A stretch of DNA of 64,000 nt from Rossellomorea marisflavi (lineage in GTDB: Bacteria > Bacillota > Bacilli > Bacillales > Bacillaceae_B), in the NCBI GenBank assembly GCA_003667865.1, contig CP033051.1, positions 259,501 through 323,500 of the forward strand. Reading direction: 5' to 3'. Position numbers and translations under genes: made by a program. Below the pieces are notes generated by a model. The model did no database searches. It saw only the letters and a program-made list of their open reading frames with translations, and was not told where the DNA came from. Positions 1 to 64,000 of this stretch are shown piece by piece. How positions within the stretch are numbered: the first letter of the stretch is position 1; the number at the start of each line of letters is the position of its first letter.

Positions 1-244
1 TAGAGAGAATAAGAATATCAGCAGAAGCTAGTGACACAAATTTTTCACCCAAGCTTGAAAAAGCTTCTCCCGAGTTTCTGAAATAGTCTATAAAACGCAC
101 TTCATCAATGATAAATATTGTAACGAGTGGAAAAATCACGGCCATAATCCATGTCATGCGTAATAGCATGTTCAACAAAAAGCCAATCCCAAAAAATAAA
201 ACTAGGAATAATAACATTGAGATTAATAATACGTGAATCGGCAT
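1..244 (-). CDS. yuiB: YuiB-like small membrane protein (C-terminus cut by window edge)
   Basis: The first 81 codons are visible and the 3' end lies outside the window. The protein opens with two hydrophobic segments (about residues 4-27 and 30-47) containing a conserved LLNMLLRM-type turn, followed by a short soluble tail. This matches the Bacillus YuiB family of putative inner-membrane proteins (about 105 aa), whose function is unknown. The start at 244 follows a GGAGGTG ribosome binding site with 8-nt spacing; an ATG at 251 is out of frame. It lies downstream of yuiA, as in B. subtilis, with its own promoter overlapped by a dyad. Confidence 0.85.
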   Translation of the reverse strand, partial: MPIHVLLISMLLFLVLFFGIGFLLNMLLRMTWIMAVIFPLVTIFIIDEVRFIDYFRNSGEAFSSLGEKFVSLASADILILS

Positions 245-263
245 CAGTCATGCACCTCCATTG

Positions 264-280
264 ACACTAAAGTTTAGTGT
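264..280. promoter_or_regulatory. Perfect dyad overlapping the yuiB -10 element
   Basis: ACACTAAA-G-TTTAGTGT is a perfect 8-1-8 inverted repeat. On the minus strand it overlaps the -10 hexamer of the predicted yuiB promoter and ends before the ribosome binding site, the classic position for a repressor operator. The regulator is unknown. Confidence 0.5.
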
Positions 281-304
281 ACTCAATTGTGTATGTATCG
301 TCAA
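276..304 (-). promoter_or_regulatory. Predicted SigA promoter of yuiB
   Basis: On the minus strand: -35 TTGACG (304-299), 17-nt spacer, -10 TACACT (281-276). The start of transcription would fall inside the adjacent dyad. Confidence 0.5.
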
Positions 305-370
305 TAAACTACGCATAATAGTAGAAGAGTTGTCACAAATTAACATAGAAAGCCTCTAAAAATCCCCAAT

Positions 371-399
371 AAAAAAGAGCTGACCAAAGGGGTCAACTC
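371..399 (-). terminator. Terminator of yuiA
   Basis: Minus strand reads GAGTTGACC, short loop, GGTCAGCTC (one G-U pair) and then six T. The stem belongs to the AGCTGACC/GGTCAGCT family that recurs in this window. Confidence 0.85.
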
Positions 400-420
400 A
401 TATTATAAACATAGTATTTT

Positions 421-543
421 TTATTTTTTTCCGCTTCCTTCACAACAAGGACAAGTTTCTGAACCACCTAAAATAAGCTGAAAATACCCTTTTCCTGAGC
501 AGTAAATACATGTATTCTTTTTTGAATCTAGGGTTGCTTTCAT
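421..543 (-). CDS. yuiA: YuiA-like small zinc-ribbon protein
   Basis: A 40-aa protein with two CxxC pairs, CIYCSGKGYF and CPCCEGSGK, each followed by a GxG turn as in DnaJ-type zinc ribbons. Sequence and position next to yuiB match the Bacillus YuiA family, whose function is unknown. The start is ATG at 543, because the GGAG site lies 9 nt upstream of it but directly abuts the alternative ATG at 552. The ribosome binding site is partly held in a strong hairpin (555-605). Confidence 0.85.
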   Translation of the reverse strand: MKATLDSKKNTCIYCSGKGYFQLILGGSETCPCCEGSGKK

Positions 544-554
544 TTGGTCCATCT

Positions 555-605
555 CCTTTTCTTAATTTTCTGATAATATAACATCATTTCAAAATTAAGA
601 AAAGG
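555..605 (-). promoter_or_regulatory. 15-bp perfect hairpin covering the yuiA ribosome binding site
   Basis: Arms 555-569 and 591-605 are perfectly complementary over 15 bp with a 21-nt loop. On the minus strand the 3' arm contains AAAAGG of the yuiA Shine-Dalgarno sequence. Any transcript starting upstream would fold this over the site. If the TATATT in the loop is a -10 element, a shorter transcript would escape it. Confidence 0.5.
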
Positions 606-690
606 GACAAAAAGAACTCTATTAGAGTAAGAAAACGGATACATTACTATTTTTCTTCACTATACACGTTTTATCTAATTGTTTTAAATA

Positions 691-1176
691 TTATAAAAAT
701 AATTTATATGTACTATATTGAAATTGATCTCCAGGGTTTATGTTTTCAATTGGTTGTAGATGTTGTATATGCTGAGGAGAACGAAGCATTTCAACAACCA
801 TTACAGAAGTCATATCGTCTTGAAGCAATTCATCTGGTGTCTTCCACTTCACATCAAATAGCTCAGATTCCTGTACTTCAATAGTTTGGCTTTCATCCTC
901 TAACGCAAGTGAAAAAATGACCATATTATCACTTATTGTATGTTTAATGACACCACTCCGAATGCCTATAACACCTGTAACTACCGCACATATTCCTGTC
1001 TCTTCCTTTACCTCTCGAACAGCTGCTTCATCAAGTGTTTCACCTTCTTGGACAAACCCAGCCGGAATTGACCACATTCCCTTTAATCCACTGTATTTCT
1101 TTTTAACTACTAGGACTTCTCCTTTTGAATTGGTTAAAAATCCTGCGACAGCAATCCATACATTCCCTCTCGCCAT
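691..1176 (-). CDS. NUDIX hydrolase
   Basis: A 161-aa single-domain Nudix protein. The complete Nudix box is visible: G40, E46, R54-E55, E58-E59, G61 fit GX5EX7REUXEEXGU, so it should hydrolyse a nucleoside diphosphate linked to another moiety using a divalent metal. The substrate cannot be read from the sequence. The start is ATG at 1176, 8 nt after AAGGGG; the upstream GTG at 1185 abuts the ribosome binding site. It has no counterpart at this position in B. subtilis as far as I recall. Confidence 0.88.
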
Positions 1177-1259
1177 CTTTAGCACCCCTTACCCTATTAT
1201 AAGCTTTATTGGCTTCATTTTCTTTCAATACCTTTTCTGTGTTATATTTTATAAAAATT

Positions 1260-1290
1260 AAAAAAGCAGAATGGGTTTTCCATTCTGCTC
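1260..1290 (-). terminator. Terminator of yumB
   Basis: Minus strand: GCAGAATGG, loop AAAAC, CCATTCTGC, then a run of T. The stem is perfect over 9 bp. Confidence 0.9.
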
Positions 1291-1312
1291 TGTAATATAT
1301 CTTTTGTTCGGT

Positions 1313-2530
1313 TTAGAAGAACTTGAATTTCCCTTTTTTGAATACGAGTGATGGTCCCCCTACCATGTATAATGCACGGTTATCTACCATTTTTTTCATA
1401 AAGGAAGCTTGAGACCCAGTAAGTTTCTTACCAAATACAAGTCCAATTGCATCGTCTTCACCTAAAGAACATACTGTTCCTTTAAGATCTGGTGTAAATT
1501 CTTCTAATTCTTCTTTACCATGTAGAAGTGCTACAATGTTGCTAGCACATGTTTCACCTTGTTGCATCGCAATTTGAGCCGTTGGTGGGTATGGACGGTT
1601 AATTTCTTCGTTAATCATTAGAGATGAATCCCCAACGACGAAAATGTTATTGTGTCCTGGTGCTCTTAAGTCTTTTTCAACTTTTACACGGGCACGCATG
1701 TTTTCAATTCCAGCTTTTTCAATGATTGAGCTTCCACGTACTCCAGCAGCCCAAACAATTGTACCAGCTTTAATTTCTTCTACTTCATCTTCACCTTTAG
1801 CAATAAGAACACCTGTCTCATTTGCTTCTTTAATCGGTGTACCTAAATGGAATTCTACTCCACGTTGCTCAAGCTTCGCTCTTGCATATTTTACAAGTTC
1901 AGGATCGAATCCTGGTAAAATCATTGGTGAAGCCTCTACACATACAAGGCGCACTTTTTGGCGATCGATATCATATTCATGACAAAGCTCAGGAATACGG
2001 TTACCAAGCTCTCCTAGGAACTCAATACCTGTGAATCCTGCACCACCAACAACAATTGAAAGACGCTCATCTTTTTTCTCTTCTTCGTTCTTGTACGTTG
2101 CAAATTGATATTCAATATGCTCACGAATTTGACGAGCAGAGTTCACATTTGAGATTGTAAATGCATATTCTTTAAGTCCTTGGATTCCGAATGTTTCAGA
2201 TTCTCCACCTAAAGCAAATACAAGATAGTCGTATTCTACTTCACCTTGATCCGTGATGACTTTCTTTGCGTCTGTTTTGATATCTTCAACAGTTGCTTGT
2301 AAGAAGTCTACTTTGCTACGATTGATAACATCACTAATGCTATAGCGAACTCGATCATGATGAAGAGTTCCTGCAGATGCCTCATGTAACCATGTCGTTT
2401 CATAATGGTAATCATTTTTGTTAATTAACGTGATATCTGCATCATTTACAGATAACTGCTTTTGAAGACGTGTTACCGTCATTAGTCCTCCATAACCTGC
2501 ACCTAGTACAACAATCTTTGGCTTTCTCAA
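1313..2530 (-). CDS. yumB: NADH dehydrogenase-like flavoprotein YumB (type II NDH family)
   Basis: A 405-aa pyridine nucleotide-disulfide oxidoreductase, probably a peripheral membrane enzyme that passes electrons from NADH to quinone. The N-terminal FAD site is VVLGAGYGG (residues 7-15), the NADH-binding Rossmann motif is VVGGAGFTG near residue 161, and the second FAD contact is FVVGDSS near 300. Length and sequence match B. subtilis YumB (406 aa). The start is TTG at 2530, 11 nt after AAGGTGG. It is divergent from yumC, with a Rex-like operator between them. Physiological quinone reduction is inferred from the family. Confidence 0.9.
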
Positions 2531-2680
2531 CTAAATCACATCCACCTTTTTTTTGTATTTACGAAGGTATATATATTTATGTTCCTCCGCATGGGCCGTT
2601 TTTATCCTTTTTACTTATTTAGAGCTACAAGTAGTAAACGGTTTAATGTATAAGTATGAGTACGAATAAAACGATAAAGT

Positions 2681-2698
2681 TTGTGACTCTTTTCACGA
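2681..2698. promoter_or_regulatory. Candidate Rex (redox repressor) operator upstream of yumB
   Basis: TTGTGACTCTTTTCACGA matches the 18-bp Rex consensus TTGTGAAnnnnTTCACAA at 12 of 14 fixed positions. It lies in the 408-bp intergenic region shared by yumB and yumC. Rex controls a type II NADH dehydrogenase in B. subtilis, so the location is meaningful. Confidence 0.5.
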
Positions 2699-2938
2699 GC
2701 TTTTTCATAAAACTGCGAAAAATGTCATAAAATCTTAACATTATGTCTACATTACATATTATTCTTTTTACATTGGTTTTTCAAGATATATATAGGAATT
2801 AACGAAACTTAAGAATATTCTAAAATATGTACAAGGAATGGCTTGACTATTCTAAATACTCAAACCTTATTTTATGAAGTATCGAACACTGTATGATAGA
2901 ATAAATTAATAAATAAGGATGATTTTGGAGGGATTTCT

Positions 2939-3934
2939 TTGAAGGAAGATTCACAAGTTTATGATATCACCGTTATTGGTGGAGGACCAACAGGTTTGTT
3001 TACTGCCTTTTATGGTGGAATGAGAAAAGCTTCGGTTAAAGTGATTGAAAGTCTACCTCAGCTAGGAGGTCAATTGGCTACACTTTATCCTGAAAAATAC
3101 ATATATGACGTTGCCGGCTTCCCTAAAATCAAAGCTCAAGACTTAGTAAACAACCTTAAAGAACAGATGAAAAAATTCGAAACAACAATTTGCTTAGAGC
3201 AAGCTGTTGAAAATGTTGAAAAGCAGGCTGATGGAGTATTTAAATTAACTACAGATAAAGAAGTACATTACTCTAAAACAATTATTATCACAGCTGGAAA
3301 TGGTGCGTTTCAACCAAGAAGGTTAGAACTAGATAATGCCCTACAATACGAAGGGAAAAACCTGCATTATTTTGTCGACAACCTTCAATACTTTAAAGAT
3401 AAGAAAGTTGTCATCTGTGGTGGTGGAGACTCTGCAGTAGACTGGGCATTAATGCTTGAACCTATTGCTGAAAAAGTTACGCTCGTGCATCGTCGCGATA
3501 AGTTTCGAGCACATGAGCATAGTGTTGAGAATCTAGAAAACTCCAAAGTAGAGCTCGTCACTCCATATGTTCCAACAGAATTGATCGGGGATGAGGAACG
3601 TATTACTCAAATGGCTTTAGAGGAAGTACGTGGAGAAAGCAAAAAGGTTCTTGATTTTGATGAGTTAATCGTAAATTTTGGATTTGTATCATCATTAGGA
3701 CCAATTAAAGATTGGGGCCTAGAGATTGAGAAGAATTCGATTGTCGTCAACTCAAAAATGGAGACGAATATTCCCGGAATCTATGCAGCAGGAGATATTA
3801 GCACATACGACGGTAAAGTGAAACTAATAGCGACAGGGTTTGGTGAAGCACCAACTGCTGTTAATAATGCAAAGGCTTATATGGACCCTGATTCTCGTGT
3901 ACAGCCGATGCACAGTACGTCCATGTTTAGCTAA
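2939..3934 (+). CDS. yumC: Ferredoxin/flavodoxin-NADP(+) reductase, TrxR-like type
   Basis: A 331-aa homodimeric-type FNR of the thioredoxin-reductase fold that lacks the CxxC redox pair. FAD-binding [10 protein letters not shown] lies at residues 12-21, NADPH-binding [14 protein letters not shown] near 160, and GIYAAGDIS near 280. It transfers electrons between NADPH and ferredoxin or flavodoxin. The start is TTG at 2939 after TTGGAGGG. It matches B. subtilis YumC, which is essential there. It is a single gene followed by a strong bidirectional terminator. Confidence 0.95.
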
Positions 3935-3939
3935 AAAAA

Positions 3940-3972
3940 TAGAGGGTATCTCACTTGATGAGATACCCTCTT
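3940..3972. terminator. Bidirectional terminator between yumC and yutM
   Basis: A perfect 13-bp stem AGAGGGTATCTCA / TGAGATACCCTCT with a 5-nt loop. The T-run is better on the minus strand, so it is the stronger stop for yutM. Confidence 0.9.
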
Positions 3973-3979
3973 ACTATGC

Positions 3980-4342
3980 TTAGCAATTTTCTGGTTTACC
4001 TGTGTTTGCTGCTGTTCTGAAAGATGATCCACATCCACAGTTCGCAATGGCGTTCGGATTTTCGATTGTGAATCCGCCACCCATCATTGATTGCTTATAA
4101 TCAATTTTTGTACCTTGTAAAATAGCTGCATCATTTTTAGCTACCACAACAGAAATGCCGTGCTGTTCAAACACTTCATCTTCTTCTTGCACGTCATGCT
4201 CAAATCCCATTCCATAAGAAAGCCCGCTGCACCCTCCGCCTTTTATGGCAACACGGAGTTTTGCTCCTACTTCTTCACTTTCTTGCATCATATCTTTAAT
4301 TTGAAGAGCAGCAGCTTCTGTAAGATTTACGATATTACTCAT
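3980..4342 (-). CDS. yutM: HesB/IscA-family iron-sulfur assembly protein (YutM)
   Basis: A 120-aa A-type Fe-S carrier. The three ligand cysteines are in place: GGCSG near residue 38 and NCGCGSSF near 101-103. It is expected to receive clusters from the SUF scaffold and deliver them to apo-proteins in the cytosol. The suf operon and YutI are encoded elsewhere in this window. It is a monocistronic gene with terminators on both sides. Confidence 0.92.
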   Translation of the reverse strand: MSNIVNLTEAAALQIKDMMQESEEVGAKLRVAIKGGGCSGLSYGMGFEHDVQEEDEVFEQHGISVVVAKNDAAILQGTKIDYKQSMMGGGFTIENPNAIANCGCGSSFRTAANTGKPENC

Positions 4343-4569
4343 TTACTACACCTCAATTTTTAAACTTTTTCTATTTAGTTCTAGTATACTCCTTTCATCT
4401 TCTCCTCTCAACAAATCGGATTCAAAACAGTAAGTCCAAAAGCTACACATAAGTATTATTACCTAGTTCACTTTTTAGTTTTTCGAGATAATTATCAGAA
4501 AACTAGTTCCTTTTTCCTGAAAATCCTCTATAATAGAGATAAATACTTCTATAGGACGGAGGCAAAACC

Positions 4570-5268
4570 ATGACCGAAGTCACTCCTTTTTTCCAAAGAA
4601 ACATTACGTGCTTTCATTGTGGAAATGATTTTAAAACAACAAAGATTCGTTCCCGATTTGTAAAAATAAAAGAACATGACACAGACTTCTGCCCCGTCTA
4701 TCAATCAGACGAAATTAATCCGATTCTTTATAATGTCAATGTATGTGTGCATTGTGGATTCTCTTTTACAGATGATTTCAACCGTTATATTGTACCCGTT
4801 TTAAAAGATGAATTAGACAACAAGGTGACAAAACATTGGAAGCAACAGGATTATGGTAACGAACGTTCGTATGAAGAAGCCATTAATACGTACAAGCTCG
4901 CTGCCTACTGTGCGCAAATTAAAAAAGAGAAAAAGCTTACCATTGCTGGACTCTATTTACGAACTGCCTGGTTGTATCGAATAAAAAACCATACAGATCA
5001 AGAGCATCGATTTATGAATATGGCCGTTAACGGTTATATTGAAGCATACTTAAATGATGACTTTACCGGAACTTCCATGTCGGAAGTTAAGCTTCTTTAT
5101 TTAATTGCTGAGATTCATAGAAGATTAGGTAATTTTGACCAAGCAGTTAGCTACTTCTCTAAAGTTATTGAAAAGCAATCCACTTCTGTTGAGCCAAAGA
5201 TTATTGAGATGGCACGAGAACAGTGGTATGAGATGAGAGAAGAGTATAAGAGTATGAAGACTGTTTAG
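4570..5268 (+). CDS. DUF2225 family protein
   Basis: A 232-aa soluble protein. The N-terminal zinc-ribbon-like part has CFHCG (residues 14-18) and CVHCG (about 58-62). The C-terminal half is helical with a TPR-like repeat near residues 175-215 (LGNFDQAVSYFSKVIE). This is the DUF2225 architecture of Firmicutes; function unknown. The start is ATG at 4570 after GGACGGAGG. A TATAAT at about 4530 may be the -10 element. The gene is followed by a strong terminator. Confidence 0.85.
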   Translation: MTEVTPFFQRNITCFHCGNDFKTTKIRSRFVKIKEHDTDFCPVYQSDEINPILYNVNVCVHCGFSFTDDFNRYIVPVLKDELDNKVTKHWKQQDYGNERSYEEAINTYKLAAYCAQIKKEKKLTIAGLYLRTAWLYRIKNHTDQEHRFMNMAVNGYIEAYLNDDFTGTSMSEVKLLYLIAEIHRRLGNFDQAVSYFSKVIEKQSTSVEPKIIEMAREQWYEMREEYKSMKTV

Positions 5269-5298
5269 GATTAGTGTGATACTTGAATTAACATACAA

Positions 5299-5346
5299 AA
5301 AAACGCTTGGTTTGAGAGGATCACTCTTGACCAAGCGTTTTGTATT
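5299..5346 (+). terminator. Terminator of the DUF2225 gene (CGCTTGG family)
   Basis: AACGCTTGGTTTGAGAG, loop, CTCTTGACCAAGCGTT then T-rich DNA. The same stem core recurs at 11873-11906 and 61011-61057. Confidence 0.9.
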
Positions 5347-5404
5347 TATAGCAGCTATCGAACATTGACTGCGCGGACTTTTAATACGCAATTATTCTAA
5401 AGAT

Positions 5405-6312
5405 TTGCATGGGTTGGGGACATTTGTTCCGCTATTTTTGTAAATTACATAGTTTTGCATGAGTTAGCGGACATCTGTTCCGCTATTTCATCAAAATCGG
5501 TGGAGATCTGCCGCGTTTTTAGTGAATAACGGAATAAATGTCCGTTTTCCACCTATATTTGGGCGTTTTACCACAAATAACGGAACAAATGTCCGCTTAC
5601 TGTTCACTTGGGGATTATCCCTCTTTGTTATAGATCATTGAGCAGGCGGACATTTATTCCGTTATTTTTGTAAATTACATTGTTTTGCATGAGTTAGTGG
5701 ACATCTGTTCCGCTATTTCATCAAAATCGGTGGAGATCTGCCGCATTTCTAGTGAATAACGGAATAAATGTCCGTTTTCCACCTATATTTGGGCGTTTTA
5801 CCACAAATAAAGGAACAAATGTCCGCTTACTGTTCACTTGGGGATTATCCCTCTTTGTTATAGAACATTGAGCAGGCGGACATTTATTCCGTTATTTTTG
5901 TAAATTACATAGTTTTGCATGAGTTAGCGGACATCTGTTCCGCTATTTCATCAAAATCGGTGGAAATCAGGCGCATTTCTAGTGAATAACGGAATAAATG
6001 TCCGTTTCCCCCCTCTATTTCGGCGTTTTCTCACAAATAAAGGAACAAATGTCCGCTTAACTAACCCTTCACTTGGGGATTATCCCTCTTTGTTATAGAT
6101 CATTGAGCAGGCGGACATTTATTCCGGTATTTTTGAAAATTACATAGTTTTGCATGAGTTAGCGGACATCTGTTCCGCTATTTCATCAAAATCGGTGGAA
6201 ATCTGCCGCATTTCTAGTGAATAACGGAATAAATGTCCGTTCCCCCACTCTATTTCAGCGTTTTCTCACAAATAAAGGAACAAATGTCCGCTTAACTAAC
6301 CCTTCACTCGGG
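5405..6312. repeat. Four tandem copies of a 230-235-bp unit built on GGACATTTATTCC
   Basis: The marker GTTTTGCATGAGTTAG begins near 5451, 5681, 5911 and 6146, giving periods of 230, 230 and 235 bp. Each unit holds GGACATCTGTTCC, then two reverse copies (GGAATAAATGTCC, GGAACAAATGTCC), then forward GGACATTTATTCC. No ORF or transposase is present. Single copies of the same F-F-R-R design are at 16487, 53604 and 61105. Confidence 0.95.
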
Positions 6313-6360
6313 GCCTATACCCCTATTTATTTGAATGCCATTCATTAATGCATCAATATT

Positions 6361-6597
6361 TTAAAACATCGGATTCTCTTCCAAATATTCATAAATGTTG
6401 TCTACTAGCTCTTCAGGAGTTTCACCTGTCACAACATCTCCATTTACTAAAGCAAAATGTGATTCTGCACATTTTCCACAGTAGCTCAGACATCCATATT
6501 CTACAATATCTAAATTTGGGTCTCGTTCTAATATTTCAAGCGCCTTTTGCGCACCGCTTGCTAAATTACTAATACAAAATTCTATAATAGGTTTCAA
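6361..6597 (-). CDS. yuzB: YuzB, DUF1450 family small protein
   Basis: A 78-aa protein with the conserved [11 protein letters not shown] motif (three cysteines) and the C-terminal EENPMF typical of YuzB. The three cysteines suggest metal or Fe-S binding, but no function is established that I know of. The start is TTG at 6597, 6 nt after GAGGTG; this gives the family length, whereas the GTG at 6606 overlaps the ribosome binding site. Confidence 0.88.
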
Positions 6598-6786
6598 TCC
6601 TATCACCTCACTACTGTGATAATGCTATCGTTTTTTCCTATAACCGTCAATATCCTTGCATGATAGGAATTTGTCTAAATCAGTACAACATAACGATCTT
6701 TCTATATCCTTAGTCTCTCCTGCTTTGTTGCACTCTACCTGCCTTTTATGGGACAAAGAATATTTTCCTCAAACTGGTATAACAGA

Positions 6787-6804
6787 TTGTGAATATTTTC
6801 TCTA
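6787..6804. promoter_or_regulatory. Rex-like site upstream of yutJ
   Basis: TTGTGAATATTTTCTCTA matches the Rex consensus at 12 of 14 fixed positions. A second half site TTGTGAAA at 6812 overlaps the predicted -35 element of yutJ. Confidence 0.35.
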
Positions 6805-6811
6805 ATTTCAG

Positions 6812-6840
6812 TTGTGAAAATCTCATGACTTCGTTATACT
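6812..6840 (+). promoter_or_regulatory. Predicted promoter of yutJ
   Basis: -35 TTGTGA (6812-6817), 17-nt spacer, -10 TATACT (6835-6840). The rest of the 358-bp intergenic region is AT-rich with no other clear element apart from an imperfect cre-like dyad near 6895. Confidence 0.5.
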
Positions 6841-6955
6841 TTTAGTGTTAATATGTTCACTTTTATACAATACGTTTTCATTTATATATCATATTGAAAG
6901 TGCTTTCTAAAAACTTTACTAGGATAATATATAGGGCATAAAGGGGAATAAAAAT

Positions 6956-8023
6956 ATGAAACATTTAGTGTTGCTTGGTGGCGGCTACGGGAATATGCGT
7001 GTTCTTCTGCGTTTATTACCAAACCAGTTACCAGAAGATGTAACCATTACACTTGTTGATCGTGTGCCATATCACTGTTTAAAAACAGAATATTATGCGC
7101 TTGCAGCAGGAACCATTTCCGATTCACATGTTAGGGTTTCTTTTCCAGAACATAGTCGCTTAAACACAAAATTTGGGGAAATTACAAAAATTGATGTTAA
7201 GCAAAAGCAAGTTCACCTTAATACAGATGAGGTTATCGAATACGATGATTTAATTGTTGGTTTGGGCTGTGAAGATAAATATCATAATGTACCAGGTGCA
7301 GATGAACATACGTATAGCATTCAGTCCATTGAACGTTCACGTAAAACGTATGAATCCTTATGTAATCTTCCAGCAGGAGCTGTGGTAGGGATTGTTGGTG
7401 CTGGACTAAGTGGTATTGAATTAGCGAGTGAACTGAGAGAAAGCCGCTCAGACCTTGCTATTAAATTATTTGACCGTGGACCACGTATTTTAAGCGCATT
7501 CCCTGAAAGACTAAGCGCTTATGTGCATAGCTGGTTTGATGAAAATAATGTTGAAACGATTAATAATTCTAGTATTACTAAAGTTGAACCTAACACGATT
7601 ATCAACCGTGATGAAGCAATCCATTGTGATGCGATTGTGTGGACAGCAGGTGTTCAGCCTGTGCAAGTTGTACGGGAAATGGAAGTAGAAAAGGATAACC
7701 AAGGTAAAGTAGTTCTTACAAAGTATCATAATATTCCTGATGATGAACATGTCTATGTAGTTGGTGACTGTGCTAGCCTGCCACATGCTCCAAGTGCCCA
7801 ATTAGCAGAAGGTCAGGCAGAACAAATCGTGCAAGTGCTCCTAAAGCGTTGGAAAGATGAGCCACTTCCGGATGAACTTCCTACAATTAAGCTAAAAGGA
7901 ATCTTAGGTTCCTTAGGTAAAAAGCACGGATTTGGTCTTGTTAATGAGCGTTCTATTACGGGTCGTGTAGCTAGACTTCTAAAATCAGGTGTTCTTTGGA
8001 TGTATAAGTATCATAATGGTTGA
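6956..8023 (+). CDS. yutJ: NADH dehydrogenase-like flavoprotein YutJ
   Basis: A 355-aa FAD/NAD(P) oxidoreductase of the type II NDH family, matching B. subtilis YutJ. It opens with LLGGGYGN (FAD), has GIVGAGLSGIE near residue 145 (NADH) and YVVGDCAS near 262. It is a paralogue of yumB at 1313. Quinone is the likely acceptor by family, not shown here. The start is ATG at 6956 after AAAGGGGA. It is transcribed alone, with its own promoter and terminator. Confidence 0.88.
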   Translation: MKHLVLLGGGYGNMRVLLRLLPNQLPEDVTITLVDRVPYHCLKTEYYALAAGTISDSHVRVSFPEHSRLNTKFGEITKIDVKQKQVHLNTDEVIEYDDLIVGLGCEDKYHNVPGADEHTYSIQSIERSRKTYESLCNLPAGAVVGIVGAGLSGIELASELRESRSDLAIKLFDRGPRILSAFPERLSAYVHSWFDENNVETINNSSITKVEPNTIINRDEAIHCDAIVWTAGVQPVQVVREMEVEKDNQGKVVLTKYHNIPDDEHVYVVGDCASLPHAPSAQLAEGQAEQIVQVLLKRWKDEPLPDELPTIKLKGILGSLGKKHGFGLVNERSITGRVARLLKSGVLWMYKYHNG

Positions 8024-8108
8024 TCACTTTTAGAGGTTAAAGAGACCTCAAATATTTAAGTTTTAAACATAGATTTTATTATCAAATAAATTAACATATC
8101 TTTTGTTT

Positions 8109-8140
8109 TTGGCGGGTGTTTAACCCGCCTTTTTTATTCC
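8109..8140 (+). terminator. Terminator of yutJ
   Basis: GGCGGGT, loop GTTTA, ACCCGCC, followed by TTTTTTATT. Confidence 0.92.
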
Positions 8141-8266
8141 TTTCGTTTTCACAAGAGTTTTATAGTCGGTCATTTATTGTAAGTCATTAGGAATTTAATC
8201 TTTTAGGAAGATAGCCAAGTGGTAATTATTACTACTGCCCAATAGGAACCTAAGGAGTTCTTTACT

Positions 8267-8584
8267 TTAATCCCCTAATGCAATTATTCCTTTACCTAAC
8301 TTTAGTGCTAGATGTGAGTATTCTTTAAAAGACTTAGCAAAAAGAAGATGCATCTCATTAGTACTATGCTGAATGATGAACTCTGTGTCATCAATCAACC
8401 TCATGATAAACTCTTTATTAAGTAAGGTGACTCCATAAAGATCTATATGTATCAACTCAAGATTGTTATGTTTAAATTCTTCTCTTAAATCATCATGTAT
8501 TTCTTCTTCAAAAGGATGCCATAGTGTTACGGAGATACCTTCTATTTCATCTCTGTTATCAGCAATGAAGAAGTCTACTGCCAC
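8267..8584 (-). CDS. Hypothetical 105-aa soluble protein
   Basis: I do not recognise this protein. It is acidic, has no signal peptide or membrane segment and contains no cysteines. The N-terminal half is rich in D/E (HPFEEEIHDDLREEF) and the C-terminal half looks helical. The start is GTG at 8584 after an excellent GGGGGGA site. It is inserted between yutJ and yuzD and followed by only a weak hairpin. Coding potential rests on the good ribosome binding site and ordinary codon use. Confidence 0.6.
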   Translation of the reverse strand: MAVDFFIADNRDEIEGISVTLWHPFEEEIHDDLREEFKHNNLELIHIDLYGVTLLNKEFIMRLIDDTEFIIQHSTNEMHLLFAKSFKEYSHLALKLGKGIIALGD

Positions 8585-8644
8585 TAAAATCCCCCCATTA
8601 TGTATTAATATTTTTAACGTTCATTCTTTGCAAATTATTCTGGA

Positions 8645-8670
8645 AAGGACGAACCTATAGGTCCGTCCCT
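8645..8670 (-). terminator. Weak hairpin downstream of yuzD (GGGACGGACC family)
   Basis: Minus strand GGACGGACC, loop TATA, GGTTCGTCC with one mismatch, followed by a short T stretch. Confidence 0.5.
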
Positions 8671-8678
8671 CTTCTTCT

Positions 8679-9008
8679 TTATGCTGGTTGGTACCCGTAC
8701 TTTTCGAGCTCAGCGTAAATCGTTTTAAGCTTTGGATTTCCTTCTCCAACCACTTCTCCCTCAATGACAACAACAGGGTAGAACATGTCTTCTTCAAGGA
8801 CTCTTTCAGCAAATTCCTTAATGTCTGATTTCTCAGCAGGTGGATTATATATATCTACATACGTAATAGAAAAGTGTTGATTTGGATATTTACGAGATAC
8901 TGCTGCATCGATCCATTCACATGTATCCTTAGACGATGGTAAATTTACACAACTTGCACATATTTGTTCTGCACCATATACGAAAATTTCAATTGCCTTA
9001 TCACTCAT
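8679..9008 (-). CDS. yuzD: YuzD family protein (thioredoxin-like, DUF1462)
   Basis: A 109-aa protein whose N-terminus VYGAEQICASCVNLPSSKD and C-terminal EGNPKLKTIYAELEKYGY are characteristic of Bacillus YuzD. The CASC pair at about residues 17-20 sits where a thioredoxin active site would be, and the length fits a short thioredoxin-like fold. The function is not established. The start is ATG at 9008 after AAGGGGTG. It is divergent from yutI, as in B. subtilis. Confidence 0.88.
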   Translation of the reverse strand: MSDKAIEIFVYGAEQICASCVNLPSSKDTCEWIDAAVSRKYPNQHFSITYVDIYNPPAEKSDIKEFAERVLEEDMFYPVVVIEGEVVGEGNPKLKTIYAELEKYGYQPA

Positions 9009-9149
9009 TGTCTACACCCCTTCTTTCCTCTATTGTACATAATTTGCATCCAGTGGAAAACACAAAAACATCAATTTAGATTAGGATTCATTCGTGGATT
9101 TTTTTCGCTGAAGTCTTTATAATATAAATAAAGGAAAGGAGTAGATTTT

Positions 9150-9395
9150 ATGGCTGAACAAACAGAACAAACAATGGTTGATAAAGTTCAAGTAGTATTA
9201 GATAAATTACGCCCCTTTCTTCTTCGTGACGGAGGAGACTGTGAGCTTGTTGATGTAGAAGATGGTATTGTGAAATTACGCCTTTTAGGTGCTTGTGGTA
9301 GCTGCCCAAGCTCTACCATCACATTAAAAGCAGGAATTGAGCGTGCGTTACTTGAAGAAGTACCAGGTGTTGTAGAAGTAGAACAAGTTTTCTAA
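9150..9395 (+). CDS. yutI: NifU C-terminal-domain Fe-S scaffold YutI
   Basis: An 81-aa stand-alone Nfu domain. The signature GACGSCPSS (CxxC at about residues 50-53) binds a cluster at the interface of a dimer, and [11 protein letters not shown] is the conserved N-terminal stretch. It probably accepts clusters from the SUF machinery and hands them to targets such as LipA, which is also encoded in this window. Its start follows AAAGGAGT. B. subtilis YutI is longer (about 111 aa), so this is a compact version. Confidence 0.92.
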
Positions 9396-9473
9396 TTCAC
9401 ACCTAACAGCTTGACCTACTGCTTCTCTCAAATAACCAGGGAGATTGCAAGGTAAAAAAATATACTATTTTTT

Positions 9474-9510
9474 CGATACAAGGTGCCTTGCATTTTGTAT
9501 CGTTTTTTAT
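9474..9510 (+). terminator. Terminator of yutI
   Basis: CGATACAA ... TTGTATCG with an extended imperfect inner stem, followed by six T. Confidence 0.88.
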
Positions 9511-9746
9511 ATTCATATTTAAAATTTGAAAACCTTCACTCTCTGTTACTTTTCTCATCCTATCCTCATATCGACAGCTCTATCTATTTTCTCAATTTTC
9601 CTCGTAATACTATTTAAAATGATAGTATCTCTCTCATAATGAGCATCCATCATGTAGTAATCAATATGGCATCATCAATATCATTTCTGTTTGCTTCCTC
9701 TACCCATTTTCTTGAAAGAATTTGATTGCTATGCAGATGATAATCA

Positions 9747-9775
9747 TTGACTCACAAAAAACTTCATGTTACGTT
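9747..9775 (+). promoter_or_regulatory. Candidate promoter of the tetR-smr operon
   Basis: -35 TTGACT (9747-9752), 17-nt spacer, weak -10 TACGTT (9770-9775). The rest of the 409-bp gap after yutI holds only the terminator and AT-rich DNA with no recognisable gene. Confidence 0.35.
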
Positions 9776-9782
9776 TAACTGA

Positions 9783-9792
9783 CGAACGTTCG
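9783..9792. promoter_or_regulatory. Candidate TetR-type operator
   Basis: The palindrome CGAACGTTCG lies just downstream of the candidate promoter and overlaps the ribosome binding site of the regulator gene, a common place for autoregulation by this family. Confidence 0.5.
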
Positions 9793-9804
9793 GAAGGGAT
9801 TGAT

Positions 9805-10389
9805 ATGATGACATCAAATGAAATTAAAGAAGTTTCTTTAAAGCATTTTGCACAGAATGGTTACGAAGGGACTTCAATGGGGCAAATAGCTGATGATGTG
9901 GGAATAAAAAAGCAATCCATTTATACTCATTTCAAAGGCAAGGATGAGCTTTTCCTTCAACTGATTACAGAGGCCAATGAAAAGGAATCAGAGTTCGTCT
10001 GTAATTTCATTATGGATAACAAAACAAGACCTATCCAGGATTTCTTATATGAATTTTTATTACAATGTAAAACTCGCTATGAAATTGAAAGCTCTACAAA
10101 GTTTTGGATACGCACCGCCTTCTTCCCGCCAAATCATCTCAATGACAAGATTATGAAGGATGTATATGGCTACTTGGATCAGGTTGAAGAATCGCTCCTA
10201 CCTATTTTCGAAAAAGCAAAAATAGATGGGAGTATTAGCTCTAACGTAAGAGTACACCAAGCAACCGCTGCATTTATGGGAGTATTGGATGGAATATATG
10301 TTGAAATGTTATATGGCGGTCCAGATCGAACGCAGAAAAGACTAGAGGCATCTTGGTATATGTATTGGCGTGGTCTAGGAACGAATTAA
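9805..10389 (+). CDS. TetR/AcrR family transcriptional regulator
   Basis: A 194-aa protein with an N-terminal helix-turn-helix (about residues 20-40, including YEGTSMGQIADDVGIKK and SIYTHFKGKDELF) and a helical ligand-binding C-terminal domain. It heads an operon with two SMR genes 16 nt downstream and so is likely their repressor, released by a toxic cation or drug; the ligand is unknown. The first good start is ATG at 9805 (or 9808) after GGAAGGGA. The arrangement resembles B. subtilis yvdTSR. Confidence 0.9.
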   Translation: MMTSNEIKEVSLKHFAQNGYEGTSMGQIADDVGIKKQSIYTHFKGKDELFLQLITEANEKESEFVCNFIMDNKTRPIQDFLYEFLLQCKTRYEIESSTKFWIRTAFFPPNHLNDKIMKDVYGYLDQVEESLLPIFEKAKIDGSISSNVRVHQATAAFMGVLDGIYVEMLYGGPDRTQKRLEASWYMYWRGLGTN

Positions 10390-10405
10390 GTTAGGTGGGA
10401 TCGCA

Positions 10406-10747
10406 ATGAATCGAAATTGGATATTTATCATTTTAGCTGGTTTTATTGAAGTGTTATGGGTCTTGGGGCTGAAACATTCATCAAGTATTTTTTCTTGGGC
10501 CGCAACCTTTTTTCTTATCTATTTATCCTTTGTAATGGTCATCAAGGCTACAAAAGTGATACCTGTTGCAACTGCCTATGCAGTCTTTACGGGCATGGGC
10601 ACAGCTGGCACAGTACTAGTTGATATGCTTGTTTTTGGAGAGCCTTTTAGTTATATAAAATTAGCATTCATTCTTTTACTCTTAATGGGTGTTCTAGGGT
10701 TAAAGTTAGTATCTAGTGAATCAAACAAGGAAGAAGGTGTGCGATAA
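10406..10747 (+). CDS. Small multidrug resistance (SMR) transporter subunit
   Basis: A 113-aa four-helix membrane protein. The essential glutamate of TM1 is present (AGFIEVLWVLGLK, about residue 15) and the TAYAVFTGMGTAGT motif marks TM3. A charged tail (SNKEEG) follows TM4. It probably pairs with the next gene product as a heterodimeric proton-coupled exporter of cationic compounds, as in YvdSR and YkkCD; the pairing is inferred from gene order. Confidence 0.9.
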   Translation: MNRNWIFIILAGFIEVLWVLGLKHSSSIFSWAATFFLIYLSFVMVIKATKVIPVATAYAVFTGMGTAGTVLVDMLVFGEPFSYIKLAFILLLLMGVLGLKLVSSESNKEEGVR

Positions 10748-11062
10748 TTGGGGTGGATTTTTCTTATATTGGCTGGGTTATTAGAAGTAGCTGGCGTAAT
10801 TGGAATGAACCTCGTAAATAAATACGGTAATTTTCAATCATATGCCTTTTTAATAATTGGGTTCCTTTTAAGCTTTGGTTTTTTGAGTTTAGCTATGCAA
10901 AGCCTCCCTATGGGAATGTCTTATGCAATTTGGACCGGAATCGGTACGGTAGGTGGAACCATTGTTGGAATGTTGTTTTACAATGAGCCGAAAGAGTGGA
11001 AGCGAATTACATTTATCAGCATGATTTTGGTAGCAGTAGTCGGATTAAAATTAACAACATAA
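10748..11062 (+). CDS. Small multidrug resistance (SMR) transporter subunit, partner
   Basis: A 104-aa four-helix SMR protein with the TM1 glutamate (AGLLEVAGVIG) and SYAIWTGIGTVGGT in TM3. The start is TTG at 10748, immediately after the stop of the first subunit, with AAGGTG 8 nt upstream, so the pair is probably translationally coupled. Its natural terminator appears to have been split by the 11148-13605 insertion. Confidence 0.9.
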   Translation: MGWIFLILAGLLEVAGVIGMNLVNKYGNFQSYAFLIIGFLLSFGFLSLAMQSLPMGMSYAIWTGIGTVGGTIVGMLFYNEPKEWKRITFISMILVAVVGLKLTT

Positions 11063-11123
11063 CGTCAAAATAATGCTTTCCTTATCTAGTTTCATGCAAT
11101 TATTGAACATTAAACATCACGAG

Positions 11124-11137
11124 AAAAAACTAGTCTA
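11124..11137. terminator. Left arm of an interrupted bidirectional terminator
   Basis: AAAAAACTAGTCTA is perfectly complementary to 13616-13629 (TAGACTAGTTTTTT). Without the intervening segment, the two arms plus one copy of the 10-nt CTCAAAGGRA would form a terminator between the convergent SMR and dehydrogenase genes. Confidence 0.75.
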
Positions 11138-11147
11138 CTCAAAGGGA
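11138..11147. repeat. Target-site duplication, left copy
   Basis: CTCAAAGGGA matches CTCAAAGGAA at 13606-13615 in direct orientation (9 of 10). It lies exactly between the terminator arm and the terminal inverted repeat. Confidence 0.75.
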
Positions 11148-11179
11148 TAACCCGTTCGGTTGAGAGGAAGAAAATACAA

Positions 11180-11224
11180 AAAAGGAGGTCAAATTAGCAT
11201 GCTAATTTAGACCTCCTTTTTTTT
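11180..11224. terminator. Long bidirectional hairpin inside the left end of the element
   Basis: AAAAAGGAGGTC and GACCTCCTTTTT flank a second dyad AAATTAGCATGCTAATTT. It would stop read-through from the SMR operon into the element. Confidence 0.85.
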
Positions 11225-11283
11225 CTTGTTATAACAGATTTGAGACTCCGTAATTCTTGTTTTAGTGTGCATATTAGCATAGC

Positions 11284-11359
11284 TTTTAACACCTACTTTA
11301 ACAGCCATGAATAAACTTATTCATGGCTGTTAAAACAGTTGCTAATCGGGGTGTTAAAA
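11284..11359. repeat. Nested inverted repeats upstream of the 58-aa ORF
   Basis: Inner arms TTTAACAGCCATGAATAA (11297-11314) and its exact complement (11317-11334) are separated by 2 nt. Outer arms TTTTAACACC (11284-11293) and GGTGTTAAAA (11350-11359) are also exact. The outer right arm overlaps the GGGGTG ribosome binding site of the ORF starting at 11363. Confidence 0.85.
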
Positions 11360-11362
11360 TTT

Positions 11363-11539
11363 ATGATTACTGTTTATACTGGTTCACAACAAGGATACAA
11401 AGAAGCATATATATTAATGAAATTTATTAAACCTAGAAATATCAATGCTGAAAATGTTGATTGGCTCATTTCAGAACGGGCAAGAGCCGTAGTCTCTTAT
11501 TATGCTGAATACTCTTTATGTACATGTAGTCATAGATAA
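11363..11539 (+). CDS. Hypothetical 58-aa protein inside the mobile element
   Basis: I do not recognise it. It starts at ATG 11363, 9 nt after GGGGTG, and ends just before the structured RNA candidate. The sequence ENVDWLISERARAVVSYY looks helical; there is no membrane segment. It may be a genuine small protein, a leader or a gene remnant. The ribosome binding site is buried in the nested dyad, which would make translation conditional. Confidence 0.4.
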   Translation: MITVYTGSQQGYKEAYILMKFIKPRNINAENVDWLISERARAVVSYYAEYSLCTCSHR

Positions 11540-11546
11540 GTGGTTA

Positions 11547-11653
11547 AGGACTTGACTTGGAGCCTCTGTGGGAATGATTAGTCTTGAAAGGCTGAAGCCG
11601 TTGTTTCATCAGGCATACGAGCCTAGCATACCCACCCCTCCAAGTAAAGTCCT
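11547..11653 (+). ncRNA. Candidate structured RNA with a 20-bp closing helix
   Basis: AGGACTT pairs with AAGTCCT (11547-11553/11647-11653), ACTTGGAG with CTCCAAGT (11555-11562/11638-11645) and GTGGG with CCCAC (11568-11572/11631-11635). Inside are two small hairpins, AGTCT-TGAA-AGGCT (11579-11592) and GCC...GGC (11597-11614). A multibranched fold of this size resembles a riboswitch or a transposon-associated guide RNA. There is no T-run, so it is not a terminator. The class is not recognised and orientation is undetermined; plus is assumed from the adjacent ORF. Confidence 0.5.
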
Positions 11654-11684
11654 ATCGTTGCATACGTTGAGAACTATAAATACT

Positions 11685-11839
11685 TACTGTAGATAATGCT
11701 TCCACAAAGATAGAAAACTGGCATTTTTACTATCTTTACTTACGTTGAATACGGTGGATTTCCATACTGTAGATAAGCACTCCGTTACTTTAAAAAAAGG
11801 TGCTACAGATCGACGCCTCATTAATGGTACTGTAGATAA
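11685..11839. repeat. Three copies of TACTGTAGATAA
   Basis: Identical 12-mers lie at 11685, 11765 and 11828, all in the same orientation, between the structured RNA and the terminator at 11873. A short plus-strand frame reads TVDK around the last two, so this may be a decayed coding fragment with repeats, but no start or family is recognisable. Confidence 0.6.
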
Positions 11840-11872
11840 GGTTGCATTAGTTAAACAAGACAATATAAAAAA

Positions 11873-11906
11873 CAAACGCTTGGACAGTAAAAAGTCCAAG
11901 CGTTTT
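11873..11906. terminator. Terminator downstream of the anti-sigma gene (CGCTTGG family)
   Basis: AACGCTTGGAC, loop, GTCCAAGCGTTTTT with A/T runs on both sides, so it works in both directions. The stem core is shared with terminators at 5299 and 61011. Confidence 0.88.
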
Positions 11907-12035
11907 TGGTAGCTATTTATACTGTTATTTTTAGGGTTAATTATAGTCATTTTTAGTGTGATATTTACACTGTTTTTTCTGATTTTCTCCACAGTATCGG
12001 AACTACTTACTTGTAGAGGGGACTCTTTTTAATAA

Positions 12036-12791
12036 TCATTCAATCATTTGATTAGCAAGGTCAATTAATATTTTACGCGTAATATATCTATTTTCAGCAT
12101 CATGAAAGTAGATATTAATATAAACCTCTTCATTATTTTCAAAACGAATTTCCCCTCCATCTTCGACCATTTCCAATTTTCCTGTTAAGTCCTTTTTTAA
12201 TTCTACTTCTTCCTGATTATTATCTCCAAAAAACTCTTGTTCAAAGTCAACAGCTTGAATAAGGATGAATGAGCCACTATTGTCAATTGCTCTAAAATCC
12301 ACTGAGATATCCTTTCCATCCGTATTTGATTCAAAATGCCAATCATTGATTCCCTCCACAGTAAATTTCGCCTCAAAAGGAATAGTTTCAGGTAATGTCA
12401 ACTTAAAGGGTAAAGATTTAAGAGCATCTTCTACCGTATCTGCATGATAAGTTTTCGGTTGTATACTTTCAAACTTTTCTCTTTGCTCTTCAGACATATC
12501 TTCTAGCCCGTGGCTTTTATCTTCTTCTAAAAGTGAAATATCTAATTTGTCAGGCTGCCTATCTCCCGAAAATGAAAGTAATCCAGTTTGGCTTCCTACA
12601 ATACCAAACATCAGAAGAAACGCTGCACCTCCGAGGCTCCAACCTAAAACTTCAGGTAACCATTTTTTCTTGGTTCTAACACTTTGATTGTTCTCTAACT
12701 TAGTGATTAATTCTCTTTCCTCTTCTTTAGAAAACACTCGTTCTTCTCCAATATGGTTATGAATAGCTTTATGAATTTGATTATTCTTCAT
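12036..12791 (-). CDS. Anti-sigma factor, single-pass membrane protein
   Basis: A 251-aa protein with a cytoplasmic N-terminal helix-rich region (residues 1-45), one membrane segment (about 50-72) and a large extracytoplasmic acidic domain. This is the layout of ECF anti-sigma factors that hold their sigma at the membrane until an envelope signal is sensed. The start is ATG at 12791 after GGAGGCG inside the 3' end of the sigma gene (11-nt overlap), giving translational coupling. I see no recognisable zinc HxxxCxxC motif. The signal is unknown. Confidence 0.75.
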   Translation of the reverse strand: MKNNQIHKAIHNHIGEERVFSKEEERELITKLENNQSVRTKKKWLPEVLGWSLGGAAFLLMFGIVGSQTGLLSFSGDRQPDKLDISLLEEDKSHGLEDMSEEQREKFESIQPKTYHADTVEDALKSLPFKLTLPETIPFEAKFTVEGINDWHFESNTDGKDISVDFRAIDNSGSFILIQAVDFEQEFFGDNNQEEVELKKDLTGKLEMVEDGGEIRFENNEEVYINIYFHDAENRYITRKILIDLANQMIE

Positions 12792-13314
12792 TAAATTCGC
12801 CTCCAAGCTTTTGGTTCAAAAGTTCACGGGCTCTGGATAATCTGGTTCTAATCGTAGAAGAATTAATTCCAAGGACTTCTGAAATTTCTTCAGTTTTTAA
12901 TTCTTGATAGTAAAAGAGAATGATAACTTCTCTATATTTTATAGGTAGGGAAAAAACTGCTTCGCTCAGTACCGTTTTCTGCTGTTGTTTTAGCAGATGG
13001 TGTTCGGGACTTTCAGAATTGACTTTTGTTGAAATTGAATTAGTGAATAATATTTTTTTATAGTGCCAGCTTCGCAAGTAATCCTTCGCTTTATTAGAGG
13101 CAATGGAAAGAATCCAAGCTTTTACGGATGCTTCCTTTTGTAATGTGTCTATTTTTTGGAAGACAATGATGAATACCTCCTGTACCAAATCCTCAGCGGC
13201 ACTCCAGTTTTTTACGTATGCATAAATGAGCCTCTTAACATCTTCTCCATATCGGGTGACCAAGTATCTGATTGAATGCCCTCCTTGAATACCCTGTTCG
13301 TCACTGTTTGTCAT
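12781..13314 (-). CDS. ECF-type RNA polymerase sigma factor
   Basis: A 177-aa sigma-70 family protein with only regions 2 and 4. Region 2 spans about residues 20-88 (AAEDLVQEVFIIVFQKID, then KAWILSIASNKAKDYLR). Region 4 spans about 115-168 (LPIKYREVIILFYYQELKTEEISEVLGIN then RARELL). The start is ATG at 13314, just inside the right end of the element and transcribed towards its left end. It overlaps its anti-sigma gene. It probably activates its own promoter and an unknown regulon. It is similar in style to SigV/SigX/SigW, but I cannot assign an orthologue. Confidence 0.9.
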   Translation of the reverse strand: MTNSDEQGIQGGHSIRYLVTRYGEDVKRLIYAYVKNWSAAEDLVQEVFIIVFQKIDTLQKEASVKAWILSIASNKAKDYLRSWHYKKILFTNSISTKVNSESPEHHLLKQQQKTVLSEAVFSLPIKYREVIILFYYQELKTEEISEVLGINSSTIRTRLSRARELLNQKLGGEFNEE

Positions 13315-13346
13315 AACACACCACCATGAATTTATTCTTTACTTAA

Positions 13347-13375
13347 CAGACGTTTGACGTTCGTGAAAAGTCCCA
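13347..13375 (-). promoter_or_regulatory. Candidate ECF-type autoregulated promoter
   Basis: On the minus strand TGGGAC (13375-13370), 17 nt, then CGTCTG (13352-13347). This resembles the AAC / CGTC motifs of Bacillus ECF promoters but has GAC instead of AAC, so it is tentative. It is about 32 nt upstream of the sigma start. Confidence 0.3.
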
Positions 13376-13488
13376 ATAATCTATTAAATATTTTGTTGAA
13401 TTCTTTAAACGATACTATCACAAGATATTTCTTCCGGACGAATCCTGGTGAACATATCAGATTTGATGATTTGAGATTACAATAAAAA

Positions 13489-13532
13489 ATAGCTGACCCA
13501 ATATTTCACTTATGGGTCAGCTGTTTTTCCTG
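13489..13532. terminator. Terminator inside the right end of the element (GCTGACC family)
   Basis: AGCTGACCCA ... TGGGTCAGCT with A-run and T-run on either side. It insulates the sigma gene region from outside transcription. Confidence 0.85.
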
Positions 13533-13605
13533 TTATTTAATTTGTTAAAAAGGGTGTGTTTTTATTTGCTAATTATATTTTTCTCCCTCTAAACCGAACG
13601 GGTTA

Positions 13606-13615
13606 CTCAAAGGAA
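13606..13615. repeat. Target-site duplication, right copy
   Basis: CTCAAAGGAA, the direct repeat of 11138-11147; in the uninterrupted site it would be the loop of the terminator hairpin. Confidence 0.75.
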
Positions 13616-13629
13616 TAGACTAGTTTTTT
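13616..13629. terminator. Right arm of the interrupted bidirectional terminator
   Basis: TAGACTAGTTTTTT, the exact reverse complement of 11124-11137, placed directly after the stop of the convergent dehydrogenase gene. Confidence 0.75.
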
Positions 13630-13635
13630 GTTATT

Positions 13636-14619
13636 CTATATATTTTGGAAGGCATCCTTATTCACTAACGTCTTAGGAGCTTTTCCTTCTAACACTGCTT
13701 TTATATTGTCGATACAAAGCTTCATCATAATCTTTCTTGTTTCAACAGATGAGCTACCAATGTGAGGTAGTGCCACTACGTTCGATAATGATAGTAATGG
13801 ATGCGTTTCATCTATCGGTTCTTTTTCGAAAACGTCAAGTCCTGCAGCTGCAATATCTCCTGAAACTAACGCTTCGTATAGAGCTTGTTCATTTACAATT
13901 GGTCCTCTACCTACATTAATGAAGATCGCACTGTTTTTCATTTTTTCGAATTGCTCTTTTTGAAACATTCCCTTTGTCTCAGGAGTTAGTGGTGCTAAAC
14001 AAACGATAAAATCAGATTGAGCAATCAGATCATCAAAGGATTTATAGGTTGCTCCTAACTCTTTTTCAACCTCAGGCTTTCTAGAACGGTTATGATAAAG
14101 AATATCCATATTAAAGCCTTTTGCTCTTCTCGCTACTGCACTACCGATGCTACCCATCCCGACAATTCCAATGGTCTTATGATGAATATCTGCACCTGCT
14201 AGTAGCAATGGTGACCAGCTTTTCCATTTCCCTTCTCGCACATATTGATCCGCTTCTACGATTCTTCTCGCAGTGGCCAGCATGAGTGAAAAGGTTAAAT
14301 CAGCAGTTGTTTCGGTTAAGACATCTGGCGTATTACATACAGCGATTCCTCTATTTGTTGCTTCTTTTATATCAATATTATCGAATCCAACGGCTAGATT
14401 TGCAACAACCTTTAATGAGTCTGCGCTTTCCATTAGCTCTTCATTAATTGGATCTGAAAGCATTGATAGTAGTGCGGAAGCTGTACGTGCTTTTTCTTTC
14501 AGTACCTCACTTGATACAGGAATGTCTTCATGCTCCCACATGTCAACATCATACTTTTCTCTTAATGCAACAAGTACATCCTCTGGAAGTTTTCTTGTGA
14601 TATATACTGATGGTTTCAT
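13636..14619 (-). CDS. yvcT: D-2-hydroxyacid dehydrogenase (glyoxylate/hydroxypyruvate or 2-ketogluconate reductase type)
   Basis: A 327-aa NAD(P)-dependent D-isomer-specific dehydrogenase. The Rossmann motif is GIVGMGSIGSAVARR (about residues 150-164). Catalytic residues are the Arg of NVGRGPIVNE, the Glu of DVFEKEP and the His of LPHIGSS. The closest named relative I recognise is B. subtilis YvcT (gluconate 2-dehydrogenase/glyoxylate reductase), but substrate preference cannot be read reliably. It is a single gene whose terminator is split by the adjacent element. Confidence 0.82.
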   Translation of the reverse strand: MKPSVYITRKLPEDVLVALREKYDVDMWEHEDIPVSSEVLKEKARTASALLSMLSDPINEELMESADSLKVVANLAVGFDNIDIKEATNRGIAVCNTPDVLTETTADLTFSLMLATARRIVEADQYVREGKWKSWSPLLLAGADIHHKTIGIVGMGSIGSAVARRAKGFNMDILYHNRSRKPEVEKELGATYKSFDDLIAQSDFIVCLAPLTPETKGMFQKEQFEKMKNSAIFINVGRGPIVNEQALYEALVSGDIAAAGLDVFEKEPIDETHPLLSLSNVVALPHIGSSSVETRKIMMKLCIDNIKAVLEGKAPKTLVNKDAFQNI

Positions 14620-14699
14620 GTTTATCCCGCCTTAGAAATTTGATCCTACATATTTTACCATAGTCGGGATGAAAGTATCATGAAGCAAGCTTACCTTAG

Positions 14700-15701
14700 T
14701 TAGGATAGCCAATTAATTTTCGGAATGGACAATCGATTGATCGGAACCTCACATAGTTGATAAAAGTCCGTTAGGAAACGCTCATGATAATGGGTCGTTT
14801 GAAGGATCCTTTGTAGCTTTTCTGACAGGACATGTTTTTGCTGTTCTGATGTTGTTATATAGTAATCCTCGATACATTGAAAATAATGCAATGGAAATAC
14901 TAGTCTAGAGTACAGTAACCGCCAAGAAAATGAGGATAAGGGAGTAACACTCTGATATTCTCTAACAAACTGCTTTAAATCATGATGAAAGGTTTGTGTT
15001 CGTTTATCGTATAAGTCACGAACCCACTCCGCCACGTCTCTACTACCGTGGTCAAAGACCCATTGAAACGGGTTATGCATCCATACATTCTTTCCCCACG
15101 TATTAGAATGAAAGCGTTCATGACACACCGTTCCTGCATCATGTTCCCGTGGCTCATCATCAAGCTCCGTATCCACTAGATATTGAATGGCATTCTCTGA
15201 AAGTCCCATGTAATAGGGAAAGCTTTCTACAAACAGCCGTTCAAACTCGTCAGAGGGATGTTGTGTGACAACATTTCGATAAACACTCTCTAATTGATTC
15301 ACACGTTGTTCCCATAACTGTTTCCATTGTCCAATACGGTTAATTTTCTCGATACGCTGTTGAACGGTTCTACCTGATACATGAAACCTTGCTAGTTTCC
15401 TTCCAAGCTTTTGTGGAGATACTTTAAGCATTTGATTGTGAAGAACCACATAATCCTGTTCTTCCTCCGTAACAAGATATTTTCCGTCCTCTGTTGGCAC
15501 AAAAGAAGACACATACCGATCCCCTGATGTGCGCAGATGCTCTGAAAGCATATATAGTTCTTGTAATATCTGTTCTTCCATATTCGTAACCTTATGAATG
15601 GTATAAATTGAGTTCCCTGCAACAAAACTATTTAATGAGCCCTCATTATGTGCTCGTTCTACTTGAATTCCATAATACTTTGAAAGGATTTCTTGTGACA
15701 T
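14700..15701 (-). CDS. yutH: Spore coat-associated protein YutH (CotS/kinase-fold family)
   Basis: A 333-aa protein matching B. subtilis YutH. The fold is that of aminoglycoside-phosphotransferase-like kinases, as in CotS. The usual kinase catalytic HGDxxxxN is replaced by CHERFHSNTW near residue 193, so enzyme activity is doubtful. Expected to be made in the mother cell and localised to the spore coat. It is divergent from yutG. Confidence 0.82.
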   Translation of the reverse strand: MSQEILSKYYGIQVERAHNEGSLNSFVAGNSIYTIHKVTNMEEQILQELYMLSEHLRTSGDRYVSSFVPTEDGKYLVTEEEQDYVVLHNQMLKVSPQKLGRKLARFHVSGRTVQQRIEKINRIGQWKQLWEQRVNQLESVYRNVVTQHPSDEFERLFVESFPYYMGLSENAIQYLVDTELDDEPREHDAGTVCHERFHSNTWGKNVWMHNPFQWVFDHGSRDVAEWVRDLYDKRTQTFHHDLKQFVREYQSVTPLSSFSWRLLYSRLVFPLHYFQCIEDYYITTSEQQKHVLSEKLQRILQTTHYHERFLTDFYQLCEVPINRLSIPKINWLS

Positions 15702-15906
15702 TGTTCACCTCTCCCCTCTTTCTTCCTAACGATACAGGATCTATTCCATATATATGTTACAATTAGCGCGATTCATGAATATGTTTGGAAATTCAGGGTA
15801 AAAAAGAGGATAAGAACTCTTTACGTCTAATTTTTATAAAAGTACATAAACCTTTTATTATAGGGGTTTTGGATTCGAAACGACTATAGAAAGAATAGGT
15901 GATAAA

Positions 15907-16392
15907 ATGATGAATTTATCAGAAGAAACAGCGCGAAAATGGTTACATGAGCGTGGAGTAGAAGTAAAAGATCTTGCTGAACTTGTAATGTTTTTACAAC
16001 AAAAATACCACCCCAATTTAACTCTTGACACGTGTGTTGAACATGTCGAGAAAGTTCTTTCTAAAAGAGAGGTCCAAAATGCAATCCTAACCGGTATTCA
16101 ATTGGATCGTTTAGCAGAAAAGAAAATGCTTGAGGAACCACTTCAATCGATTCTTGAAGTTGATGAAGGTTTGTATGGGGTAGATGAAATTCTTGCCTTC
16201 TCTATTGTGAATGTATATGGCTCAATCGGATTTACAAACTACGGATACATTGATAAATTAAAGCCAGGAATACTGGAAAAATTAAATGATAAATCGTCAG
16301 GACTATGCCATACATTTCTAGATGACATTGTAGGTGCAATTGCAGCAGCAGCTTCAAGCCGATTGGCACATAGTGCAGCTGGAGAAAGCTAA
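15907..16392 (+). CDS. yutG: YutG, phosphatidylglycerophosphatase A-related protein
   Basis: A 161-aa soluble protein of the PgpA/YutG family (YutG-like, without transmembrane helices). The conserved C-terminal HTFLDDIVGAIAAAASSR carries the acidic pair expected for metal binding. Whether it dephosphorylates phosphatidylglycerophosphate here is unproven. The start is ATG at 15907 or 15910 after AGGTGAT. It is followed by a terminator and a repeat. Confidence 0.85.
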   Translation: MMNLSEETARKWLHERGVEVKDLAELVMFLQQKYHPNLTLDTCVEHVEKVLSKREVQNAILTGIQLDRLAEKKMLEEPLQSILEVDEGLYGVDEILAFSIVNVYGSIGFTNYGYIDKLKPGILEKLNDKSSGLCHTFLDDIVGAIAAAASSRLAHSAAGES

Positions 16393-16433
16393 AATAACTC
16401 TTTTTGAAAATATTCGATTTTGAAATGCATACG

Positions 16434-16467
16434 ATGGCATAGGTATTGACCTATGCCTTTTCTTTGT
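16434..16467 (+). terminator. Terminator of yutG
   Basis: GGCATAGGT, loop ATTG, ACCTATGCC, then TTTTCTTT. Confidence 0.9.
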
Positions 16468-16486
16468 GGTTAATAAAAAACGTGGC

Positions 16487-16663
16487 GGACATTTATTCCT
16501 TTATTATGAGTAAAAACATAGATTATGAGGTACTAGTGGACATCTGTTCCGTTATTTAACAAAAATGGAGTACATCAACTGAAATTTTCACTAAATAGCG
16601 GAATAAATGTCCACAAAACCAACAAATTGAACGCTTTTTGGGTAAATAGCGGAATAAATGTCC
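16487..16663. repeat. Single GGACATTTATTCC F-F-R-R repeat unit
   Basis: GGACATTTATTCC (16487), GGACATCTGTTCC, then two reverse copies GGAATAAATGTCC, the last at 16651. Same design as the tandem array at 5405. Confidence 0.9.
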
Positions 16664-16707
16664 GCGAAGATATTGGTCATAGTCTGACCTTACACTTTTC
16701 TAATAAC

Positions 16708-17481
16708 CTACAAGTAATAAATTTCCCATTCACCCAAATGAGTTGCTGTATAAGTAGGCTGGACTGTCTTCGTTTGTAATATCTCTTTCGTTGTAACACC
16801 TGTATGTACGAGTAATGTGTCTAGTCCTGCATGAATTCCTGCTAAAATATCTGTATCATAGTTGTCCCCCACCATCAATGTGTCTTCTTTTGCGACACCA
16901 AGAACCTGTAAGGCTTGCTCCATGATGATGGACTCTGGCTTGCCAATAAAGATGGGTTCTGTCCCTGTTGATACACGAATAACTGACGTAAGAGCCCCAT
17001 TCCCCGGTAGAAATCCTCTTTCTGTTGGGATTGCGATGTCTCCGTTCGTTGACACAAACGTAGCACCATTACGAACATGTAGACAGGCTTGTGCTAATTT
17101 TTCATACGTAATGTTACGATCAATTCCAATAACGACAAAATCAGGATTCTCGTCAACTAATTGAATGCCCTGCTCCTCTAGTGCCGATAAAATTCCTTCT
17201 TCGCCAATGACATAGGCTGTTGCACCTTTTTTCTGGCTAGCAACATATAGTGCTGTTGCCATTGAAGTTGTGAATACTTGCTCTGGGGTTGCCGGGACCT
17301 CTAGTGATACTAGTTTTTCTGCCACCTGATCTGGCCTTTTTGATGAGTTATTTGTTACAAAAAGGTATGGAATGTTTTTTTCTTTCAGCCGTTTTACAAA
17401 GTGAAGTCCTTCTTCGATTCGTTCCTTGCCCCGGTACATCGTGCCGTCTAAGTCTATTAGGTATCCTTTGTATTCTTTCAT
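16708..17481 (-). CDS. yutF: HAD-IIA phosphatase YutF (NagD/AraL type)
   Basis: A 257-aa haloacid-dehalogenase phosphatase with a C2 cap. The nucleophile motif is LIDLDGTMYRG (Asp at about 8 and 10), motif II is FVTNNSSK, and motif IV is MVGDNYDTDI. It dephosphorylates small phosphorylated metabolites; the substrate is not certain. The start is ATG at 17481 after AGGAGGTG, because the longer frame runs back into a dispersed repeat. Confidence 0.9.
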   Translation of the reverse strand: MKEYKGYLIDLDGTMYRGKERIEEGLHFVKRLKEKNIPYLFVTNNSSKRPDQVAEKLVSLEVPATPEQVFTTSMATALYVASQKKGATAYVIGEEGILSALEEQGIQLVDENPDFVVIGIDRNITYEKLAQACLHVRNGATFVSTNGDIAIPTERGFLPGNGALTSVIRVSTGTEPIFIGKPESIIMEQALQVLGVAKEDTLMVGDNYDTDILAGIHAGLDTLLVHTGVTTKEILQTKTVQPTYTATHLGEWEIYYL

Positions 17482-17517
17482 TTCACACCTCCTGAAGTGG
17501 TTTGGGTTATGTAATGG

Positions 17518-17645
17518 GCCGTTGTTCTTCGCTACAGGCACTTACTTTCCATGTGGTGAGCCTCCTCGTCGCTTTGCTCCTGAGGGGTCTCACCTGACCC
17601 ACTAGTCCCATAGGAGTCAAGCACCTTCCACTCCAAGCAACTCCG
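17518..17645. repeat. Dispersed GC-rich Bacillus repeat, simple form (copy A1)
   Basis: About 130 bp running from CCGTTG through GTGAGCCTCCTC and GGAGTCAAGCACCTTCC to CAAGCAACTC. It is imperfectly self-complementary and has no ORF. Other copies are at 20316, 33516, 43583, 45832 and 62923. Confidence 0.9.
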
Positions 17646-17734
17646 GAATTAATCTGTAATGACCTAATACAAAACATCTAGTATTCCTTCTATAAATCCA
17701 ATACATTAGTTCTATAAAAGAAGTGCAAAGTAAA

Positions 17735-18172
17735 CTAGTTTCTAAACGCCGAAACGGGTCCTAGTTCATTTGTTAAGTAGTCACGTACGTGCTTCGGAAA
17801 TTGTTCCACAGATTCTTTTGATGAAGCTAACACTTGAAGTACCTCTTTAATTTTCACTTCCGTATACTCTTGTACAAGTGGTTTTCTAAGGGCCACAAGG
17901 TCTTTTAGGTCCTTACTCATTTCCTCAGTAATAACCTTCTCGTCTAGCATAATGTCAATAATGTCTTCATAACTTCCAGGGTCCCTCATGATAAAACCGT
18001 CAATCATGGCATTTCCTACATCAAGAATTGATTCAATAACCGTATGAGCAATTCTTTCTAAAGCAAGGATTTCAAATTTAGTTTCCCATGTATTCTTTTC
18101 TTCTAACGTTTTAAGATGTACTTCCATGTATTGAAGGATTTCTTCAATCTTTTCTCGGTCTACAAAATACAT
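17735..18172 (-). CDS. yutE: YutE, DUF86/HepT-like protein
   Basis: A 145-aa all-helical protein matching B. subtilis YutE. DUF86 includes HepT toxins with an Rx4-6HxY catalytic motif. Here the equivalent stretch is RKPLVQEY, so the histidine is missing, and no MNT-type nucleotidyltransferase partner is nearby. It is therefore unlikely to be an active toxin. The start is ATG at 18172 after GAGGTG. Confidence 0.85.
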   Translation of the reverse strand: MYFVDREKIEEILQYMEVHLKTLEEKNTWETKFEILALERIAHTVIESILDVGNAMIDGFIMRDPGSYEDIIDIMLDEKVITEEMSKDLKDLVALRKPLVQEYTEVKIKEVLQVLASSKESVEQFPKHVRDYLTNELGPVSAFRN

Positions 18173-18437
18173 TCTGCTCACCTCTCTTATCTCGGTTCAT
18201 TTTATCATATAACTCACTAGAAAAGGAAAACATGCAGTCCTCACTAGAAAAGGCTCTTCATCGTTTGTTATGATATAGAACGTATAGCTTTTATAACTAG
18301 TACCAATCCATGTTTGCCTTTTAGAAATCGGTTATTTTCAAATATATTTTTTCTCAACCTTTCACTTTTTTCAATGATTACTATTAGTTTTACCCAATTC
18401 ATCTACCAAAACCCAATATGTAAAAGGAGTGTTTTAA

Positions 18438-18707
18438 TTGACAGAAAGATTTTATTTATATAATGATCTTGAAGAGTCAAAAACCCGATTTGTAAGCTTT
18501 ATGGGTGAACATCAACGATATGATTTAGCTATAGTGCAAACAGATCGGTATTACGGAAAGCATCTTGTATTAAATTTGCTTGGAAATCACTTTGCGATTT
18601 TAGGAAGAGATGATCTTGATGAGCCTGGCTATATTGAAAGTGTCTATAAGCTATCCAAAGAAGAAGCAGATGAGCTCCGTGAATTTTTATATGAGATCAT
18701 TATGTAA
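18438..18707 (+). CDS. DUF3055 family protein
   Basis: An 89-aa soluble protein whose sequence (RFVSFMGEHQRYDLAIVQTDRYYGK) fits the Bacillus DUF3055 family; function unknown. The start is TTG at 18438 after AAAAGGAG. The hairpin at 18731-18760 follows it closely and serves also as the ribosome-binding region of the next gene. Confidence 0.75.
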   Translation: MTERFYLYNDLEESKTRFVSFMGEHQRYDLAIVQTDRYYGKHLVLNLLGNHFAILGRDDLDEPGYIESVYKLSKEEADELREFLYEIIM

Positions 18708-18730
18708 GGAAAAGAATGAATTTATATAAC

Positions 18731-18767
18731 CCTCCACATACTATAGACAAGTTGTGGAGGTGTTTTT
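18731..18767 (+). terminator. Terminator whose 3' arm is the next gene's ribosome binding site
   Basis: CCTCCACA (18731-18738) pairs with TGTGGAGG (18753-18760) and is followed by GTTTTTT. The GGAGG is the Shine-Dalgarno sequence for the ATG at 18769, so the fold would both end the upstream transcript and hide the site. Confidence 0.6.
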
Positions 18768-18768
18768 T

Positions 18769-19074
18769 ATGAAAGATAATCCAAACCGCGATAAAGAGGA
18801 AGAAGTTTACACAGATTTTTCAAATGTAGAAACAGGGAGAAACTTTTTAGTCCCTGAGACACTCCCAGAAGGGCCTTACGGGTCACCGAGAGGGAAAGAT
18901 ACTCCAGTCGAAAATAAATCAACTCCTTGGGAAAAGGATCAACGCTATTACAGTGCGTTCAATTATGAAAACAAAACACTTCATCAAGATATTCCAAGAC
19001 AAGATCCTGCATCCCATCCCGTCCATGCTGACCCAGACCGAAACGAAGAACCCCCATATAGTGAAAATAAATAA
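18769..19074 (+). CDS. Small hydrophilic protein, possibly spore-related (DUF3905-like)
   Basis: A 101-aa very hydrophilic protein rich in D, E, N, P and Y, without signal peptide or membrane segment. The composition and motifs such as YGSPRGKDTP resemble small Bacillus proteins of the DUF3905 type, but the assignment is tentative. The start is ATG at 18769, 8 nt after TGGAGG, which is buried in a hairpin. A bidirectional terminator follows. Confidence 0.6.
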   Translation: MKDNPNRDKEEEVYTDFSNVETGRNFLVPETLPEGPYGSPRGKDTPVENKSTPWEKDQRYYSAFNYENKTLHQDIPRQDPASHPVHADPDRNEEPPYSENK

Positions 19075-19078
19075 AAAT

Positions 19079-19110
19079 AGGTCCGTCCCCATAATAGGGA
19101 CGGACCTTTA
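19079..19110. terminator. Bidirectional terminator (GGGACGGACC family)
   Basis: AGGTCCGTCCC, 7-nt loop, GGGACGGACCT with an A/T-rich flank on both sides, placed between convergent genes. Confidence 0.9.
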
Positions 19111-19112
19111 CA

Positions 19113-19385
19113 TTATCGGATTTTCTTAAGTAAGAAGTAAGGACACCCAAAATTACAGTACTCATAAAGGTAATCCTTGTAAGTACTTATTTTCGTATCA
19201 AATGTTGCTTTTTGATTTTGGTCATCTAGAAAGCCCTTTAAACGAAGCTGGCCATAACCCCAATCTCCTAAAATAAAGTCATATTTCTCTAATATGTCAC
19301 TAAAACGCTCCTTGAACGTTTCTTCGTTGAAACCTTCGCGAAAGTCTTCTATAAGCTCGTACTTATTGTTATTAACCGTAATCAT
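19113..19385 (-). CDS. yutD: YutD family protein (DUF1027)
   Basis: A 90-aa protein of the DUF1027/YutD family, with the C-terminal CNFGCPYFLLKK motif (two cysteines). It is conserved in Bacillus next to yutC and lipA; function unknown. The start is ATG at 19385, 8 nt after GAGG; the GTG at 19394 overlaps that site. Confidence 0.85.
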   Translation of the reverse strand: MITVNNNKYELIEDFREGFNEETFKERFSDILEKYDFILGDWGYGQLRLKGFLDDQNQKATFDTKISTYKDYLYEYCNFGCPYFLLKKIR

Positions 19386-19490
19386 TACCTTCACCTCACT
19401 ATGTCCTATTTCTCATTATAACGGATTGTCCAGTAATTACTAAGTAGAAAAAATAAAAAAGTAGCCACTCTAATATATGAGGAGGTGTTT

Positions 19491-20258
19491 ATGTTGAGGA
19501 AAAAATGGCTCTCAACAACGATTCTATCCTTCGCAGTTATTGGGTCTGCTTGTACAGGGGACTTTGCCGGTACTGGTGAGGAGCTCTATCATGAAAATGG
19601 AAATACGATAAATGTTAGTGACCGTAATGAACTTTACAACAAGAATCTAGAGACAGATGTTCAAAATCGTGGTCAGGAATTTGGGTATGTACGCCATCAA
19701 AAGAGCCCAATTGAAGGTCGTACAATGTCAAATGAGGATCTGTATTCGATTAACCGTGAACAAGTTGCAGATTCTATCTCAAAAATGAGTGTTGACCTTC
19801 CTGATGTTTCCGACGTTGCTACACTCGTTACGGATGAAGAGGTATTGGTTTCGTATGTTACGGATGAAACAGACGAAGATGGTCGTTTTGAAGTAGCGGA
19901 CCAAGTAAAGAAGACAGCTCTTTCTGTTGTTCCTCGTTGGTATCATGTGTACGTAACAGATGATCCACAGCTTATGAAAGATGTTGAGAATTTAGCTTCT
20001 ATGGATACAAACATGGCCAATGTAAATCGTGCCATTGATGATACGGTAAAGCTAATGCTTCAGGATTCTCCTCAGGGTCGTAAGGTTGATGCTGGAGAAA
20101 ATGCAAATGGTGAAATGATTGACGAGAAATACAATATGGATGATGATGATGTGCATCAGTCTGGTCAGGCTAGACAGAAACGCATTGATAATACCAATCA
20201 TGGGAAAGAAATGGATTATAACTTGAATATGAATGGAAATGAAGGATTGAACGATTAG
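19491..20258 (+). CDS. yutC: YhcN/YlaJ family sporulation lipoprotein (YutC)
   Basis: A 255-aa lipoprotein. A positively charged N-terminus and hydrophobic stretch end in lipobox VIGSAC with Cys21, so it is anchored to the outer face of a membrane. The central region (residues 90-190, KTALSVVPRWYHVYVTDD) is the YhcN/YlaJ domain found in spore membrane proteins. The tail is rich in N, D and M. The start is ATG at 19491 after GAGGAGG. It is a homologue of B. subtilis YutC. Confidence 0.85.
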   Translation: MLRKKWLSTTILSFAVIGSACTGDFAGTGEELYHENGNTINVSDRNELYNKNLETDVQNRGQEFGYVRHQKSPIEGRTMSNEDLYSINREQVADSISKMSVDLPDVSDVATLVTDEEVLVSYVTDETDEDGRFEVADQVKKTALSVVPRWYHVYVTDDPQLMKDVENLASMDTNMANVNRAIDDTVKLMLQDSPQGRKVDAGENANGEMIDEKYNMDDDDVHQSGQARQKRIDNTNHGKEMDYNLNMNGNEGLND

Positions 20259-20264
20259 TTTTTT

Positions 20265-20296
20265 TAGGAGCTGACATTTGTCGGCTCCTATTTTTG
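20265..20296 (+). terminator. Terminator of yutC
   Basis: AGGAGCTGAC, loop, GTCGGCTCCT, then ATTTTTG. Confidence 0.88.
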
Positions 20297-20315
20297 AATT
20301 TAATCTTCATATTAG

Positions 20316-20450
20316 ACCGTTGCTTTCCACTCCAGGTGCTTGCTTTCCTCGGGGCGAGAGATGAGCCTCCTCTTTGCTTCGCTCATGCGGGGTCTCATCT
20401 GTCTCGCAATTCCCGAAGGAGTCAAGCACCTTCCGTTCCAAGCAACTCTT
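20316..20450. repeat. Dispersed GC-rich Bacillus repeat, simple form (copy A2)
   Basis: About 135 bp with the same CTCCAGGTGCTTGCTTTCC opening, GAGCCTCCTC centre and GGAGTCAAGCACCTTCC ending as the other copies. Confidence 0.9.
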
Positions 20451-20525
20451 CAGTCTAAGAAAATTCCCTTTTGTACTTTCTCGATATAACTAATTTGAGT
20501 CGACTAATTTCTTCTATACTTAATA

Positions 20526-20558
20526 ATAAAAAGCTGACCAATATGGGTCAGCTTTCCT
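20526..20558 (-). terminator. Terminator of lipA (GCTGACC family)
   Basis: Minus strand AAAGCTGACCCATATTGG pairs internally as AGCTGACC/GGTCAGCT and is followed by TTTTTA. Confidence 0.88.
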
Positions 20559-20563
20559 ATATA

Positions 20564-21490
20564 TTATGCATTTTGTTTTTGTTCTAGTTCTGCTTCGCCT
20601 AGTTCTTGACGTTTTTTAGCTGCTGCGTTAACTTGCTCGTCAGCATGGTATGAAGAACGTACTAGTGGACCTGCTTCACAGTGGCTGAAGCCTTTAGACA
20701 TGGCAATTTCACGTAGCTCTGCAAATTCATCTGGGTGGTAGTATTTTTGAACTTTTAAGTGTTTTTTCGTTGGTTGTAGATATTGACCTAATGTCACGAT
20801 ATCTACGTCATGTGCACGAAGATCATCAAACGTTTCAATGATTTCTTCTTTAGTCTCACCCAATCCAACCATAATACTTGATTTTGTTGGAATTTCAGGT
20901 TGTAGTTCTTTAGCTCTGCGTAGGAATTCAAGGGTACGATCGTATGTTGCTCGCGCACGAACTCTTGGAGTCAAACGGCGAACGGTTTCTATATTGTAGT
21001 TTAGAATGTCTGGTTTAGCGTCCATAAGCGTTTTTATATTGTCAAATACCCCACCCATGTCAGATGGTAGTACTTCTATAGATGTAAAAGGACTTTTGCG
21101 TCGGATTGCTCTAACTGTTTCAGCAAATACAGCAGAACCTCCATCTTTAAGGTCGTCACGAGCAACTGCCGTGATAACAACATGCTTTAAGTTCATAAGT
21201 TGTACAGAATCAGCTACTCTTTCTGGCTCAGCTAGATCTAATTCATTAGGAAGACCTGTTTTAACTGCACAGAAACGACAAGCACGTGTACAAATATCAC
21301 CTAAAATCATGAACGTTGCAGTACGACGAGTTCCCCAGCACTCATGAATATTTGGACATTTTGCTTCTTCACATACTGTGTGAAGATTTTTTTCACGCAT
21401 CATTTTCTTTAAGCCAACGTAGTTCTCGTTAGTATTTAATTTGATTTTGAGCCATTCAGGCTTTCTTTGGTATTCTTCTTTTTTACTCAT
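20564..21490 (-). CDS. lipA: Lipoyl synthase
   Basis: A 308-aa radical SAM enzyme that inserts two sulfurs into protein-bound octanoyl groups. The auxiliary cluster cysteines lie in [13 protein letters not shown] (about residues 34-45) and the radical SAM CxxxCxxC is CTRACRFC (about 62-69). The C-terminal RSSYHAD motif supplies the serine ligand. The GcvH lipoyl carrier (46231) and the Fe-S assembly genes are in the same window. It is monocistronic and divergent from lytH. The 343-bp gap upstream shows no other gene. Confidence 0.97.
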
Positions 21491-21833
21491 ACTCTCATCT
21501 CCAATCTGTTATTTATACATTCGCGAGACAAAGAGCGAAACTTATATTTCGATCATTCTTTATGTAAGGCTTTTCAAAAAGATAGTAGTACCTTTTATAC
21601 AAAAATGCCTCAAAATTCTATTGAAATACGTGTCCCTACCTTTGTACGAAAGAAAACTATCTGTGCGAAAATAACCAATGTAACAATGGCTGGAATATAC
21701 TTCTTTTGTCACTTTATCATACTAAAAATGTTTAAACAAGCTTCAGATTTTGGATTACCAATTATTGATATAATTGAAACTTCCCTTTCGTTACACAATA
21801 ATTGTATGACCTGAGAAATGGAGGTTTAAGCTC

Positions 21834-22841
21834 GTGTTAAAAAAGCATTTTGTACTATTTCTTGTTATAACTTCTTTCCTTTTCATCCCTACTATTGTGA
21901 AGGGAGAGTCAAAAACACTCTCAGATGAAGAGGTAAATGAACAAAGAATGGCATTATTTAAAAAGACAGAAGCTGTAACCAATATCCCATGGTATTACTT
22001 AGCCGCTGTCGATCAATATGAAAGAAGCTTACGGTTTGCTAGAAAGGATCGTGAAAAACCAACCTCGGCCATCTCATTATATTTTGAGCAGGATCAATGG
22101 GCAGGAAAATTAAATCCTAATCCTGAAGATACAAATGCCAAAACAATTGCACTATATGATGGTTTTGGTAAAGATGGAAATGGGGACGGTAAAGCGGACC
22201 TAACAGATGACGAAGATCGACTGGCAGCATTTGCTGATTTTGTTCTCGGGTTTGGTGTAGATAAAGACCACTTCAAACTGGCGCTATGGGATTACTATAA
22301 GCGAGACAAAACAGTAGGCATTATAATGGGGAAAGCTAACATTTATAAAAAGTATGGCACACTACAACTTAATGATAAATCGTTCCCATTACCACTTGGA
22401 TATAATTACAGCTATAAGAACACATGGGGAGATGCCCGTGGCTGGGGTGGTCGAAGAATCCATGAAGGTACAGACATATTTGCAAACTACGGAGTACCTG
22501 TTCGAGCTACATCCTATGGGATTGTTGAAATGAAAGGGTGGAATCGCTTCGGTGGCTGGCGTGTAGGAATACGAGACATTAACAATACGTATCATTACTT
22601 TGCACACCTTAGTGGATTTGCTAAAGGTTTAGAGATCGGGCAAGTAGTTGAACCCGGAATGATGATCGGTGGCGTTGGAAGCACAGGCTATGGGCCACCA
22701 GGTACATCAGGTAAATTCCCACCCCACCTACATTACGGAATGTACAAAGACAACGGTATTACCGAATGGTCCTTTGACCCATTCCCACACTTAAAATCCT
22801 GGGAAAGATCGGACCGAGTGAAACGGAAAAAGAATCGTTAA
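21834..22841 (+). CDS. lytH: Spore cortex-maturation L-Ala-D-Glu endopeptidase LytH (M23 family)
   Basis: A 335-aa secreted peptidase. A signal peptide covers about residues 1-25. The M23/LytM metal-binding motifs are HEGTDIFA (HxxxD) and HLHYG near the C-terminus. In B. subtilis LytH (YunA) trims cortex peptidoglycan side chains to L-alanine late in sporulation; the same role is inferred here. The start is GTG at 21834 after GGAGG. A CATACTAAA near 21719 resembles a SigK -10 element. Confidence 0.9.
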   Translation: MLKKHFVLFLVITSFLFIPTIVKGESKTLSDEEVNEQRMALFKKTEAVTNIPWYYLAAVDQYERSLRFARKDREKPTSAISLYFEQDQWAGKLNPNPEDTNAKTIALYDGFGKDGNGDGKADLTDDEDRLAAFADFVLGFGVDKDHFKLALWDYYKRDKTVGIIMGKANIYKKYGTLQLNDKSFPLPLGYNYSYKNTWGDARGWGGRRIHEGTDIFANYGVPVRATSYGIVEMKGWNRFGGWRVGIRDINNTYHYFAHLSGFAKGLEIGQVVEPGMMIGGVGSTGYGPPGTSGKFPPHLHYGMYKDNGITEWSFDPFPHLKSWERSDRVKRKKNR

Positions 22842-22848
22842 TGAATAG

Positions 22849-22891
22849 AGAGTGCCTTAAAGGGACGGACCTCCCTTTTTGGCACTCTTTG
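22849..22891 (+). terminator. Terminator of lytH with GGGACGGACC core
   Basis: AGAGTGCC ... GGCACTCT closes an inner AAGGGA/TCCCTTT stem; a T-rich stretch follows. Confidence 0.88.
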
Positions 22892-23030
22892 TTTATGTTG
22901 AAGGAGTCTTTTTTAACAGTATTCGTTGTTTATTACGTGAAAATATCCAGGTTTTTAATTAATCCGATAATTCTTAGCACCTTGTACCCTTACTAATTCA
23001 AAAAACCACACTAGATTTTCTCCATTAAGG

Positions 23031-23775
23031 TAAACTTGTTCTCTAAAATCGAAAACTTGTTACTCTTCTCGGGAAACTTGTGCATCTACCAGCAAAACTT
23101 GTGCATCTTTTTATGAAACTTGTGCGTTTTACCAAAATTGTATGAACCTACACTTATTTTTAATCCATCCCCTCCAATATGAATTCATAAAAAGAGCAAG
23201 CCTTAATACAACGACTCAGTCTAAACCAATCCTCATACCGCTAAACTTGTGCCCTAAAACCGAAAACTTGTTACTCTTCTTGGAAAACTTGTGCATCTAC
23301 CAGCAAAACTTGTGCATCTTTTTATGAAACTTGTTCGTTTTACCAAAAATTGTATGAACCTACACTTATTTTTAATCCATTCCCTCCAATATGAATTCAT
23401 AAAAAGAGCAAGCCTTTAATACAACGACTCAGTCTAAACCAATCCTCATACCGCTAAACTTGTGCTCTAAAATCGAAAACTTGTTACTCTTCTCGGAAAA
23501 CTTGTGCATCTACCAGCAAAACTTGTGCATCTTTTTATGAAACTTGTGCATTTTACCAAAAATTGTATGAACCTACACTTATTTTAATCCATTCCCTCCA
23601 ATATGAATTCATAAAAAGAGCAAGCCTTTAATACAACGACTCAGTCTAAACCAATCCTCATACCGCTAAACTTGTGCTCTAAAATCGAAAACTTGTTACT
23701 CTTCTCGGAAAACTTGTGCATCTACCAGCAAAACTTGTGCATCTTTTTATGAAACTTGTGCATTTTACCAAAAAT
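23031..23775. repeat. AACTTGTGC repeat array, about 3.5 units of 210-213 bp
   Basis: Higher-order units start near 23031, 23241, 23454 and 23666. Each begins with five AAACTTGTKM motifs spaced about 21 bp apart, all in one orientation, followed by about 110 bp of AT-rich DNA with near-identical sequence between units. No stable ORF. It lies in the 1.07-kb gap between lytH and the MetS/MetP genes; nothing else was recognised there. Confidence 0.95.
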
Positions 23776-23872
23776 TTCATAATCCCACACACCATTTTCC
23801 ACTCAATCCATCCCTACAGAAAAACTACAGCATGCACCAACATCTGTGGAATTTCAATAAAAATTGTAACAA

Positions 23873-23906
23873 AAAGACCTTCAGGGAAAATCCCCGAAGG
23901 TCCATC
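23873..23906 (-). terminator. Terminator of the metP-metS operon
   Basis: Minus strand GGACCTTCGGGGATTTTCCC..., forming GACCTTC/GAAGGTC with an inner stem, followed by TTTTTG. Confidence 0.88.
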
Positions 23907-23913
23907 ATTACTA

Positions 23914-24021
23914 TTATGATTGACTCTTTGATTTTGCAACTGCATTCATAATACTCGCAGCTAGGCCACCCCATAGGATTACAATACCAACAACCATCAT
24001 AAAGATTGCACTACCTGACAT
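23914..24021 (-). CDS. MetS-type small subunit of NSS transporter
   Basis: A 35-aa single-pass membrane peptide (MSGSAIFMMVVGIVILWGG) with a basic C-terminal tail. Its start is one base after the stop of the large transporter subunit, and its AGGAGG site lies inside that gene. This matches the tiny MetS subunit described with MetP methionine/alanine importers. It is too short for most gene finders. Confidence 0.85.
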   Translation of the reverse strand: MSGSAIFMMVVGIVILWGGLAASIMNAVAKSKSQS

Positions 24022-24022
24022 G

Positions 24023-25549
24023 TTAGCCAACCTCCTTATACTCTTCAGCTTCGGTTTTAGAGTGCCATTTTTTAAACATGAGAAGGATACCAAATACAAG
24101 TGCGAATGCTGCTACTGCCCATCCACCGTAAAGAATGAAGGCATCTGAGTAGTTTTCATAGTTTCCTGTTTCAGTATCAAACTCTTTTAAGATGTTTTTC
24201 TTGAATAGTCCGAACATCATGTAGCCAAGAACAATCGGTGTTATGACACCAAGACATACCTTCCACCATGTTCCTAAGCGAATATCAGAAATCGCATTAG
24301 CATGACCTTGGAATGCTCCAAGCTTACGTAGTACCCAAGCAATGACGACAACTTCAACAAGTCCAATAAATGCGACACCAAATTGGTTAATGAAGTAATC
24401 TGCAGCATCTAATAGGTACAAGCCTGCTTTTGTTGCGAAAAGAATGGAGATAATCGCTGCAGCTCCACCACCGATTGCAACAGATAGATTTCTTGAGATT
24501 CCAAATTTCTCTTGGAAACCAGCTACATACGTTTCTGTAATAGAGATTAAGGATGATAAACCAGCTAACACTAAGCACAGGAAGAACATGAATCCAAACA
24601 TTCCATTTAAAGCTGGGAATTCATTAATGATTTGCGGGAATACAACAAATGCTAATCCAACCCCACCACTAACAACTTCCTGTACGCTTGTGCCTGCTTG
24701 ATGTGCCATAAATCCAAGTGCAGCAAATACTCCAATACCTGCAAGCAACTCAAATGCTGAGTTACTAAAACCAGTGATAAACGCATTGTTTGTAATATCT
24801 GATTTCTTAGGTAGATAACTCGAATACGTAATCATAATCGCAAATGCAATGGATAAGCTGAAGAAAATTTGACCGTAGGCAGCTACCCATACACTCGGTT
24901 CCATAATTAAATCAAAGTTTGGTTTAAAGAATGCATCTAGACCGTCAACAGCACCAGGTAAAGTTAAAGCACGAACAACAATGATTAAGAAAATAACTAC
25001 AAGGGCAGGAATAAAGATTTTGTTCGCTACTTCAATACCTTTTTTAACACCTTTAAATAAAACGCCTAACGTAATTGCCCAAACTAAAATTAATGGAATA
25101 AGTACACCTGGAACGATTCCACCTAACTGTGATGGTGCATCTGAAAGCTGTAAGTATTCTCCGAATAAGAAACCTTGTGTATCATCTCCCCAAGATTGTC
25201 CAAATGAGAAGATACTGTAACGCATTGCCCATGCAATAATAACAGCATAGTACGTTGAAATAACAAACGAAACAAATACAGCCCACCAACCTAGCCATTC
25301 AAACTTCTTATTTAAACGAAAGAACGACAGGGGTGCAGATCCACGGTATTTGTGTCCTAGAGTAAACTCAAGTACTAGAAGTGGAATACCTGCTGTTAGA
25401 AGAGCAAATAAGTAAGGAATAAAAAAAGCTCCTCCTCCATTTTCATAAGCAGTAGCAGGAAAACGCCAGATGTTACCTAGACCGACAGCTGAACCAACAG
25501 CAGCTAAAATAAAGCCTGCCCTTGTTCCCCACTGAGCACGATTCTCCAT
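24023..25549 (-). CDS. Sodium-dependent amino acid transporter, NSS family (MetP-like)
   Basis: A 508-aa membrane protein with about 12 hydrophobic segments. The N-terminal GTRAGFILAAVGSAVGLGN-WRFP stretch is the NSS/SNF signature that forms the sodium and substrate site in TM1. Together with the downstream MetS peptide it is probably a Na+-coupled methionine or alanine importer; the substrate is inferred from the MetPS pairing. The start is ATG at 25549 after GGAGGGA. Confidence 0.9.
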   Translation of the reverse strand: MENRAQWGTRAGFILAAVGSAVGLGNIWRFPATAYENGGGAFFIPYLFALLTAGIPLLVLEFTLGHKYRGSAPLSFFRLNKKFEWLGWWAVFVSFVISTYYAVIIAWAMRYSIFSFGQSWGDDTQGFLFGEYLQLSDAPSQLGGIVPGVLIPLILVWAITLGVLFKGVKKGIEVANKIFIPALVVIFLIIVVRALTLPGAVDGLDAFFKPNFDLIMEPSVWVAAYGQIFFSLSIAFAIMITYSSYLPKKSDITNNAFITGFSNSAFELLAGIGVFAALGFMAHQAGTSVQEVVSGGVGLAFVVFPQIINEFPALNGMFGFMFFLCLVLAGLSSLISITETYVAGFQEKFGISRNLSVAIGGGAAAIISILFATKAGLYLLDAADYFINQFGVAFIGLVEVVVIAWVLRKLGAFQGHANAISDIRLGTWWKVCLGVITPIVLGYMMFGLFKKNILKEFDTETGNYENYSDAFILYGGWAVAAFALVFGILLMFKKWHSKTEAEEYKEVG

Positions 25550-25799
25550 AAATGTCCCTCCATGTCTTCTCCTAATCACCGAATTAGGAAAGTTTTTTAT
25601 ATTCAGATTATTTAAATAATCTATCGTCAGTATAGCTAGTTCCTTCCTAATAGTCAATGACTATTTTTATGAATAAATTTTATTATTCAAATAGCATTAA
25701 AACCAATCATTATGCATAATTACAGCGTACATTTACTATACTAAAATAATTTAACTAGACTTTTTCAATTCCAATTTAGCGGGTATTTTTACATGGAAA

Positions 25800-25835
25800 T
25801 AAAAAAAGGATCCCAATATAGCATGAGATCCTTTT
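25800..25835 (-). terminator. Terminator of the NhaC-family gene
   Basis: Minus strand AAAGGATC ... GATCCTTTTTTT. Confidence 0.88.
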
Positions 25836-25841
25836 CATATA

Positions 25842-27401
25842 TTAATTTTGAGTTGATAATTTTTGAATAGCAATAGGAACTGTAATGGCTAATATAATTA
25901 CAACAGCTAAAGCTAAAATGGTACTTTGTGTGAATCCTAGTAATACATATCCCGTAATCGCTACTACAGCACCAACTATAGCATAAGGAAGCTGTGTAAT
26001 AACGTGGTCCATATGGTTACTTCCTGCACCTGTTGATGACAGGATCGTCGTGTCAGAAATTGGAGAACAATGATCACCAAATACTGCACCTGCTAACACC
26101 GCTGCCATTGAAGGAAGAAGGATTGAAACATCCGTTGTAGCGGCAATTTCGCCAGCAATCGGTAAAAGAATACCAAATGAACCCCAAGATGTTCCTGTAG
26201 AAAATGCAATTAATCCTGCTACAACAAATAAAAGAACTGGTAAAATTCCTATTGGAACATTTGAATTTTCTACTAATGTTGCAAGATATTCACCCGTTTT
26301 TAAATGATCATTATTTAATAATGTTACAATCATCCAAGCAAAAATTAAGATATAGATTGCCGGAAGCATAGAACGAATTCCTTCCCAGCCAATTCTGAAG
26401 AACGAACTACCAGACATTTCTTTTTTCATCACTTGAGTAGCAAAGTACAATACCGCAACTGCTAGCCCAATTAAGCCACCATATAAAAGTGATTTTGTCA
26501 CATCTGTATTTTCAAATACCGGAAGAAGGTCAAAGCTTCCAACTGCTTGATAGCCTGTCCAAAGCATCATTCCAACGGTACCAACGATTAATGCAAGAAT
26601 CGGAAGGATTAAACCTAAAACAGTTCCACCCTTACTTTCAGGAAGATTACTTTTTAATTCCCCTGGTATATCCTTTGAAGAATCAAAAAGCTCACCAGTT
26701 TCCTGTGCACGTGTTTCATGTTCTTTCATTTTACCAAAATTGATTCCTCTTATTGCAACAACAAATACTATGATTAATGCCGCCCATACATATAAATTCA
26801 TCGGAACCATTTGCATGAAAGCAGAGAATGCTGAGTATTCTGTAATGCCATGTGTTGTTAAAATGACTCCAATTATTCCAATGATATAGGCACCCCAGCT
26901 TGAAACCGGTGCGATAACACAGATTGGAGCAGAAGTAGAGTCAATTAAGTAAGCAAGCTTTGCTCTTGAAACCTTATGACGATCGGTTATCGGCCTTGAA
27001 ACCTGACCTACAGCTAGTGCATTGAAATAATCATCAATAAAAATAATAATACCTAAAACAGCTGCTAAGATTTGTGCACCAACTCTCGTTTTCACACGAG
27101 CCATTGCCCATTCACCAAATGCTCTACTTCCTCCAGAAACATTAACAAAAGCCGTGATAACCCCTAGAATGAGTAGGAAAAAGATAATATACACATTCCA
27201 AGTATTAAGCTCTCCTCCATCCACAAAAATCCCTTTAAACGAATTCCAAATGAATGTACCAGCTTCTGGAATATTAAAGCTTGCTAGTATAAGTGCAGAA
27301 GAAATAATTCCTACACCTAATGAAAGTAATACACGCCTTGTTAAAATAACCATTGCGATGGCAATGATTGGTGGTAATAATGAAAAAATTGTGTTTGCCA
27401 T
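25842..27401 (-). CDS. NhaC-family Na+/H+ antiporter-like transporter, lysine-responsive
   Basis: A 519-aa polytopic protein with about 12 segments. IIFIDDYFNALAVGQVSRPITD near residue 118 and GDHCSPISDTT near 435 are the duplicated core motifs of the NhaC family. A lysine riboswitch and attenuator terminator precede the gene, so lysine is the likely substrate rather than only Na+/H+. The start is ATG at 27401 after AGGAGG; the longer frame runs through the terminator and is not coding. Confidence 0.88.
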   Translation of the reverse strand: MANTIFSLLPPIIAIAMVILTRRVLLSLGVGIISSALILASFNIPEAGTFIWNSFKGIFVDGGELNTWNVYIIFFLLILGVITAFVNVSGGSRAFGEWAMARVKTRVGAQILAAVLGIIIFIDDYFNALAVGQVSRPITDRHKVSRAKLAYLIDSTSAPICVIAPVSSWGAYIIGIIGVILTTHGITEYSAFSAFMQMVPMNLYVWAALIIVFVVAIRGINFGKMKEHETRAQETGELFDSSKDIPGELKSNLPESKGGTVLGLILPILALIVGTVGMMLWTGYQAVGSFDLLPVFENTDVTKSLLYGGLIGLAVAVLYFATQVMKKEMSGSSFFRIGWEGIRSMLPAIYILIFAWMIVTLLNNDHLKTGEYLATLVENSNVPIGILPVLLFVVAGLIAFSTGTSWGSFGILLPIAGEIAATTDVSILLPSMAAVLAGAVFGDHCSPISDTTILSSTGAGSNHMDHVITQLPYAIVGAVVAITGYVLLGFTQSTILALAVVIILAITVPIAIQKLSTQN

Positions 27402-27460
27402 TATGTTTCCTCCTGAATCTCGATTGGGGACAGGAAGGAGCGAACGATCGGAGACAAATA

Positions 27461-27497
27461 AAAAAAGGCAATGATAGAGATACCTATCATTACCTTT
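27461..27497 (-). terminator. Riboswitch expression-platform terminator
   Basis: Minus strand GGTAATGATAG, loop, CTATCATTGCC, seven T. It lies between the lysine aptamer and the gene. Confidence 0.92.
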
Positions 27498-27526
27498 ATA
27501 GATAATGTATGAATACTCCACCGCGA

Positions 27527-27707
27527 TCTGTAGCTCCCCATTATGGAGATTCCTCCATAATGACAGTGTTATCCTTATTCAAGATAACCCCAGCAGTAAA
27601 GGTTGTGACAATCCTTTTTACTGCTTCGGCAAAAATTCCCTTTTAACTATGATCAACGTTGTCATCCTCACATAGCTTACTAATGAATTCTGCAGCCTCT
27701 ACCCCAT
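27527..27707 (-). promoter_or_regulatory. Lysine riboswitch (L box)
   Basis: On the minus strand the conserved blocks appear in order: GTAGAGGCTGC, TTAGTAAGC, TGAGGATG, GGAATTTTTGCCGAAGC, TGCTGGGGTTATC, ACACTGTCATT and GGGGAGCTACAG. GTAG/CTAC closes P1. Lysine binding should favour the downstream terminator and switch the transporter off. Confidence 0.93.
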
Positions 27708-27746
27708 CGGAATGATGATGTGGTTAACTATTAAATTTACTTTTTT

Positions 27747-27775
27747 ACTATATCAAATTCGACTTTTTTTGACAA
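27747..27775 (-). promoter_or_regulatory. Promoter of the lysine-riboswitch transcript
   Basis: Minus strand -35 TTGTCA (27775-27770), 17-nt spacer, -10 TATAGT (27752-27747), just upstream of the aptamer. Confidence 0.75.
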
Positions 27776-27790
27776 CAAGAAAATGTTGCA

Positions 27791-28534
27791 TTATTGTGTA
27801 GGTAGCTCAATAGACGGTGAAGAGTCACCACCACTATTAAAGAATTGTGGAACATCTCCTTTTACTACTCCCATAGCAACTAGAACATCCTGCTGAATGG
27901 TACCGGATTTCGTTGCAAAGGGTACAATGGTTTGTACATTTACTTCAAGATGGATATACACTTTTACCATAGCGTTATTGATTCCCCATGGCTTAACCTC
28001 TTCCTTAATATTCGAAGAAACATATCCAATCATATTAAAGCGTACTGGAACCTTTGGCCCAAGATTTGCTAATAAGGCATTGTTGGTTGCTTGACCGAGC
28101 GGGACCTCGTAAACGATACCATCTTCTTTCTGAGATTCCCCTTCATTTATTTCTACATCTGTTAAAGATTGAAGATTCTCTAATCTCCCTTTTTCTGCTT
28201 CATTAAGACTCGACTGTGCATAATCTGTAATTTCTGTTTGAATACGGTTTATAACTTCTGTATTATATCCAAAGCCCCCATCACCATATTCCACCATTAT
28301 ATCGTTGACATCCATAACATTGGCGATTTTTTTATTTATAGCCTTGTTAATTACAAGTGTACCGACTTCATTGGTTTTTGCTTCTGCAAATTGGATAAGA
28401 GTTGGGGTAATCCCTTTATTGATCAACCAAAGTCCAGCAGCTGTTGAGAAAGCAAAGCATATAAAGGTAATCAAAAAGACATATTGAAAAGGCAACGGCC
28501 CTCGATGAAATTTCCTCTTTCCGAATTTGGCCAA
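27791..28534 (-). CDS. yunB: Sporulation protein YunB
   Basis: A 247-aa protein with a basic N-terminus, one membrane segment (about residues 18-38) and a large external domain, matching YunB, a mother-cell sporulation protein of unknown biochemical role. The start is TTG at 28534 after GGGGGGA. It is followed directly by the lysine-riboswitch promoter region, so it has little 3' spacer. Confidence 0.88.
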   Translation of the reverse strand: MAKFGKRKFHRGPLPFQYVFLITFICFAFSTAAGLWLINKGITPTLIQFAEAKTNEVGTLVINKAINKKIANVMDVNDIMVEYGDGGFGYNTEVINRIQTEITDYAQSSLNEAEKGRLENLQSLTDVEINEGESQKEDGIVYEVPLGQATNNALLANLGPKVPVRFNMIGYVSSNIKEEVKPWGINNAMVKVYIHLEVNVQTIVPFATKSGTIQQDVLVAMGVVKGDVPQFFNSGGDSSPSIELPTQ

Positions 28535-28666
28535 AAAAATCCCCCCTTACAAGCTATATCTATGCTTGGTCAGGAGGATTTACGTTACTTTTTTATTTTG
28601 AATTTCAAGCGGTCGCTTAGATAGTTAAACACCACTAATTGTCAAAAGTATTTTTCATAAGAAACA

Positions 28667-29767
28667 TCATACATAGTTAGGGTCGTATCCAACAATCACC
28701 TTATCAAGAGCTTTCGTTAAATCTAATTCATAATGCTCCGTAATAGGTTGATCCGCTTCTTCTATAATGCGTAGGATCGGTCGGTCCGTAAACCCTTTGT
28801 TCTGTTTTGTCACAATTCCCTTTTTCCCATCATTAAGCTCAACAACCATCCCTGTTGGATAAATGGCAACCGCATGGCGGAATGCCTCGACAACAGTTGC
28901 ATCAAATAATGTGCCTGCACCAGCATATAACACCTCTAATGCTTCATGAGGAAGCATGGCCTCACGATAGACGCGGTTCGATGTCATCGCATCAAACACA
29001 TCAGCTACTGCAATAATTTTTGCAAATGGATGGATGTCTTCTGATTGAATTCCTCTGGGATATCCAGTTCCATTTAATCGTTCATGATGCTGATATGCAC
29101 AATGTGCTACGATTAATGAAACAGATTGAAGCTGTCTTAAAATCTCAAAGCCATACTCTGAATGTCTTTTCACCTCATTAAACTCTTCTAAAGTGAGTTT
29201 TCCAGGCTTTAATAGTATTTTCTCAGGTACGAGCATTTTCCCAATATCATGCATAATGGCACCAAGCCCTAAAAGCTCTAAATTCTTCTGAGAAAGTTTG
29301 AGCTCCATCCCGATTGATAGGCTATACATGGTTACATTAAAAGAGTGTTGGAAAATATAAGAATCGTATGTAAAAACATCCGTAATAATGGTCAAAAGTT
29401 CATCATTTGATTTGATTTCACTTAATATTGTTTCTGTAATCTTTTTCATTTGCTTTGCACTTTGCTCAAGAGCAATGGCATTTATGGAAATTCCAGCACC
29501 ACTTTCTAGCTGAATCTGAGAAAACGTAAGATCAATCGTATCGATCGCTTCCTGCCTAACCTTATGTGGAATTGCTTCTTTTACCTTTATTCCTTCTGAT
29601 AAGGAGTCCTCAATATAAACATAACGTATATTTAATTCAATCAATCTATGAATCATTCGCTCTGTCACAGAAACACTTTCATGAATTAAAGCTTGTCCTT
29701 TTGCATTATATACTGTAGTAGCTAACACCATTCCTGGTTTTAACGTCCTAGTTGAAATAAGCCTCAT
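28667..29767 (-). CDS. HD-GYP domain protein (probable c-di-GMP phosphodiesterase)
   Basis: A 366-aa cytoplasmic protein. An N-terminal DUF3391-like region (residues 1-100) precedes an HD-GYP domain: HSFNVTMYS, MHDIGKMLVP (HD), HHERLNGTGYPRG (intact GYP), and the C-terminal DVFDAMTSNRVYR. All metal ligands look present, so it should hydrolyse c-di-GMP or a related dinucleotide. It sits alone between yunB and yunC, an insertion relative to B. subtilis as I recall that map. Confidence 0.88.
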   Translation of the reverse strand: MRLISTRTLKPGMVLATTVYNAKGQALIHESVSVTERMIHRLIELNIRYVYIEDSLSEGIKVKEAIPHKVRQEAIDTIDLTFSQIQLESGAGISINAIALEQSAKQMKKITETILSEIKSNDELLTIITDVFTYDSYIFQHSFNVTMYSLSIGMELKLSQKNLELLGLGAIMHDIGKMLVPEKILLKPGKLTLEEFNEVKRHSEYGFEILRQLQSVSLIVAHCAYQHHERLNGTGYPRGIQSEDIHPFAKIIAVADVFDAMTSNRVYREAMLPHEALEVLYAGAGTLFDATVVEAFRHAVAIYPTGMVVELNDGKKGIVTKQNKGFTDRPILRIIEEADQPITEHYELDLTKALDKVIVGYDPNYV

Positions 29768-29943
29768 TGGAATCTCCTAAATCTCTTCTTTTATCGACAT
29801 AATTTACTAGTATCTCCATTATAAAGAAATTCTGATAACTTTCAAGGTTCTATCCTACCTATATAAGCAAAATATTCCTATAATAATCATTTTTTTACAA
29901 AAATCGAACAAATACTACTGAATTCTGTAACATACTCAACAAT

Positions 29944-29978
29944 CAAAAATGGATGAGGGCCTAATTCCTCATCCATCT
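29944..29978 (-). terminator. Terminator of yunC
   Basis: Minus strand GATGGATGAGG, loop, CCTCATCCATTTTT. Confidence 0.9.
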
Positions 29979-30005
29979 TAGTAGTTATTTATATTACGAA
30001 ATATG

Positions 30006-30308
30006 TTACACCATTTTCAGTAAAGCATCTTTTCCAATTGTACCTTTTGTAATACCTAGGTTTTCAGCTTCAAATGTGACTGATTCTAATGGTGCATCAA
30101 GAAGCTGCTCTATTGTTTTCACACCTACCGCTCTTCCAGCAATAACTTTTCGATCTTTAAGTTTTTCATTTAAAAGTGCAACGTCTAACGCTCCACACAT
30201 AATATATCCTTTATCGCTCGTTACAACGAGTAGGTTCGTTTTAGGAAGCTTTACCGAAACAGCTAAAAAGGTATGACCTTTAATTTCGATTGGCTCTAAA
30301 TTCATCAT
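30006..30308 (-). CDS. yunC: YunC family protein (DUF1805)
   Basis: A 100-aa soluble protein almost collinear with B. subtilis YunC (KLPKTNLLVV, GYIMCGALDV, GRAVGVKTIEQLL). It is widely conserved in Bacilli; function unknown. The start is ATG at 30308 after GGAGT. Confidence 0.92.
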   Translation of the reverse strand: MMNLEPIEIKGHTFLAVSVKLPKTNLLVVTSDKGYIMCGALDVALLNEKLKDRKVIAGRAVGVKTIEQLLDAPLESVTFEAENLGITKGTIGKDALLKMV

Positions 30309-30400
30309 TGTTTATCTACTCCTTTCATCTCATATTTATGAAAGGAGAGTCTAAACTGTGAATCATTTAGACATTTTAGACAAACACCTAACCGCAAGGA

Positions 30401-31765
30401 TTATCTCCGATGATTTAATTTCCATTCTAATATGTCACGAAGAAATTCCGGCATAAAGTAATGTTTCTTTGCTCTGTGTAGCTCTGGAAAGAAATGTCCG
30501 AATGTAAACATATCAACTGTTGCAACAGTATATGTTTTCTTCGGATCCATATCCTTATCTCCAATTCGTAACGATTGATTTTCCTTTGAGAACAAGACAT
30601 TACTATATAAGAAGGTTCCCATAATTTTCCCTCTAAAACCTAGTCCCTTCACTTGAATATGAGGCATTTCTGGATCCAATGTTTGCCTTAATACCTCTTT
30701 TAGTTCAGCCCCTGTTAATTCCACCGTACATGGGTTAATAGGATGTGGCAATATTTGATGAAGATCGTATTTGGTCACATTCCCTTTAGGAAGTGAATCT
30801 AATAGCAAACCTGCATTTAAAAAAGCACAATCAGCCTGACACCACTCTAAAATCGCATCACTTAATAGCTGTGCTAATGGAGATGGTCGGAACCAGTCAA
30901 CTGTTAAAGCAGTATTTAAATGAGCAACAGGCTTCTGCAACTGTGTTTTTCCAAGTTCAAACCATTGTTCAATTTCTTGCTTCTCATTACTTGTTTCAGG
31001 TAATTCATGATGTTCATACAACCTTGCTGTCTTTGAGATGATTGTATGATCCTCAGTATCTACCTCAATCATGACATGCCCAACGTAAAAACCAAACTTT
31101 CCGGCAGCACCTAAAAGCGTTTGATTGACTTCCTTGCCAGCATGCAAAATATGGTGTGTGTGTGCACCCAATATAAGATCAATCTCAGGAAATTCCTGAG
31201 CCATTTTCTCATCATCATGAATCCCTAAATGCGATAATACGACAATAATATCCGTCTTTTTACGAATACGATCTAATTGAGCCTGTAGCTCTAAAAAGGG
31301 ATCGGTAATATTCCAGCCTAGCGAAGAATAGAAAGGCTGAAAATAGGCTGTTACACCAATTACCCCTATTCGAACACCACTACTCGTTTCATAGATAAGA
31401 TGAGGCTCCATCCACTTGGGATATTCTTTTTCTTTGTTATATAGATTCGCAATCGTTACATCAAATGTAGCTTGGTCATAAAGCGTATATAAACTACTAT
31501 AATCAAGGGTTATCCCCTCGTTGTTTCCAATAGTGACCGCATCATAATTCACTTTATTTAACAGTTCAACATTCCCTTTGCCTAATGTTCCTTCCGTAAA
31601 GGGATGGGAACGATCCACGTGATCGCCAATATCAAACAAGTAGACTGCTTCTTTTTCTTCTTCATGCCACTGCTTTCTTTTCTGTAAGAAACTTCGAATG
31701 CGTGGCCAATTCTCAAAATGACTATGTAAATCATTTGTATGATAGATATGTATCGTTTCCTTCAT
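30401..31765 (-). CDS. yunD: YunD, metallophosphoesterase / 5'-nucleotidase family
   Basis: A 454-aa protein with an N-terminal calcineurin-like phosphoesterase domain and a C-terminal 5'-nucleotidase domain (from about 270). Metal-site motifs are HTNDLHSHFENW, FDIGDHVD, TIGNNEG (GNHE is replaced by GNNE) and GAHTHHIL. There is no signal peptide, so it acts in the cytosol, on nucleotides or nucleotide-derived metabolites by inference. The GNNE change is notable but also occurs in relatives, I believe. Confidence 0.85.
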   Translation of the reverse strand: MKETIHIYHTNDLHSHFENWPRIRSFLQKRKQWHEEEKEAVYLFDIGDHVDRSHPFTEGTLGKGNVELLNKVNYDAVTIGNNEGITLDYSSLYTLYDQATFDVTIANLYNKEKEYPKWMEPHLIYETSSGVRIGVIGVTAYFQPFYSSLGWNITDPFLELQAQLDRIRKKTDIIVVLSHLGIHDDEKMAQEFPEIDLILGAHTHHILHAGKEVNQTLLGAAGKFGFYVGHVMIEVDTEDHTIISKTARLYEHHELPETSNEKQEIEQWFELGKTQLQKPVAHLNTALTVDWFRPSPLAQLLSDAILEWCQADCAFLNAGLLLDSLPKGNVTKYDLHQILPHPINPCTVELTGAELKEVLRQTLDPEMPHIQVKGLGFRGKIMGTFLYSNVLFSKENQSLRIGDKDMDPKKTYTVATVDMFTFGHFFPELHRAKKHYFMPEFLRDILEWKLNHRR

Positions 31766-31788
31766 CCATCTTCACCTCATTATGAAGC

Positions 31789-32616
31789 TTATGACCCTAT
31801 GATACCTTGATATATAAGGCGGATGCCTAATAACACAAGGATTAGGCGTAAAATATTTACAACAGTATCTGATTGTATTTTCGAATTAATGTATGATCCA
31901 AATTTCGCTCCAAACCAAGCTCCTGGAATAAGCGCAAGCGCATATAACCACATGACATTCCCTAAAACAATATGAGTCGATGATCCTACTAATGCAGATA
32001 AAAACACCATAAACATAGATGTTGCAACGGCCACATGTGGTGGGAATAAAAATAACAATATCATGATTGGAACAATGAGGGCTCCCCCACCTATGCCAAA
32101 CAATCCAGAGGTTAGTCCGACACCAAACGCAACCAATGCACCTAACACCGGCGGGAACCCATATGTACTTGTTAATCCATTCGGATCAGTAAATTTCCTT
32201 TGATATGAGCTATTCTGAAACATCTTCACTGGCTTCAGCTTATTCCGAATCATTAAAATAAGTGCAACAATAATCATAAATATCCCGAAGTATAAATTGA
32301 ATGATGGCATATCTAGCTTTTGATTTATAAAAGCACCCAGGATTGAGCCTGGACCACTGCCTGCGAAAAATATCAAGCCACTTTTATAATCGACTGTCTT
32401 ATGCTTAACATATGCAAGCGTGGAGGACAAACCAGTAAATATCATAACAACTAAGGAGGTTCCGACCGCTGTTTGTGGTGTCACTGTATCAAACCAAACC
32501 GTATAAGAACCCAAATATACAAGTGCAGGAACAACAATGATCCCACCACCTAAACCAACAAGCGATCCTATAATTCCTGCAATTAATCCTATGATCAGGA
32601 GTATGATCCACTCCAT
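31789..32616 (-). CDS. yunE: TauE/SafE family membrane transporter YunE
   Basis: A 275-aa protein with about eight membrane segments and the two family glycine repeats, GSLVGLGGGIIVVPAL near the N-terminus and GLFGIGGGALIVPIM near residue 172. Members export sulfite, sulfoacetate or similar anions; the substrate is unknown. It lies 23 nt after yunD's upstream neighbour and is probably cotranscribed yunF-yunE-yunD. Confidence 0.88.
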   Translation of the reverse strand: MEWIILLIIGLIAGIIGSLVGLGGGIIVVPALVYLGSYTVWFDTVTPQTAVGTSLVVMIFTGLSSTLAYVKHKTVDYKSGLIFFAGSGPGSILGAFINQKLDMPSFNLYFGIFMIIVALILMIRNKLKPVKMFQNSSYQRKFTDPNGLTSTYGFPPVLGALVAFGVGLTSGLFGIGGGALIVPIMILLFLFPPHVAVATSMFMVFLSALVGSSTHIVLGNVMWLYALALIPGAWFGAKFGSYINSKIQSDTVVNILRLILVLLGIRLIYQGIIGS

Positions 32617-32632
32617 TAAATCTCACTTCCTA

Positions 32633-33475
32633 TCAAAATAAATCAAGCTGTTTTGGAGCGAGGCCGTCAAATTGCAATCCAAGGAGCTCGATGAACTCCT
32701 TAGCATTATCGGCAGCATCTCCAGCTGAATTATTATTAAATAAAATAAAAACATCCTTTGATTGTTTCTCCAACTGGTGAATCGTTGGCACCCATTCTCG
32801 TAATTCTTCTGTATTATAACGATATAAATATCGAACGTCTCGCCAGTTAACATCCTTTTGTTTATTCCATCCGTGAACATTTCGACCATGGAAGCGAATT
32901 AATGTAGCATTTGAGTTTGTTGCCTGAGGTACCGTGGGCACTGAGCCCTCTCCCGCTTGTGGTTCATCACAAATACTATGGATCCAATTCTCGTTCCTCA
33001 TAAACTCTAGCGTTCTTTCTCTCATTGATTCTCGAAACCACGATTGATTACGAAATTCTAGAGCTAACGGGAGCCCTTCTAGTTGCTTTTTGCAGTAACG
33101 CAAATACTCGACATTCTCCTTTTTACAATCAAACCACGGTGGAAATTGTAGTAATACCATTGCTAGTTTATTGGATGTTATGTAAGGCTGCAATGATTCT
33201 TTGAAAGCATCAAACATTGCATCTATGGACTGAAATGGAATATTTCCTCTTTGATGTCCTGTCATTCCTTGGTAAGCCTTGACGATAAATTGAAAAGTAT
33301 CGGGGGTTTCTTTTACCCATTTTTCAGCATTTCGTAATGGCTGAATGGCGTAGAAGGTTGTGTCGACCTCTACTATGGGAAAGTGGGCACCGTATTCTTT
33401 TAGTTTATCTTTTGGAGAAACGTTCGTATAGAGTGAATCATGGTCTCCCCAGCCTGTAACTCCTATGTATATCAT
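32633..33475 (-). CDS. yunF: DUF72 family protein YunF
   Basis: A 280-aa TIM-barrel-like protein of the DUF72 family (YunF/YecE). Typical motifs are IGVTGWGDHDS at the start, EVDTTFYA near 37, LLQFPPWF near 110 and RFHGRN near 195. Enzymatic activity is unknown. It starts the yunFED unit. Upstream is a composite dispersed repeat. Confidence 0.88.
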   Translation of the reverse strand: MIYIGVTGWGDHDSLYTNVSPKDKLKEYGAHFPIVEVDTTFYAIQPLRNAEKWVKETPDTFQFIVKAYQGMTGHQRGNIPFQSIDAMFDAFKESLQPYITSNKLAMVLLQFPPWFDCKKENVEYLRYCKKQLEGLPLALEFRNQSWFRESMRERTLEFMRNENWIHSICDEPQAGEGSVPTVPQATNSNATLIRFHGRNVHGWNKQKDVNWRDVRYLYRYNTEELREWVPTIHQLEKQSKDVFILFNNNSAGDAADNAKEFIELLGLQFDGLAPKQLDLF

Positions 33476-33515
33476 ATTGATCCCTTCTTTAATAAATAAG
33501 TGTTCTTAAAGCTTT

Positions 33516-33799
33516 GTCCGTTGCTTTGCGCTCCAGGTGCTTGCTTTCCGCGGGGCAGGCGGTGAGCCTCCTCAACGAAAAGCGGAGGCGAGCGCTTAGG
33601 GACGTACGGATTGGAGCGAACCGCACGAGATAAAGGAAACACGGCGAACAAGGTGAGCCGATGTTGACTTATCGTAGGAGGATTCGTGAAATCCGCTAGT
33701 CCCTGCGAGCCATAACTAGACACTCGCTTCGCTCCTGCGGGGTCTCACCTGACCTGCTAATCCCGCAGGAGTCAAGCACCTTCCGCTCCAAGCAACTCT
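33516..33799. repeat. Composite dispersed repeat (copy A3 with inner repeat B)
   Basis: The outer repeat is as at 17518, but between GAGCCTCCTC and TCGCTTCGCTCC it carries a second repeat of about 150 bp (about 33573-33722) beginning AACGAAAAGCGGAGGCG and ending near CTAGACAC. The rest of the 532-bp gap holds only the sufB terminator. Confidence 0.9.
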
Positions 33800-33959
33800 G
33801 TGATATATATGTGATTACTATTTTTTTCAAATAAGCATTTCTTGATGGAAGCTGTATTTGTAACATATTCTACCACAGAGAAGTGGGAAATTCCTTTTAG
33901 TACTCTTGGTAAACTTGATAAACGAGTAGTAATTACTGTTTTGATCTAAAAACTCATAT

Positions 33960-33991
33960 AAAAAAGACTGCCCAAGTTGGACAGTCTTTAA
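33960..33991 (-). terminator. Terminator of the suf operon
   Basis: Minus strand AAAGACTGTCC, loop, GGCAGTCTTTTTT. Confidence 0.9.
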
Positions 33992-34007
33992 CAAGAGAGA
34001 TATTCTA

Positions 34008-35405
34008 TTAACCAATAGAACCTTCCATCTCGAACTTGATTAGACGGTTCATTTCAACCGCATATTCCATTGGAAGTTCTTTTGTGAATGGCTCGATGAA
34101 GCCCATTACGATCATTTCTGTTGCTTCTTCTTCAGAGATTCCACGGCTCATGAGGTAGAATAATTGCTCTTCAGATACTTTTGATACTTTTGCTTCGTGC
34201 TCTAGTGAGATATTGTCATTTAAAATCTCGTTGTATGGAATGGTATCTGATGTAGATTGATTATCCATAATTAACGTATCACACTCAATGTTAGAACGAG
34301 CACCTTCTGCATTACGACCAAAGTGTACGATACCGCGGTACGTAACTTTCCCACCTTGTTTTGAAATGGATTTCGAAACAATTGTGGATGACGTATTTGG
34401 TGCTAAGTGCATCATTTTCGCTCCAGCATCTTGGTGCTGACCTTTTCCTGCTAATGCAATTGAAAGTGTCATACCACGAGCACCTTCACCTTTAAGGATA
34501 ACGGCTGGATATTTCATTGTTAATTTAGAACCAATATTACCATCAATCCATTCCATTGTTGCGTTTGCTTCACAAACTGCACGCTTTGTTACTAGGTTAT
34601 ACACGTTGTTTGCCCAGTTTTGGATTGTTGTGTAACGGCAATATGCATCTTTTTTGATGATAATTTCAACGACTGCTGAGTGAAGCGAGTTTGTCGTATA
34701 GACAGGTGCTGTACATCCCTCAACATAGTGTACACTTGCTCCTTCATCAACGATGATTAGTGTACGCTCAAATTGCCCCATATTTTCCGAGTTAATACGG
34801 AAATACGCTTGTAACGGAGTCTCTACTTTAATTCCTTTTGGTACATAGATGAACGATCCACCTGACCAAACAGCAGAGTTAAGAGCAGCAAACTTGTTAT
34901 CCGTTGGTGGAATTACTTTTGCCCAGTGCTCACGGAAAATATCTTCATTTTCGCGTAATGCAGAGTCCGTATCCTTGAAAACAATTCCTTGTTTCTCTAG
35001 ATCTTCTTGCATGTTGTGGTAAACGACTTCAGACTCATACTGAGCAGATACACCCGCAAGATATTTCTGTTCTGCTTCTGGAATTCCTAGCTTATCGAAA
35101 GTTTGCTTAATTTCCTCAGGAACTTCATCCCAAGAACGCTCTGATTTTTCAGATGGTTTTACATAGTACGTAATTTCATCAAAGTTTAGTGATGCTAAGT
35201 CTCCACCCCATTGAGGCATAGACATATTATAAAAATGCTCTAATGATTTCAAACGGAAATCAAGCATCCATTGAGGTTCCTTCTTCATTCGTGAGATCTC
35301 TTCTACGATTTCACGAGTTAACCCACGTTTTGAACGGAAGATTGATACGTCTTTGTCAGAAAATCCGTATTTGTAATCCCCGATCTCTGGCGCCTTTTTA
35401 GCCAT
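34008..35405 (-). CDS. sufB: SufB, Fe-S cluster scaffold subunit
   Basis: A 465-aa protein, last gene of the sufCDSUB operon. It has the right-handed beta-helix core shared with SufD, including [17 protein letters not shown] near 242 and the C-terminal RGISEEEA and helical end. In SufBC2D it assembles nascent clusters using sulfur from SufS-SufU and ATPase SufC. Length is the usual one. Confidence 0.97.
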
Positions 35406-35504
35406 TTTCGATTCCTCCTATCAATGCTTCATCGACACTAACTACTTCTATTGTAACAAAACAGTCAGATTGTGAAACATTATTGTGATCTATCACGAAA
35501 AAAC

Positions 35505-38474
<2,970 letters not shown>

Positions 38475-38491
38475 TATTATCCCCCTAACTA

Positions 38492-39277
38492 TTACGCTTC
38501 TTGACCAACTGTTTCGTCTTTGATTCCAAGCTCTTCTTTAATCCAATCATAACCTTCTGCTTCAAGTCTTTGAGCTAGTTCAGGTCCACCTGACTTCACT
38601 ACACGACCTTGCATCATAACGTGAACATGATCAGGAGTGATGTAGTTTAGAAGACGTTGATAGTGAGTAATAATTAGACATCCGAAGTCTTCTCCGCGCA
38701 TTTGATTGATTCCCTTAGAAACAACCTTTAGAGCATCGATATCTAACCCAGAATCGATTTCATCTAGGATTGCAATTTTAGGCTCGATCATCATTAATTG
38801 AAGAATTTCGTTACGTTTCTTTTCTCCACCAGAGAACCCTTCATTTAAGTAACGTTGTGCCATATCTTGATCCATTTCAAGGTAATCCATTTTCTCATCC
38901 ATCGTACGGATAAATTTCATTAATGAAATTTCGTCCCCTTCTTCACGACGGCTGTTGATCGCAGAACGAAGGAAGTCAGCATTTGTTACACCACTAATTT
39001 CGCTTGGATATTGCATTGCAAGAAATAGACCTACTCTTGCTCTCTCGTCTACTTCCATCTCTAGAACATCTTCTCCGTCAAATGTGATGCTACCCTTTGT
39101 TACCTCGTATTTTGGGTGGCCCATAATTGCAGATGATAAAGTGGATTTACCTGTACCATTTGGACCCATTACTGCATGGATTTCTCCACCTTTAATTTCA
39201 AGATTAACTCCTTTTAGGATTTCTTTCCCATCAATTTCAACATGTAGATCTTTAATAGTTAATGTAGAACCTGCCAT
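38492..39277 (-). CDS. sufC: SufC, ABC-type ATPase of Fe-S assembly
   Basis: A 261-aa cytosolic ATPase. Walker A is GPNGTGKST, the signature is FSGGEKKR (the SufC variant) and Walker B is IAILDEIDSGLD. It drives conformational change in SufB and SufD. It is the first gene of the operon. Confidence 0.97.
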   Translation of the reverse strand: MAGSTLTIKDLHVEIDGKEILKGVNLEIKGGEIHAVMGPNGTGKSTLSSAIMGHPKYEVTKGSITFDGEDVLEMEVDERARVGLFLAMQYPSEISGVTNADFLRSAINSRREEGDEISLMKFIRTMDEKMDYLEMDQDMAQRYLNEGFSGGEKKRNEILQLMMIEPKIAILDEIDSGLDIDALKVVSKGINQMRGEDFGCLIITHYQRLLNYITPDHVHVMMQGRVVKSGGPELAQRLEAEGYDWIKEELGIKDETVGQEA

Positions 39278-39355
39278 GTAAAATACCTCCGTGACTTTAA
39301 AAGATGAATTTTGTTAAGAATTATTAATAGATATTCTCAATTTATTCTCATTCTA

Positions 39356-39384
39356 ATCTTATATCATTTAAAAGTTTGAATCAA
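39356..39384 (-). promoter_or_regulatory. Candidate promoter of the suf operon
   Basis: Minus strand -35 TTGATT (39384-39379), 17-nt spacer, -10 TAAGAT (39361-39356). Between it and sufC there are two direct TGAGAAT copies of unknown meaning. No regulatory RNA was recognised. Confidence 0.4.
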
Positions 39385-39587
39385 CTCTTACAACCTTTAA
39401 TAAAAACAAATGTTCTCATGTTTATTTTAACTCCAGAATACTGAACTCACTTGTCCCTTTACTATTGAAATTTCTATGTAAAAAAGAAACCTCATTCTAT
39501 TTTCAGCAACAGTGTTAGTAAACATGTATTTCATTTTAATTAGATCTCATATTATCTCTTTTAGAAAAACCTTAGAAATAGTACAAG

Positions 39588-39620
39588 CAAAAAACCAGTG
39601 CTCTCACACTGGTTTTAAAG
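39588..39620 (-). terminator. Terminator of the 58-aa gene upstream of suf
   Basis: Minus strand AAAACCAGTG, loop, CACTGGTTTTTT. Confidence 0.88.
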
Positions 39621-39630
39621 TTTCTTCTAT

Positions 39631-39807
39631 TTATATATTTACGTGTCCCATACGCTCAAGGTCTGAAATCATCCTGCGGCTTTCCTGATACTCCTGCTCT
39701 CTTTTCTGTTCTACTTGCATCCTTACTTGATGCTTTTGTTTGTACACCTCGTATCCAACACCATGTGCACCTTGCATGGCCTTCTCCATTTCACCTGTGT
39801 ACGTCAT
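39631..39807 (-). CDS. Hypothetical 58-aa helical protein
   Basis: Reads from ATG 39807 to a TAA just before a strong terminator. The protein is hydrophilic and mostly helical, with a Q/E/R-rich stretch (VRMQVEQKREQEYQESRR) suggesting a short coiled coil. The upstream ribosome binding site is poor. An internal ATG at 39777, 6 nt after GGAG, may be the real start, which would give 48 aa. A TGACAC/GTGTCA dyad at 39872-39896 lies upstream. I do not recognise the family. Confidence 0.55.
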   Translation of the reverse strand: MTYTGEMEKAMQGAHGVGYEVYKQKHQVRMQVEQKREQEYQESRRMISDLERMGHVNI

Positions 39808-40043
39808 ATTAAGAGAGTTAATCTTGAATCATTCCTTTCAATTTTTATTACATTTATAATGTTACTACCCTTGACACTAGTTGACAAAACGTGTCAGGTC
39901 GAATTTCCACCGATATTGTTACGTCAGTGAGTAAAAAAGATACCTACCGCTATATTTTCGCAATATTCCAACTATATACTCTTCTATTGTCTCTTTTTCT
40001 GGGGTTTGAGTGAGATGCTGGAAAAATAATTCTTTTCAAAAAC

Positions 40044-40102
40044 AAAAAAGGCCTATCCCTGGACAAATAACAATCCTTTGTCCTTTTAAGGATAGAGCCT
40101 CT
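40044..40102 (-). terminator. Terminator of yurZ
   Basis: Minus strand AGGCTCTATCCTT ... AGGGATAGGCCTTTTTT, a long imperfect stem with an inner AGGACAAAGG/TTTGTCC arm. Confidence 0.85.
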
Positions 40103-40105
40103 AGA

Positions 40106-40471
40106 TTATTGCTTAAGCTGATTTATTTCAGAAATTGATTCTTGAACAAGTGTCACAGCCTGACTCATCGCTGCACCACCGCCAAATGCAGCTGTTACTC
40201 CAACTGCTTCTAAAATCTCTTCCTCTGAACATCCTTGATCTAAGCACCCCTTAGTGTGGTAGATGATGCAATATTCATCTTGAGAATATATGCTAATTCC
40301 TAGAGCGATTAGTTGCTTTTCTTTCTGTGAAATGGCACCTTCTTTAAAACATGCCTCTGTAAAAGCATTATAGTGATGTGCTAAATCAGGCATTTTTTGT
40401 GTAAAAGTCCCTAATCCCATTTTATAATCATGAAGCGCTGCTTCTGTTGAATTTCTTGCTTCAAATTCCAT
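40106..40471 (-). CDS. yurZ: YurZ, carboxymuconolactone decarboxylase-like protein
   Basis: A 121-aa AhpD/CMD-fold protein located between suf and the methionine importer, as in B. subtilis. The segment [14 protein letters not shown] keeps one cysteine and the histidine but lacks the first cysteine of the AhpD CxxC, so classic peroxidase-reductase chemistry is unlikely. Function unknown. Confidence 0.85.
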
Positions 40472-40537
40472 ATTAATTCAGCTCCATTTCTGAAATATTC
40501 TTCGGAAATAGTATGAGCTTTTTCTCATATGATTATC

Positions 40538-40594
40538 AAAAAAAGAGACTGCAGGAAAAGTTTTTTAATCGTCTTTTCCATACAGTCTCATTTT
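40538..40594 (-). terminator. Terminator of the met importer operon
   Basis: Minus strand GAGACTGTATGGAAAAG ... CTTTTCCTGCAGTCTC followed by seven T. Confidence 0.9.
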
Positions 40595-40598
40595 TAAA

Positions 40599-41450
40599 TT
40601 ATTCTGTTACCGGAACTACTGAACCGCCCCACTCAGATAAAATGAAGTCTTGAATTTCTTTTGAGCGTAATACTTCAACTAGAGATTGAATCGCTTCATT
40701 CGACTCATCTCCTGAATTCACCGCAATAATGTTCACATATGGAGAATCTTTGTCTTCGATAGCGATTGAATCTTCAATTGGGTTCAATCCAGCATCAAGA
40801 GCATAGTTCGAGTTGATAAGAACCGCATCGCCTTCTTCGTTTTCATAAAGCTGTGGAAGAAGAGCTGCTTCGTACTCATAATCAAATACTAGGTTTTTAG
40901 GGTTTTCTGCAATATCTTCAATAGTTGCAGCTGTTTTTTCTACACCTTCTTTAAGTGTAATTACCCCTTTACTTTCTAACATTGAAAGGATACGTCCGTG
41001 ATCAGCTACTGAGTTACTCATTAGGATTGTTGCGCCTTCCGGAAGGTCTTCTAATGAATCATATTTTTTAGAGTAAACTCCGATTGGTTCGATATGAATG
41101 CCGCCAGCATTTACAAAGTCATAACCGTTGTCTGCAATTTGAGACTCTAGGTAAGGAATGTGCTGGAAGTAGTTTGCATCAAGGTCACCATTTTCTAAAT
41201 CTTTATTCGGTAACACATAATCTTGATATGTTTCAATTTGTAACTCAATACCTTTTTCTTCTAATAATGGTTGTGCTTTTTCTAAGATTTCAGCGTGTGG
41301 TACGTTTGAAGCACCTACAACTAATGTTGTTGTTTCTTCTGTTGCTTCTCCTTCACCGTTTGTTGTGCCTTCTTCTGTATCTGCTGTTCCACATGCAGCA
41401 AGTGCAAGAATACTAGTAGCTGTAAATAAGCCTGCAATAAATTTTTTCAT
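40599..41450 (-). CDS. metQ: MetQ, methionine-binding lipoprotein
   Basis: A 283-aa NlpA-family substrate-binding protein. The signal peptide ends in lipobox LALAAC (Cys20), followed by an acidic T/E-rich linker. Conserved NlpA motifs include YFQHIPYLE near 98. It delivers methionine to the MetP/MetN importer. The whole operon lies behind a SAM riboswitch. Confidence 0.95.
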   Translation of the reverse strand: MKKFIAGLFTATSILALAACGTADTEEGTTNGEGEATEETTTLVVGASNVPHAEILEKAQPLLEEKGIELQIETYQDYVLPNKDLENGDLDANYFQHIPYLESQIADNGYDFVNAGGIHIEPIGVYSKKYDSLEDLPEGATILMSNSVADHGRILSMLESKGVITLKEGVEKTAATIEDIAENPKNLVFDYEYEAALLPQLYENEEGDAVLINSNYALDAGLNPIEDSIAIEDKDSPYVNIIAVNSGDESNEAIQSLVEVLRSKEIQDFILSEWGGSVVPVTE

Positions 41451-41466
41451 GGTAAAATCTCTCCTT

Positions 41467-42135
41467 TTAGCGTTTGTCTAATTTATTTGTTATTAAATCT
41501 CCAATAAATTGGATGATAAATACAATGATTAAAATAACGATGGTTGCAGCAAACGTGACGTCATCACGGCTTCTTTGGAACCCATCTAAGTATGCAAGGT
41601 TTCCAAGTCCACCTGCCCCAATAACTCCAGCCATTGCGGTGTACCCAACAAGGGCTATTGATGTAACTGTAATCCCCGAAACTAAAGCTGGCATTGACTC
41701 TGGAAGTAGTACCTTCCAGACAATGGTTGATGTCTTTGCTCCCATTGCCTTCGCTGCCTCAATAACACCTTTATTGATTTCACGTAATGCGATTTCTACC
41801 ATTCGTGCGTAGAAAGGAGCAGCACCAATGATAAGTGCCGGTAACGCAGCGTTTGAACCCCTAATCGTGCCTAGCAATGCTTTCGTGAAAGGAATTAATA
41901 GAACAATTAATATAATAAAAGGGATGGAACGAAACACGTTTACAAAAACACTTGTAATGGAGTAAACAAGTTTGTTTTCCCATAGATTATCCTTTGAAGT
42001 AAGAAACAATAATAAACCAAGAATGATTCCTAAAACAAATGTAATGGCACCTGCCATGGCAGTCATATAAATTGTTTCTATTGTTGCTTCCCAAAGCTTT
42101 TCCCAATTAACATTCGGAAACAAATTCTCAATCAT
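41467..42135 (-). CDS. metP: MetP (MetI-type) methionine ABC permease
   Basis: A 222-aa permease with five membrane segments and the EAA loop (EAAKAMGAKTSTIVWKVLLP, about residues 127-146) that docks on MetN. It overlaps the end of metN by 8 nt. Confidence 0.95.
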   Translation of the reverse strand: MIENLFPNVNWEKLWEATIETIYMTAMAGAITFVLGIILGLLLFLTSKDNLWENKLVYSITSVFVNVFRSIPFIILIVLLIPFTKALLGTIRGSNAALPALIIGAAPFYARMVEIALREINKGVIEAAKAMGAKTSTIVWKVLLPESMPALVSGITVTSIALVGYTAMAGVIGAGGLGNLAYLDGFQRSRDDVTFAATIVILIIVFIIQFIGDLITNKLDKR

Positions 42136-43153
42136 TCTTAATCACCTCCACCTTTACGGATTGTTGCTCCGCGAACGAGACTGCCTTTTCTAGTTCACTT
42201 TCTTCTCCGTCAAGATGAACAATTAAGGTTCCGTATGCACCCTTTTGAGTTTGTGAAATTTGCCCTTGTAATATATTTACCTCGATACTAAAATTCCGAA
42301 TTAGCGAGGTAATAATTGGCTCCTCTACAGACTCCCCTACAAAGGTGAACTTGAGGAGCTTCCCTTGTGGGTACTTTTCTACTAAATGGCTAATGGTTTC
42401 TTTTGTATTATCTGTTTGCACAACTTCTTTAACAAATCGCTTTGTTACATCTTCTTGTGGGTTCCTAAATACTTCTAGGACGTCACCAAGCTCTGCAATC
42501 TTTCCGTTTTCCATTACGGCTACTTTGTGACAGATTTTTTGGATGACGTGCATCTCATGTGTGATCAATACAATTGTAAGACCTAATCTCTCGTTTATAT
42601 CGACTAGCAGATCCAATATTGAGTCTGTTGTCTGTGGGTCAAGAGCAGAGGTTGCTTCGTCACATAATAACACCTTAGGATTATTCGCAAGTGCTCTTGC
42701 AATTCCTACCCTCTGTTTTTGTCCACCGCTAAGCTGTGATGGATACGCATCTCCTCTTCCTTCCAGACCAACTAACTTAATCAATTCATCTGAACGAGCA
42801 CTTCTTTCTTTTTTAGGAACACCTGCGATTTCTAATGGAAATTCAATATTTTGCTTAACGGTTCTAGACCATAGTAGATTAAAGTGCTGAAAAATCATTC
42901 CAATGGATTGCCTTGCTTCTCTTAAGGATTTTCCTCTTGCTGAAGATATCAATTGACCGTTTACATCAACAAGTCCATCAGTCGGTACTTCCAAACCGTT
43001 TAACATTCTAATTAGTGTACTCTTACCAGCACCACTATACCCAATGACTCCGAATATCTCTCCATCTTGAACATCAAGATTTACACCGTCTATAGCTGTA
43101 ATCGTTCCAGACTTTGTTTGATATATTTTCTTGATGTCTTTAATTGTGATCAT
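42128..43153 (-). CDS. metN: MetN, methionine importer ATPase
   Basis: A 341-aa ATPase. Walker A is GYSGAGKST, the signature LSGGQKQR and Walker B VLLCDEATSALD. A C-terminal NIL (ACT-like) regulatory domain (about residues 265-341) binds methionine and inhibits transport when the cell is replete. First gene of the operon. Confidence 0.96.
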   Translation of the reverse strand: MITIKDIKKIYQTKSGTITAIDGVNLDVQDGEIFGVIGYSGAGKSTLIRMLNGLEVPTDGLVDVNGQLISSARGKSLREARQSIGMIFQHFNLLWSRTVKQNIEFPLEIAGVPKKERSARSDELIKLVGLEGRGDAYPSQLSGGQKQRVGIARALANNPKVLLCDEATSALDPQTTDSILDLLVDINERLGLTIVLITHEMHVIQKICHKVAVMENGKIAELGDVLEVFRNPQEDVTKRFVKEVVQTDNTKETISHLVEKYPQGKLLKFTFVGESVEEPIITSLIRNFSIEVNILQGQISQTQKGAYGTLIVHLDGEESELEKAVSFAEQQSVKVEVIKND

Positions 43154-43239
43154 GTTCCGTCACCTTCCTTCTTTTCGATGTTGTCGATTACTTCGAGCGT
43201 TACTGTATTCAATTAAGAGCTATTAAACTATGAAAAATA

Positions 43240-43272
43240 AAAAGTGCCTTTCTGCAATGAGCAGAAAGGCAC
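43240..43272 (-). terminator. SAM-riboswitch attenuator terminator
   Basis: Minus strand GTGCCTTTCTGC, loop, GCAGAAAGGCAC, TTTTTATT. It lies between the aptamer and metN. Confidence 0.93.
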
Positions 43273-43287
43273 ATATAAAAATATGTT

Positions 43288-43406
43288 AACCGTTCTCTCA
43301 TCTTTCAAAGCATTACTGCTTTGAGTGAATTGGCACCATTTCAACATATTGTTGACGGTTGCCGGGTTTCATAGGGCACGTCCCTCCACCTCTCTGGATA
43401 AGAAAG
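43288..43406 (-). promoter_or_regulatory. SAM riboswitch (S box) upstream of metN
   Basis: On the minus strand: CTTATCCAGAGAGGTGGAGG, CCTATGAAACCCGGCAACC, AATGGTGCCAATTC and GAAAGATGAGAGAA, the complete S-box core in order. SAM binding should permit the terminator at 43240 and turn off metNPQ. Confidence 0.97.
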
Positions 43407-43582
43407 TTATCTCAGTAATATTTAATTGTGTTAGATTTCTTAATTGACTCTGTTTGTGATTTTATCATCGTTATTTTTTGGTGTCAAACACTTTTTTTTG
43501 CATTTTTAAAATGAATGGGCTTACATAAATTAGTGTTTACTTTTTAAGATATCTGGTACTTAAACTCTTGTTGTTTAACATA

Positions 43583-43891
43583 GACCGTTACTTTCCACTC
43601 CAGGTGCTTGCTTTCCGCGGGGCGGCGGTGAGCCTCCTCAACGAAAAGCGGAGGCGAGCGCTTAGGGACGTATGGATTGGAGCAAACCGCATGAGATAAA
43701 GGAAACACGGCGAACGTAGTAAGCCGATGTTGACTTATCTGGGTTCCGTACCTACCGGAACGGAACCTTCCTCTTCCTTCGTGAAATCCACTAGTCCCTG
43801 CGAGCCGGAGCTAGACAGCGCTTCGCTGTGGGGTCTAACTATTCCCGCTATCTCCCACTGGAGTCAAGCACCTTCCGTTTCAAGCAACTCT
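43583..43891. repeat. Composite dispersed repeat (copy A4 with inner repeats B and C)
   Basis: Outer repeat as at 17518. Inner repeat B occupies about 43639-43816. Within B, after GACTTAT, is a further palindromic block of about 40 bp, CTGGGTTCCGTACC to TTCCTCTTCC (43738-43777), that copy A3 lacks. Confidence 0.9.
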
Positions 43892-43950
43892 GTAATTGAA
43901 CAAAGAAAAAAATAACCTAGTATTTTCCAATAGATAACCTCTCCTATCTT

Positions 43951-44304
43951 TTACACAATCATCGATTCTTGACTTCTGCTTCTGCATAGCCATAGTAAGG
44001 ATTCAATAAATAGCATATGCCTATACGGTCCTTCAATCGTTAATTCAGATTGGTCAACTAGTGTTGTTAATCGTGTATTTTCGTAAAATAATCTTAAAAA
44101 GCTGCTTTTTTCACCTTTTAGTACAAAATCAGTAGATTCAGGAGGGTTATCTAGCACGGAGCATTTTGATTGGCTAACCATTATGTAATGAGGTGTACCG
44201 TTTGAAATGTGAAACGTAAAGAACATTGGTTCAATAGGAAATAATGTTTTCACATGAAAACTTGTTTGACAAGCATCAACGAACTTCTCAAGTTCACTTC
44301 TCAA
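43951..44304 (-). CDS. yusD: YusD-like protein (SCP2-like fold suspected)
   Basis: A 117-aa protein in the position of B. subtilis yusD. The order of short hydrophobic strands followed by LRLFYENTRLTTLVDQSELTIEG resembles SCP-2 sterol-transfer-like domains, but this is a weak inference. The start is TTG at 44304 after GAGAGGA. No catalytic motif is visible. Confidence 0.7.
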   Translation of the reverse strand: MRSELEKFVDACQTSFHVKTLFPIEPMFFTFHISNGTPHYIMVSQSKCSVLDNPPESTDFVLKGEKSSFLRLFYENTRLTTLVDQSELTIEGPYRHMLFIESLLWLCRSRSQESMIV

Positions 44305-44536
44305 TGAGATCCTCTCCTTATAGGGTTCTTACTTATGTTACTTCCACATTTTGCCTAAAACTCCTCTTTAAACCTCTCGACAACATTTTCTAGCATTTAT
44401 CTTATATTGTCGATTTCATCATGATTCCGTACAATCGCTCATAATAAGGCAATGAGATATGTTTATTTCCCAAGAAATATGTCTAGATTTGCTCTATCGT
44501 TTAACATTAGAAAAGTAAAAGTCGAAGATTAATTAG

Positions 44537-44601
44537 AGCAAAAAAATAAACTGCCACTCTATTTACAACATGAAAGGATTAGAGTTAAGACAGTTTACTA
44601 A
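44537..44601 (-). terminator. Terminator of the yusF-yusE unit
   Basis: Minus strand AAACTGTC..TAACTCTA ... TAGAGTGGCAGTTTATTTTTTT, a long imperfect stem. The remaining gap to yusD (44305-44536) shows only AT-rich DNA, presumably the yusD promoter. Confidence 0.8.
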
Positions 44602-44612
44602 AAGTTTTTAAT

Positions 44613-44927
44613 TTAGTCACTATATACCTGCAGTGTTTCATACAAAAAAGGTACAGATTGAAAAGCATATATCTTCTGTATACATACACCATCTTTAAAC
44701 AGTAAAAGGCATGGGACACTTTCTATACTCTGTTCTTCAGCAAAATCAGGAAAGTAATTTGCATTAATTCGAACAAAGGTAAAGGGATTCGGTAGTTCTT
44801 TTATAACATCAAGCATTTTACTTGCAACCTGACAAGTCCCACACATCGGTGTAAAGGCATATACCGCAGTAGCTTTTTCAATTTTAATTAAAGCTTGTAA
44901 GTCTGTATGTGAACGTATTTCTTCCAT
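44613..44927 (-). CDS. yusE: YusE, thioredoxin-like protein
   Basis: A 104-aa thioredoxin fold with active site FTPMCGTCQVA (CGTC instead of CGPC, about residues 29-32) and the cis-proline region ESVPCLLLF. It probably acts as a cytosolic disulfide reductase of unknown target. It follows yusF by 11 nt, and an operon is likely. Confidence 0.88.
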   Translation of the reverse strand: MEEIRSHTDLQALIKIEKATAVYAFTPMCGTCQVASKMLDVIKELPNPFTFVRINANYFPDFAEEQSIESVPCLLLFKDGVCIQKIYAFQSVPFLYETLQVYSD

Positions 44928-44938
44928 TTTTCTTTAAG

Positions 44939-45292
44939 TTACCTCTTTTCCAGATACTGCGTATGAACATCTATATTTGCAGCTAATAATACTGAAGCTA
45001 AATGATACTCTGGTGAGGAGGCAACTTCTTTGAATGTACGGTCAATATAAAGATGTTCAGCCTCAGGAAACTCTCTTTTAAATTGCTTGCGAAGTTTCTC
45101 CCCTGCCTCGTCTGCGTCAACCAAAATATAAACATCTCTGTTAAATAATTGTTCAATCAACTCATCCATTTTCGAGAGGCTTATCGTACCATTTGTACAG
45201 ATCACTTCAATTGATTCTTTTACAATATCTAATACCTTTTTCTTATCTGATTTACCTTCAACGATAATGACCTTTTCCTCTAATAAGTTCAT
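44939..45292 (-). CDS. yusF: YusF, TOPRIM-domain protein
   Basis: A 117-aa stand-alone TOPRIM domain. The catalytic glutamate is in VIIVEGKSDKKK and the DxD-type motif is YILVDADEAGEK. It resembles the TOPRIM of ribonuclease M5, so nuclease or topoisomerase-type chemistry on nucleic acid is plausible; its substrate is unknown. The start is ATG at 45292 after AAGGTG; the longer frame lacks a ribosome binding site. Confidence 0.85.
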   Translation of the reverse strand: MNLLEEKVIIVEGKSDKKKVLDIVKESIEVICTNGTISLSKMDELIEQLFNRDVYILVDADEAGEKLRKQFKREFPEAEHLYIDRTFKEVASSPEYHLASVLLAANIDVHTQYLEKR

Positions 45293-45489
45293 ACGTATCA
45301 CCTTTTCTTTATACATGATTAGGATAGTATATTCAGATAGTAAAAGATGATGTCCCATTTTTGGTTACTTATATTTTCTCTCTTTTAGAAAGGAATTGCA
45401 AAGAATAGATATGCTTGTGAGAGCATTTAATTGAGGCTACGTTAAAAAGGACTGCCTATAGTTTTCTATAGCACAGTCCATAAGCGTAT

Positions 45490-45729
45490 TTAACACCATC
45501 CACCTTCATCGCAATCGGTATAACGTGCTTCTTTTCCTTCTGTAGATGTATAGTTTTGGATGATTTTGTTTTCTTCATTATGGTAATTTGGCTCTAGTTC
45601 TAGCTGTAGCGGAAGTGGTAATGTCATTTTTCCTATTGGTTGATCTTCATGGTACAGTTGGATTTCCCCGTCTTTTAGTTTTCCGACTACGTGTTCTGTT
45701 ACATCGCGTTTTCTTGATTCTAATGTCAT
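45490..45729 (-). CDS. yusG: YusG-like protein (DUF2553)
   Basis: A 79-aa protein matching the DUF2553/YusG family by sequence (HVVGKLKDGEIQLYHED, IGKMTLPL) and by position upstream of gcvH. The tail carries two cysteines (YTDCDEGGWC). Function unknown. Confidence 0.82.
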   Translation of the reverse strand: MTLESRKRDVTEHVVGKLKDGEIQLYHEDQPIGKMTLPLPLQLELEPNYHNEENKIIQNYTSTEGKEARYTDCDEGGWC

Positions 45730-45831
45730 GTTTCAACATCCTCTCATTTCAGGCTTTATGTTTATATTGCCCAAAATGAGTTTCTTCATCATTCCTTTTA
45801 TAGGAATCGTATGAAGTGTACCCTAGAATTA

Positions 45832-46122
45832 TCCGTTGCTTTCCGAGGGGCGAGCGGTGAGCCTCCTCAACGAAAAGCGGAGGCGAGTGCTTAGGGACGA
45901 ATGGATTGGAGCGAACCGCACGAGATAAAGGAAACACGGTGAACTTAGTGAGCCGATGTTGACTTATCTGGGTATCGTACCTACCGGAAGGCAACCTTCC
46001 TCTTCATTCGTGAAATCCACTAGTCCCTGCGAGCCGGAGCTAGACAGCGCTATGCTCATGCGTAATCTCACCATCCGGCTAAATCCCGCAGGAGTCGAGC
46101 ACCCTCCCGTTCCAAGCGACTC
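45832..46122. repeat. Composite dispersed repeat (copy A5 with inner repeats B and C)
   Basis: A truncated outer repeat (its CTCCAGGTGCTTG segment is deleted) containing inner repeat B (about 45868-46046) at the same site as in A3 and A4, with the C block at about 45968-46005. It fills most of the 501-bp gap between yusG and gcvH. Confidence 0.9.
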
Positions 46123-46194
46123 AGTGCCATGTTCAAAATTACACTAACTTTGTCTCCACTTGCTTAATTAAGTCATGCAATTCTTTACATATAT

Positions 46195-46225
46195 AAAAAC
46201 ACCCCAGAAAGTATCTAGGGTGCTA
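46195..46225 (-). terminator. Terminator of gcvH
   Basis: Minus strand AGCACCC ... GGGGTGTTTTTATA. Confidence 0.85.
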
Positions 46226-46230
46226 AGGTA

Positions 46231-46614
46231 TTATCCTTCTTTAATCATGTCTTCGTATTGTTCAGCAGACATTAGGTTGTCTACTTCACTTGCATCTGAA
46301 GGTTCTACAATGATCATCCATGCTTTTTCGTATGGAGATTCATTTACAAACTCAGGGTTATCTGTTAATTCTTCGTTGATTTCAACGACTTTACCAGAGA
46401 TCGGTGCGTATAATTCAGAAACTGTTTTAACAGATTCTACGCTACCAAATGGCTCGTCCGCTTTTAGTTCGTCGCCAACCTCAGGAAGCTCAACAAACAC
46501 GATATCTCCTAATTCTGATTGTGCAAAATGTGTAATTCCAATACGAACTTGTTCCCCTTCTACTTTTACCCACTCATGCTCTTCTGAGTAACGTAGTTCT
46601 TTCGGTGTACTCAT
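46231..46614 (-). CDS. gcvH: Glycine cleavage system H protein
   Basis: A 127-aa lipoyl-carrier protein of the usual length. The lipoylated lysine lies in [13 protein letters not shown] (about residue 63). In Bacilli GcvH carries the methylamine group of glycine and is also the octanoyl/lipoyl relay for other enzymes, which links it to lipA in this window. The start is ATG at 46614 after GGAGGGAT. Confidence 0.96.
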
Positions 46615-46728
46615 TTCTATCCCTCCAGTTGCTAGTATCAAATTAATATTGACATAGTTAATGGAAAAAAAGCAAGAAAATCTAGACGAATTTACCTGAT
46701 TTTTCCCTCTCTATCTCGTTATTACAAA

Positions 46729-47085
46729 CTACTTCCAGTTTTGTTCAAACTCTTCCTCTTTAAACCCAACGGTAACCTGTTCTCCATTTGTCGTAAGAGG
46801 TCGTTTTATCAGCATTCCATCTGAAGCTAATATGCCTAGTAGTTCTTCTTCAGAAGCTGTATTAACCTTATCCTTTAAGCCAAGCTCTCGATATTTTTTA
46901 CCGCTTGTATTAAAAAATTTCTTTAACGGTAAGCCACTGTTCTTATATATAGTCGCTAATTCCTCCTTCGTAGGAGGTTGTTCAACGATATGTACTTCAG
47001 TAAAAGCTACGCTCTGATCTTCGAGCCACTTTTTTGCTTTACGACATGTACCACACTTAGGATAAGAATAAAATGTTAATCCCAT
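46729..47085 (-). CDS. yusI: YusI, Spx/ArsC family protein
   Basis: A 118-aa thioredoxin-fold protein of the Spx/MgsR/ArsC group with CGTCRKAKKWLE at residues 11-22. It lacks the ArsC resolving-cysteine context, so regulator or reductase roles are both possible. The position between gcvH and fadE matches B. subtilis yusI. Confidence 0.9.
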   Translation of the reverse strand: MGLTFYSYPKCGTCRKAKKWLEDQSVAFTEVHIVEQPPTKEELATIYKNSGLPLKKFFNTSGKKYRELGLKDKVNTASEEELLGILASDGMLIKRPLTTNGEQVTVGFKEEEFEQNWK

Positions 47086-47332
47086 TGTAAAACACCACCT
47101 TTCCTTTATAATATGTCCAATCTTCTATTTCGACAACCTTTTCTCTATTCCTGCTAATCACTCTATTCGATTTCTGTCTTTATTACTTTCTTTAACAAAA
47201 CACGTATCAACATCTTTATTTAGTTTTTCATTCTCTTAGACCTAGCAGGCTCAATGATCACTGTATTCGATGTTATCTTGTCTATATTAGAAAGTTAACC
47301 AGTTAGTAATCGTTAAGTACGTCATAATGGAA

Positions 47333-47373
47333 GAAGGGACGGACCTCGAAATTTAACAAGGTCCGTCCCTCTC
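47333..47373 (-). terminator. Terminator of the fad operon (GGGACGGACC family)
   Basis: AGGGACGGACCT (47335-47346) and AGGTCCGTCCCT (47359-47370) form a perfect 12-bp stem. Confidence 0.88.
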
Positions 47374-47380
47374 TAAGTTA

Positions 47381-49165
47381 TTATAGTACGTAGCGCTCTG
47401 CTTCAATTAGTTTTTCTGAAGCTTCACGTTTTAGTGCAATCACGTTAACTGGTGTGTGGCGAGTGAATTTACGTAGAGCAGATAGCATCATACGTAATGA
47501 GTCACCTTGTTCTGCTGCAACAAGTGTTTCTTTTGCATGCCCTTCGATTTCATTGAACGCTTCTTGACAGAAGATTTGTGTATAAAGAAGTTTTTGCTTC
47601 GCTTTTTCTACACCGTCTTTTGCGATTGCTTTCTCCGTTCTAAGAACGATTGACTCCATTGAATATGCGTGTGATACGATGTCAGCAATATTTGATAGGA
47701 TTTCTTGTTCCTTCTCTAATGCTTTACCATATTTTTGAGCTGCTAATCCAGCGATTAGAAGACCAATTTTCTTAGCATTTTTCACTAAATATTTTTCTTG
47801 TGCTAATGGCTCATCTCCAACTTCTTCAGGCATAAGCATCATTAATTCTTCTTGAAGTGCTTGTGCTTTTTGGAATAATGGAAGTTCGCCTTTCATTGCT
47901 TTACGGATATATGTTCCAGGAACTAATAGACGGTTGATTTCGTTTGTTCCTTCAAAGATACGGTTGATACGTGAATCACGGTACGCTCTTTCAATATCAT
48001 ACTCTTGCATGAATCCATATCCACCGTGGATTTGAACACCTTCATCTACTACATAATCTAATACTTCTGATGGGAAGAACTTGTTTAGTGAACACTCAAT
48101 TGCATACTCAGCAATTGAATCTGCTACCGCTTTACCGTTTTTAATTTCTTCATCTGTTAATTGGCTCATACGATCTTCGAATAACCCAACTGTACGATAT
48201 ACAGACGTTTCAGCAGCATAAATCTTAGAAGCCATTGTAGCGAATTTTTCCTTTGTTAGGTTAAATTGCGCGATTGGCGTATTGAATTGCTTACGTTGGT
48301 TTGCATATTTTACAGCGATTTCAAATGCACTCTTACTTCCACCTACTGCTCCTACTCCTAACTTATAACGACCGATGTTAAGAATATTGAAGGCAATTAC
48401 GTGACCTCTTCCAGCTTCACCAAGAAGATTTTCAACAGGTACTTCAACATCTTCTAGAATTAGAGTACGAGTTGATGAGCTCTTAATACCCATTTTCTTT
48501 TCTTCTGGTCCTACTGAAACGCCAGAGAATTCTCTTTCAACGATGAATGCAGTGAAGTGCTCACCATCGATTTTAGCGTACACTACGAATACATCAGCAA
48601 AGCCTGCATTTGTAATCCATTGCTTTTCACCGTTTAATACGTAGTGTGTTCCTGCTTCATTAAGCTTTGCCGTTGTTTTTGCTCCAAGTGCATCTGATCC
48701 TGAACCTGGCTCAGTCAAAGCGTATGCAGCGATTAACTCACCTGTAGCTAGTGAAGGAAGGTACTTTTGCTTTTGCTCTTCATTACCGAATAATACGATT
48801 GGAAGAGACCCAATCCCTACGTGTGCACCGTGTGTGATTCCGAATCCACCAGATAGTGCCATTTTTTCTGTGATTAGAGCCGAGCTGATTTTATCAAGAC
48901 CAAATCCACCGTACTCTTCTGGAACGTCTGCTCCTAATAATCCAAGCTCACCAGCTGTTTTTAAAAGTTTAACCGAGCGATCAAACTCATGGTTTTCTAA
49001 GTGTTCAACTTGTGGAAGTACTTCTTTCGTAACATAATCTTCTGTCGTTTTTGCAATCATTTTATGCTCATCAGTAAGATCCTCAAGTGTAAACATTTGA
49101 TCATATGCAACGTCTTCAATTAAAAAGCTTCCGCCTTTAACTAACTTCTTTGTTTCGTTTGCCAT
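47381..49165 (-). CDS. fadE: FadE, acyl-CoA dehydrogenase
   Basis: A 594-aa flavoprotein that makes the trans-2 double bond in acyl-CoA. The N-terminal two thirds are a standard ACAD with [11 protein letters not shown] near 155, WITNAG near 188 and [10 protein letters not shown] (catalytic Glu) near 411. The C-terminal extension of about 180 aa is typical of the large ACADs. Third gene of the fadN-fadA-fadE operon. Confidence 0.95.
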
Positions 49166-49213
49166 TTGGTATTCCTCCTTAAAAATCGTTGTTATTTAAC
49201 TTAACATGGTTAA

Positions 49214-49406
49214 TGCACAGGGGGTCTGTCCCTGAACAGGGACTGACACCCTAAAAGTGACATTGAACTCTTTATTAAAAAGTAATGTGCTTGCACGATG
49301 GGGTGTCAGGCCTCTTGAGTGGTCGTTAAACCAAGTCTAGTGTAAGAAAATAATGAGACTTCTAATCTCGTAAATTTTCTACACACGATGCCAGACCCCC
49401 TGTGCA
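49214..49406. repeat. Long-range nested inverted repeat between fadA and fadE
   Basis: TGCACAGGGGGTCTG (49214-49228) and its exact complement (49392-49406) bracket the spacer. Inside, GTCCCTG-AA-CAGGGAC is a tight hairpin and TGACACCC (49244) pairs with GGGTGTCA (49301). Confidence 0.85.
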
Positions 49407-49434
49407 ATTACTTTGATTGTAATGGGGTTAAAGG

Positions 49435-50613
49435 TTAGCCGATTAGTTCGAATACTCCAGCTGCTCCCATTCCGCCACCAATACACATTGTGACGACACC
49501 GAATTGTTGGTTTCTGCGCTTCATTTCATGGATTAGTGAAAGAGTTAGCTTGGCACCGGTACACCCTAGTGGATGACCTAGTGCGATTGCCCCACCATTC
49601 ACATTTACAATGTCTTCGTTTAAGCCTAAGTGGCGAATAACTTGAAGAGATTGTGAAGCAAATGCTTCGTTTAGCTCAAATAGACCGATATCTGATAGCT
49701 CTAAACCTGCTAGCTTAAGAGCTTTTGGAATCGCTTCAACAGGGCCGATTCCCATTACTTCTGGTGGAACTCCTGCTACTGCAAACGATCTGAATTTTAC
49801 AAGAGGCTGTAATCCTAGACCTTCTGCTTTTTCACGGTCCATGACCATTACAGCTGCTGCACCGTCACTTGTTTGTGAAGAGTTACCCGCTGTAACAGAT
49901 CCTTTAATATTAAATGCTGGACGTAGCTTTGAAAGAATGTCTATAGTTGTTCCTTCACGTACACCCTCGTCCTTAGAGAACGTAACATTTCTTTCAACAA
50001 GCTTATTGTTTTGGTCAACCGAACGAAGTGTAACATCAACTGGTACAATCTCATCGTCAAACTTGCCTTCAGCAATCGCTTTTGCTGCTCTTTGATGACT
50101 GCGTACTGCAAATTCATCTTGATCCTGACGTGATACACCATATTTTCTGGCTACTTCTTCAGCTGTGTGGCCCATGCCCATATAATATTCAGGTGCATTT
50201 TCAGCAAGCTGAACATTAGGTCGTACAACGTGACCCATCATTGGAACTAAACTCATGGACTCAGCTCCACCAGCAATTGCTGTATCTGAATGGCCTAGCA
50301 TAATTTTTTCAGCTGCATACGCAATGGTTTGAAGTCCTGAAGAGCAATAACGGTTAATGGTTACTGCTGGTACCGTATGTGGTAACCCTGCTAATGCTCC
50401 AATATTTCGAGCCATGTTTAGTCCTTGCTCTGCTTCTGGCATTGCACAACCGATAATTAAGTCGTCAATATTGCCATCATAGTTTCCTGCACGCTTTAAC
50501 GTCTCTTTCACAACAAGTGCTCCGAGATCATCGGGACGTACATTGGCTAATGTTCCTTTTTTTGCTTTTCCTACCGGTGTTCTGGCACCAGCAACTATAA
50601 CTGCTTCTCGCAT
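49435..50613 (-). CDS. fadA: FadA, acetyl-CoA C-acyltransferase (thiolase)
   Basis: A 392-aa thiolase. The nucleophilic cysteine is in NRYCSSGLQ (about residue 91), the catalytic histidine in [10 protein letters not shown] and the C-terminal cysteine in MCIGGGMG. It cleaves 3-ketoacyl-CoA in beta-oxidation. It lies 31 nt after fadN. Confidence 0.96.
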
Positions 50614-50644
50614 GATGGTCCCCCTCTTTATACGAAATTTTATA

Positions 50645-53029
50645 TTAGTTACGTAAAGGCTTTCCTTTTACAAGCATGTGTTGCATTCTTTGCTGTGATT
50701 TAGGATGGCTTACTAATTGGATAAATGCTTGGCGCTCTAGGTCTAATAAGTACTGCTCATCTACCTCTGTACCAAATGGAACCTTACCACCCGCAATAAC
50801 AAAGGCTAATTTCTTCGCAATTTCAAGATCGTGCTCAGAGATATATCCTGAAGCGACCATCGATTGAGCACCTAGCAATAAAGCAGCATAGCCTGTTTCA
50901 CCGACTACAGGAACTTTTCTACGAACGGGTGCTTTATATCCTTTTTCATGAAGAGATAATACTGCTTGCTTTGCATCAAATAATTGGTGGTCACTGTTTA
51001 CACTGATACCATCAGCCTGATTTAAGAAATTATTATCTCTTGCTTCGTGTCCAGAAGTTGATACCTTTGCCATAGCAATGGATTCAAACACTTTGTTTGC
51101 AACATTTTGGAGATCAAATTGGACACCATTTGGAAGGTTTTCAAGATGCTTAATATAAAGCTCTTTGTTTCCGCCTCCACCTGGAATTAAGCCTACACCT
51201 ACTTCTACTAATCCCATATACGTTTCCATTGAAGCTTGAATACGCGCTGCAGGTAAGCAGATTTCTGCTCCTCCACCAAGAGACATACCAAATGGAGCTG
51301 CTACTACTGGTTTTGTAGAGTATTTGATGTTCATCATTGCTTGTTGGAATTGACGAACAACCATATCAAGTTCAAAGACGTTATCATCTTGTGCTTCCAT
51401 TAAGATCATCGCAAGGTTTGCACCAACACAGAAGTTTTTGCCTTGATTCCCAATGACAAGACCCTTGTAATTTCGCTCAACTTCTTCAACCGCAAAGTTG
51501 ATCATTTGTGTCACATCAAGACCAATTGAGTTGTTCGGTGAATGGAATTCAAGTAATGCAACATCGTCCCCGATATCAATTAAGCTTGCACCTGCATTTT
51601 TCTTAATAAGCTTTCCTTGCTTTTTCAATAATTTTAAATCAATGACTTTCGGGTTACGTTCAATCGGTTGGTAGTCTCCATTATGGAAGAAGAATAGCTC
51701 TCCTTCTACTTCTTTATAAAAACTTGTATGTCCAGCTGCTAGCATGTCTTCGATCCAGCTTGGCACTGTTAAGCCTTCTTCTTTCATTTTTGCTACTGAT
51801 TTTTCTACACCGATGGCATCCCATGTTTCAAATGGACCTGTTTCCCAACCAAAGCCCCACTTCATCGCACGGTCAATGGATACGATGTCATCAGCAATTT
51901 CTCTAAGAAGGTCTGCAGAGTATACAAATACTGGAGCCATGATATTCCATAGTAGTGAACCAGCACGATCGTCTGCGTAAACTAACGATTTTAGTTTATT
52001 AGATAGACCCTTTTCTTGTTTACTTAATTCTGTAGCTGTTGTTTTTAGCTTCTTACGTGGTTCGTATTCTAATGTTTCAGTATTTAGCTCAAGGATTTCT
52101 TTTCCTTGTTTTAAGAAGAAGCCTTGGCCACTTTTGCTTCCTAGCCAGCCGTTATCCAGCATCTTTCTCATAAATGGTGGAATATCGAATACTTCTTTTT
52201 CTGCTCCATCTACTTGGTCGTATACATTTTTAGCAACATGTGCAAATGTATCAAGTCCAACAACATCTAATGTACGGAATGTAGCACTCTTTGGTCTTCC
52301 GATGTTAGGACCTGTAATCGAGTCAACTTCCCCGACACTATAGCCGCCCTTAAGCATTTCTTTTACCGTTACTAACAGTCCGTACGTTCCGATACGGTTT
52401 GCAATGAAGTTTGGTGTATCCTTTGCAAGAACCACACCTTTTCCTAGTACATCTTCACCAAATGATTTCATAAATGAAAGAACGTCTGGATCTGTGTGCT
52501 GTGTTGGAATCACTTCAAGTAATTTTAAGTAGCGTGGTGGATTAAAGAAGTGTGTGCCAAGGAAGTTCTTTTGGAAGTCCTCTGAACGACCTTCAGCCAT
52601 TGCTTCAATTGATATACCAGAAGTGTTCGAGCTAATAATGCTTCCTTCTTTACGGTATTGATCAACTTGTGTGTATACTTTTTTCTTAATATCTAAATTT
52701 TCAACAACGACTTCGATCACCCAATCACAATCTGCAATCTTGGAGAAGTCATCTTCAAAGTTTCCTGCTGTTATAAGAGATAAATTTTTCTTTGATGTTA
52801 ATGGAGCTGGTTTTTGTTTAAGTAGCTTTTTTAAAGCGTTTTCACTTAAGCGATTACGAACAGCCTTACTTTCTAAAGTAAGCCCTTTAGCTTCCTCTTC
52901 TTTGGATAATTCTCTAGGCACGATATCTAATAGCATTGTTGGTATTCCAATGTTTGCTAGATGTGCAGCGATGCCAGATCCCATTACTCCAGAACCTAAT
53001 ACTGCTGCTTTTTGAATTCTGCGAACCAA
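50645..53029 (-). CDS. fadN: FadN, 3-hydroxyacyl-CoA dehydrogenase / enoyl-CoA hydratase
   Basis: A 794-aa bifunctional enzyme. It begins with the NAD-binding [14 protein letters not shown], has the HAD C-terminal domain in the middle, and ends with a crotonase domain ([15 protein letters not shown] then [10 protein letters not shown]). The TTG at 53029, 8 nt after GGGGG, gives the family N-terminus; a longer frame adds residues upstream of that site. Its promoter region has a FadR box. Confidence 0.94.
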
Positions 53030-53054
53030 TGTAATTTCCCCCTTTAACACCTTT

Positions 53055-53072
53055 TGAATGAATACTCATTCA
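53055..53072. promoter_or_regulatory. FadR operator
   Basis: TGAATGAATACTCATTCA agrees with the Bacillus FadR consensus (TGAATGAnTAnTCATTCA) and lies 26 nt upstream of the fadN start. Long-chain acyl-CoA should release FadR. Confidence 0.88.
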
Positions 53073-53251
53073 TTTTTTCGTGAAAAAAAATACAACGTAA
53101 GTTAATGAATAAGTTTCCTGTTACTATTAATATATAAGATTTTCAAAAATATCGCAATATTTAAAAGTTTAAATTTCAATAAATTTTCTGAATACATCTC
53201 TACTAATATTCTTTTGAGAAACGGAAATAGTATGAATGGAGGTGTTGAAAA

Positions 53252-53386
53252 ATGGCAAAGCGACAAAAAAATCCTTCTAAAGCTGGCGTAAGTGCAGCAA
53301 GTGTTAAAGGAGATGCAGGACCTACGGTTGAGCGCGATGGCGGCGGTAAAGTAAATAGTCAAAACAACCAGTATAAGAAGCAATAA
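53252..53386 (+). CDS. yuzL: YuzL family small protein
   Basis: A 44-aa basic, glycine-rich peptide (KNPSKAGVSAASVKGDAGP) matching the YuzL family, with an excellent GGAGGTG site. Spore-related expression is suspected from composition only. Located between fadN and fadM, as in B. subtilis. Confidence 0.85.
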   Translation: MAKRQKNPSKAGVSAASVKGDAGPTVERDGGGKVNSQNNQYKKQ

Positions 53387-53441
53387 CTTTTTCTTTTCTC
53401 ATGTACTTTCAGCTGTTTTGAGGTGTAAATTGTAAAATTGA

Positions 53442-53479
53442 GCAAAAAGGGCTTACGTTTTGACGTTTGCCCTTTTTAC
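53442..53479 (+). terminator. Terminator of yuzL
   Basis: AAAGGGC, inner ACGT/ACGT stem, GCCCTTTTTA. Confidence 0.85.
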
Positions 53480-53603
53480 TTCATCTGTACATTGTTAAGG
53501 GCAAATAGTTACTTGTACAATTTAGTACCGCTAACAACTTTTTTAATTGATAAGCCTATCTTATATTGTTTTGATTGTTGGGGAAGCGAGTGTGATTTAA
53601 TGT

Positions 53604-53781
53604 GGACATTTATTCCCTTATTTCAGGAAAAAGCACTGATTATTAGGTTCTTACGGACATCTGTTCCTCTATTATTCCAATATCACCAGGTTTTCTTGAG
53701 TTTTCAAGTAAATAGCGTACTAAAATGTCCGGTTGGTGCTAGAAAAAAGTGATATCCAAGAAAATAACGGAATAAATGTCC
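53604..53781. repeat. GGACATTTATTCC F-F-R-R repeat unit, partly degraded
   Basis: GGACATTTATTCC (53604), GGACATCTGTTCC, a damaged reverse copy ending AAATGTCC, and GGAATAAATGTCC (53769-53781). The remaining gap up to 53987 holds no gene I can support. Confidence 0.85.
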
Positions 53782-53987
53782 GCCGCCGCATAATACTTCT
53801 TTGGAACCTAGAGCTCATCTTCACGACCCACGCTAAAAGCTATGTGCAGTTTCTTCTACTCCTTTGTATGTAATCTATCACCCTCTAGCAACTACTATCC
53901 AATCCTGATCACTACGCTATCACCCTACCCCACTACAACCAAAAGCCCCCTACCACAAGGATAGAGAGCTTACAAACTATATATCTA

Positions 53988-54905
53988 TTATTTCTTCACA
54001 ATACCTTTGAGTACGAACGCTACGTTTGCAGGACGTTCAGCTAAGCGACGCATGAAATAACCGTACCAATCTGTACCGTATGGAACATAGACGCGCATTT
54101 TGTAGCCTTCTTTTACGAGCTCATGCTGACGTTCAACACGGATACCATATAGCATTTGGAATTCAAACTGATCTCTAGGAATATTGTATTCTTCTACTAT
54201 TTGTTTTGTATATTCAATCATTGCATCATCATGAGTTGCTACAGCAGTGTAGTTTCCGTTTAATAGATGCATTTTAATAATTTTTTTGAAATTTTCATCC
54301 ACATCTTTTTTTTCAGGGAATGCTACTTTTGGTGATTCCTTGTAAGCACCTTTTACAAGTCGAAGGTTTGGAGAATATTCGTTTAATTCCTCCATATCCT
54401 GCACTGTACGATATAGGTAGGCCTGAATAACCGTACCAATATTATCATATTCTGATTTTAGCTTTTTAAAGATGTCGATTGTTTTTCCACAACGTGAATA
54501 ATCTTCCATATCAATTGTAACAAACACATCATGCTCTTTCGCTGCCTCTAGAATCATTCTCATGTTTTTCATAACAACTTCTTCTGAGATATCTAGACCC
54601 ATAGAGGTCATTTTTAAAGAAAGTTGTGAACGTAGTTTCTCACGTCCAATGGCTTTAACAGCTTCTACACACTCGTTAGCCATTTCATTTGCTTCCTTTT
54701 CATTGTCAACAAATTCTCCTAGATAGTCGATTGTTACAACAAGGTTTTGATCATTTAATTCACGAATAACATTAGTAGCCATCTTAATGGAATCACCAGC
54801 AACAAAACGTGCTGCACCAAAGCGTAAACCGTACTTTTTCGCTAATTTCGTCAATGATCTATTTTTAGACAGGAATAAAAAGAAATTACGCATAACTTGC
54901 TCCAT
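53988..54905 (-). CDS. fadM: Proline dehydrogenase FadM
   Basis: A 305-aa FAD-dependent proline dehydrogenase (TIM barrel), oxidising proline to pyrroline-5-carboxylate. The signature YFMRRLAERP is at the C-terminus and RLVKGAYKE near 200. Length and place match B. subtilis FadM (YusM). The start is ATG at 54905 after AAGGGGG; the longer frame lacks a ribosome binding site. A cre-like dyad overlaps its promoter. Confidence 0.93.
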   Translation of the reverse strand: MEQVMRNFFLFLSKNRSLTKLAKKYGLRFGAARFVAGDSIKMATNVIRELNDQNLVVTIDYLGEFVDNEKEANEMANECVEAVKAIGREKLRSQLSLKMTSMGLDISEEVVMKNMRMILEAAKEHDVFVTIDMEDYSRCGKTIDIFKKLKSEYDNIGTVIQAYLYRTVQDMEELNEYSPNLRLVKGAYKESPKVAFPEKKDVDENFKKIIKMHLLNGNYTAVATHDDAMIEYTKQIVEEYNIPRDQFEFQMLYGIRVERQHELVKEGYKMRVYVPYGTDWYGYFMRRLAERPANVAFVLKGIVKK

Positions 54906-54941
54906 GTAGCTTACCCCCTTAATGAAAATATAGTATATCCT

Positions 54942-54957
54942 ATGAAAACGTTTTCTT
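54942..54957. promoter_or_regulatory. Candidate CcpA site (cre) upstream of fadM
   Basis: ATGAAAACGTTTTCTT contains the perfect dyad GAAAACGTTTTC and fits the cre consensus except for the final A. It lies 37 nt before the start and just upstream of a TATACT -10 candidate (minus strand), so carbon catabolite repression is expected. Confidence 0.6.
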
Positions 54958-55138
54958 CTTTGATATAAAAGAAATAAATCCATCTTCAACCGGATATATT
55001 TTATCACCATTTAACCCTTTTGGATATAGTTCTGAAAAATATTTAGTAGAATTTTATCGATAATTGTCAATAAATGCATAAACCCTCTCGTTACTGCCAA
55101 ACTAACAGTGGAATCGTACGTAAAAAGGAGGAAATATT

Positions 55139-55420
55139 ATGCAACAACAGCAAAACCAAAATCAACAACAGAATCAACAAAGTCAACAACAAACATATGC
55201 AGAACCGCCTCAAATGATCACCACAAAAGATTCCCTATACTTAAATGATATGCTCGCATGGAACCTAAACGTGATGAAAAAAGCTCATGCTGCTTCACAG
55301 CAATGTCAAGATCCAGAAGTTAAGGCTGAGCTTGATAAATGTGGACAAATGCATCAGCGTCATTATCAAAAGCTTTTAACTCATTTAAATACAAATACAT
55401 CCAACCAAACGATGATGTAG
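55139..55420 (+). CDS. yusN: Spore coat protein, coat-F domain (YusN-like)
   Basis: A 93-aa protein with a Q/N-rich N-terminus (residues 1-22) followed by a coat-F type four-helix segment starting at TTKDSLYLNDMLAWNL. Expected in the spore coat. An AAGGAGG site precedes the ATG. It lies 14 nt before a second coat-F gene; the two likely form an operon and derive from a duplication. Confidence 0.85.
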   Translation: MQQQQNQNQQQNQQSQQQTYAEPPQMITTKDSLYLNDMLAWNLNVMKKAHAASQQCQDPEVKAELDKCGQMHQRHYQKLLTHLNTNTSNQTMM

Positions 55421-55434
55421 AAAGGAGTACGACT

Positions 55435-55806
55435 ATGCAACAAAATCAGCAACAAGGTCAACAAACTCAGCAGCAAACCATACAAAATCCACAAACACAA
55501 GTTCCTGAAACACCGCAAATGAACGACCGTGATATGATGACAGATCTATTAAGCACTGAAAAATATTTAACAGCTTCTTACTGTACGTTCTTAAACGAGG
55601 CAAGTCATCAAGCATTGTATCAGGATACTCTTACGATTTTTAACGAGACTCAAAATGCTCAACGTGATCTTTATAACGTAATGTTCCGTAAAGGCTGGTA
55701 TAAGCTTGAGGCAGCAGATCAGCAAAAGCTACAACAGTCTTATCAGCAGCATCAACAATATGCTTCACAGTTCCCTTATGGTACAAACCAAGGACAGATT
55801 CAGTAA
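55435..55806 (+). CDS. Spore coat protein, coat-F domain
   Basis: A 123-aa protein with a Q-rich N-terminus and a coat-F domain (MNDRDMMTDLLSTEKYLTAS to KGWYKLEAADQQKLQQ). The start is ATG at 55435 after AAAGGAG; the longer frame overlaps the preceding gene without a ribosome binding site. Confidence 0.87.
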   Translation: MQQNQQQGQQTQQQTIQNPQTQVPETPQMNDRDMMTDLLSTEKYLTASYCTFLNEASHQALYQDTLTIFNETQNAQRDLYNVMFRKGWYKLEAADQQKLQQSYQQHQQYASQFPYGTNQGQIQ

Positions 55807-55822
55807 CAGTAAAGACTTGTAC

Positions 55823-55868
55823 AAAAAAAGACTGAAATGGTATGATTCGTACCTTTCAGTCTTTTATT
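55823..55868. terminator. Bidirectional terminator between the coat genes and yusU
   Basis: AAAGACTGAAATGGTA, loop, TACCTTTCAGTCTTTT with A/T runs on both sides. Confidence 0.9.
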
Positions 55869-56115
55869 TGTTGTTTCTATTCCCTCTATGTTCCTCGTTC
55901 AAACGTTTTATCTCTTCGATGATTTCTTTCATCTCGGCTTTAGCCTGTGGATATTGTGCGTTCCAATGCTTTGCCAATGGTGGCATTTGCTTTGCTATAA
56001 ACGAATATAGAGCATATTGTGTTACTTTCTCTTTTAACTCAGGCGTAGCATCTCCTACTAATAGCTCAGTATATTTATCAACTAATGCATCAAATTGCAA
56101 CTGAAATTCACTCAT
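55864..56115 (-). CDS. yusU: YusU, DUF2573 family protein
   Basis: An 83-aa helical, hydrophilic protein matching DUF2573/YusU (FQLQFDALVDKYTELLVG). It is the last gene of the siderophore cluster, as yusU lies next to yusV in B. subtilis. Function unknown. Confidence 0.85.
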   Translation of the reverse strand: MSEFQLQFDALVDKYTELLVGDATPELKEKVTQYALYSFIAKQMPPLAKHWNAQYPQAKAEMKEIIEEIKRLNEEHRGNRNNK

Positions 56116-56131
56116 ACACTTCCCTCCTTAT

Positions 56132-56902
56132 TTAGGAGATTCCCTCTTGCTTTCGAATTTTACATGTTGGTGGGCAGGTTTTACAGCGTACCTTTTCCTT
56201 ATTTTCAAGTTTATATGAAAAACAACATGTTTTTCTCACTCGAATCTCCTCTTCTCTACCAATTACTTGTACCTTATCGGTATAGTAACGAGCCAAAGGA
56301 TTATGATGATAAGAATAAAATGCATGGTTCTCTTCAGCTAGTAGAAGCTTAAAATCATGTTGAACAGACTCTTTTGAGTGAGCTTCTTCAACCATCGCCT
56401 CATTTTCATAGAGCCAGTAAATATATACTGCTATGTTCTCCCACATAATCAGATCTGAAAGCTTTGTCGCTCTATTGACCGATTGAATCATGTCATGAAT
56501 ATGATGAAATAATTGATCAATATATTCTTGCTTATCTTGATCCGATTGAATGTCTACTAACGTAAAGTCTTGTAACTGAAAATGAGGTAGCCAAAGACTA
56601 TTTTCAATATTTTCGACGAGCCGAACATTACTAGGTGACACATCTATCTTTTTATTTAAGAATGACATACAATACAAGCCTAGTACGGCCAGGAATGCAT
56701 ATCGTTTGGTAAAAATAGATCCATTTACTTTTAAATCTTGTGAGCCTATGACAGGGCCATTTTTCTCTAAGTACTTCGTCATACTAGCTTCATCAAGAAG
56801 TTCCTGCGCCAAAACACTCGTTGCCCCTACACGATTTTCTTCAATTAGCCGAAATCGTTTTAATCGTTCAAGAGTTACAGCTGCTATAGACGTCTTGGTC
56901 AA
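56132..56902 (-). CDS. FhuF-like siderophore-iron reductase
   Basis: A 256-aa protein ending in the FhuF-type [2Fe-2S] motif, [19 protein letters not shown] (CC-x10-CxxC), after an IucA/IucC-C-terminal-like helical body. It should reduce ferric siderophore in the cytosol to release iron. The start ATG overlaps the stop of the ATPase gene (ATGA), a sign of translational coupling. Confidence 0.85.
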
Positions 56903-57717
56903 ACTGTACCACCAATTTCTTTAATAATGCAACGACCTTTTCCATAGGGAATACATAAAGGTGTACCGAATAGAGGATCACTTGTAACCTGGCAATCCAT
57001 ATCAAATACATTTTTTACAAGCTGACAGCTAATAACACTCTCCGGCTTTCCTTGGGCATAAATTTTCTGATCACGAATCGCTACAATATTGTGAGCGTAA
57101 CGGCATGCAAGATTTAAATCATGTAGCACCATAACGATCGTTCTTTGTTCTTGTTCATTAAGCTCAAAAAGTAAATCCAAAATCTCAATTTGATGCGTCA
57201 TATCAAGATACGTCGTCGGCTCATCTAATAAAATAATGTCTGTGTCCTGCGCTAACGTTAAAGCAATCCATGCTCTTTGACGCTGTCCGCCAGAAAGTTC
57301 ATCCACTCTTCTGTCTTGAAGCTCTTCCATTTTAGTTGCTTGTAACGCCTTTTGAACGATTTCTTCATCTTGTTGTGACCATTGCTTCAGCCATGTTTGA
57401 TGCGGATATCTTCCTTGCTTCACTAATTGAAGAACCGTTAACCCTTCTGGAGCTGATGGCGATTGTGGAAGGATAGCCATTTTTCTTGCCACTTCTTTTG
57501 TTGAAAGGGAAGAAATGGCTTGCCCATCTAGTAGTACCGAACCGCCCTTTGGCTTTAATAAACGGGCTAAAGAACGTAATAAGGTAGACTTACCACACCC
57601 ATTCCCACCGATAAATACCGTGATTTCTCCTTTTGGAATCGATAATTCTAATTCATCTATAATAATACGGTCTCCGTAGGCTAATGTGAGGTTATTCGTA
57701 TCTAATGTATGATTCAT
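56899..57717 (-). CDS. yusV: Siderophore ABC transporter ATPase (YusV)
   Basis: A 272-aa FepC-type ATPase. Walker A is GGNGCGKST, the signature LSGGQRQR and Walker [10 protein letters not shown]. In B. subtilis YusV energises the YfiYZ-YfhA hydroxamate importer; here all components are adjacent. The start is ATG at 57717, 9 nt after AAGGAG, rather than the TTG at 57726. Confidence 0.93.
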
Positions 57718-57743
57718 TTCGCCCAACTCCTTTACAGTTTAGG

Positions 57744-58799
57744 TTATGCATTCTTCGTTTTAAAAAGTAGATAAATAAAATATGGTGCCCCAATAGCAGC
57801 TGTAAAAACTCCTGCTGGAACTTCAAGTGGTAAAAACAACGTTCGTCCGATCAAATCCGCTACCATAACAAGAATTCCACCAAGTAATGCAGCTGTCGGT
57901 AGAAGTGCACCAAATGATGAACCAACGATTCTGCGTGCCATATGTGGTGCCATCAAGCCAACGAAACCAATTCCTCCGGCAAAGGAAACGGCTCCTCCTA
58001 CTAACCCTGTAGCTAACAAAAGGAGTAAGAATCGCTGCTTTTGAACTCGACTCCCAACACCTGTAGCAATTTCTTCACCGAGCTCTTGTATATTAATATT
58101 TCTTGAAAGTAGAAAAGCTATCATAATTAAAGTAACTGTCCATGGCAACAGGATGACAACATGATTCCAATCTGACCCGTTAACTGTGCCTGTAATCCAA
58201 ATGTTTGCCTGACTTGCTTGATATATTGGTCCAAGAATCATAAGTAACGTAGTAAAAGCCTGTGTAAGTGCTGAGATCCCTATCCCAATAAGAACTAGTC
58301 TTATCGGCGATACCCCATTACGCCATGCTAAAAAGTATACGAGTAGCGCAATCGCTGTTGCTCCAATGAAAGCAGCAACAGGCATCCACTGAATACTTAC
58401 CGTTAGTGCATTATTTTTATTACTAAATATCGCTAAAAAGGCAACAACTGCTGCTCCAGCACCACCTGTAATTCCAATAATATCTGGTGATGCAAGTGGG
58501 TTCCGAATCATTCCCTGAAGAATACCGCCTGCAACAGCTAGCGCCATTCCAGCTAAAAGTGCAATGACAATTCGTGGTAAACGAAAATTCTTAACGACAA
58601 GCTGTTCGAGGTCCGTCCCTCCACCAAAGAATACCGCAATAACATTCCATGGTGCTATTTTCAAATCTCCAATTCCTGTACTTAGCAGGAGTAAGATGAA
58701 CGTAATACTAGCTAATATGCTAATTTTCTTTATTGCAGAAAGGTCAACTAGGAATGATAGACGGTCCTGAAACCATCTTTTCGAAGTAAATCTAGCCAT
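57744..58799 (-). CDS. yfhA: FecCD-family siderophore permease (YfhA-like)
   Basis: A 351-aa permease with about nine to ten membrane segments and the FecCD motifs RLPRIVIALLAGMALAVAGG (about 72-91) and GFVGLMAPHMAR (about 275). It starts 4 nt after its partner. A 12-mer identical to the AGGTCCGTCCCT terminator stems occurs in its coding sequence at 58609-58620. Confidence 0.9.
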   Translation of the reverse strand: MARFTSKRWFQDRLSFLVDLSAIKKISILASITFILLLLSTGIGDLKIAPWNVIAVFFGGGTDLEQLVVKNFRLPRIVIALLAGMALAVAGGILQGMIRNPLASPDIIGITGGAGAAVVAFLAIFSNKNNALTVSIQWMPVAAFIGATAIALLVYFLAWRNGVSPIRLVLIGIGISALTQAFTTLLMILGPIYQASQANIWITGTVNGSDWNHVVILLPWTVTLIMIAFLLSRNINIQELGEEIATGVGSRVQKQRFLLLLLATGLVGGAVSFAGGIGFVGLMAPHMARRIVGSSFGALLPTAALLGGILVMVADLIGRTLFLPLEVPAGVFTAAIGAPYFIYLLFKTKNA

Positions 58800-58802
58800 G
58801 CT

Positions 58803-59789
58803 TTAAAACCCCTTCCTTGCAATATATATGAAGAATGGAACACCAATTACAGCTGTCATCACTCCAACAGGAACTTCCTGTGGCATGATCACATAGCGTG
58901 CTCCAACGTCCGCTGCAAGTAAAAGGATGGCACCAAGCAAGCCAGAATACGGAAGAAGATAACGATGGTCTATTCCGATTATTTTTCTAGCGATATGCGG
59001 AACAACAATTCCGATAAAGCCGATTGGACCAGCAACAGCAACTGAGCCACCAGCCAATAAAACAACAATTATAAGAGCAAAGAGCTTTATAATCCCTGTT
59101 CGTAATCCAAGACCTTTGGCAACATCTTCTCCCATTGCGAGAACATTTAATTTCCCCGCAAGTAAAAGTGTCCCAATCCACCCTATAAGAATATAAGGAA
59201 AGACACCACTAAGGATTTCAAGAGATCTACCTTGAACAGAACCCGCTAGCCAGAACAGAACTTGATCTAAAGCAGCTTCATTAAGTACAAGAATCCCTTG
59301 CGTAAAAGATGAAAACAATGCCGTTATGGCTGCCCCAGCTAACGTCAGCTTCATCGGTGTTAAGCCCTCTCTCCCAACAGCCCCGATGGTATAAACACCA
59401 ACAGCTGCTAGTCCAGCTCCTATAAATGAAACCCATGTAAATACTTGTAAACTTGTAACACCAAAAAACGTAACAGCAAGTACGACCATGAACCCTGCAC
59501 CTGCATTAATACCAAAAATACCTGGTGATGCGAGTGGGTTCTTTGTCAGGGTTTGCATAATCGTACCAGCAATTGCTAGAGATGCCCCAACTGCTGCTGC
59601 AATAAGTGCCCTCGGTAAACGAACGGTCTGAATCACAAGGTGCTCTGTCGAATCATTCGGATTTCGAAAAGCATCAATAGCTACTTGCCAGGACGTTTCT
59701 GTATACCCATAAACAATGGAAATTCCAATAAATATTATAAGAAGAAATAACGTACCAAATAAGATAAGTAACCGATTGAATAATTTCAT
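58803..59789 (-). CDS. yfiZ: FecCD-family siderophore permease (YfiZ-like)
   Basis: A 328-aa permease, partner of the previous gene, with RLPRALIAAAVGASLAIAG (about 57-75) and GFIGIVVPHIARK (about 257). First gene of the Fur-controlled leftward operon yfiZ-yfhA-yusV-reductase-yusU. Confidence 0.9.
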   Translation of the reverse strand: MKLFNRLLILFGTLFLLIIFIGISIVYGYTETSWQVAIDAFRNPNDSTEHLVIQTVRLPRALIAAAVGASLAIAGTIMQTLTKNPLASPGIFGINAGAGFMVVLAVTFFGVTSLQVFTWVSFIGAGLAAVGVYTIGAVGREGLTPMKLTLAGAAITALFSSFTQGILVLNEAALDQVLFWLAGSVQGRSLEILSGVFPYILIGWIGTLLLAGKLNVLAMGEDVAKGLGLRTGIIKLFALIIVVLLAGGSVAVAGPIGFIGIVVPHIARKIIGIDHRYLLPYSGLLGAILLLAADVGARYVIMPQEVPVGVMTAVIGVPFFIYIARKGF

Positions 59790-59821
59790 TTTTGAAACCT
59801 TTCTTATTAACTCTCTTAATA

Positions 59822-59850
59822 ATTTTAGTAGTAGTTTTTACATCCGTCAA
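59822..59850 (-). promoter_or_regulatory. Promoter of the siderophore permease operon
   Basis: Minus strand -35 TTGACG (59850-59845), 17-nt spacer, -10 TAAAAT (59827-59822). Confidence 0.7.
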
Positions 59851-59871
59851 TGATTTTGAAAATCATTTTCA
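59851..59871. promoter_or_regulatory. Overlapping Fur boxes of the permease promoter
   Basis: Two interleaved dyads, TGATTTTGAAAATCA (59851-59865) and TGAAAATCATTTTCA (59857-59871), sit directly upstream of the -35 element on the minus strand. Both resemble the 7-1-7 Fur box. Confidence 0.75.
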
Positions 59872-59879
59872 TTTAGTTA

Positions 59880-59908
59880 TTGACAAGCGCTTTCATTGGT
59901 TTTATTAT
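59880..59908 (+). promoter_or_regulatory. Promoter of the siderophore-binding protein gene
   Basis: Consensus -35 TTGACA (59880-59885), 17-nt spacer, -10 TATTAT (59903-59908). A cre-like dyad GACAAGCGCTTTCA (59882-59895) overlaps the -35. Confidence 0.8.
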
Positions 59909-59920
59909 GAAGAAGGTAAA

Positions 59921-59939
59921 ATTGATAATGATTATCAAT
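59921..59939. promoter_or_regulatory. Fur box of the binding-protein promoter
   Basis: ATTGATAATGATTATCAAT is a perfect dyad containing TGATAATGATTATCA, the consensus 7-1-7 Fur box, placed over the transcription start. Confidence 0.93.
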
Positions 59940-59983
59940 TACACACAAAAACATACTAGAACCAACAATTAGGGGGAATACAT

Positions 59984-60973
59984 ATGCGTTCCATTCGTTC
60001 ATTATTTATGTTAGTACTTTTAAGTTCACTAATGCTGTTAGTAGCATGTGGAACATCTGAGGAAGAAGCATCAACAGGTACAGAAACTGGTGGAGATTCA
60101 ACTGAAGAAACACCAGCTGAAGATACAAGCTATACGATTGATCATTCTATGGGAACAGCAACGATTGAAGGTACACCTGAAAAGGTCGTTATCCTAACAA
60201 ACGAAGGTACGGAAGCATTACTAGCACTTGGCGTAACTCCAGTAGGAGCGGTTCAATCTTGGTTAGGAAATCCTGACTGGTATGATCACATCGCAGATCA
60301 GATGGAAGGCGTTCAAGTAGTAGGTACGGAAAGTGACATTACCATTGAGGCGATTGCAGCACTTCAACCAGATTTAATTATTGGAAATAAGCTTCGTCAA
60401 GAAAAGTTTTATAGTCAATTAAACAAAATCGCTCCAACAGTTATGGCAGAAACACTGAAAGGTGACTGGAAAGAGAATTTCACGCTATATGCAAAAGCAT
60501 TAAATAAAGAAGAAAAAGGTAAGGAAGTATTGGCTGCTTACGATCAACGTATTGAAGATCTTAAAGCTGAGCTAGGAGACAAATTAACACAAGAAGTATC
60601 AATCGTTCGATTCTTAGCAGGAGATGTTCGTATTTATCAAAAAGATTCATTCTCTGGAGTCGTTCTGGATCAACTAGGGTTTGCACGACCTGAAAGTCAA
60701 AACGTCAATGAATTTGCGATCAAAGGCGCTACAAAAGAAATGATTCCACAAATGGAAGGTGACATCCTATTCTATTTCACATATGAGGATGGAAAAGGTG
60801 AAGCTTCTGCAGTTGAAGAAGAGTGGTTAAACGACCCACTATTCCAAAAGCTTGAAGTTGTTCAAGCAGGTAATATCCATGAAGTAAGTGATCCCATTTG
60901 GAACACTGCCGGTGGAGTACTTGCTGCAAACTTAATGTTAGATGATATTGAAAAGTTCTTTATAGAACAATAA
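59984..60973 (+). CDS. yfiY: Iron-siderophore-binding lipoprotein (YfiY-like)
   Basis: A 329-aa FepB/FhuD-type periplasmic-binding homologue, anchored by lipobox LLVAC (Cys22) followed by an E/T/G linker. Conserved parts include TIEAIAALQPDLIIGNK near 120 and the C-terminal GGVLAANLMLDDIEKFF. It is divergent from its permease operon under a consensus Fur box. Hydroxamate siderophores are the likely ligands by analogy with YfiY. Confidence 0.92.
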   Translation: MRSIRSLFMLVLLSSLMLLVACGTSEEEASTGTETGGDSTEETPAEDTSYTIDHSMGTATIEGTPEKVVILTNEGTEALLALGVTPVGAVQSWLGNPDWYDHIADQMEGVQVVGTESDITIEAIAALQPDLIIGNKLRQEKFYSQLNKIAPTVMAETLKGDWKENFTLYAKALNKEEKGKEVLAAYDQRIEDLKAELGDKLTQEVSIVRFLAGDVRIYQKDSFSGVVLDQLGFARPESQNVNEFAIKGATKEMIPQMEGDILFYFTYEDGKGEASAVEEEWLNDPLFQKLEVVQAGNIHEVSDPIWNTAGGVLAANLMLDDIEKFFIEQ

Positions 60974-61010
60974 GGGTAATAAAGAGTGAGCCAAGATCTC
61001 ACTTCATGTT

Positions 61011-61057
61011 AAAACGCTTGGTTAGAGGTTTTTCTCTCTGACCAAGCGTTTTTTTAT
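61011..61057 (+). terminator. Terminator of yfiY (CGCTTGG family)
   Basis: AACGCTTGGTTAGAG, loop, CTCTCTGACCAAGCGTT, then TTTTTT; nearly the same stem as at 5299. Confidence 0.92.
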
Positions 61058-61104
61058 CCTCTGAGTGGTGAGGAACTGAAAAGTATGGGTTGTTATTCAT
61101 GAGC

Positions 61105-61281
61105 GGACATTTAGTCCTCTATTTTAACTATTATTGGAGATTTATAGGAGATGGCGGACATTTGTTCCCCTATTTAATCAAAATCTCGAGAAATTAGGTG
61201 TTTTATTAAGGAATAACGGAATAGATGTCCGTATACGCTCTCAAAACCTGGGTTTTCCCAAAAATAAAGGAATAAATGTCC
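61105..61281. repeat. GGACATTTATTCC F-F-R-R repeat unit
   Basis: GGACATTTAGTCC (61105), GGACATTTGTTCC, GGAATAGATGTCC and GGAATAAATGTCC (61269-61281). It occupies the gap after the yfiY terminator. Confidence 0.9.
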
Positions 61282-61305
61282 GTGTACCATACATCTACTA
61301 AGAAT

Positions 61306-61689
61306 TTACCCATTATATTCTGTCTTTAATAAATGAACAGAGTGACTAAGCATACTGTCATAGGATTCTACAATGCTCATCGGTAGTGCTGATTGTTGCA
61401 TTCTTTTTCTGAGAATTTGGAATCCAGATATAATAACTTCTATTTCAATATTTCTAGAGGTTAGAACATTATGTAACCATTTAACATAATCATAAAAAAG
61501 CTCTGGAGCCTCAAGCTTTTCTGCAGTATCAAGATTTACAAAATGCCTTTGGAAGTCTCGTAATGTGTATATCCTTCCTTTTTGTCCGAACGTATACAAT
61601 ATTTTTTGCTCTTCATATAAATCAGAAGCAGCTTGTTCAATGATCAAATTGATTTCATCCTGATGATCTAATGTTTTCTGTATATACAC
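61306..61689 (-). CDS. Hypothetical 127-aa helical protein
   Basis: I do not recognise it with confidence. It is all-helical, cytosolic and without cysteines. The stretch ELFYDYVKWLHNVLTSRNIEIEVIISGFQIL resembles the helical region that precedes B12-binding domains in some regulators, but no such domain follows. It ends close to a dispersed repeat. The 339-bp gap upstream of it (61690-62028) shows no feature beyond possible promoters. Confidence 0.6.
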   Translation of the reverse strand: MYIQKTLDHQDEINLIIEQAASDLYEEQKILYTFGQKGRIYTLRDFQRHFVNLDTAEKLEAPELFYDYVKWLHNVLTSRNIEIEVIISGFQILRKRMQQSALPMSIVESYDSMLSHSVHLLKTEYNG

Positions 61690-62028
61690 TGATTTCCCTC
61701 CCCTATTTTCACCTTTATTCTTTATCGTACCAAATCCACATGATTATACCCACCAATACTTTATTTAGAGCTAGATTGTTTTTATAAAATTAAAAATCAG
61801 CTTCTACTTAGCGAGCTGCTTCTCTAATTCATAGCTTAAAGAGTGGAAGTTCTTGACCCTATTGAATAGGATAACAATTGACTGGACCCCGCCCCTTTCT
61901 TTTAAAAAGCTAATGTAACAAGTCCTTGAAAAGTGATATTCAGGCTAAAAATTTTTAAGGAAGAATATCCTTTTGTATAATAGGTGTAGACTAGATACTA
62001 AATAACAATTAGATAGGAGATTCAGAAG

Positions 62029-62343
62029 ATGCAATCCATTAAAAACAAAGAAACATTTGAAGAAGTCATTTCAGGCGCTGAGCCTGTTATTGTAAAATTT
62101 CATGCAGACTGGTGTCCAGACTGCCGTCGAATGGATATGTTTATCGATGAGATCATGGAGCAATTCAATGGGTACACGTGGTATGACATCAATAAAGATG
62201 AGCTTCCTGAAATTGCTGAACAGAATGCTGTAATGGGAATCCCGAGCCTTTTAGTTTTTCAAGATGGCGAAAAAATTGCTCACCTTCACAGCGCAAATGC
62301 GAAAACTCCAGAACAGGTAACAGATTTCCTAAAAAGTCTTTAA
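62029..62343 (+). CDS. Thioredoxin family protein (YtpP-like, CPDC active site)
   Basis: A 104-aa thioredoxin fold with active site FHADWCPDCRRMD (about residues 24-36) and the cis-proline MGIPSLLVF. The CPDC motif differs from the CGPC of TrxA and resembles YtpP-type proteins, so a specialised disulfide role is likely. A TAGGAGA site precedes the ATG. Confidence 0.88.
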   Translation: MQSIKNKETFEEVISGAEPVIVKFHADWCPDCRRMDMFIDEIMEQFNGYTWYDINKDELPEIAEQNAVMGIPSLLVFQDGEKIAHLHSANAKTPEQVTDFLKSL

Positions 62344-62491
62344 AAACAAGTTCTAACAATCTTACTCGACACGGATGGCTTTAGAAGATGGACAATCTCA
62401 TCTTCTAAAGCTATTTTTATGTTTTGCAACACAAGAATAAAAACAGGTAACAGAGAAAAACTAACTCTATCTTTTTAGAGGAGGTCTTTCT

Positions 62492-62632
62492 ATGACAAAA
62501 AAATTTAACAACGGGAGTAAGAATCAAAACTCACCTAAGCTTGGAACTACTGAATTTGCTAATGAAATCACTAGCGGTGACAATAGTAAAGGTAATAAGC
62601 ATAATAAAGATCAACGTACTAAAACACGATAA
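62492..62632 (+). CDS. Small hydrophilic protein (46 aa)
   Basis: Short basic, N/K/G/S/T-rich protein with a perfect AGAGGAGG site 7 nt before ATG 62492 and a terminator right after the stop. The composition resembles small spore proteins, and GTTEFANEIT resembles gamma-type SASP repeats, but this is not firm. Confidence 0.65.
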   Translation: MTKKFNNGSKNQNSPKLGTTEFANEITSGDNSKGNKHNKDQRTKTR

Positions 62633-62637
62633 AATAG

Positions 62638-62672
62638 TAAAAAAGCTGACCGTGATTGGTCAGCTTTTTTAC
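62638..62672. terminator. Bidirectional terminator (GCTGACC family)
   Basis: AAAAAGCTGACC, loop GTGATT, GGTCAGCTTTTTT between two convergent small genes. Confidence 0.92.
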
Positions 62673-62678
62673 TAGCAA

Positions 62679-62840
62679 CTACTCATCATTACCAGTAATT
62701 TTTATTGCAGGTGTATTGTTCTGGATGTAGTACGATGCACCTTCTTGGTCGATACTTTTATCTTCATAAAACTTTTCGTTTAATTTCATATTCGCTCGTG
62801 TTGCTTCTTCATCAAACAAATATTTTAAATCCTCTTTCAC
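62679..62840 (-). CDS. Hypothetical small acidic protein (53 aa)
   Basis: Reads VKEDLKYLFDEEATRANMKL to a TAG beside a bidirectional terminator. The start is GTG at 62840, 6-8 nt after GGGGTG; the ATG at 62846 abuts the ribosome binding site. The family is unknown; coding status is supported by the ribosome binding site and terminator. Confidence 0.6.
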   Translation of the reverse strand: MKEDLKYLFDEEATRANMKLNEKFYEDKSIDQEGASYYIQNNTPAIKITGNDE

Positions 62841-62922
62841 CTTCATCACCCCTTCTACCTTTATTCTCTTCCTCCTTTTATTGGGCTATCCAGTTAGTTT
62901 TTTCTAGACTACCAGTAAAATG

Positions 62923-63053
62923 GGTCCATTAATTTCCACTCCGGGGTGCTTGCTTTCTGCGGGAATTAAGCCTCCTTATCGCTGCGCTTCTGCTGGATCT
63001 CATCTGTCCCACTATTCCTGCAGTAATCAAGCCCTCTCCGCACCAACTAACTC
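62923..63053. repeat. Dispersed GC-rich Bacillus repeat, degraded simple form (copy A6)
   Basis: Recognisable by CTCCGGGGTGCTTGCTTTC at the start, AGCCTCCT in the middle and GTAATCAAGCCCTCTCC near the end; more diverged than the other copies. Confidence 0.8.
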
Positions 63054-63152
63054 TGTACATGTTGATTACTCAATACTTTTACCAACCAAGAATAAAAACA
63101 TCACATTTGAAGAAAATACAATAGAAACATTAAGACAAAAGGAGTGTTGAGT

Positions 63153-63335
63153 GTGGAAGCGAATCGTGTAAAGCAGATTTTATCATCAACTGCAGAGATT
63201 GGTGTTACATATAACGGCGTTGCAGTATGGATTGATAAATTAAATGAAGACGGCCAAACAGCAACCGTTCATCTTCGTGGACCTCAAGAAGAAAGAACAG
63301 TTGTTGACATTTCTGAGCTTAAAGAAGTCCACTAA
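63153..63335 (+). CDS. sspH: Small acid-soluble spore protein, H type
   Basis: A 60-aa protein with the SspH hallmarks EANRVKQILSSTAEIGVTYN, PVWID-like GVAVWIDKL and a C-terminal VDISELKEV. SspH is a minor forespore SASP. The start is GTG at 63153, 8 nt after GGAG; the upstream GTG and TTG codons abut the ribosome binding site. Confidence 0.92.
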   Translation: MEANRVKQILSSTAEIGVTYNGVAVWIDKLNEDGQTATVHLRGPQEERTVVDISELKEVH

Positions 63336-63339
63336 TAGT

Positions 63340-63388
63340 GTTGAGGTTGTCTTTCTTGCACGACACAAAAGACAACCTCATTTTTATT
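63340..63388 (+). terminator. Terminator of sspH
   Basis: GAGGTTGTCTTT, loop, AAAAGACAACCTC, then ATTTTTATTTT; it can also serve the convergent DUF421 gene. Confidence 0.9.
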
Positions 63389-64000
63389 TTAATGAAAAAT
63401 CGGAGGAACATTTCGTACGTCTTCTTTTTTTAATGATAAATGAAGTTGTTCCTTTGCATTAATAGCACCATAAAAAACTCGACTTTCATCTGGTATATGC
63501 AATTCATTCAGTTTATCTATCACCCATTTCTTATCCTTTTGTAGTTTATCTAAAATATCCTCTTGAATGACCCCATCTAAGATAATCGGAATTTCATAAT
63601 CCCCTGTTTTTGCTTGTGAGCCTATTGCTTCAATATGCTCGACACGAACCAGTTCCTTATTGGGCACAAGTCGAACAGAAAGCATCCCATTTGCTTCAAC
63701 AAGCGCCATCTCAACATCACTTACATGAAAAACATTTTGCTCACGAAGCATCTGAAGAATGTTATCTATAGAATAGCGAATTTTCTTCATATTCTTTACT
63801 AGGAATATCCCTTTATAAACGACAATCGTTGGCTCAAAAGAGATAAGATTTCCAAACCGACGATGCTTTGTTTTCATATAGATAATGAGCTTATGTAAAA
63901 GGGCAATCACAATCATTGCTACTACCGTATGAATATGTTCAATTTTGGGATCTGCGATATCAGCTCCGACAACAGCACCAAGAACAAGAACCACAAGAAA
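63389..64000 (-). CDS. DUF421 (YetF/YcaP family) membrane protein, 5' end cut by window edge
   Basis: 204 codons are visible and the frame continues past the right edge. Visible are the last membrane segments (about the first 45 residues) and the two soluble DUF421 subdomains, including ISFEPTIVVYKGIFLVKNMKK, EANGMLSVRLVPNK and the final LDKLQKDKKWVIDKL. Members sit in the membrane with a cytoplasmic C-terminal domain; some affect germination or stress. Confidence 0.9.
   Translation of the reverse strand, partial: FLVVLVLGAVVGADIADPKIEHIHTVVAMIVIALLHKLIIYMKTKHRRFGNLISFEPTIVVYKGIFLVKNMKKIRYSIDNILQMLREQNVFHVSDVEMALVEANGMLSVRLVPNKELVRVEHIEAIGSQAKTGDYEIPIILDGVIQEDILDKLQKDKKWVIDKLNELHIPDESRVFYGAINAKEQLHLSLKKEDVRNVPPIFH

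Follow-up and report, generated by a model that had tools for sequence, protein, structure and literature searches.

A probable transposase-less relative of Tn7491 with an ECF sigma factor cargo, inserted in what seems to be the loop of a terminator in Rossellomorea marisflavi

The segment considered here lies within a 64,000-nt stretch of the Rossellomorea marisflavi genome (contig CP033051.1), referred to below as the window. Two 14-nt arms of host DNA, at 11124–11137 and 13616–13629 (both read on the forward strand), are exact complements of each other and would together form a terminator stem. Between them lies an element of 2,458 bp (11148–13605), so that the arms are outside it. Each end of the element is bordered by a copy of what would be the terminator loop, CTCAAAGGGA at 11138–11147 and CTCAAAGGAA at 13606–13615, the two forward-strand copies being identical at nine of ten positions, as befits a target site duplication. 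The element itself begins with the left terminal inverted repeat, TAACCCGTTCGGTT... (11148–11174, forward strand), which matches the right one (13579–13605, reverse strand) at 25 of 27 positions. A sequence-only reading had already described the complementary arms, the directly repeated 10-nt loop and the 27-bp inverted repeat, and all three hold, the loop copies with the one mismatch. The same reading had proposed insulating terminators at both ends. By eye, terminator-like hairpins with A/T tracts are indeed present at the left end (11176–11225, inverted repeats I4/I7) and at the right end (13485–13528, inverted repeat I9), but a simple terminator scan flagged neither of them and marked only 11874–11905. 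A further hairpin, within inverted repeat I2 (11286–11347), bears several subterminal motifs of the TTARCA type, a motif enriched in the ends of the transposon family described below. All Rfam matches in the interval 10000–15000 fell below the gathering score, and those to miRNA families at this hairpin were taken as chance.

The interior is a composite. At 11339–11539 on the forward strand there is a truncated remnant of the small first gene of the transposon (A3 profile, E 5.8e-14), and the DNA from 11148 to 11515 shares 77.5% identity with the left end of a related element, L183. No catalytic transposase gene is present, as had been stated before, a statement that this remnant of the small gene qualifies. 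The structured RNA previously assigned to the element is a separate dispersed, structured repeat of about 265 nt (11513–11777, fold z −2.4): similar copies (78–93% over most of the length) occur in other genera where the rest of the region is absent, and matches to one portion or another of 11500–12010 were obtained in 84 of 249 genomes. Nested inside, on the reverse strand, lies the right end of another element, of the TAAGTAG type (11844–12009); it matches the right ends of the elements L226, L227, L229 and L230 at their tips or at most 3 nt away, and also L221. It is followed by a T-rich half hairpin read from the sequence (12010–12035, forward strand), lying after the anti-sigma gene, which is perhaps what is left of a terminator struck by the nested element.

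The cargo proper is encoded on the reverse strand. An ECF sigma factor of 177 aa (12781–13314) is confirmed by Pfam (Sigma70_r2, 2e-17; Sigma70_r4_2, 1e-15), and it overlaps the gene for a 256-aa protein (12036–12806) that has no Pfam match above cut-off. Of the sigma/anti-sigma pair originally proposed, the sigma factor is thus firmly identified, and the partner is an anti-sigma factor by inference only; homologues 56–62% identical to it adjoin the sigma gene in four relatives. A putative autoregulatory ECF promoter, GGGACTT-N15-CGTCTGT (13346–13374, reverse strand), is kept upstream of the sigma gene in the window and in four relatives, as judged by eye. This site is the sole exact match to the motif in the genome, and looking for further ECF promoter sites yielded no more than chance (18 matches versus 19 in the control).

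The ends of the window element are of the type TAA(C/G)nnGTTCnGTT, with about 27 bp inverted (25/27), and the end motif of the family proved to be widespread. It occurs in 25 of 36 genomes of the genus (five matches in all for the reversed control) and, across the order, in 187 of 397 genomes (36 genomes for the reversed control), a spread that, judged from these counts, is beyond chance in the genus. A scan of viral contigs with a 14-nt pattern returned 84 stretches, a pattern this short being frequent by chance. The search for further copies of the ends, recommended by the sequence-only reading, was successful, as was that for an autonomous relative whose transposase lies between ends of the same type. 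Such relatives encode a small protein and a protein of about 650 aa with a predicted DDE-transposase fold. At 24 of 37 transposase loci we found family ends together with an exact duplication of 8–10 bp (in one case one base off register), the transposase lying 436–665 nt from the left end and the cargo on the other side. By its ends and duplication, the window element is a transposase-less member of this dispersed transposon family; it is a non-autonomous derivative rather than a full member, because it retains only the small-gene remnant and has no transposase of its own. Its sigma cargo is not unique, since one autonomous element, L277, also carries an ECF sigma gene.

Searches of Pfam and NCBIfam (none above cut-off), PHROGs and PDB sequences gave no identification of the large protein. 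Its structural model (pLDDT 84) found Mos1, ISCth4, Tn5 and Mu, all DDE transposases, as the best Foldseek matches in the PDB; the top TM scores are low (0.08–0.24 by query) and just two matches pass an E value of 0.001. Three residues, D277, D424 and E578, are invariant in 25 transposase sequences. Conservation and the model together lead us to predict an RNase H-like DDE fold with a D, D, E triad. The small helper protein is possibly RHH-like, a weak assignment with no match below E 0.7.

The window element may be a dead relic, the sigma pair now being an ordinary host locus that nothing mobilises, and we give this reading only slightly less than an even chance. A search of the host genome for the transposase found no match, and this, the truncated helper gene, the single mismatch in the duplication and the nested remnant all fit a decayed element. 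A second family end in the same genome had no convincing partner. Against this, the ends are still matched at 25 of 27 positions, and near full-length transposase genes exist within the genus (in genomes G006, G033 and G043, with a partial one in G047); movement in trans may be envisaged. A relic would be compatible with the origin of the element favoured below.

To characterise the target, we assembled 63 elements, the window one included, detected by paired ends and a duplication alone; 23 of them came from the transposase search, and most of the others were found by searching with end patterns or with DNA. Decayed copies are missing from this sample because paired ends and a duplication were required, and related copies in it are not independent. 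When the flanks were joined, 41 of the 63 sites could form a stem of 10 or more pairs with the duplication at its centre, compared with 37 of 2,140 nearby control positions; at the remaining 22 sites the stem has fewer than 10 pairs, and at 14 of these fewer than seven. For four elements, a base-by-base comparison showed the site to be uninterrupted in relatives, with a loop identical to the duplication in one case (L183) and diverged in three; at the L147 site one relative has extra bases at the junction. The family thus seems to target terminator loops, and the idea of insertion into a terminator loop with duplication of the loop, first put forward for the window alone, draws support from the window, from the 63 elements and from the empty sites of other copies.

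One might argue that insertion is not aimed at terminators, and that the transposase instead recognises flanking A/T tracts, or inserts anywhere between genes with only harmless sites surviving. The flanks are indeed biased, since 81% of the 63 sites have A at −9/−10 and 81–83% have T at +9/+10, and every site stems from a living genome. However, the stem excess is not due to the tracts: where both are present, stems of at least 10 pairs occur at 30 of 38 sites but in only 8 of 224 control windows, and where both are not present the figures are 11 of 25 and 173 of 11,474, respectively. Survival between genes alone, moreover, would not centre the duplication on the loop. We therefore regard this alternative as unlikely.

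The element's own hairpins appear to be a family trait as well. Among the 63 elements, inward terminators within 250 nt of the end were found on the left in 36 and on the right in 39 (on both sides in 24), as opposed to 1–3 (left) and 1–6 (right) in five shuffles. Outward terminators are also common (22/63 left and 27/63 right ends), so the built-in hairpins are not purely inward.

The empty site predicted for the window element itself was sought in genomes of the genus and the order and did not turn up: no match spanning the joined site was obtained in 36 genomes of the genus, and the arm pattern, with one mismatch allowed, is found in 0 of 397 order genomes. In 14 of 15 relatives inspected (of 29 relative loci) the end of a nifU-like gene, its tail judged by eye, directly adjoins the dehydrogenase gene, which implies that the smr operon and the window's terminator are absent there; nor is there room for the sigma genes between the two. 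Four relatives have the sigma/anti-sigma pair at four different places, with no detectable transposon ends. The two negative searches for the empty site slightly lowered our confidence in the explanation given below.

A member of the family has already been named. Tn7491 is a dfrG trimethoprim-resistance transposon first seen in Tn6198, and the accessible text of its description reports a size of 3.3 kb, ends TAAGTAGTTCAGTTTTGGAGTACAAAA, a 9-bp duplication and evidence of intragenomic movement (PMC10763498). In the dfrG records examined, the product annotated as 'insertion element protein' (or as a hypothetical protein) shares 55.8% identity with the family transposase, and, as in the family, a small ORF lies upstream of it. 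The window duplication (10 bp, one mismatch) agrees with the 9–10 bp typical of Tn7491-like elements; the difference is that Tn7491 carries dfrG and its own transposase, whereas the window element has CCC-type ends, a sigma cargo and no transposase. The word 'terminator' occurs 0 times in the main text of PMC10763498, and loop targeting is absent from its accessible passages on Tn7491. More generally, we found no description of terminator-loop targeting by this family in the literature searched, including the accessible parts of PMC5678879, PMC10763498, PMC12540322 and PMC8407400.

Other known systems resemble the family in part. The duplication size of 8–10 bp recalls the IS1 and IS1595 families, which make 8–11 bp duplications, and the IS1 model detects a weak zinc-ribbon/HTH similarity in three relatives' transposases (best 2.2e-5, 24.5 bits, below the cut-off of 100). 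The family transposase is, however, much longer, and the family has a helper gene, other ends and cargo. One depositor's record carries the note 'transpos_IS1 superfamily'. Mobile insertion cassettes of the MIC231 kind, which in bacilli carry passenger genes but no transposase, follow the same logic and are thought to move in trans by means of an IS4-family transposase acting on IS231/IS4 ends. Such an identity is very improbable here, given that the autonomous relatives' transposase has no IS4-family match in Pfam or NCBIfam and that the ends differ. Very improbable, too, is an event like that of IS1272 (IS1182 family), which likewise targets inverted repeats able to form stem-loops but, according to the accessible text of PMC5678879, removes the stem-loop and makes no duplication; such an event is already contradicted by the 8–10 bp duplications and the intact arms, and the relatives' transposase has no IS1182-type match in Pfam or NCBIfam.

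We consider it highly probable that a DDE transposon family with cargo, akin to Tn7491, gave rise to the interval as a non-autonomous derivative. The ends with their duplications, the hairpin sites, the autonomous kin and, for other copies, the uninterrupted sites in relatives can be read in the sequences; the transposase fold is a prediction, and we infer the chemistry, the deletion history, movement in trans and recognition of the hairpin as a shape. An autonomous copy, with its small helper gene and DDE-fold protein of about 650 aa, would supply the transposase, which would join ends starting with TAAC or TAAG to staggered cuts about 9–10 bp apart. These cuts would span the loop of a Rho-independent terminator, leaving a copy of the loop at each end of the element and a stem arm beyond each copy, and the element's own terminators near its ends may insulate the neighbouring genes. 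The cargo would travel between the ends, in this case the ECF sigma/anti-sigma pair with its promoter motif. In the window copy a deletion has probably removed the transposase, and another member of the family would have inserted after the anti-sigma gene.

A bolder reading, for which we see the balance as even, is that the DDE transposase picks out the shape of the hairpin, duplicates its loop and makes up for the broken host terminator with built-in ones of the element, the whole being a Gram-positive cassette system for planting genes. The shape in question could be that of a DNA cruciform or of a terminator while it is at work. Accessory genes planted in this way, with little harm to neighbouring operons, would include sigma switches and dfrG.

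The loop targeting, the breadth of the family and the cassette-like cargo look new. To our knowledge, the choice of a target by structure rather than by sequence is uncommon among transposons, and how the transposase finds the hairpin becomes a testable question. Terminators offer a safe harbour between operons, which the family seems to use in bacilli as well as in some clostridia. The resistance vehicle of dfrG, which is of clinical importance and was encountered in Enterococcus, in Listeria and in a phage of Staphylococcus, is thereby linked to a large pool of environmental cassettes whose cargo is unrelated. Two of the four plasmid or phage copies examined, both of them dfrG elements, sit at sites with weak arm pairing (5–7 pairs).

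The element at 11148-13605 of the window is real. Direct reading and a repeat search recovered its terminator arms, duplicated loop and 27-bp inverted ends as described in the sequence-only reading, with an interior of 2,458 bp. The other copies of the ends that the reading had called for also exist: the end motif, allowing up to two mismatches, is present in 25 of the 36 genomes of the genus (five matches in all for the reversed control) and, across the order, in 187 of 397 genomes (36 genomes for the control, counted by eye), commonly as convergent pairs. In 20 fetched stretches and the window, the interiors mostly hold varied cargo without a transposase, and some contain a two-gene module of a small gene and one for a ~650-aa protein. 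When three of the larger proteins were used as queries against public genomes, 37 transposase loci were obtained, from taxa including Bacillaceae, Brevibacillus, Alicyclobacillus, Paenibacillus, Clostridium and Desulfosporosinus. In 24 of them an unsupervised search for inverted ends and exact duplications recovered the family ends (L231 one base off register, and L240 the same place as L196), so that relatives with a transposase between such ends, for which the reading had also proposed a search, do exist; here the transposase begins 436-665 nt, mostly ~500 nt, from the left end. The window's own genome carries a solitary second family-like end, TAACCCATTCGGTTGAGCG, at position 5629 of locus L110 (C1:1548628, minus strand), with an A-rich stretch adjoining; no partner for it was found in that genome.

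As judged from sequence comparison, the proposed insertion into a terminator loop, with duplication of the target, holds for the family. Among loci L085 and up and the window we gathered 63 distinct elements of 0.3 to 5.6 kb, counting the window copy, with their ends and the duplication as the sole criteria; 22 have a full transposase gene, six a partial or broken one and 35 none. At 41 of the 63 sites the duplication lies at the centre of a stem of 10 or more pairs, versus 37 of 2,140 control positions from the flanks of these elements (Fisher p 4e-49, only a guide since the copies are related); by class, such stems occur in 16/22, 5/6 and 20/35, respectively. Flanking the duplication, A tracts to the left and T tracts to the right are most frequent at a distance of 9-10 nt; by themselves these tracts do not account for the stems. 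The shorter stems at 22 of the 63 sites, many of which resemble decayed terminators by eye, count against loop targeting. Our literature searches found no account of such a targeting rule or of the scale of this cassette family.

Six joined sites (two flanks with one copy of the duplication) were searched against the 36 genus genomes. Junction-spanning matches were listed for five (L183, L191, L196, L197 and L147), and no match among these genomes clearly spanned the junction of L193. All four sites aligned base by base are uninterrupted, that of L196 being identical to genome G041 at 134 of 138 positions; at L183 the single loop copy matches the duplication exactly, and at each of the other three it shows one or more base differences. 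In L183 the hairpin is weak whether the site is filled or empty, and at the L147 site the relative has extra bases at the junction. The empty site expected for the window's own element was not found, as the 36 genus genomes gave no spanning match and the arm pattern occurs in none of the 397 order genomes; the joined flanks match only as two separate halves in their own genome and, weakly and on one side, in two relatives. Of the 15 relatives inspected (from 29 relative loci), 14 have a nifU-like end directly against the dehydrogenase gene, and the terminator at the window site thus appears specific to the window's lineage. The tetR-smr-smr operon located between nifU and the dehydrogenase gene in the window (9766-11062) is absent from 14 of these 15.

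The ~650-aa transposase has no match above the cut-off in Pfam, NCBIfam, PHROGs or PDB sequences and gives a weak IS1-like zinc-ribbon signal. The best PDB matches of its structural model (pLDDT 84) are DDE transposases (Mos1, ISCth4, Tn5, Mu and TnsB), with E < 0.001 in two matches and low TM scores, and residues D277, D424 and E578 are invariant across 25 sequences. The model of the small helper protein matches weakly, mostly ribbon-helix-helix proteins such as CopG at best and none at E < 0.7. A transposase profile had no match in the window's own genome, some match at E 0.001 in 10 of the 36 genus genomes (several being short fragments), and matches at E 1e-20 in 52 of the 397 order genomes.

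One member of the family, the resistance transposon Tn7491, has already been described. The family transposase occurs in 114 plasmid records, 90 of them from Enterococcus, and in three phage records, with two full-length matches. Of four regions viewed, three have dfrG next to the transposase, namely L361 on an Enterococcus plasmid, L362 in a Staphylococcus phage and L364 on a Listeria plasmid; the region from Pontibacillus lacks dfrG. The dfrG element, of 3,276 bp and with end bases matching 24/24 in two plasmids, fits Tn7491 as described in PMC10763498; the phage copy has the same ends and spacing, its best duplication being 8 bp and one base off the ends. PMC10763498 places a copy between convergent genes, does not use the word "terminator" in its main text and spells the name both Tn7491 and Tn4791. 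The arms pair well in the Listeria and Pontibacillus copies and poorly in those from Enterococcus and the phage.

Terminators oriented against transcription that enters the element lie no more than 250 nt from the tip at 36/63 left and 39/63 right ends, and at both in 24/63, versus 1-3 left and 1-6 right in five shuffles, these counts not being independent since the ends share ancestry; the 22 complete copies have 17, 18 and 14, respectively. Outward-facing terminators occur at 22/63 left and 27/63 right ends. The oriented motif [AT]TT[AC][AG]CA, perhaps a binding site, reaches 1.73 per 170 nt near the ends (0.64 in the other orientation) versus 0.14 inside (88 ends, 44 elements). Among 30 proteins selected from the listed cargo ORFs and scanned, regulators (a sigma factor in L277, DUF4179 in L275, PadR in L183 and TetR in L231) are accompanied by products of GNAT, NUDIX, VanZ, SUKH, MFS and ABC genes. 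L277 (1181-6818) is a family transposon with a full transposase gene and ECF sigma and VanZ genes as cargo, and L191 contains, at 3410-4645 inside a family element, an IS110-like recombinase gene recognized by eye.

From the left end as far as 11515 the window copy shares 77.5% identity with L183, an element with a broken transposase gene of its own; this part contains a truncated helper gene. It joins a structured dispersed repeat of ~265 nt (11513-11777) with several TACTGTAGATAA repeats, which recurs in similar form in other genera of the order and matched no Rfam family at threshold. A deletion probably removed the transposase from this copy. The predicted terminators inside both ends are supported by inverted repeats judged by eye, but a simple terminator scan flagged neither. 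Of the predicted sigma/anti-sigma cargo, Pfam bears out the ECF sigma factor; the overlapping gene, with no Pfam match above the cut-off, would by inference encode the anti-sigma factor. A TAAGTAG-type element has its right end at 11844-12009, abutting half a hairpin 3' of the anti-sigma gene (within 11844-12035), which suggests a second terminator hit; a second element would have inserted after that gene. Close homologues of the sigma pair (sigma identity 73-78%) occur in four relatives (L115, L116, L117 and L118) at four unrelated places, sharing no neighbour among ORFs of at least 90 aa within ~5 kb bar one distant 36% match, and no transposon ends are detectable around them. The putative promoter motif ahead of the sigma gene is conserved in the window and all four relatives.
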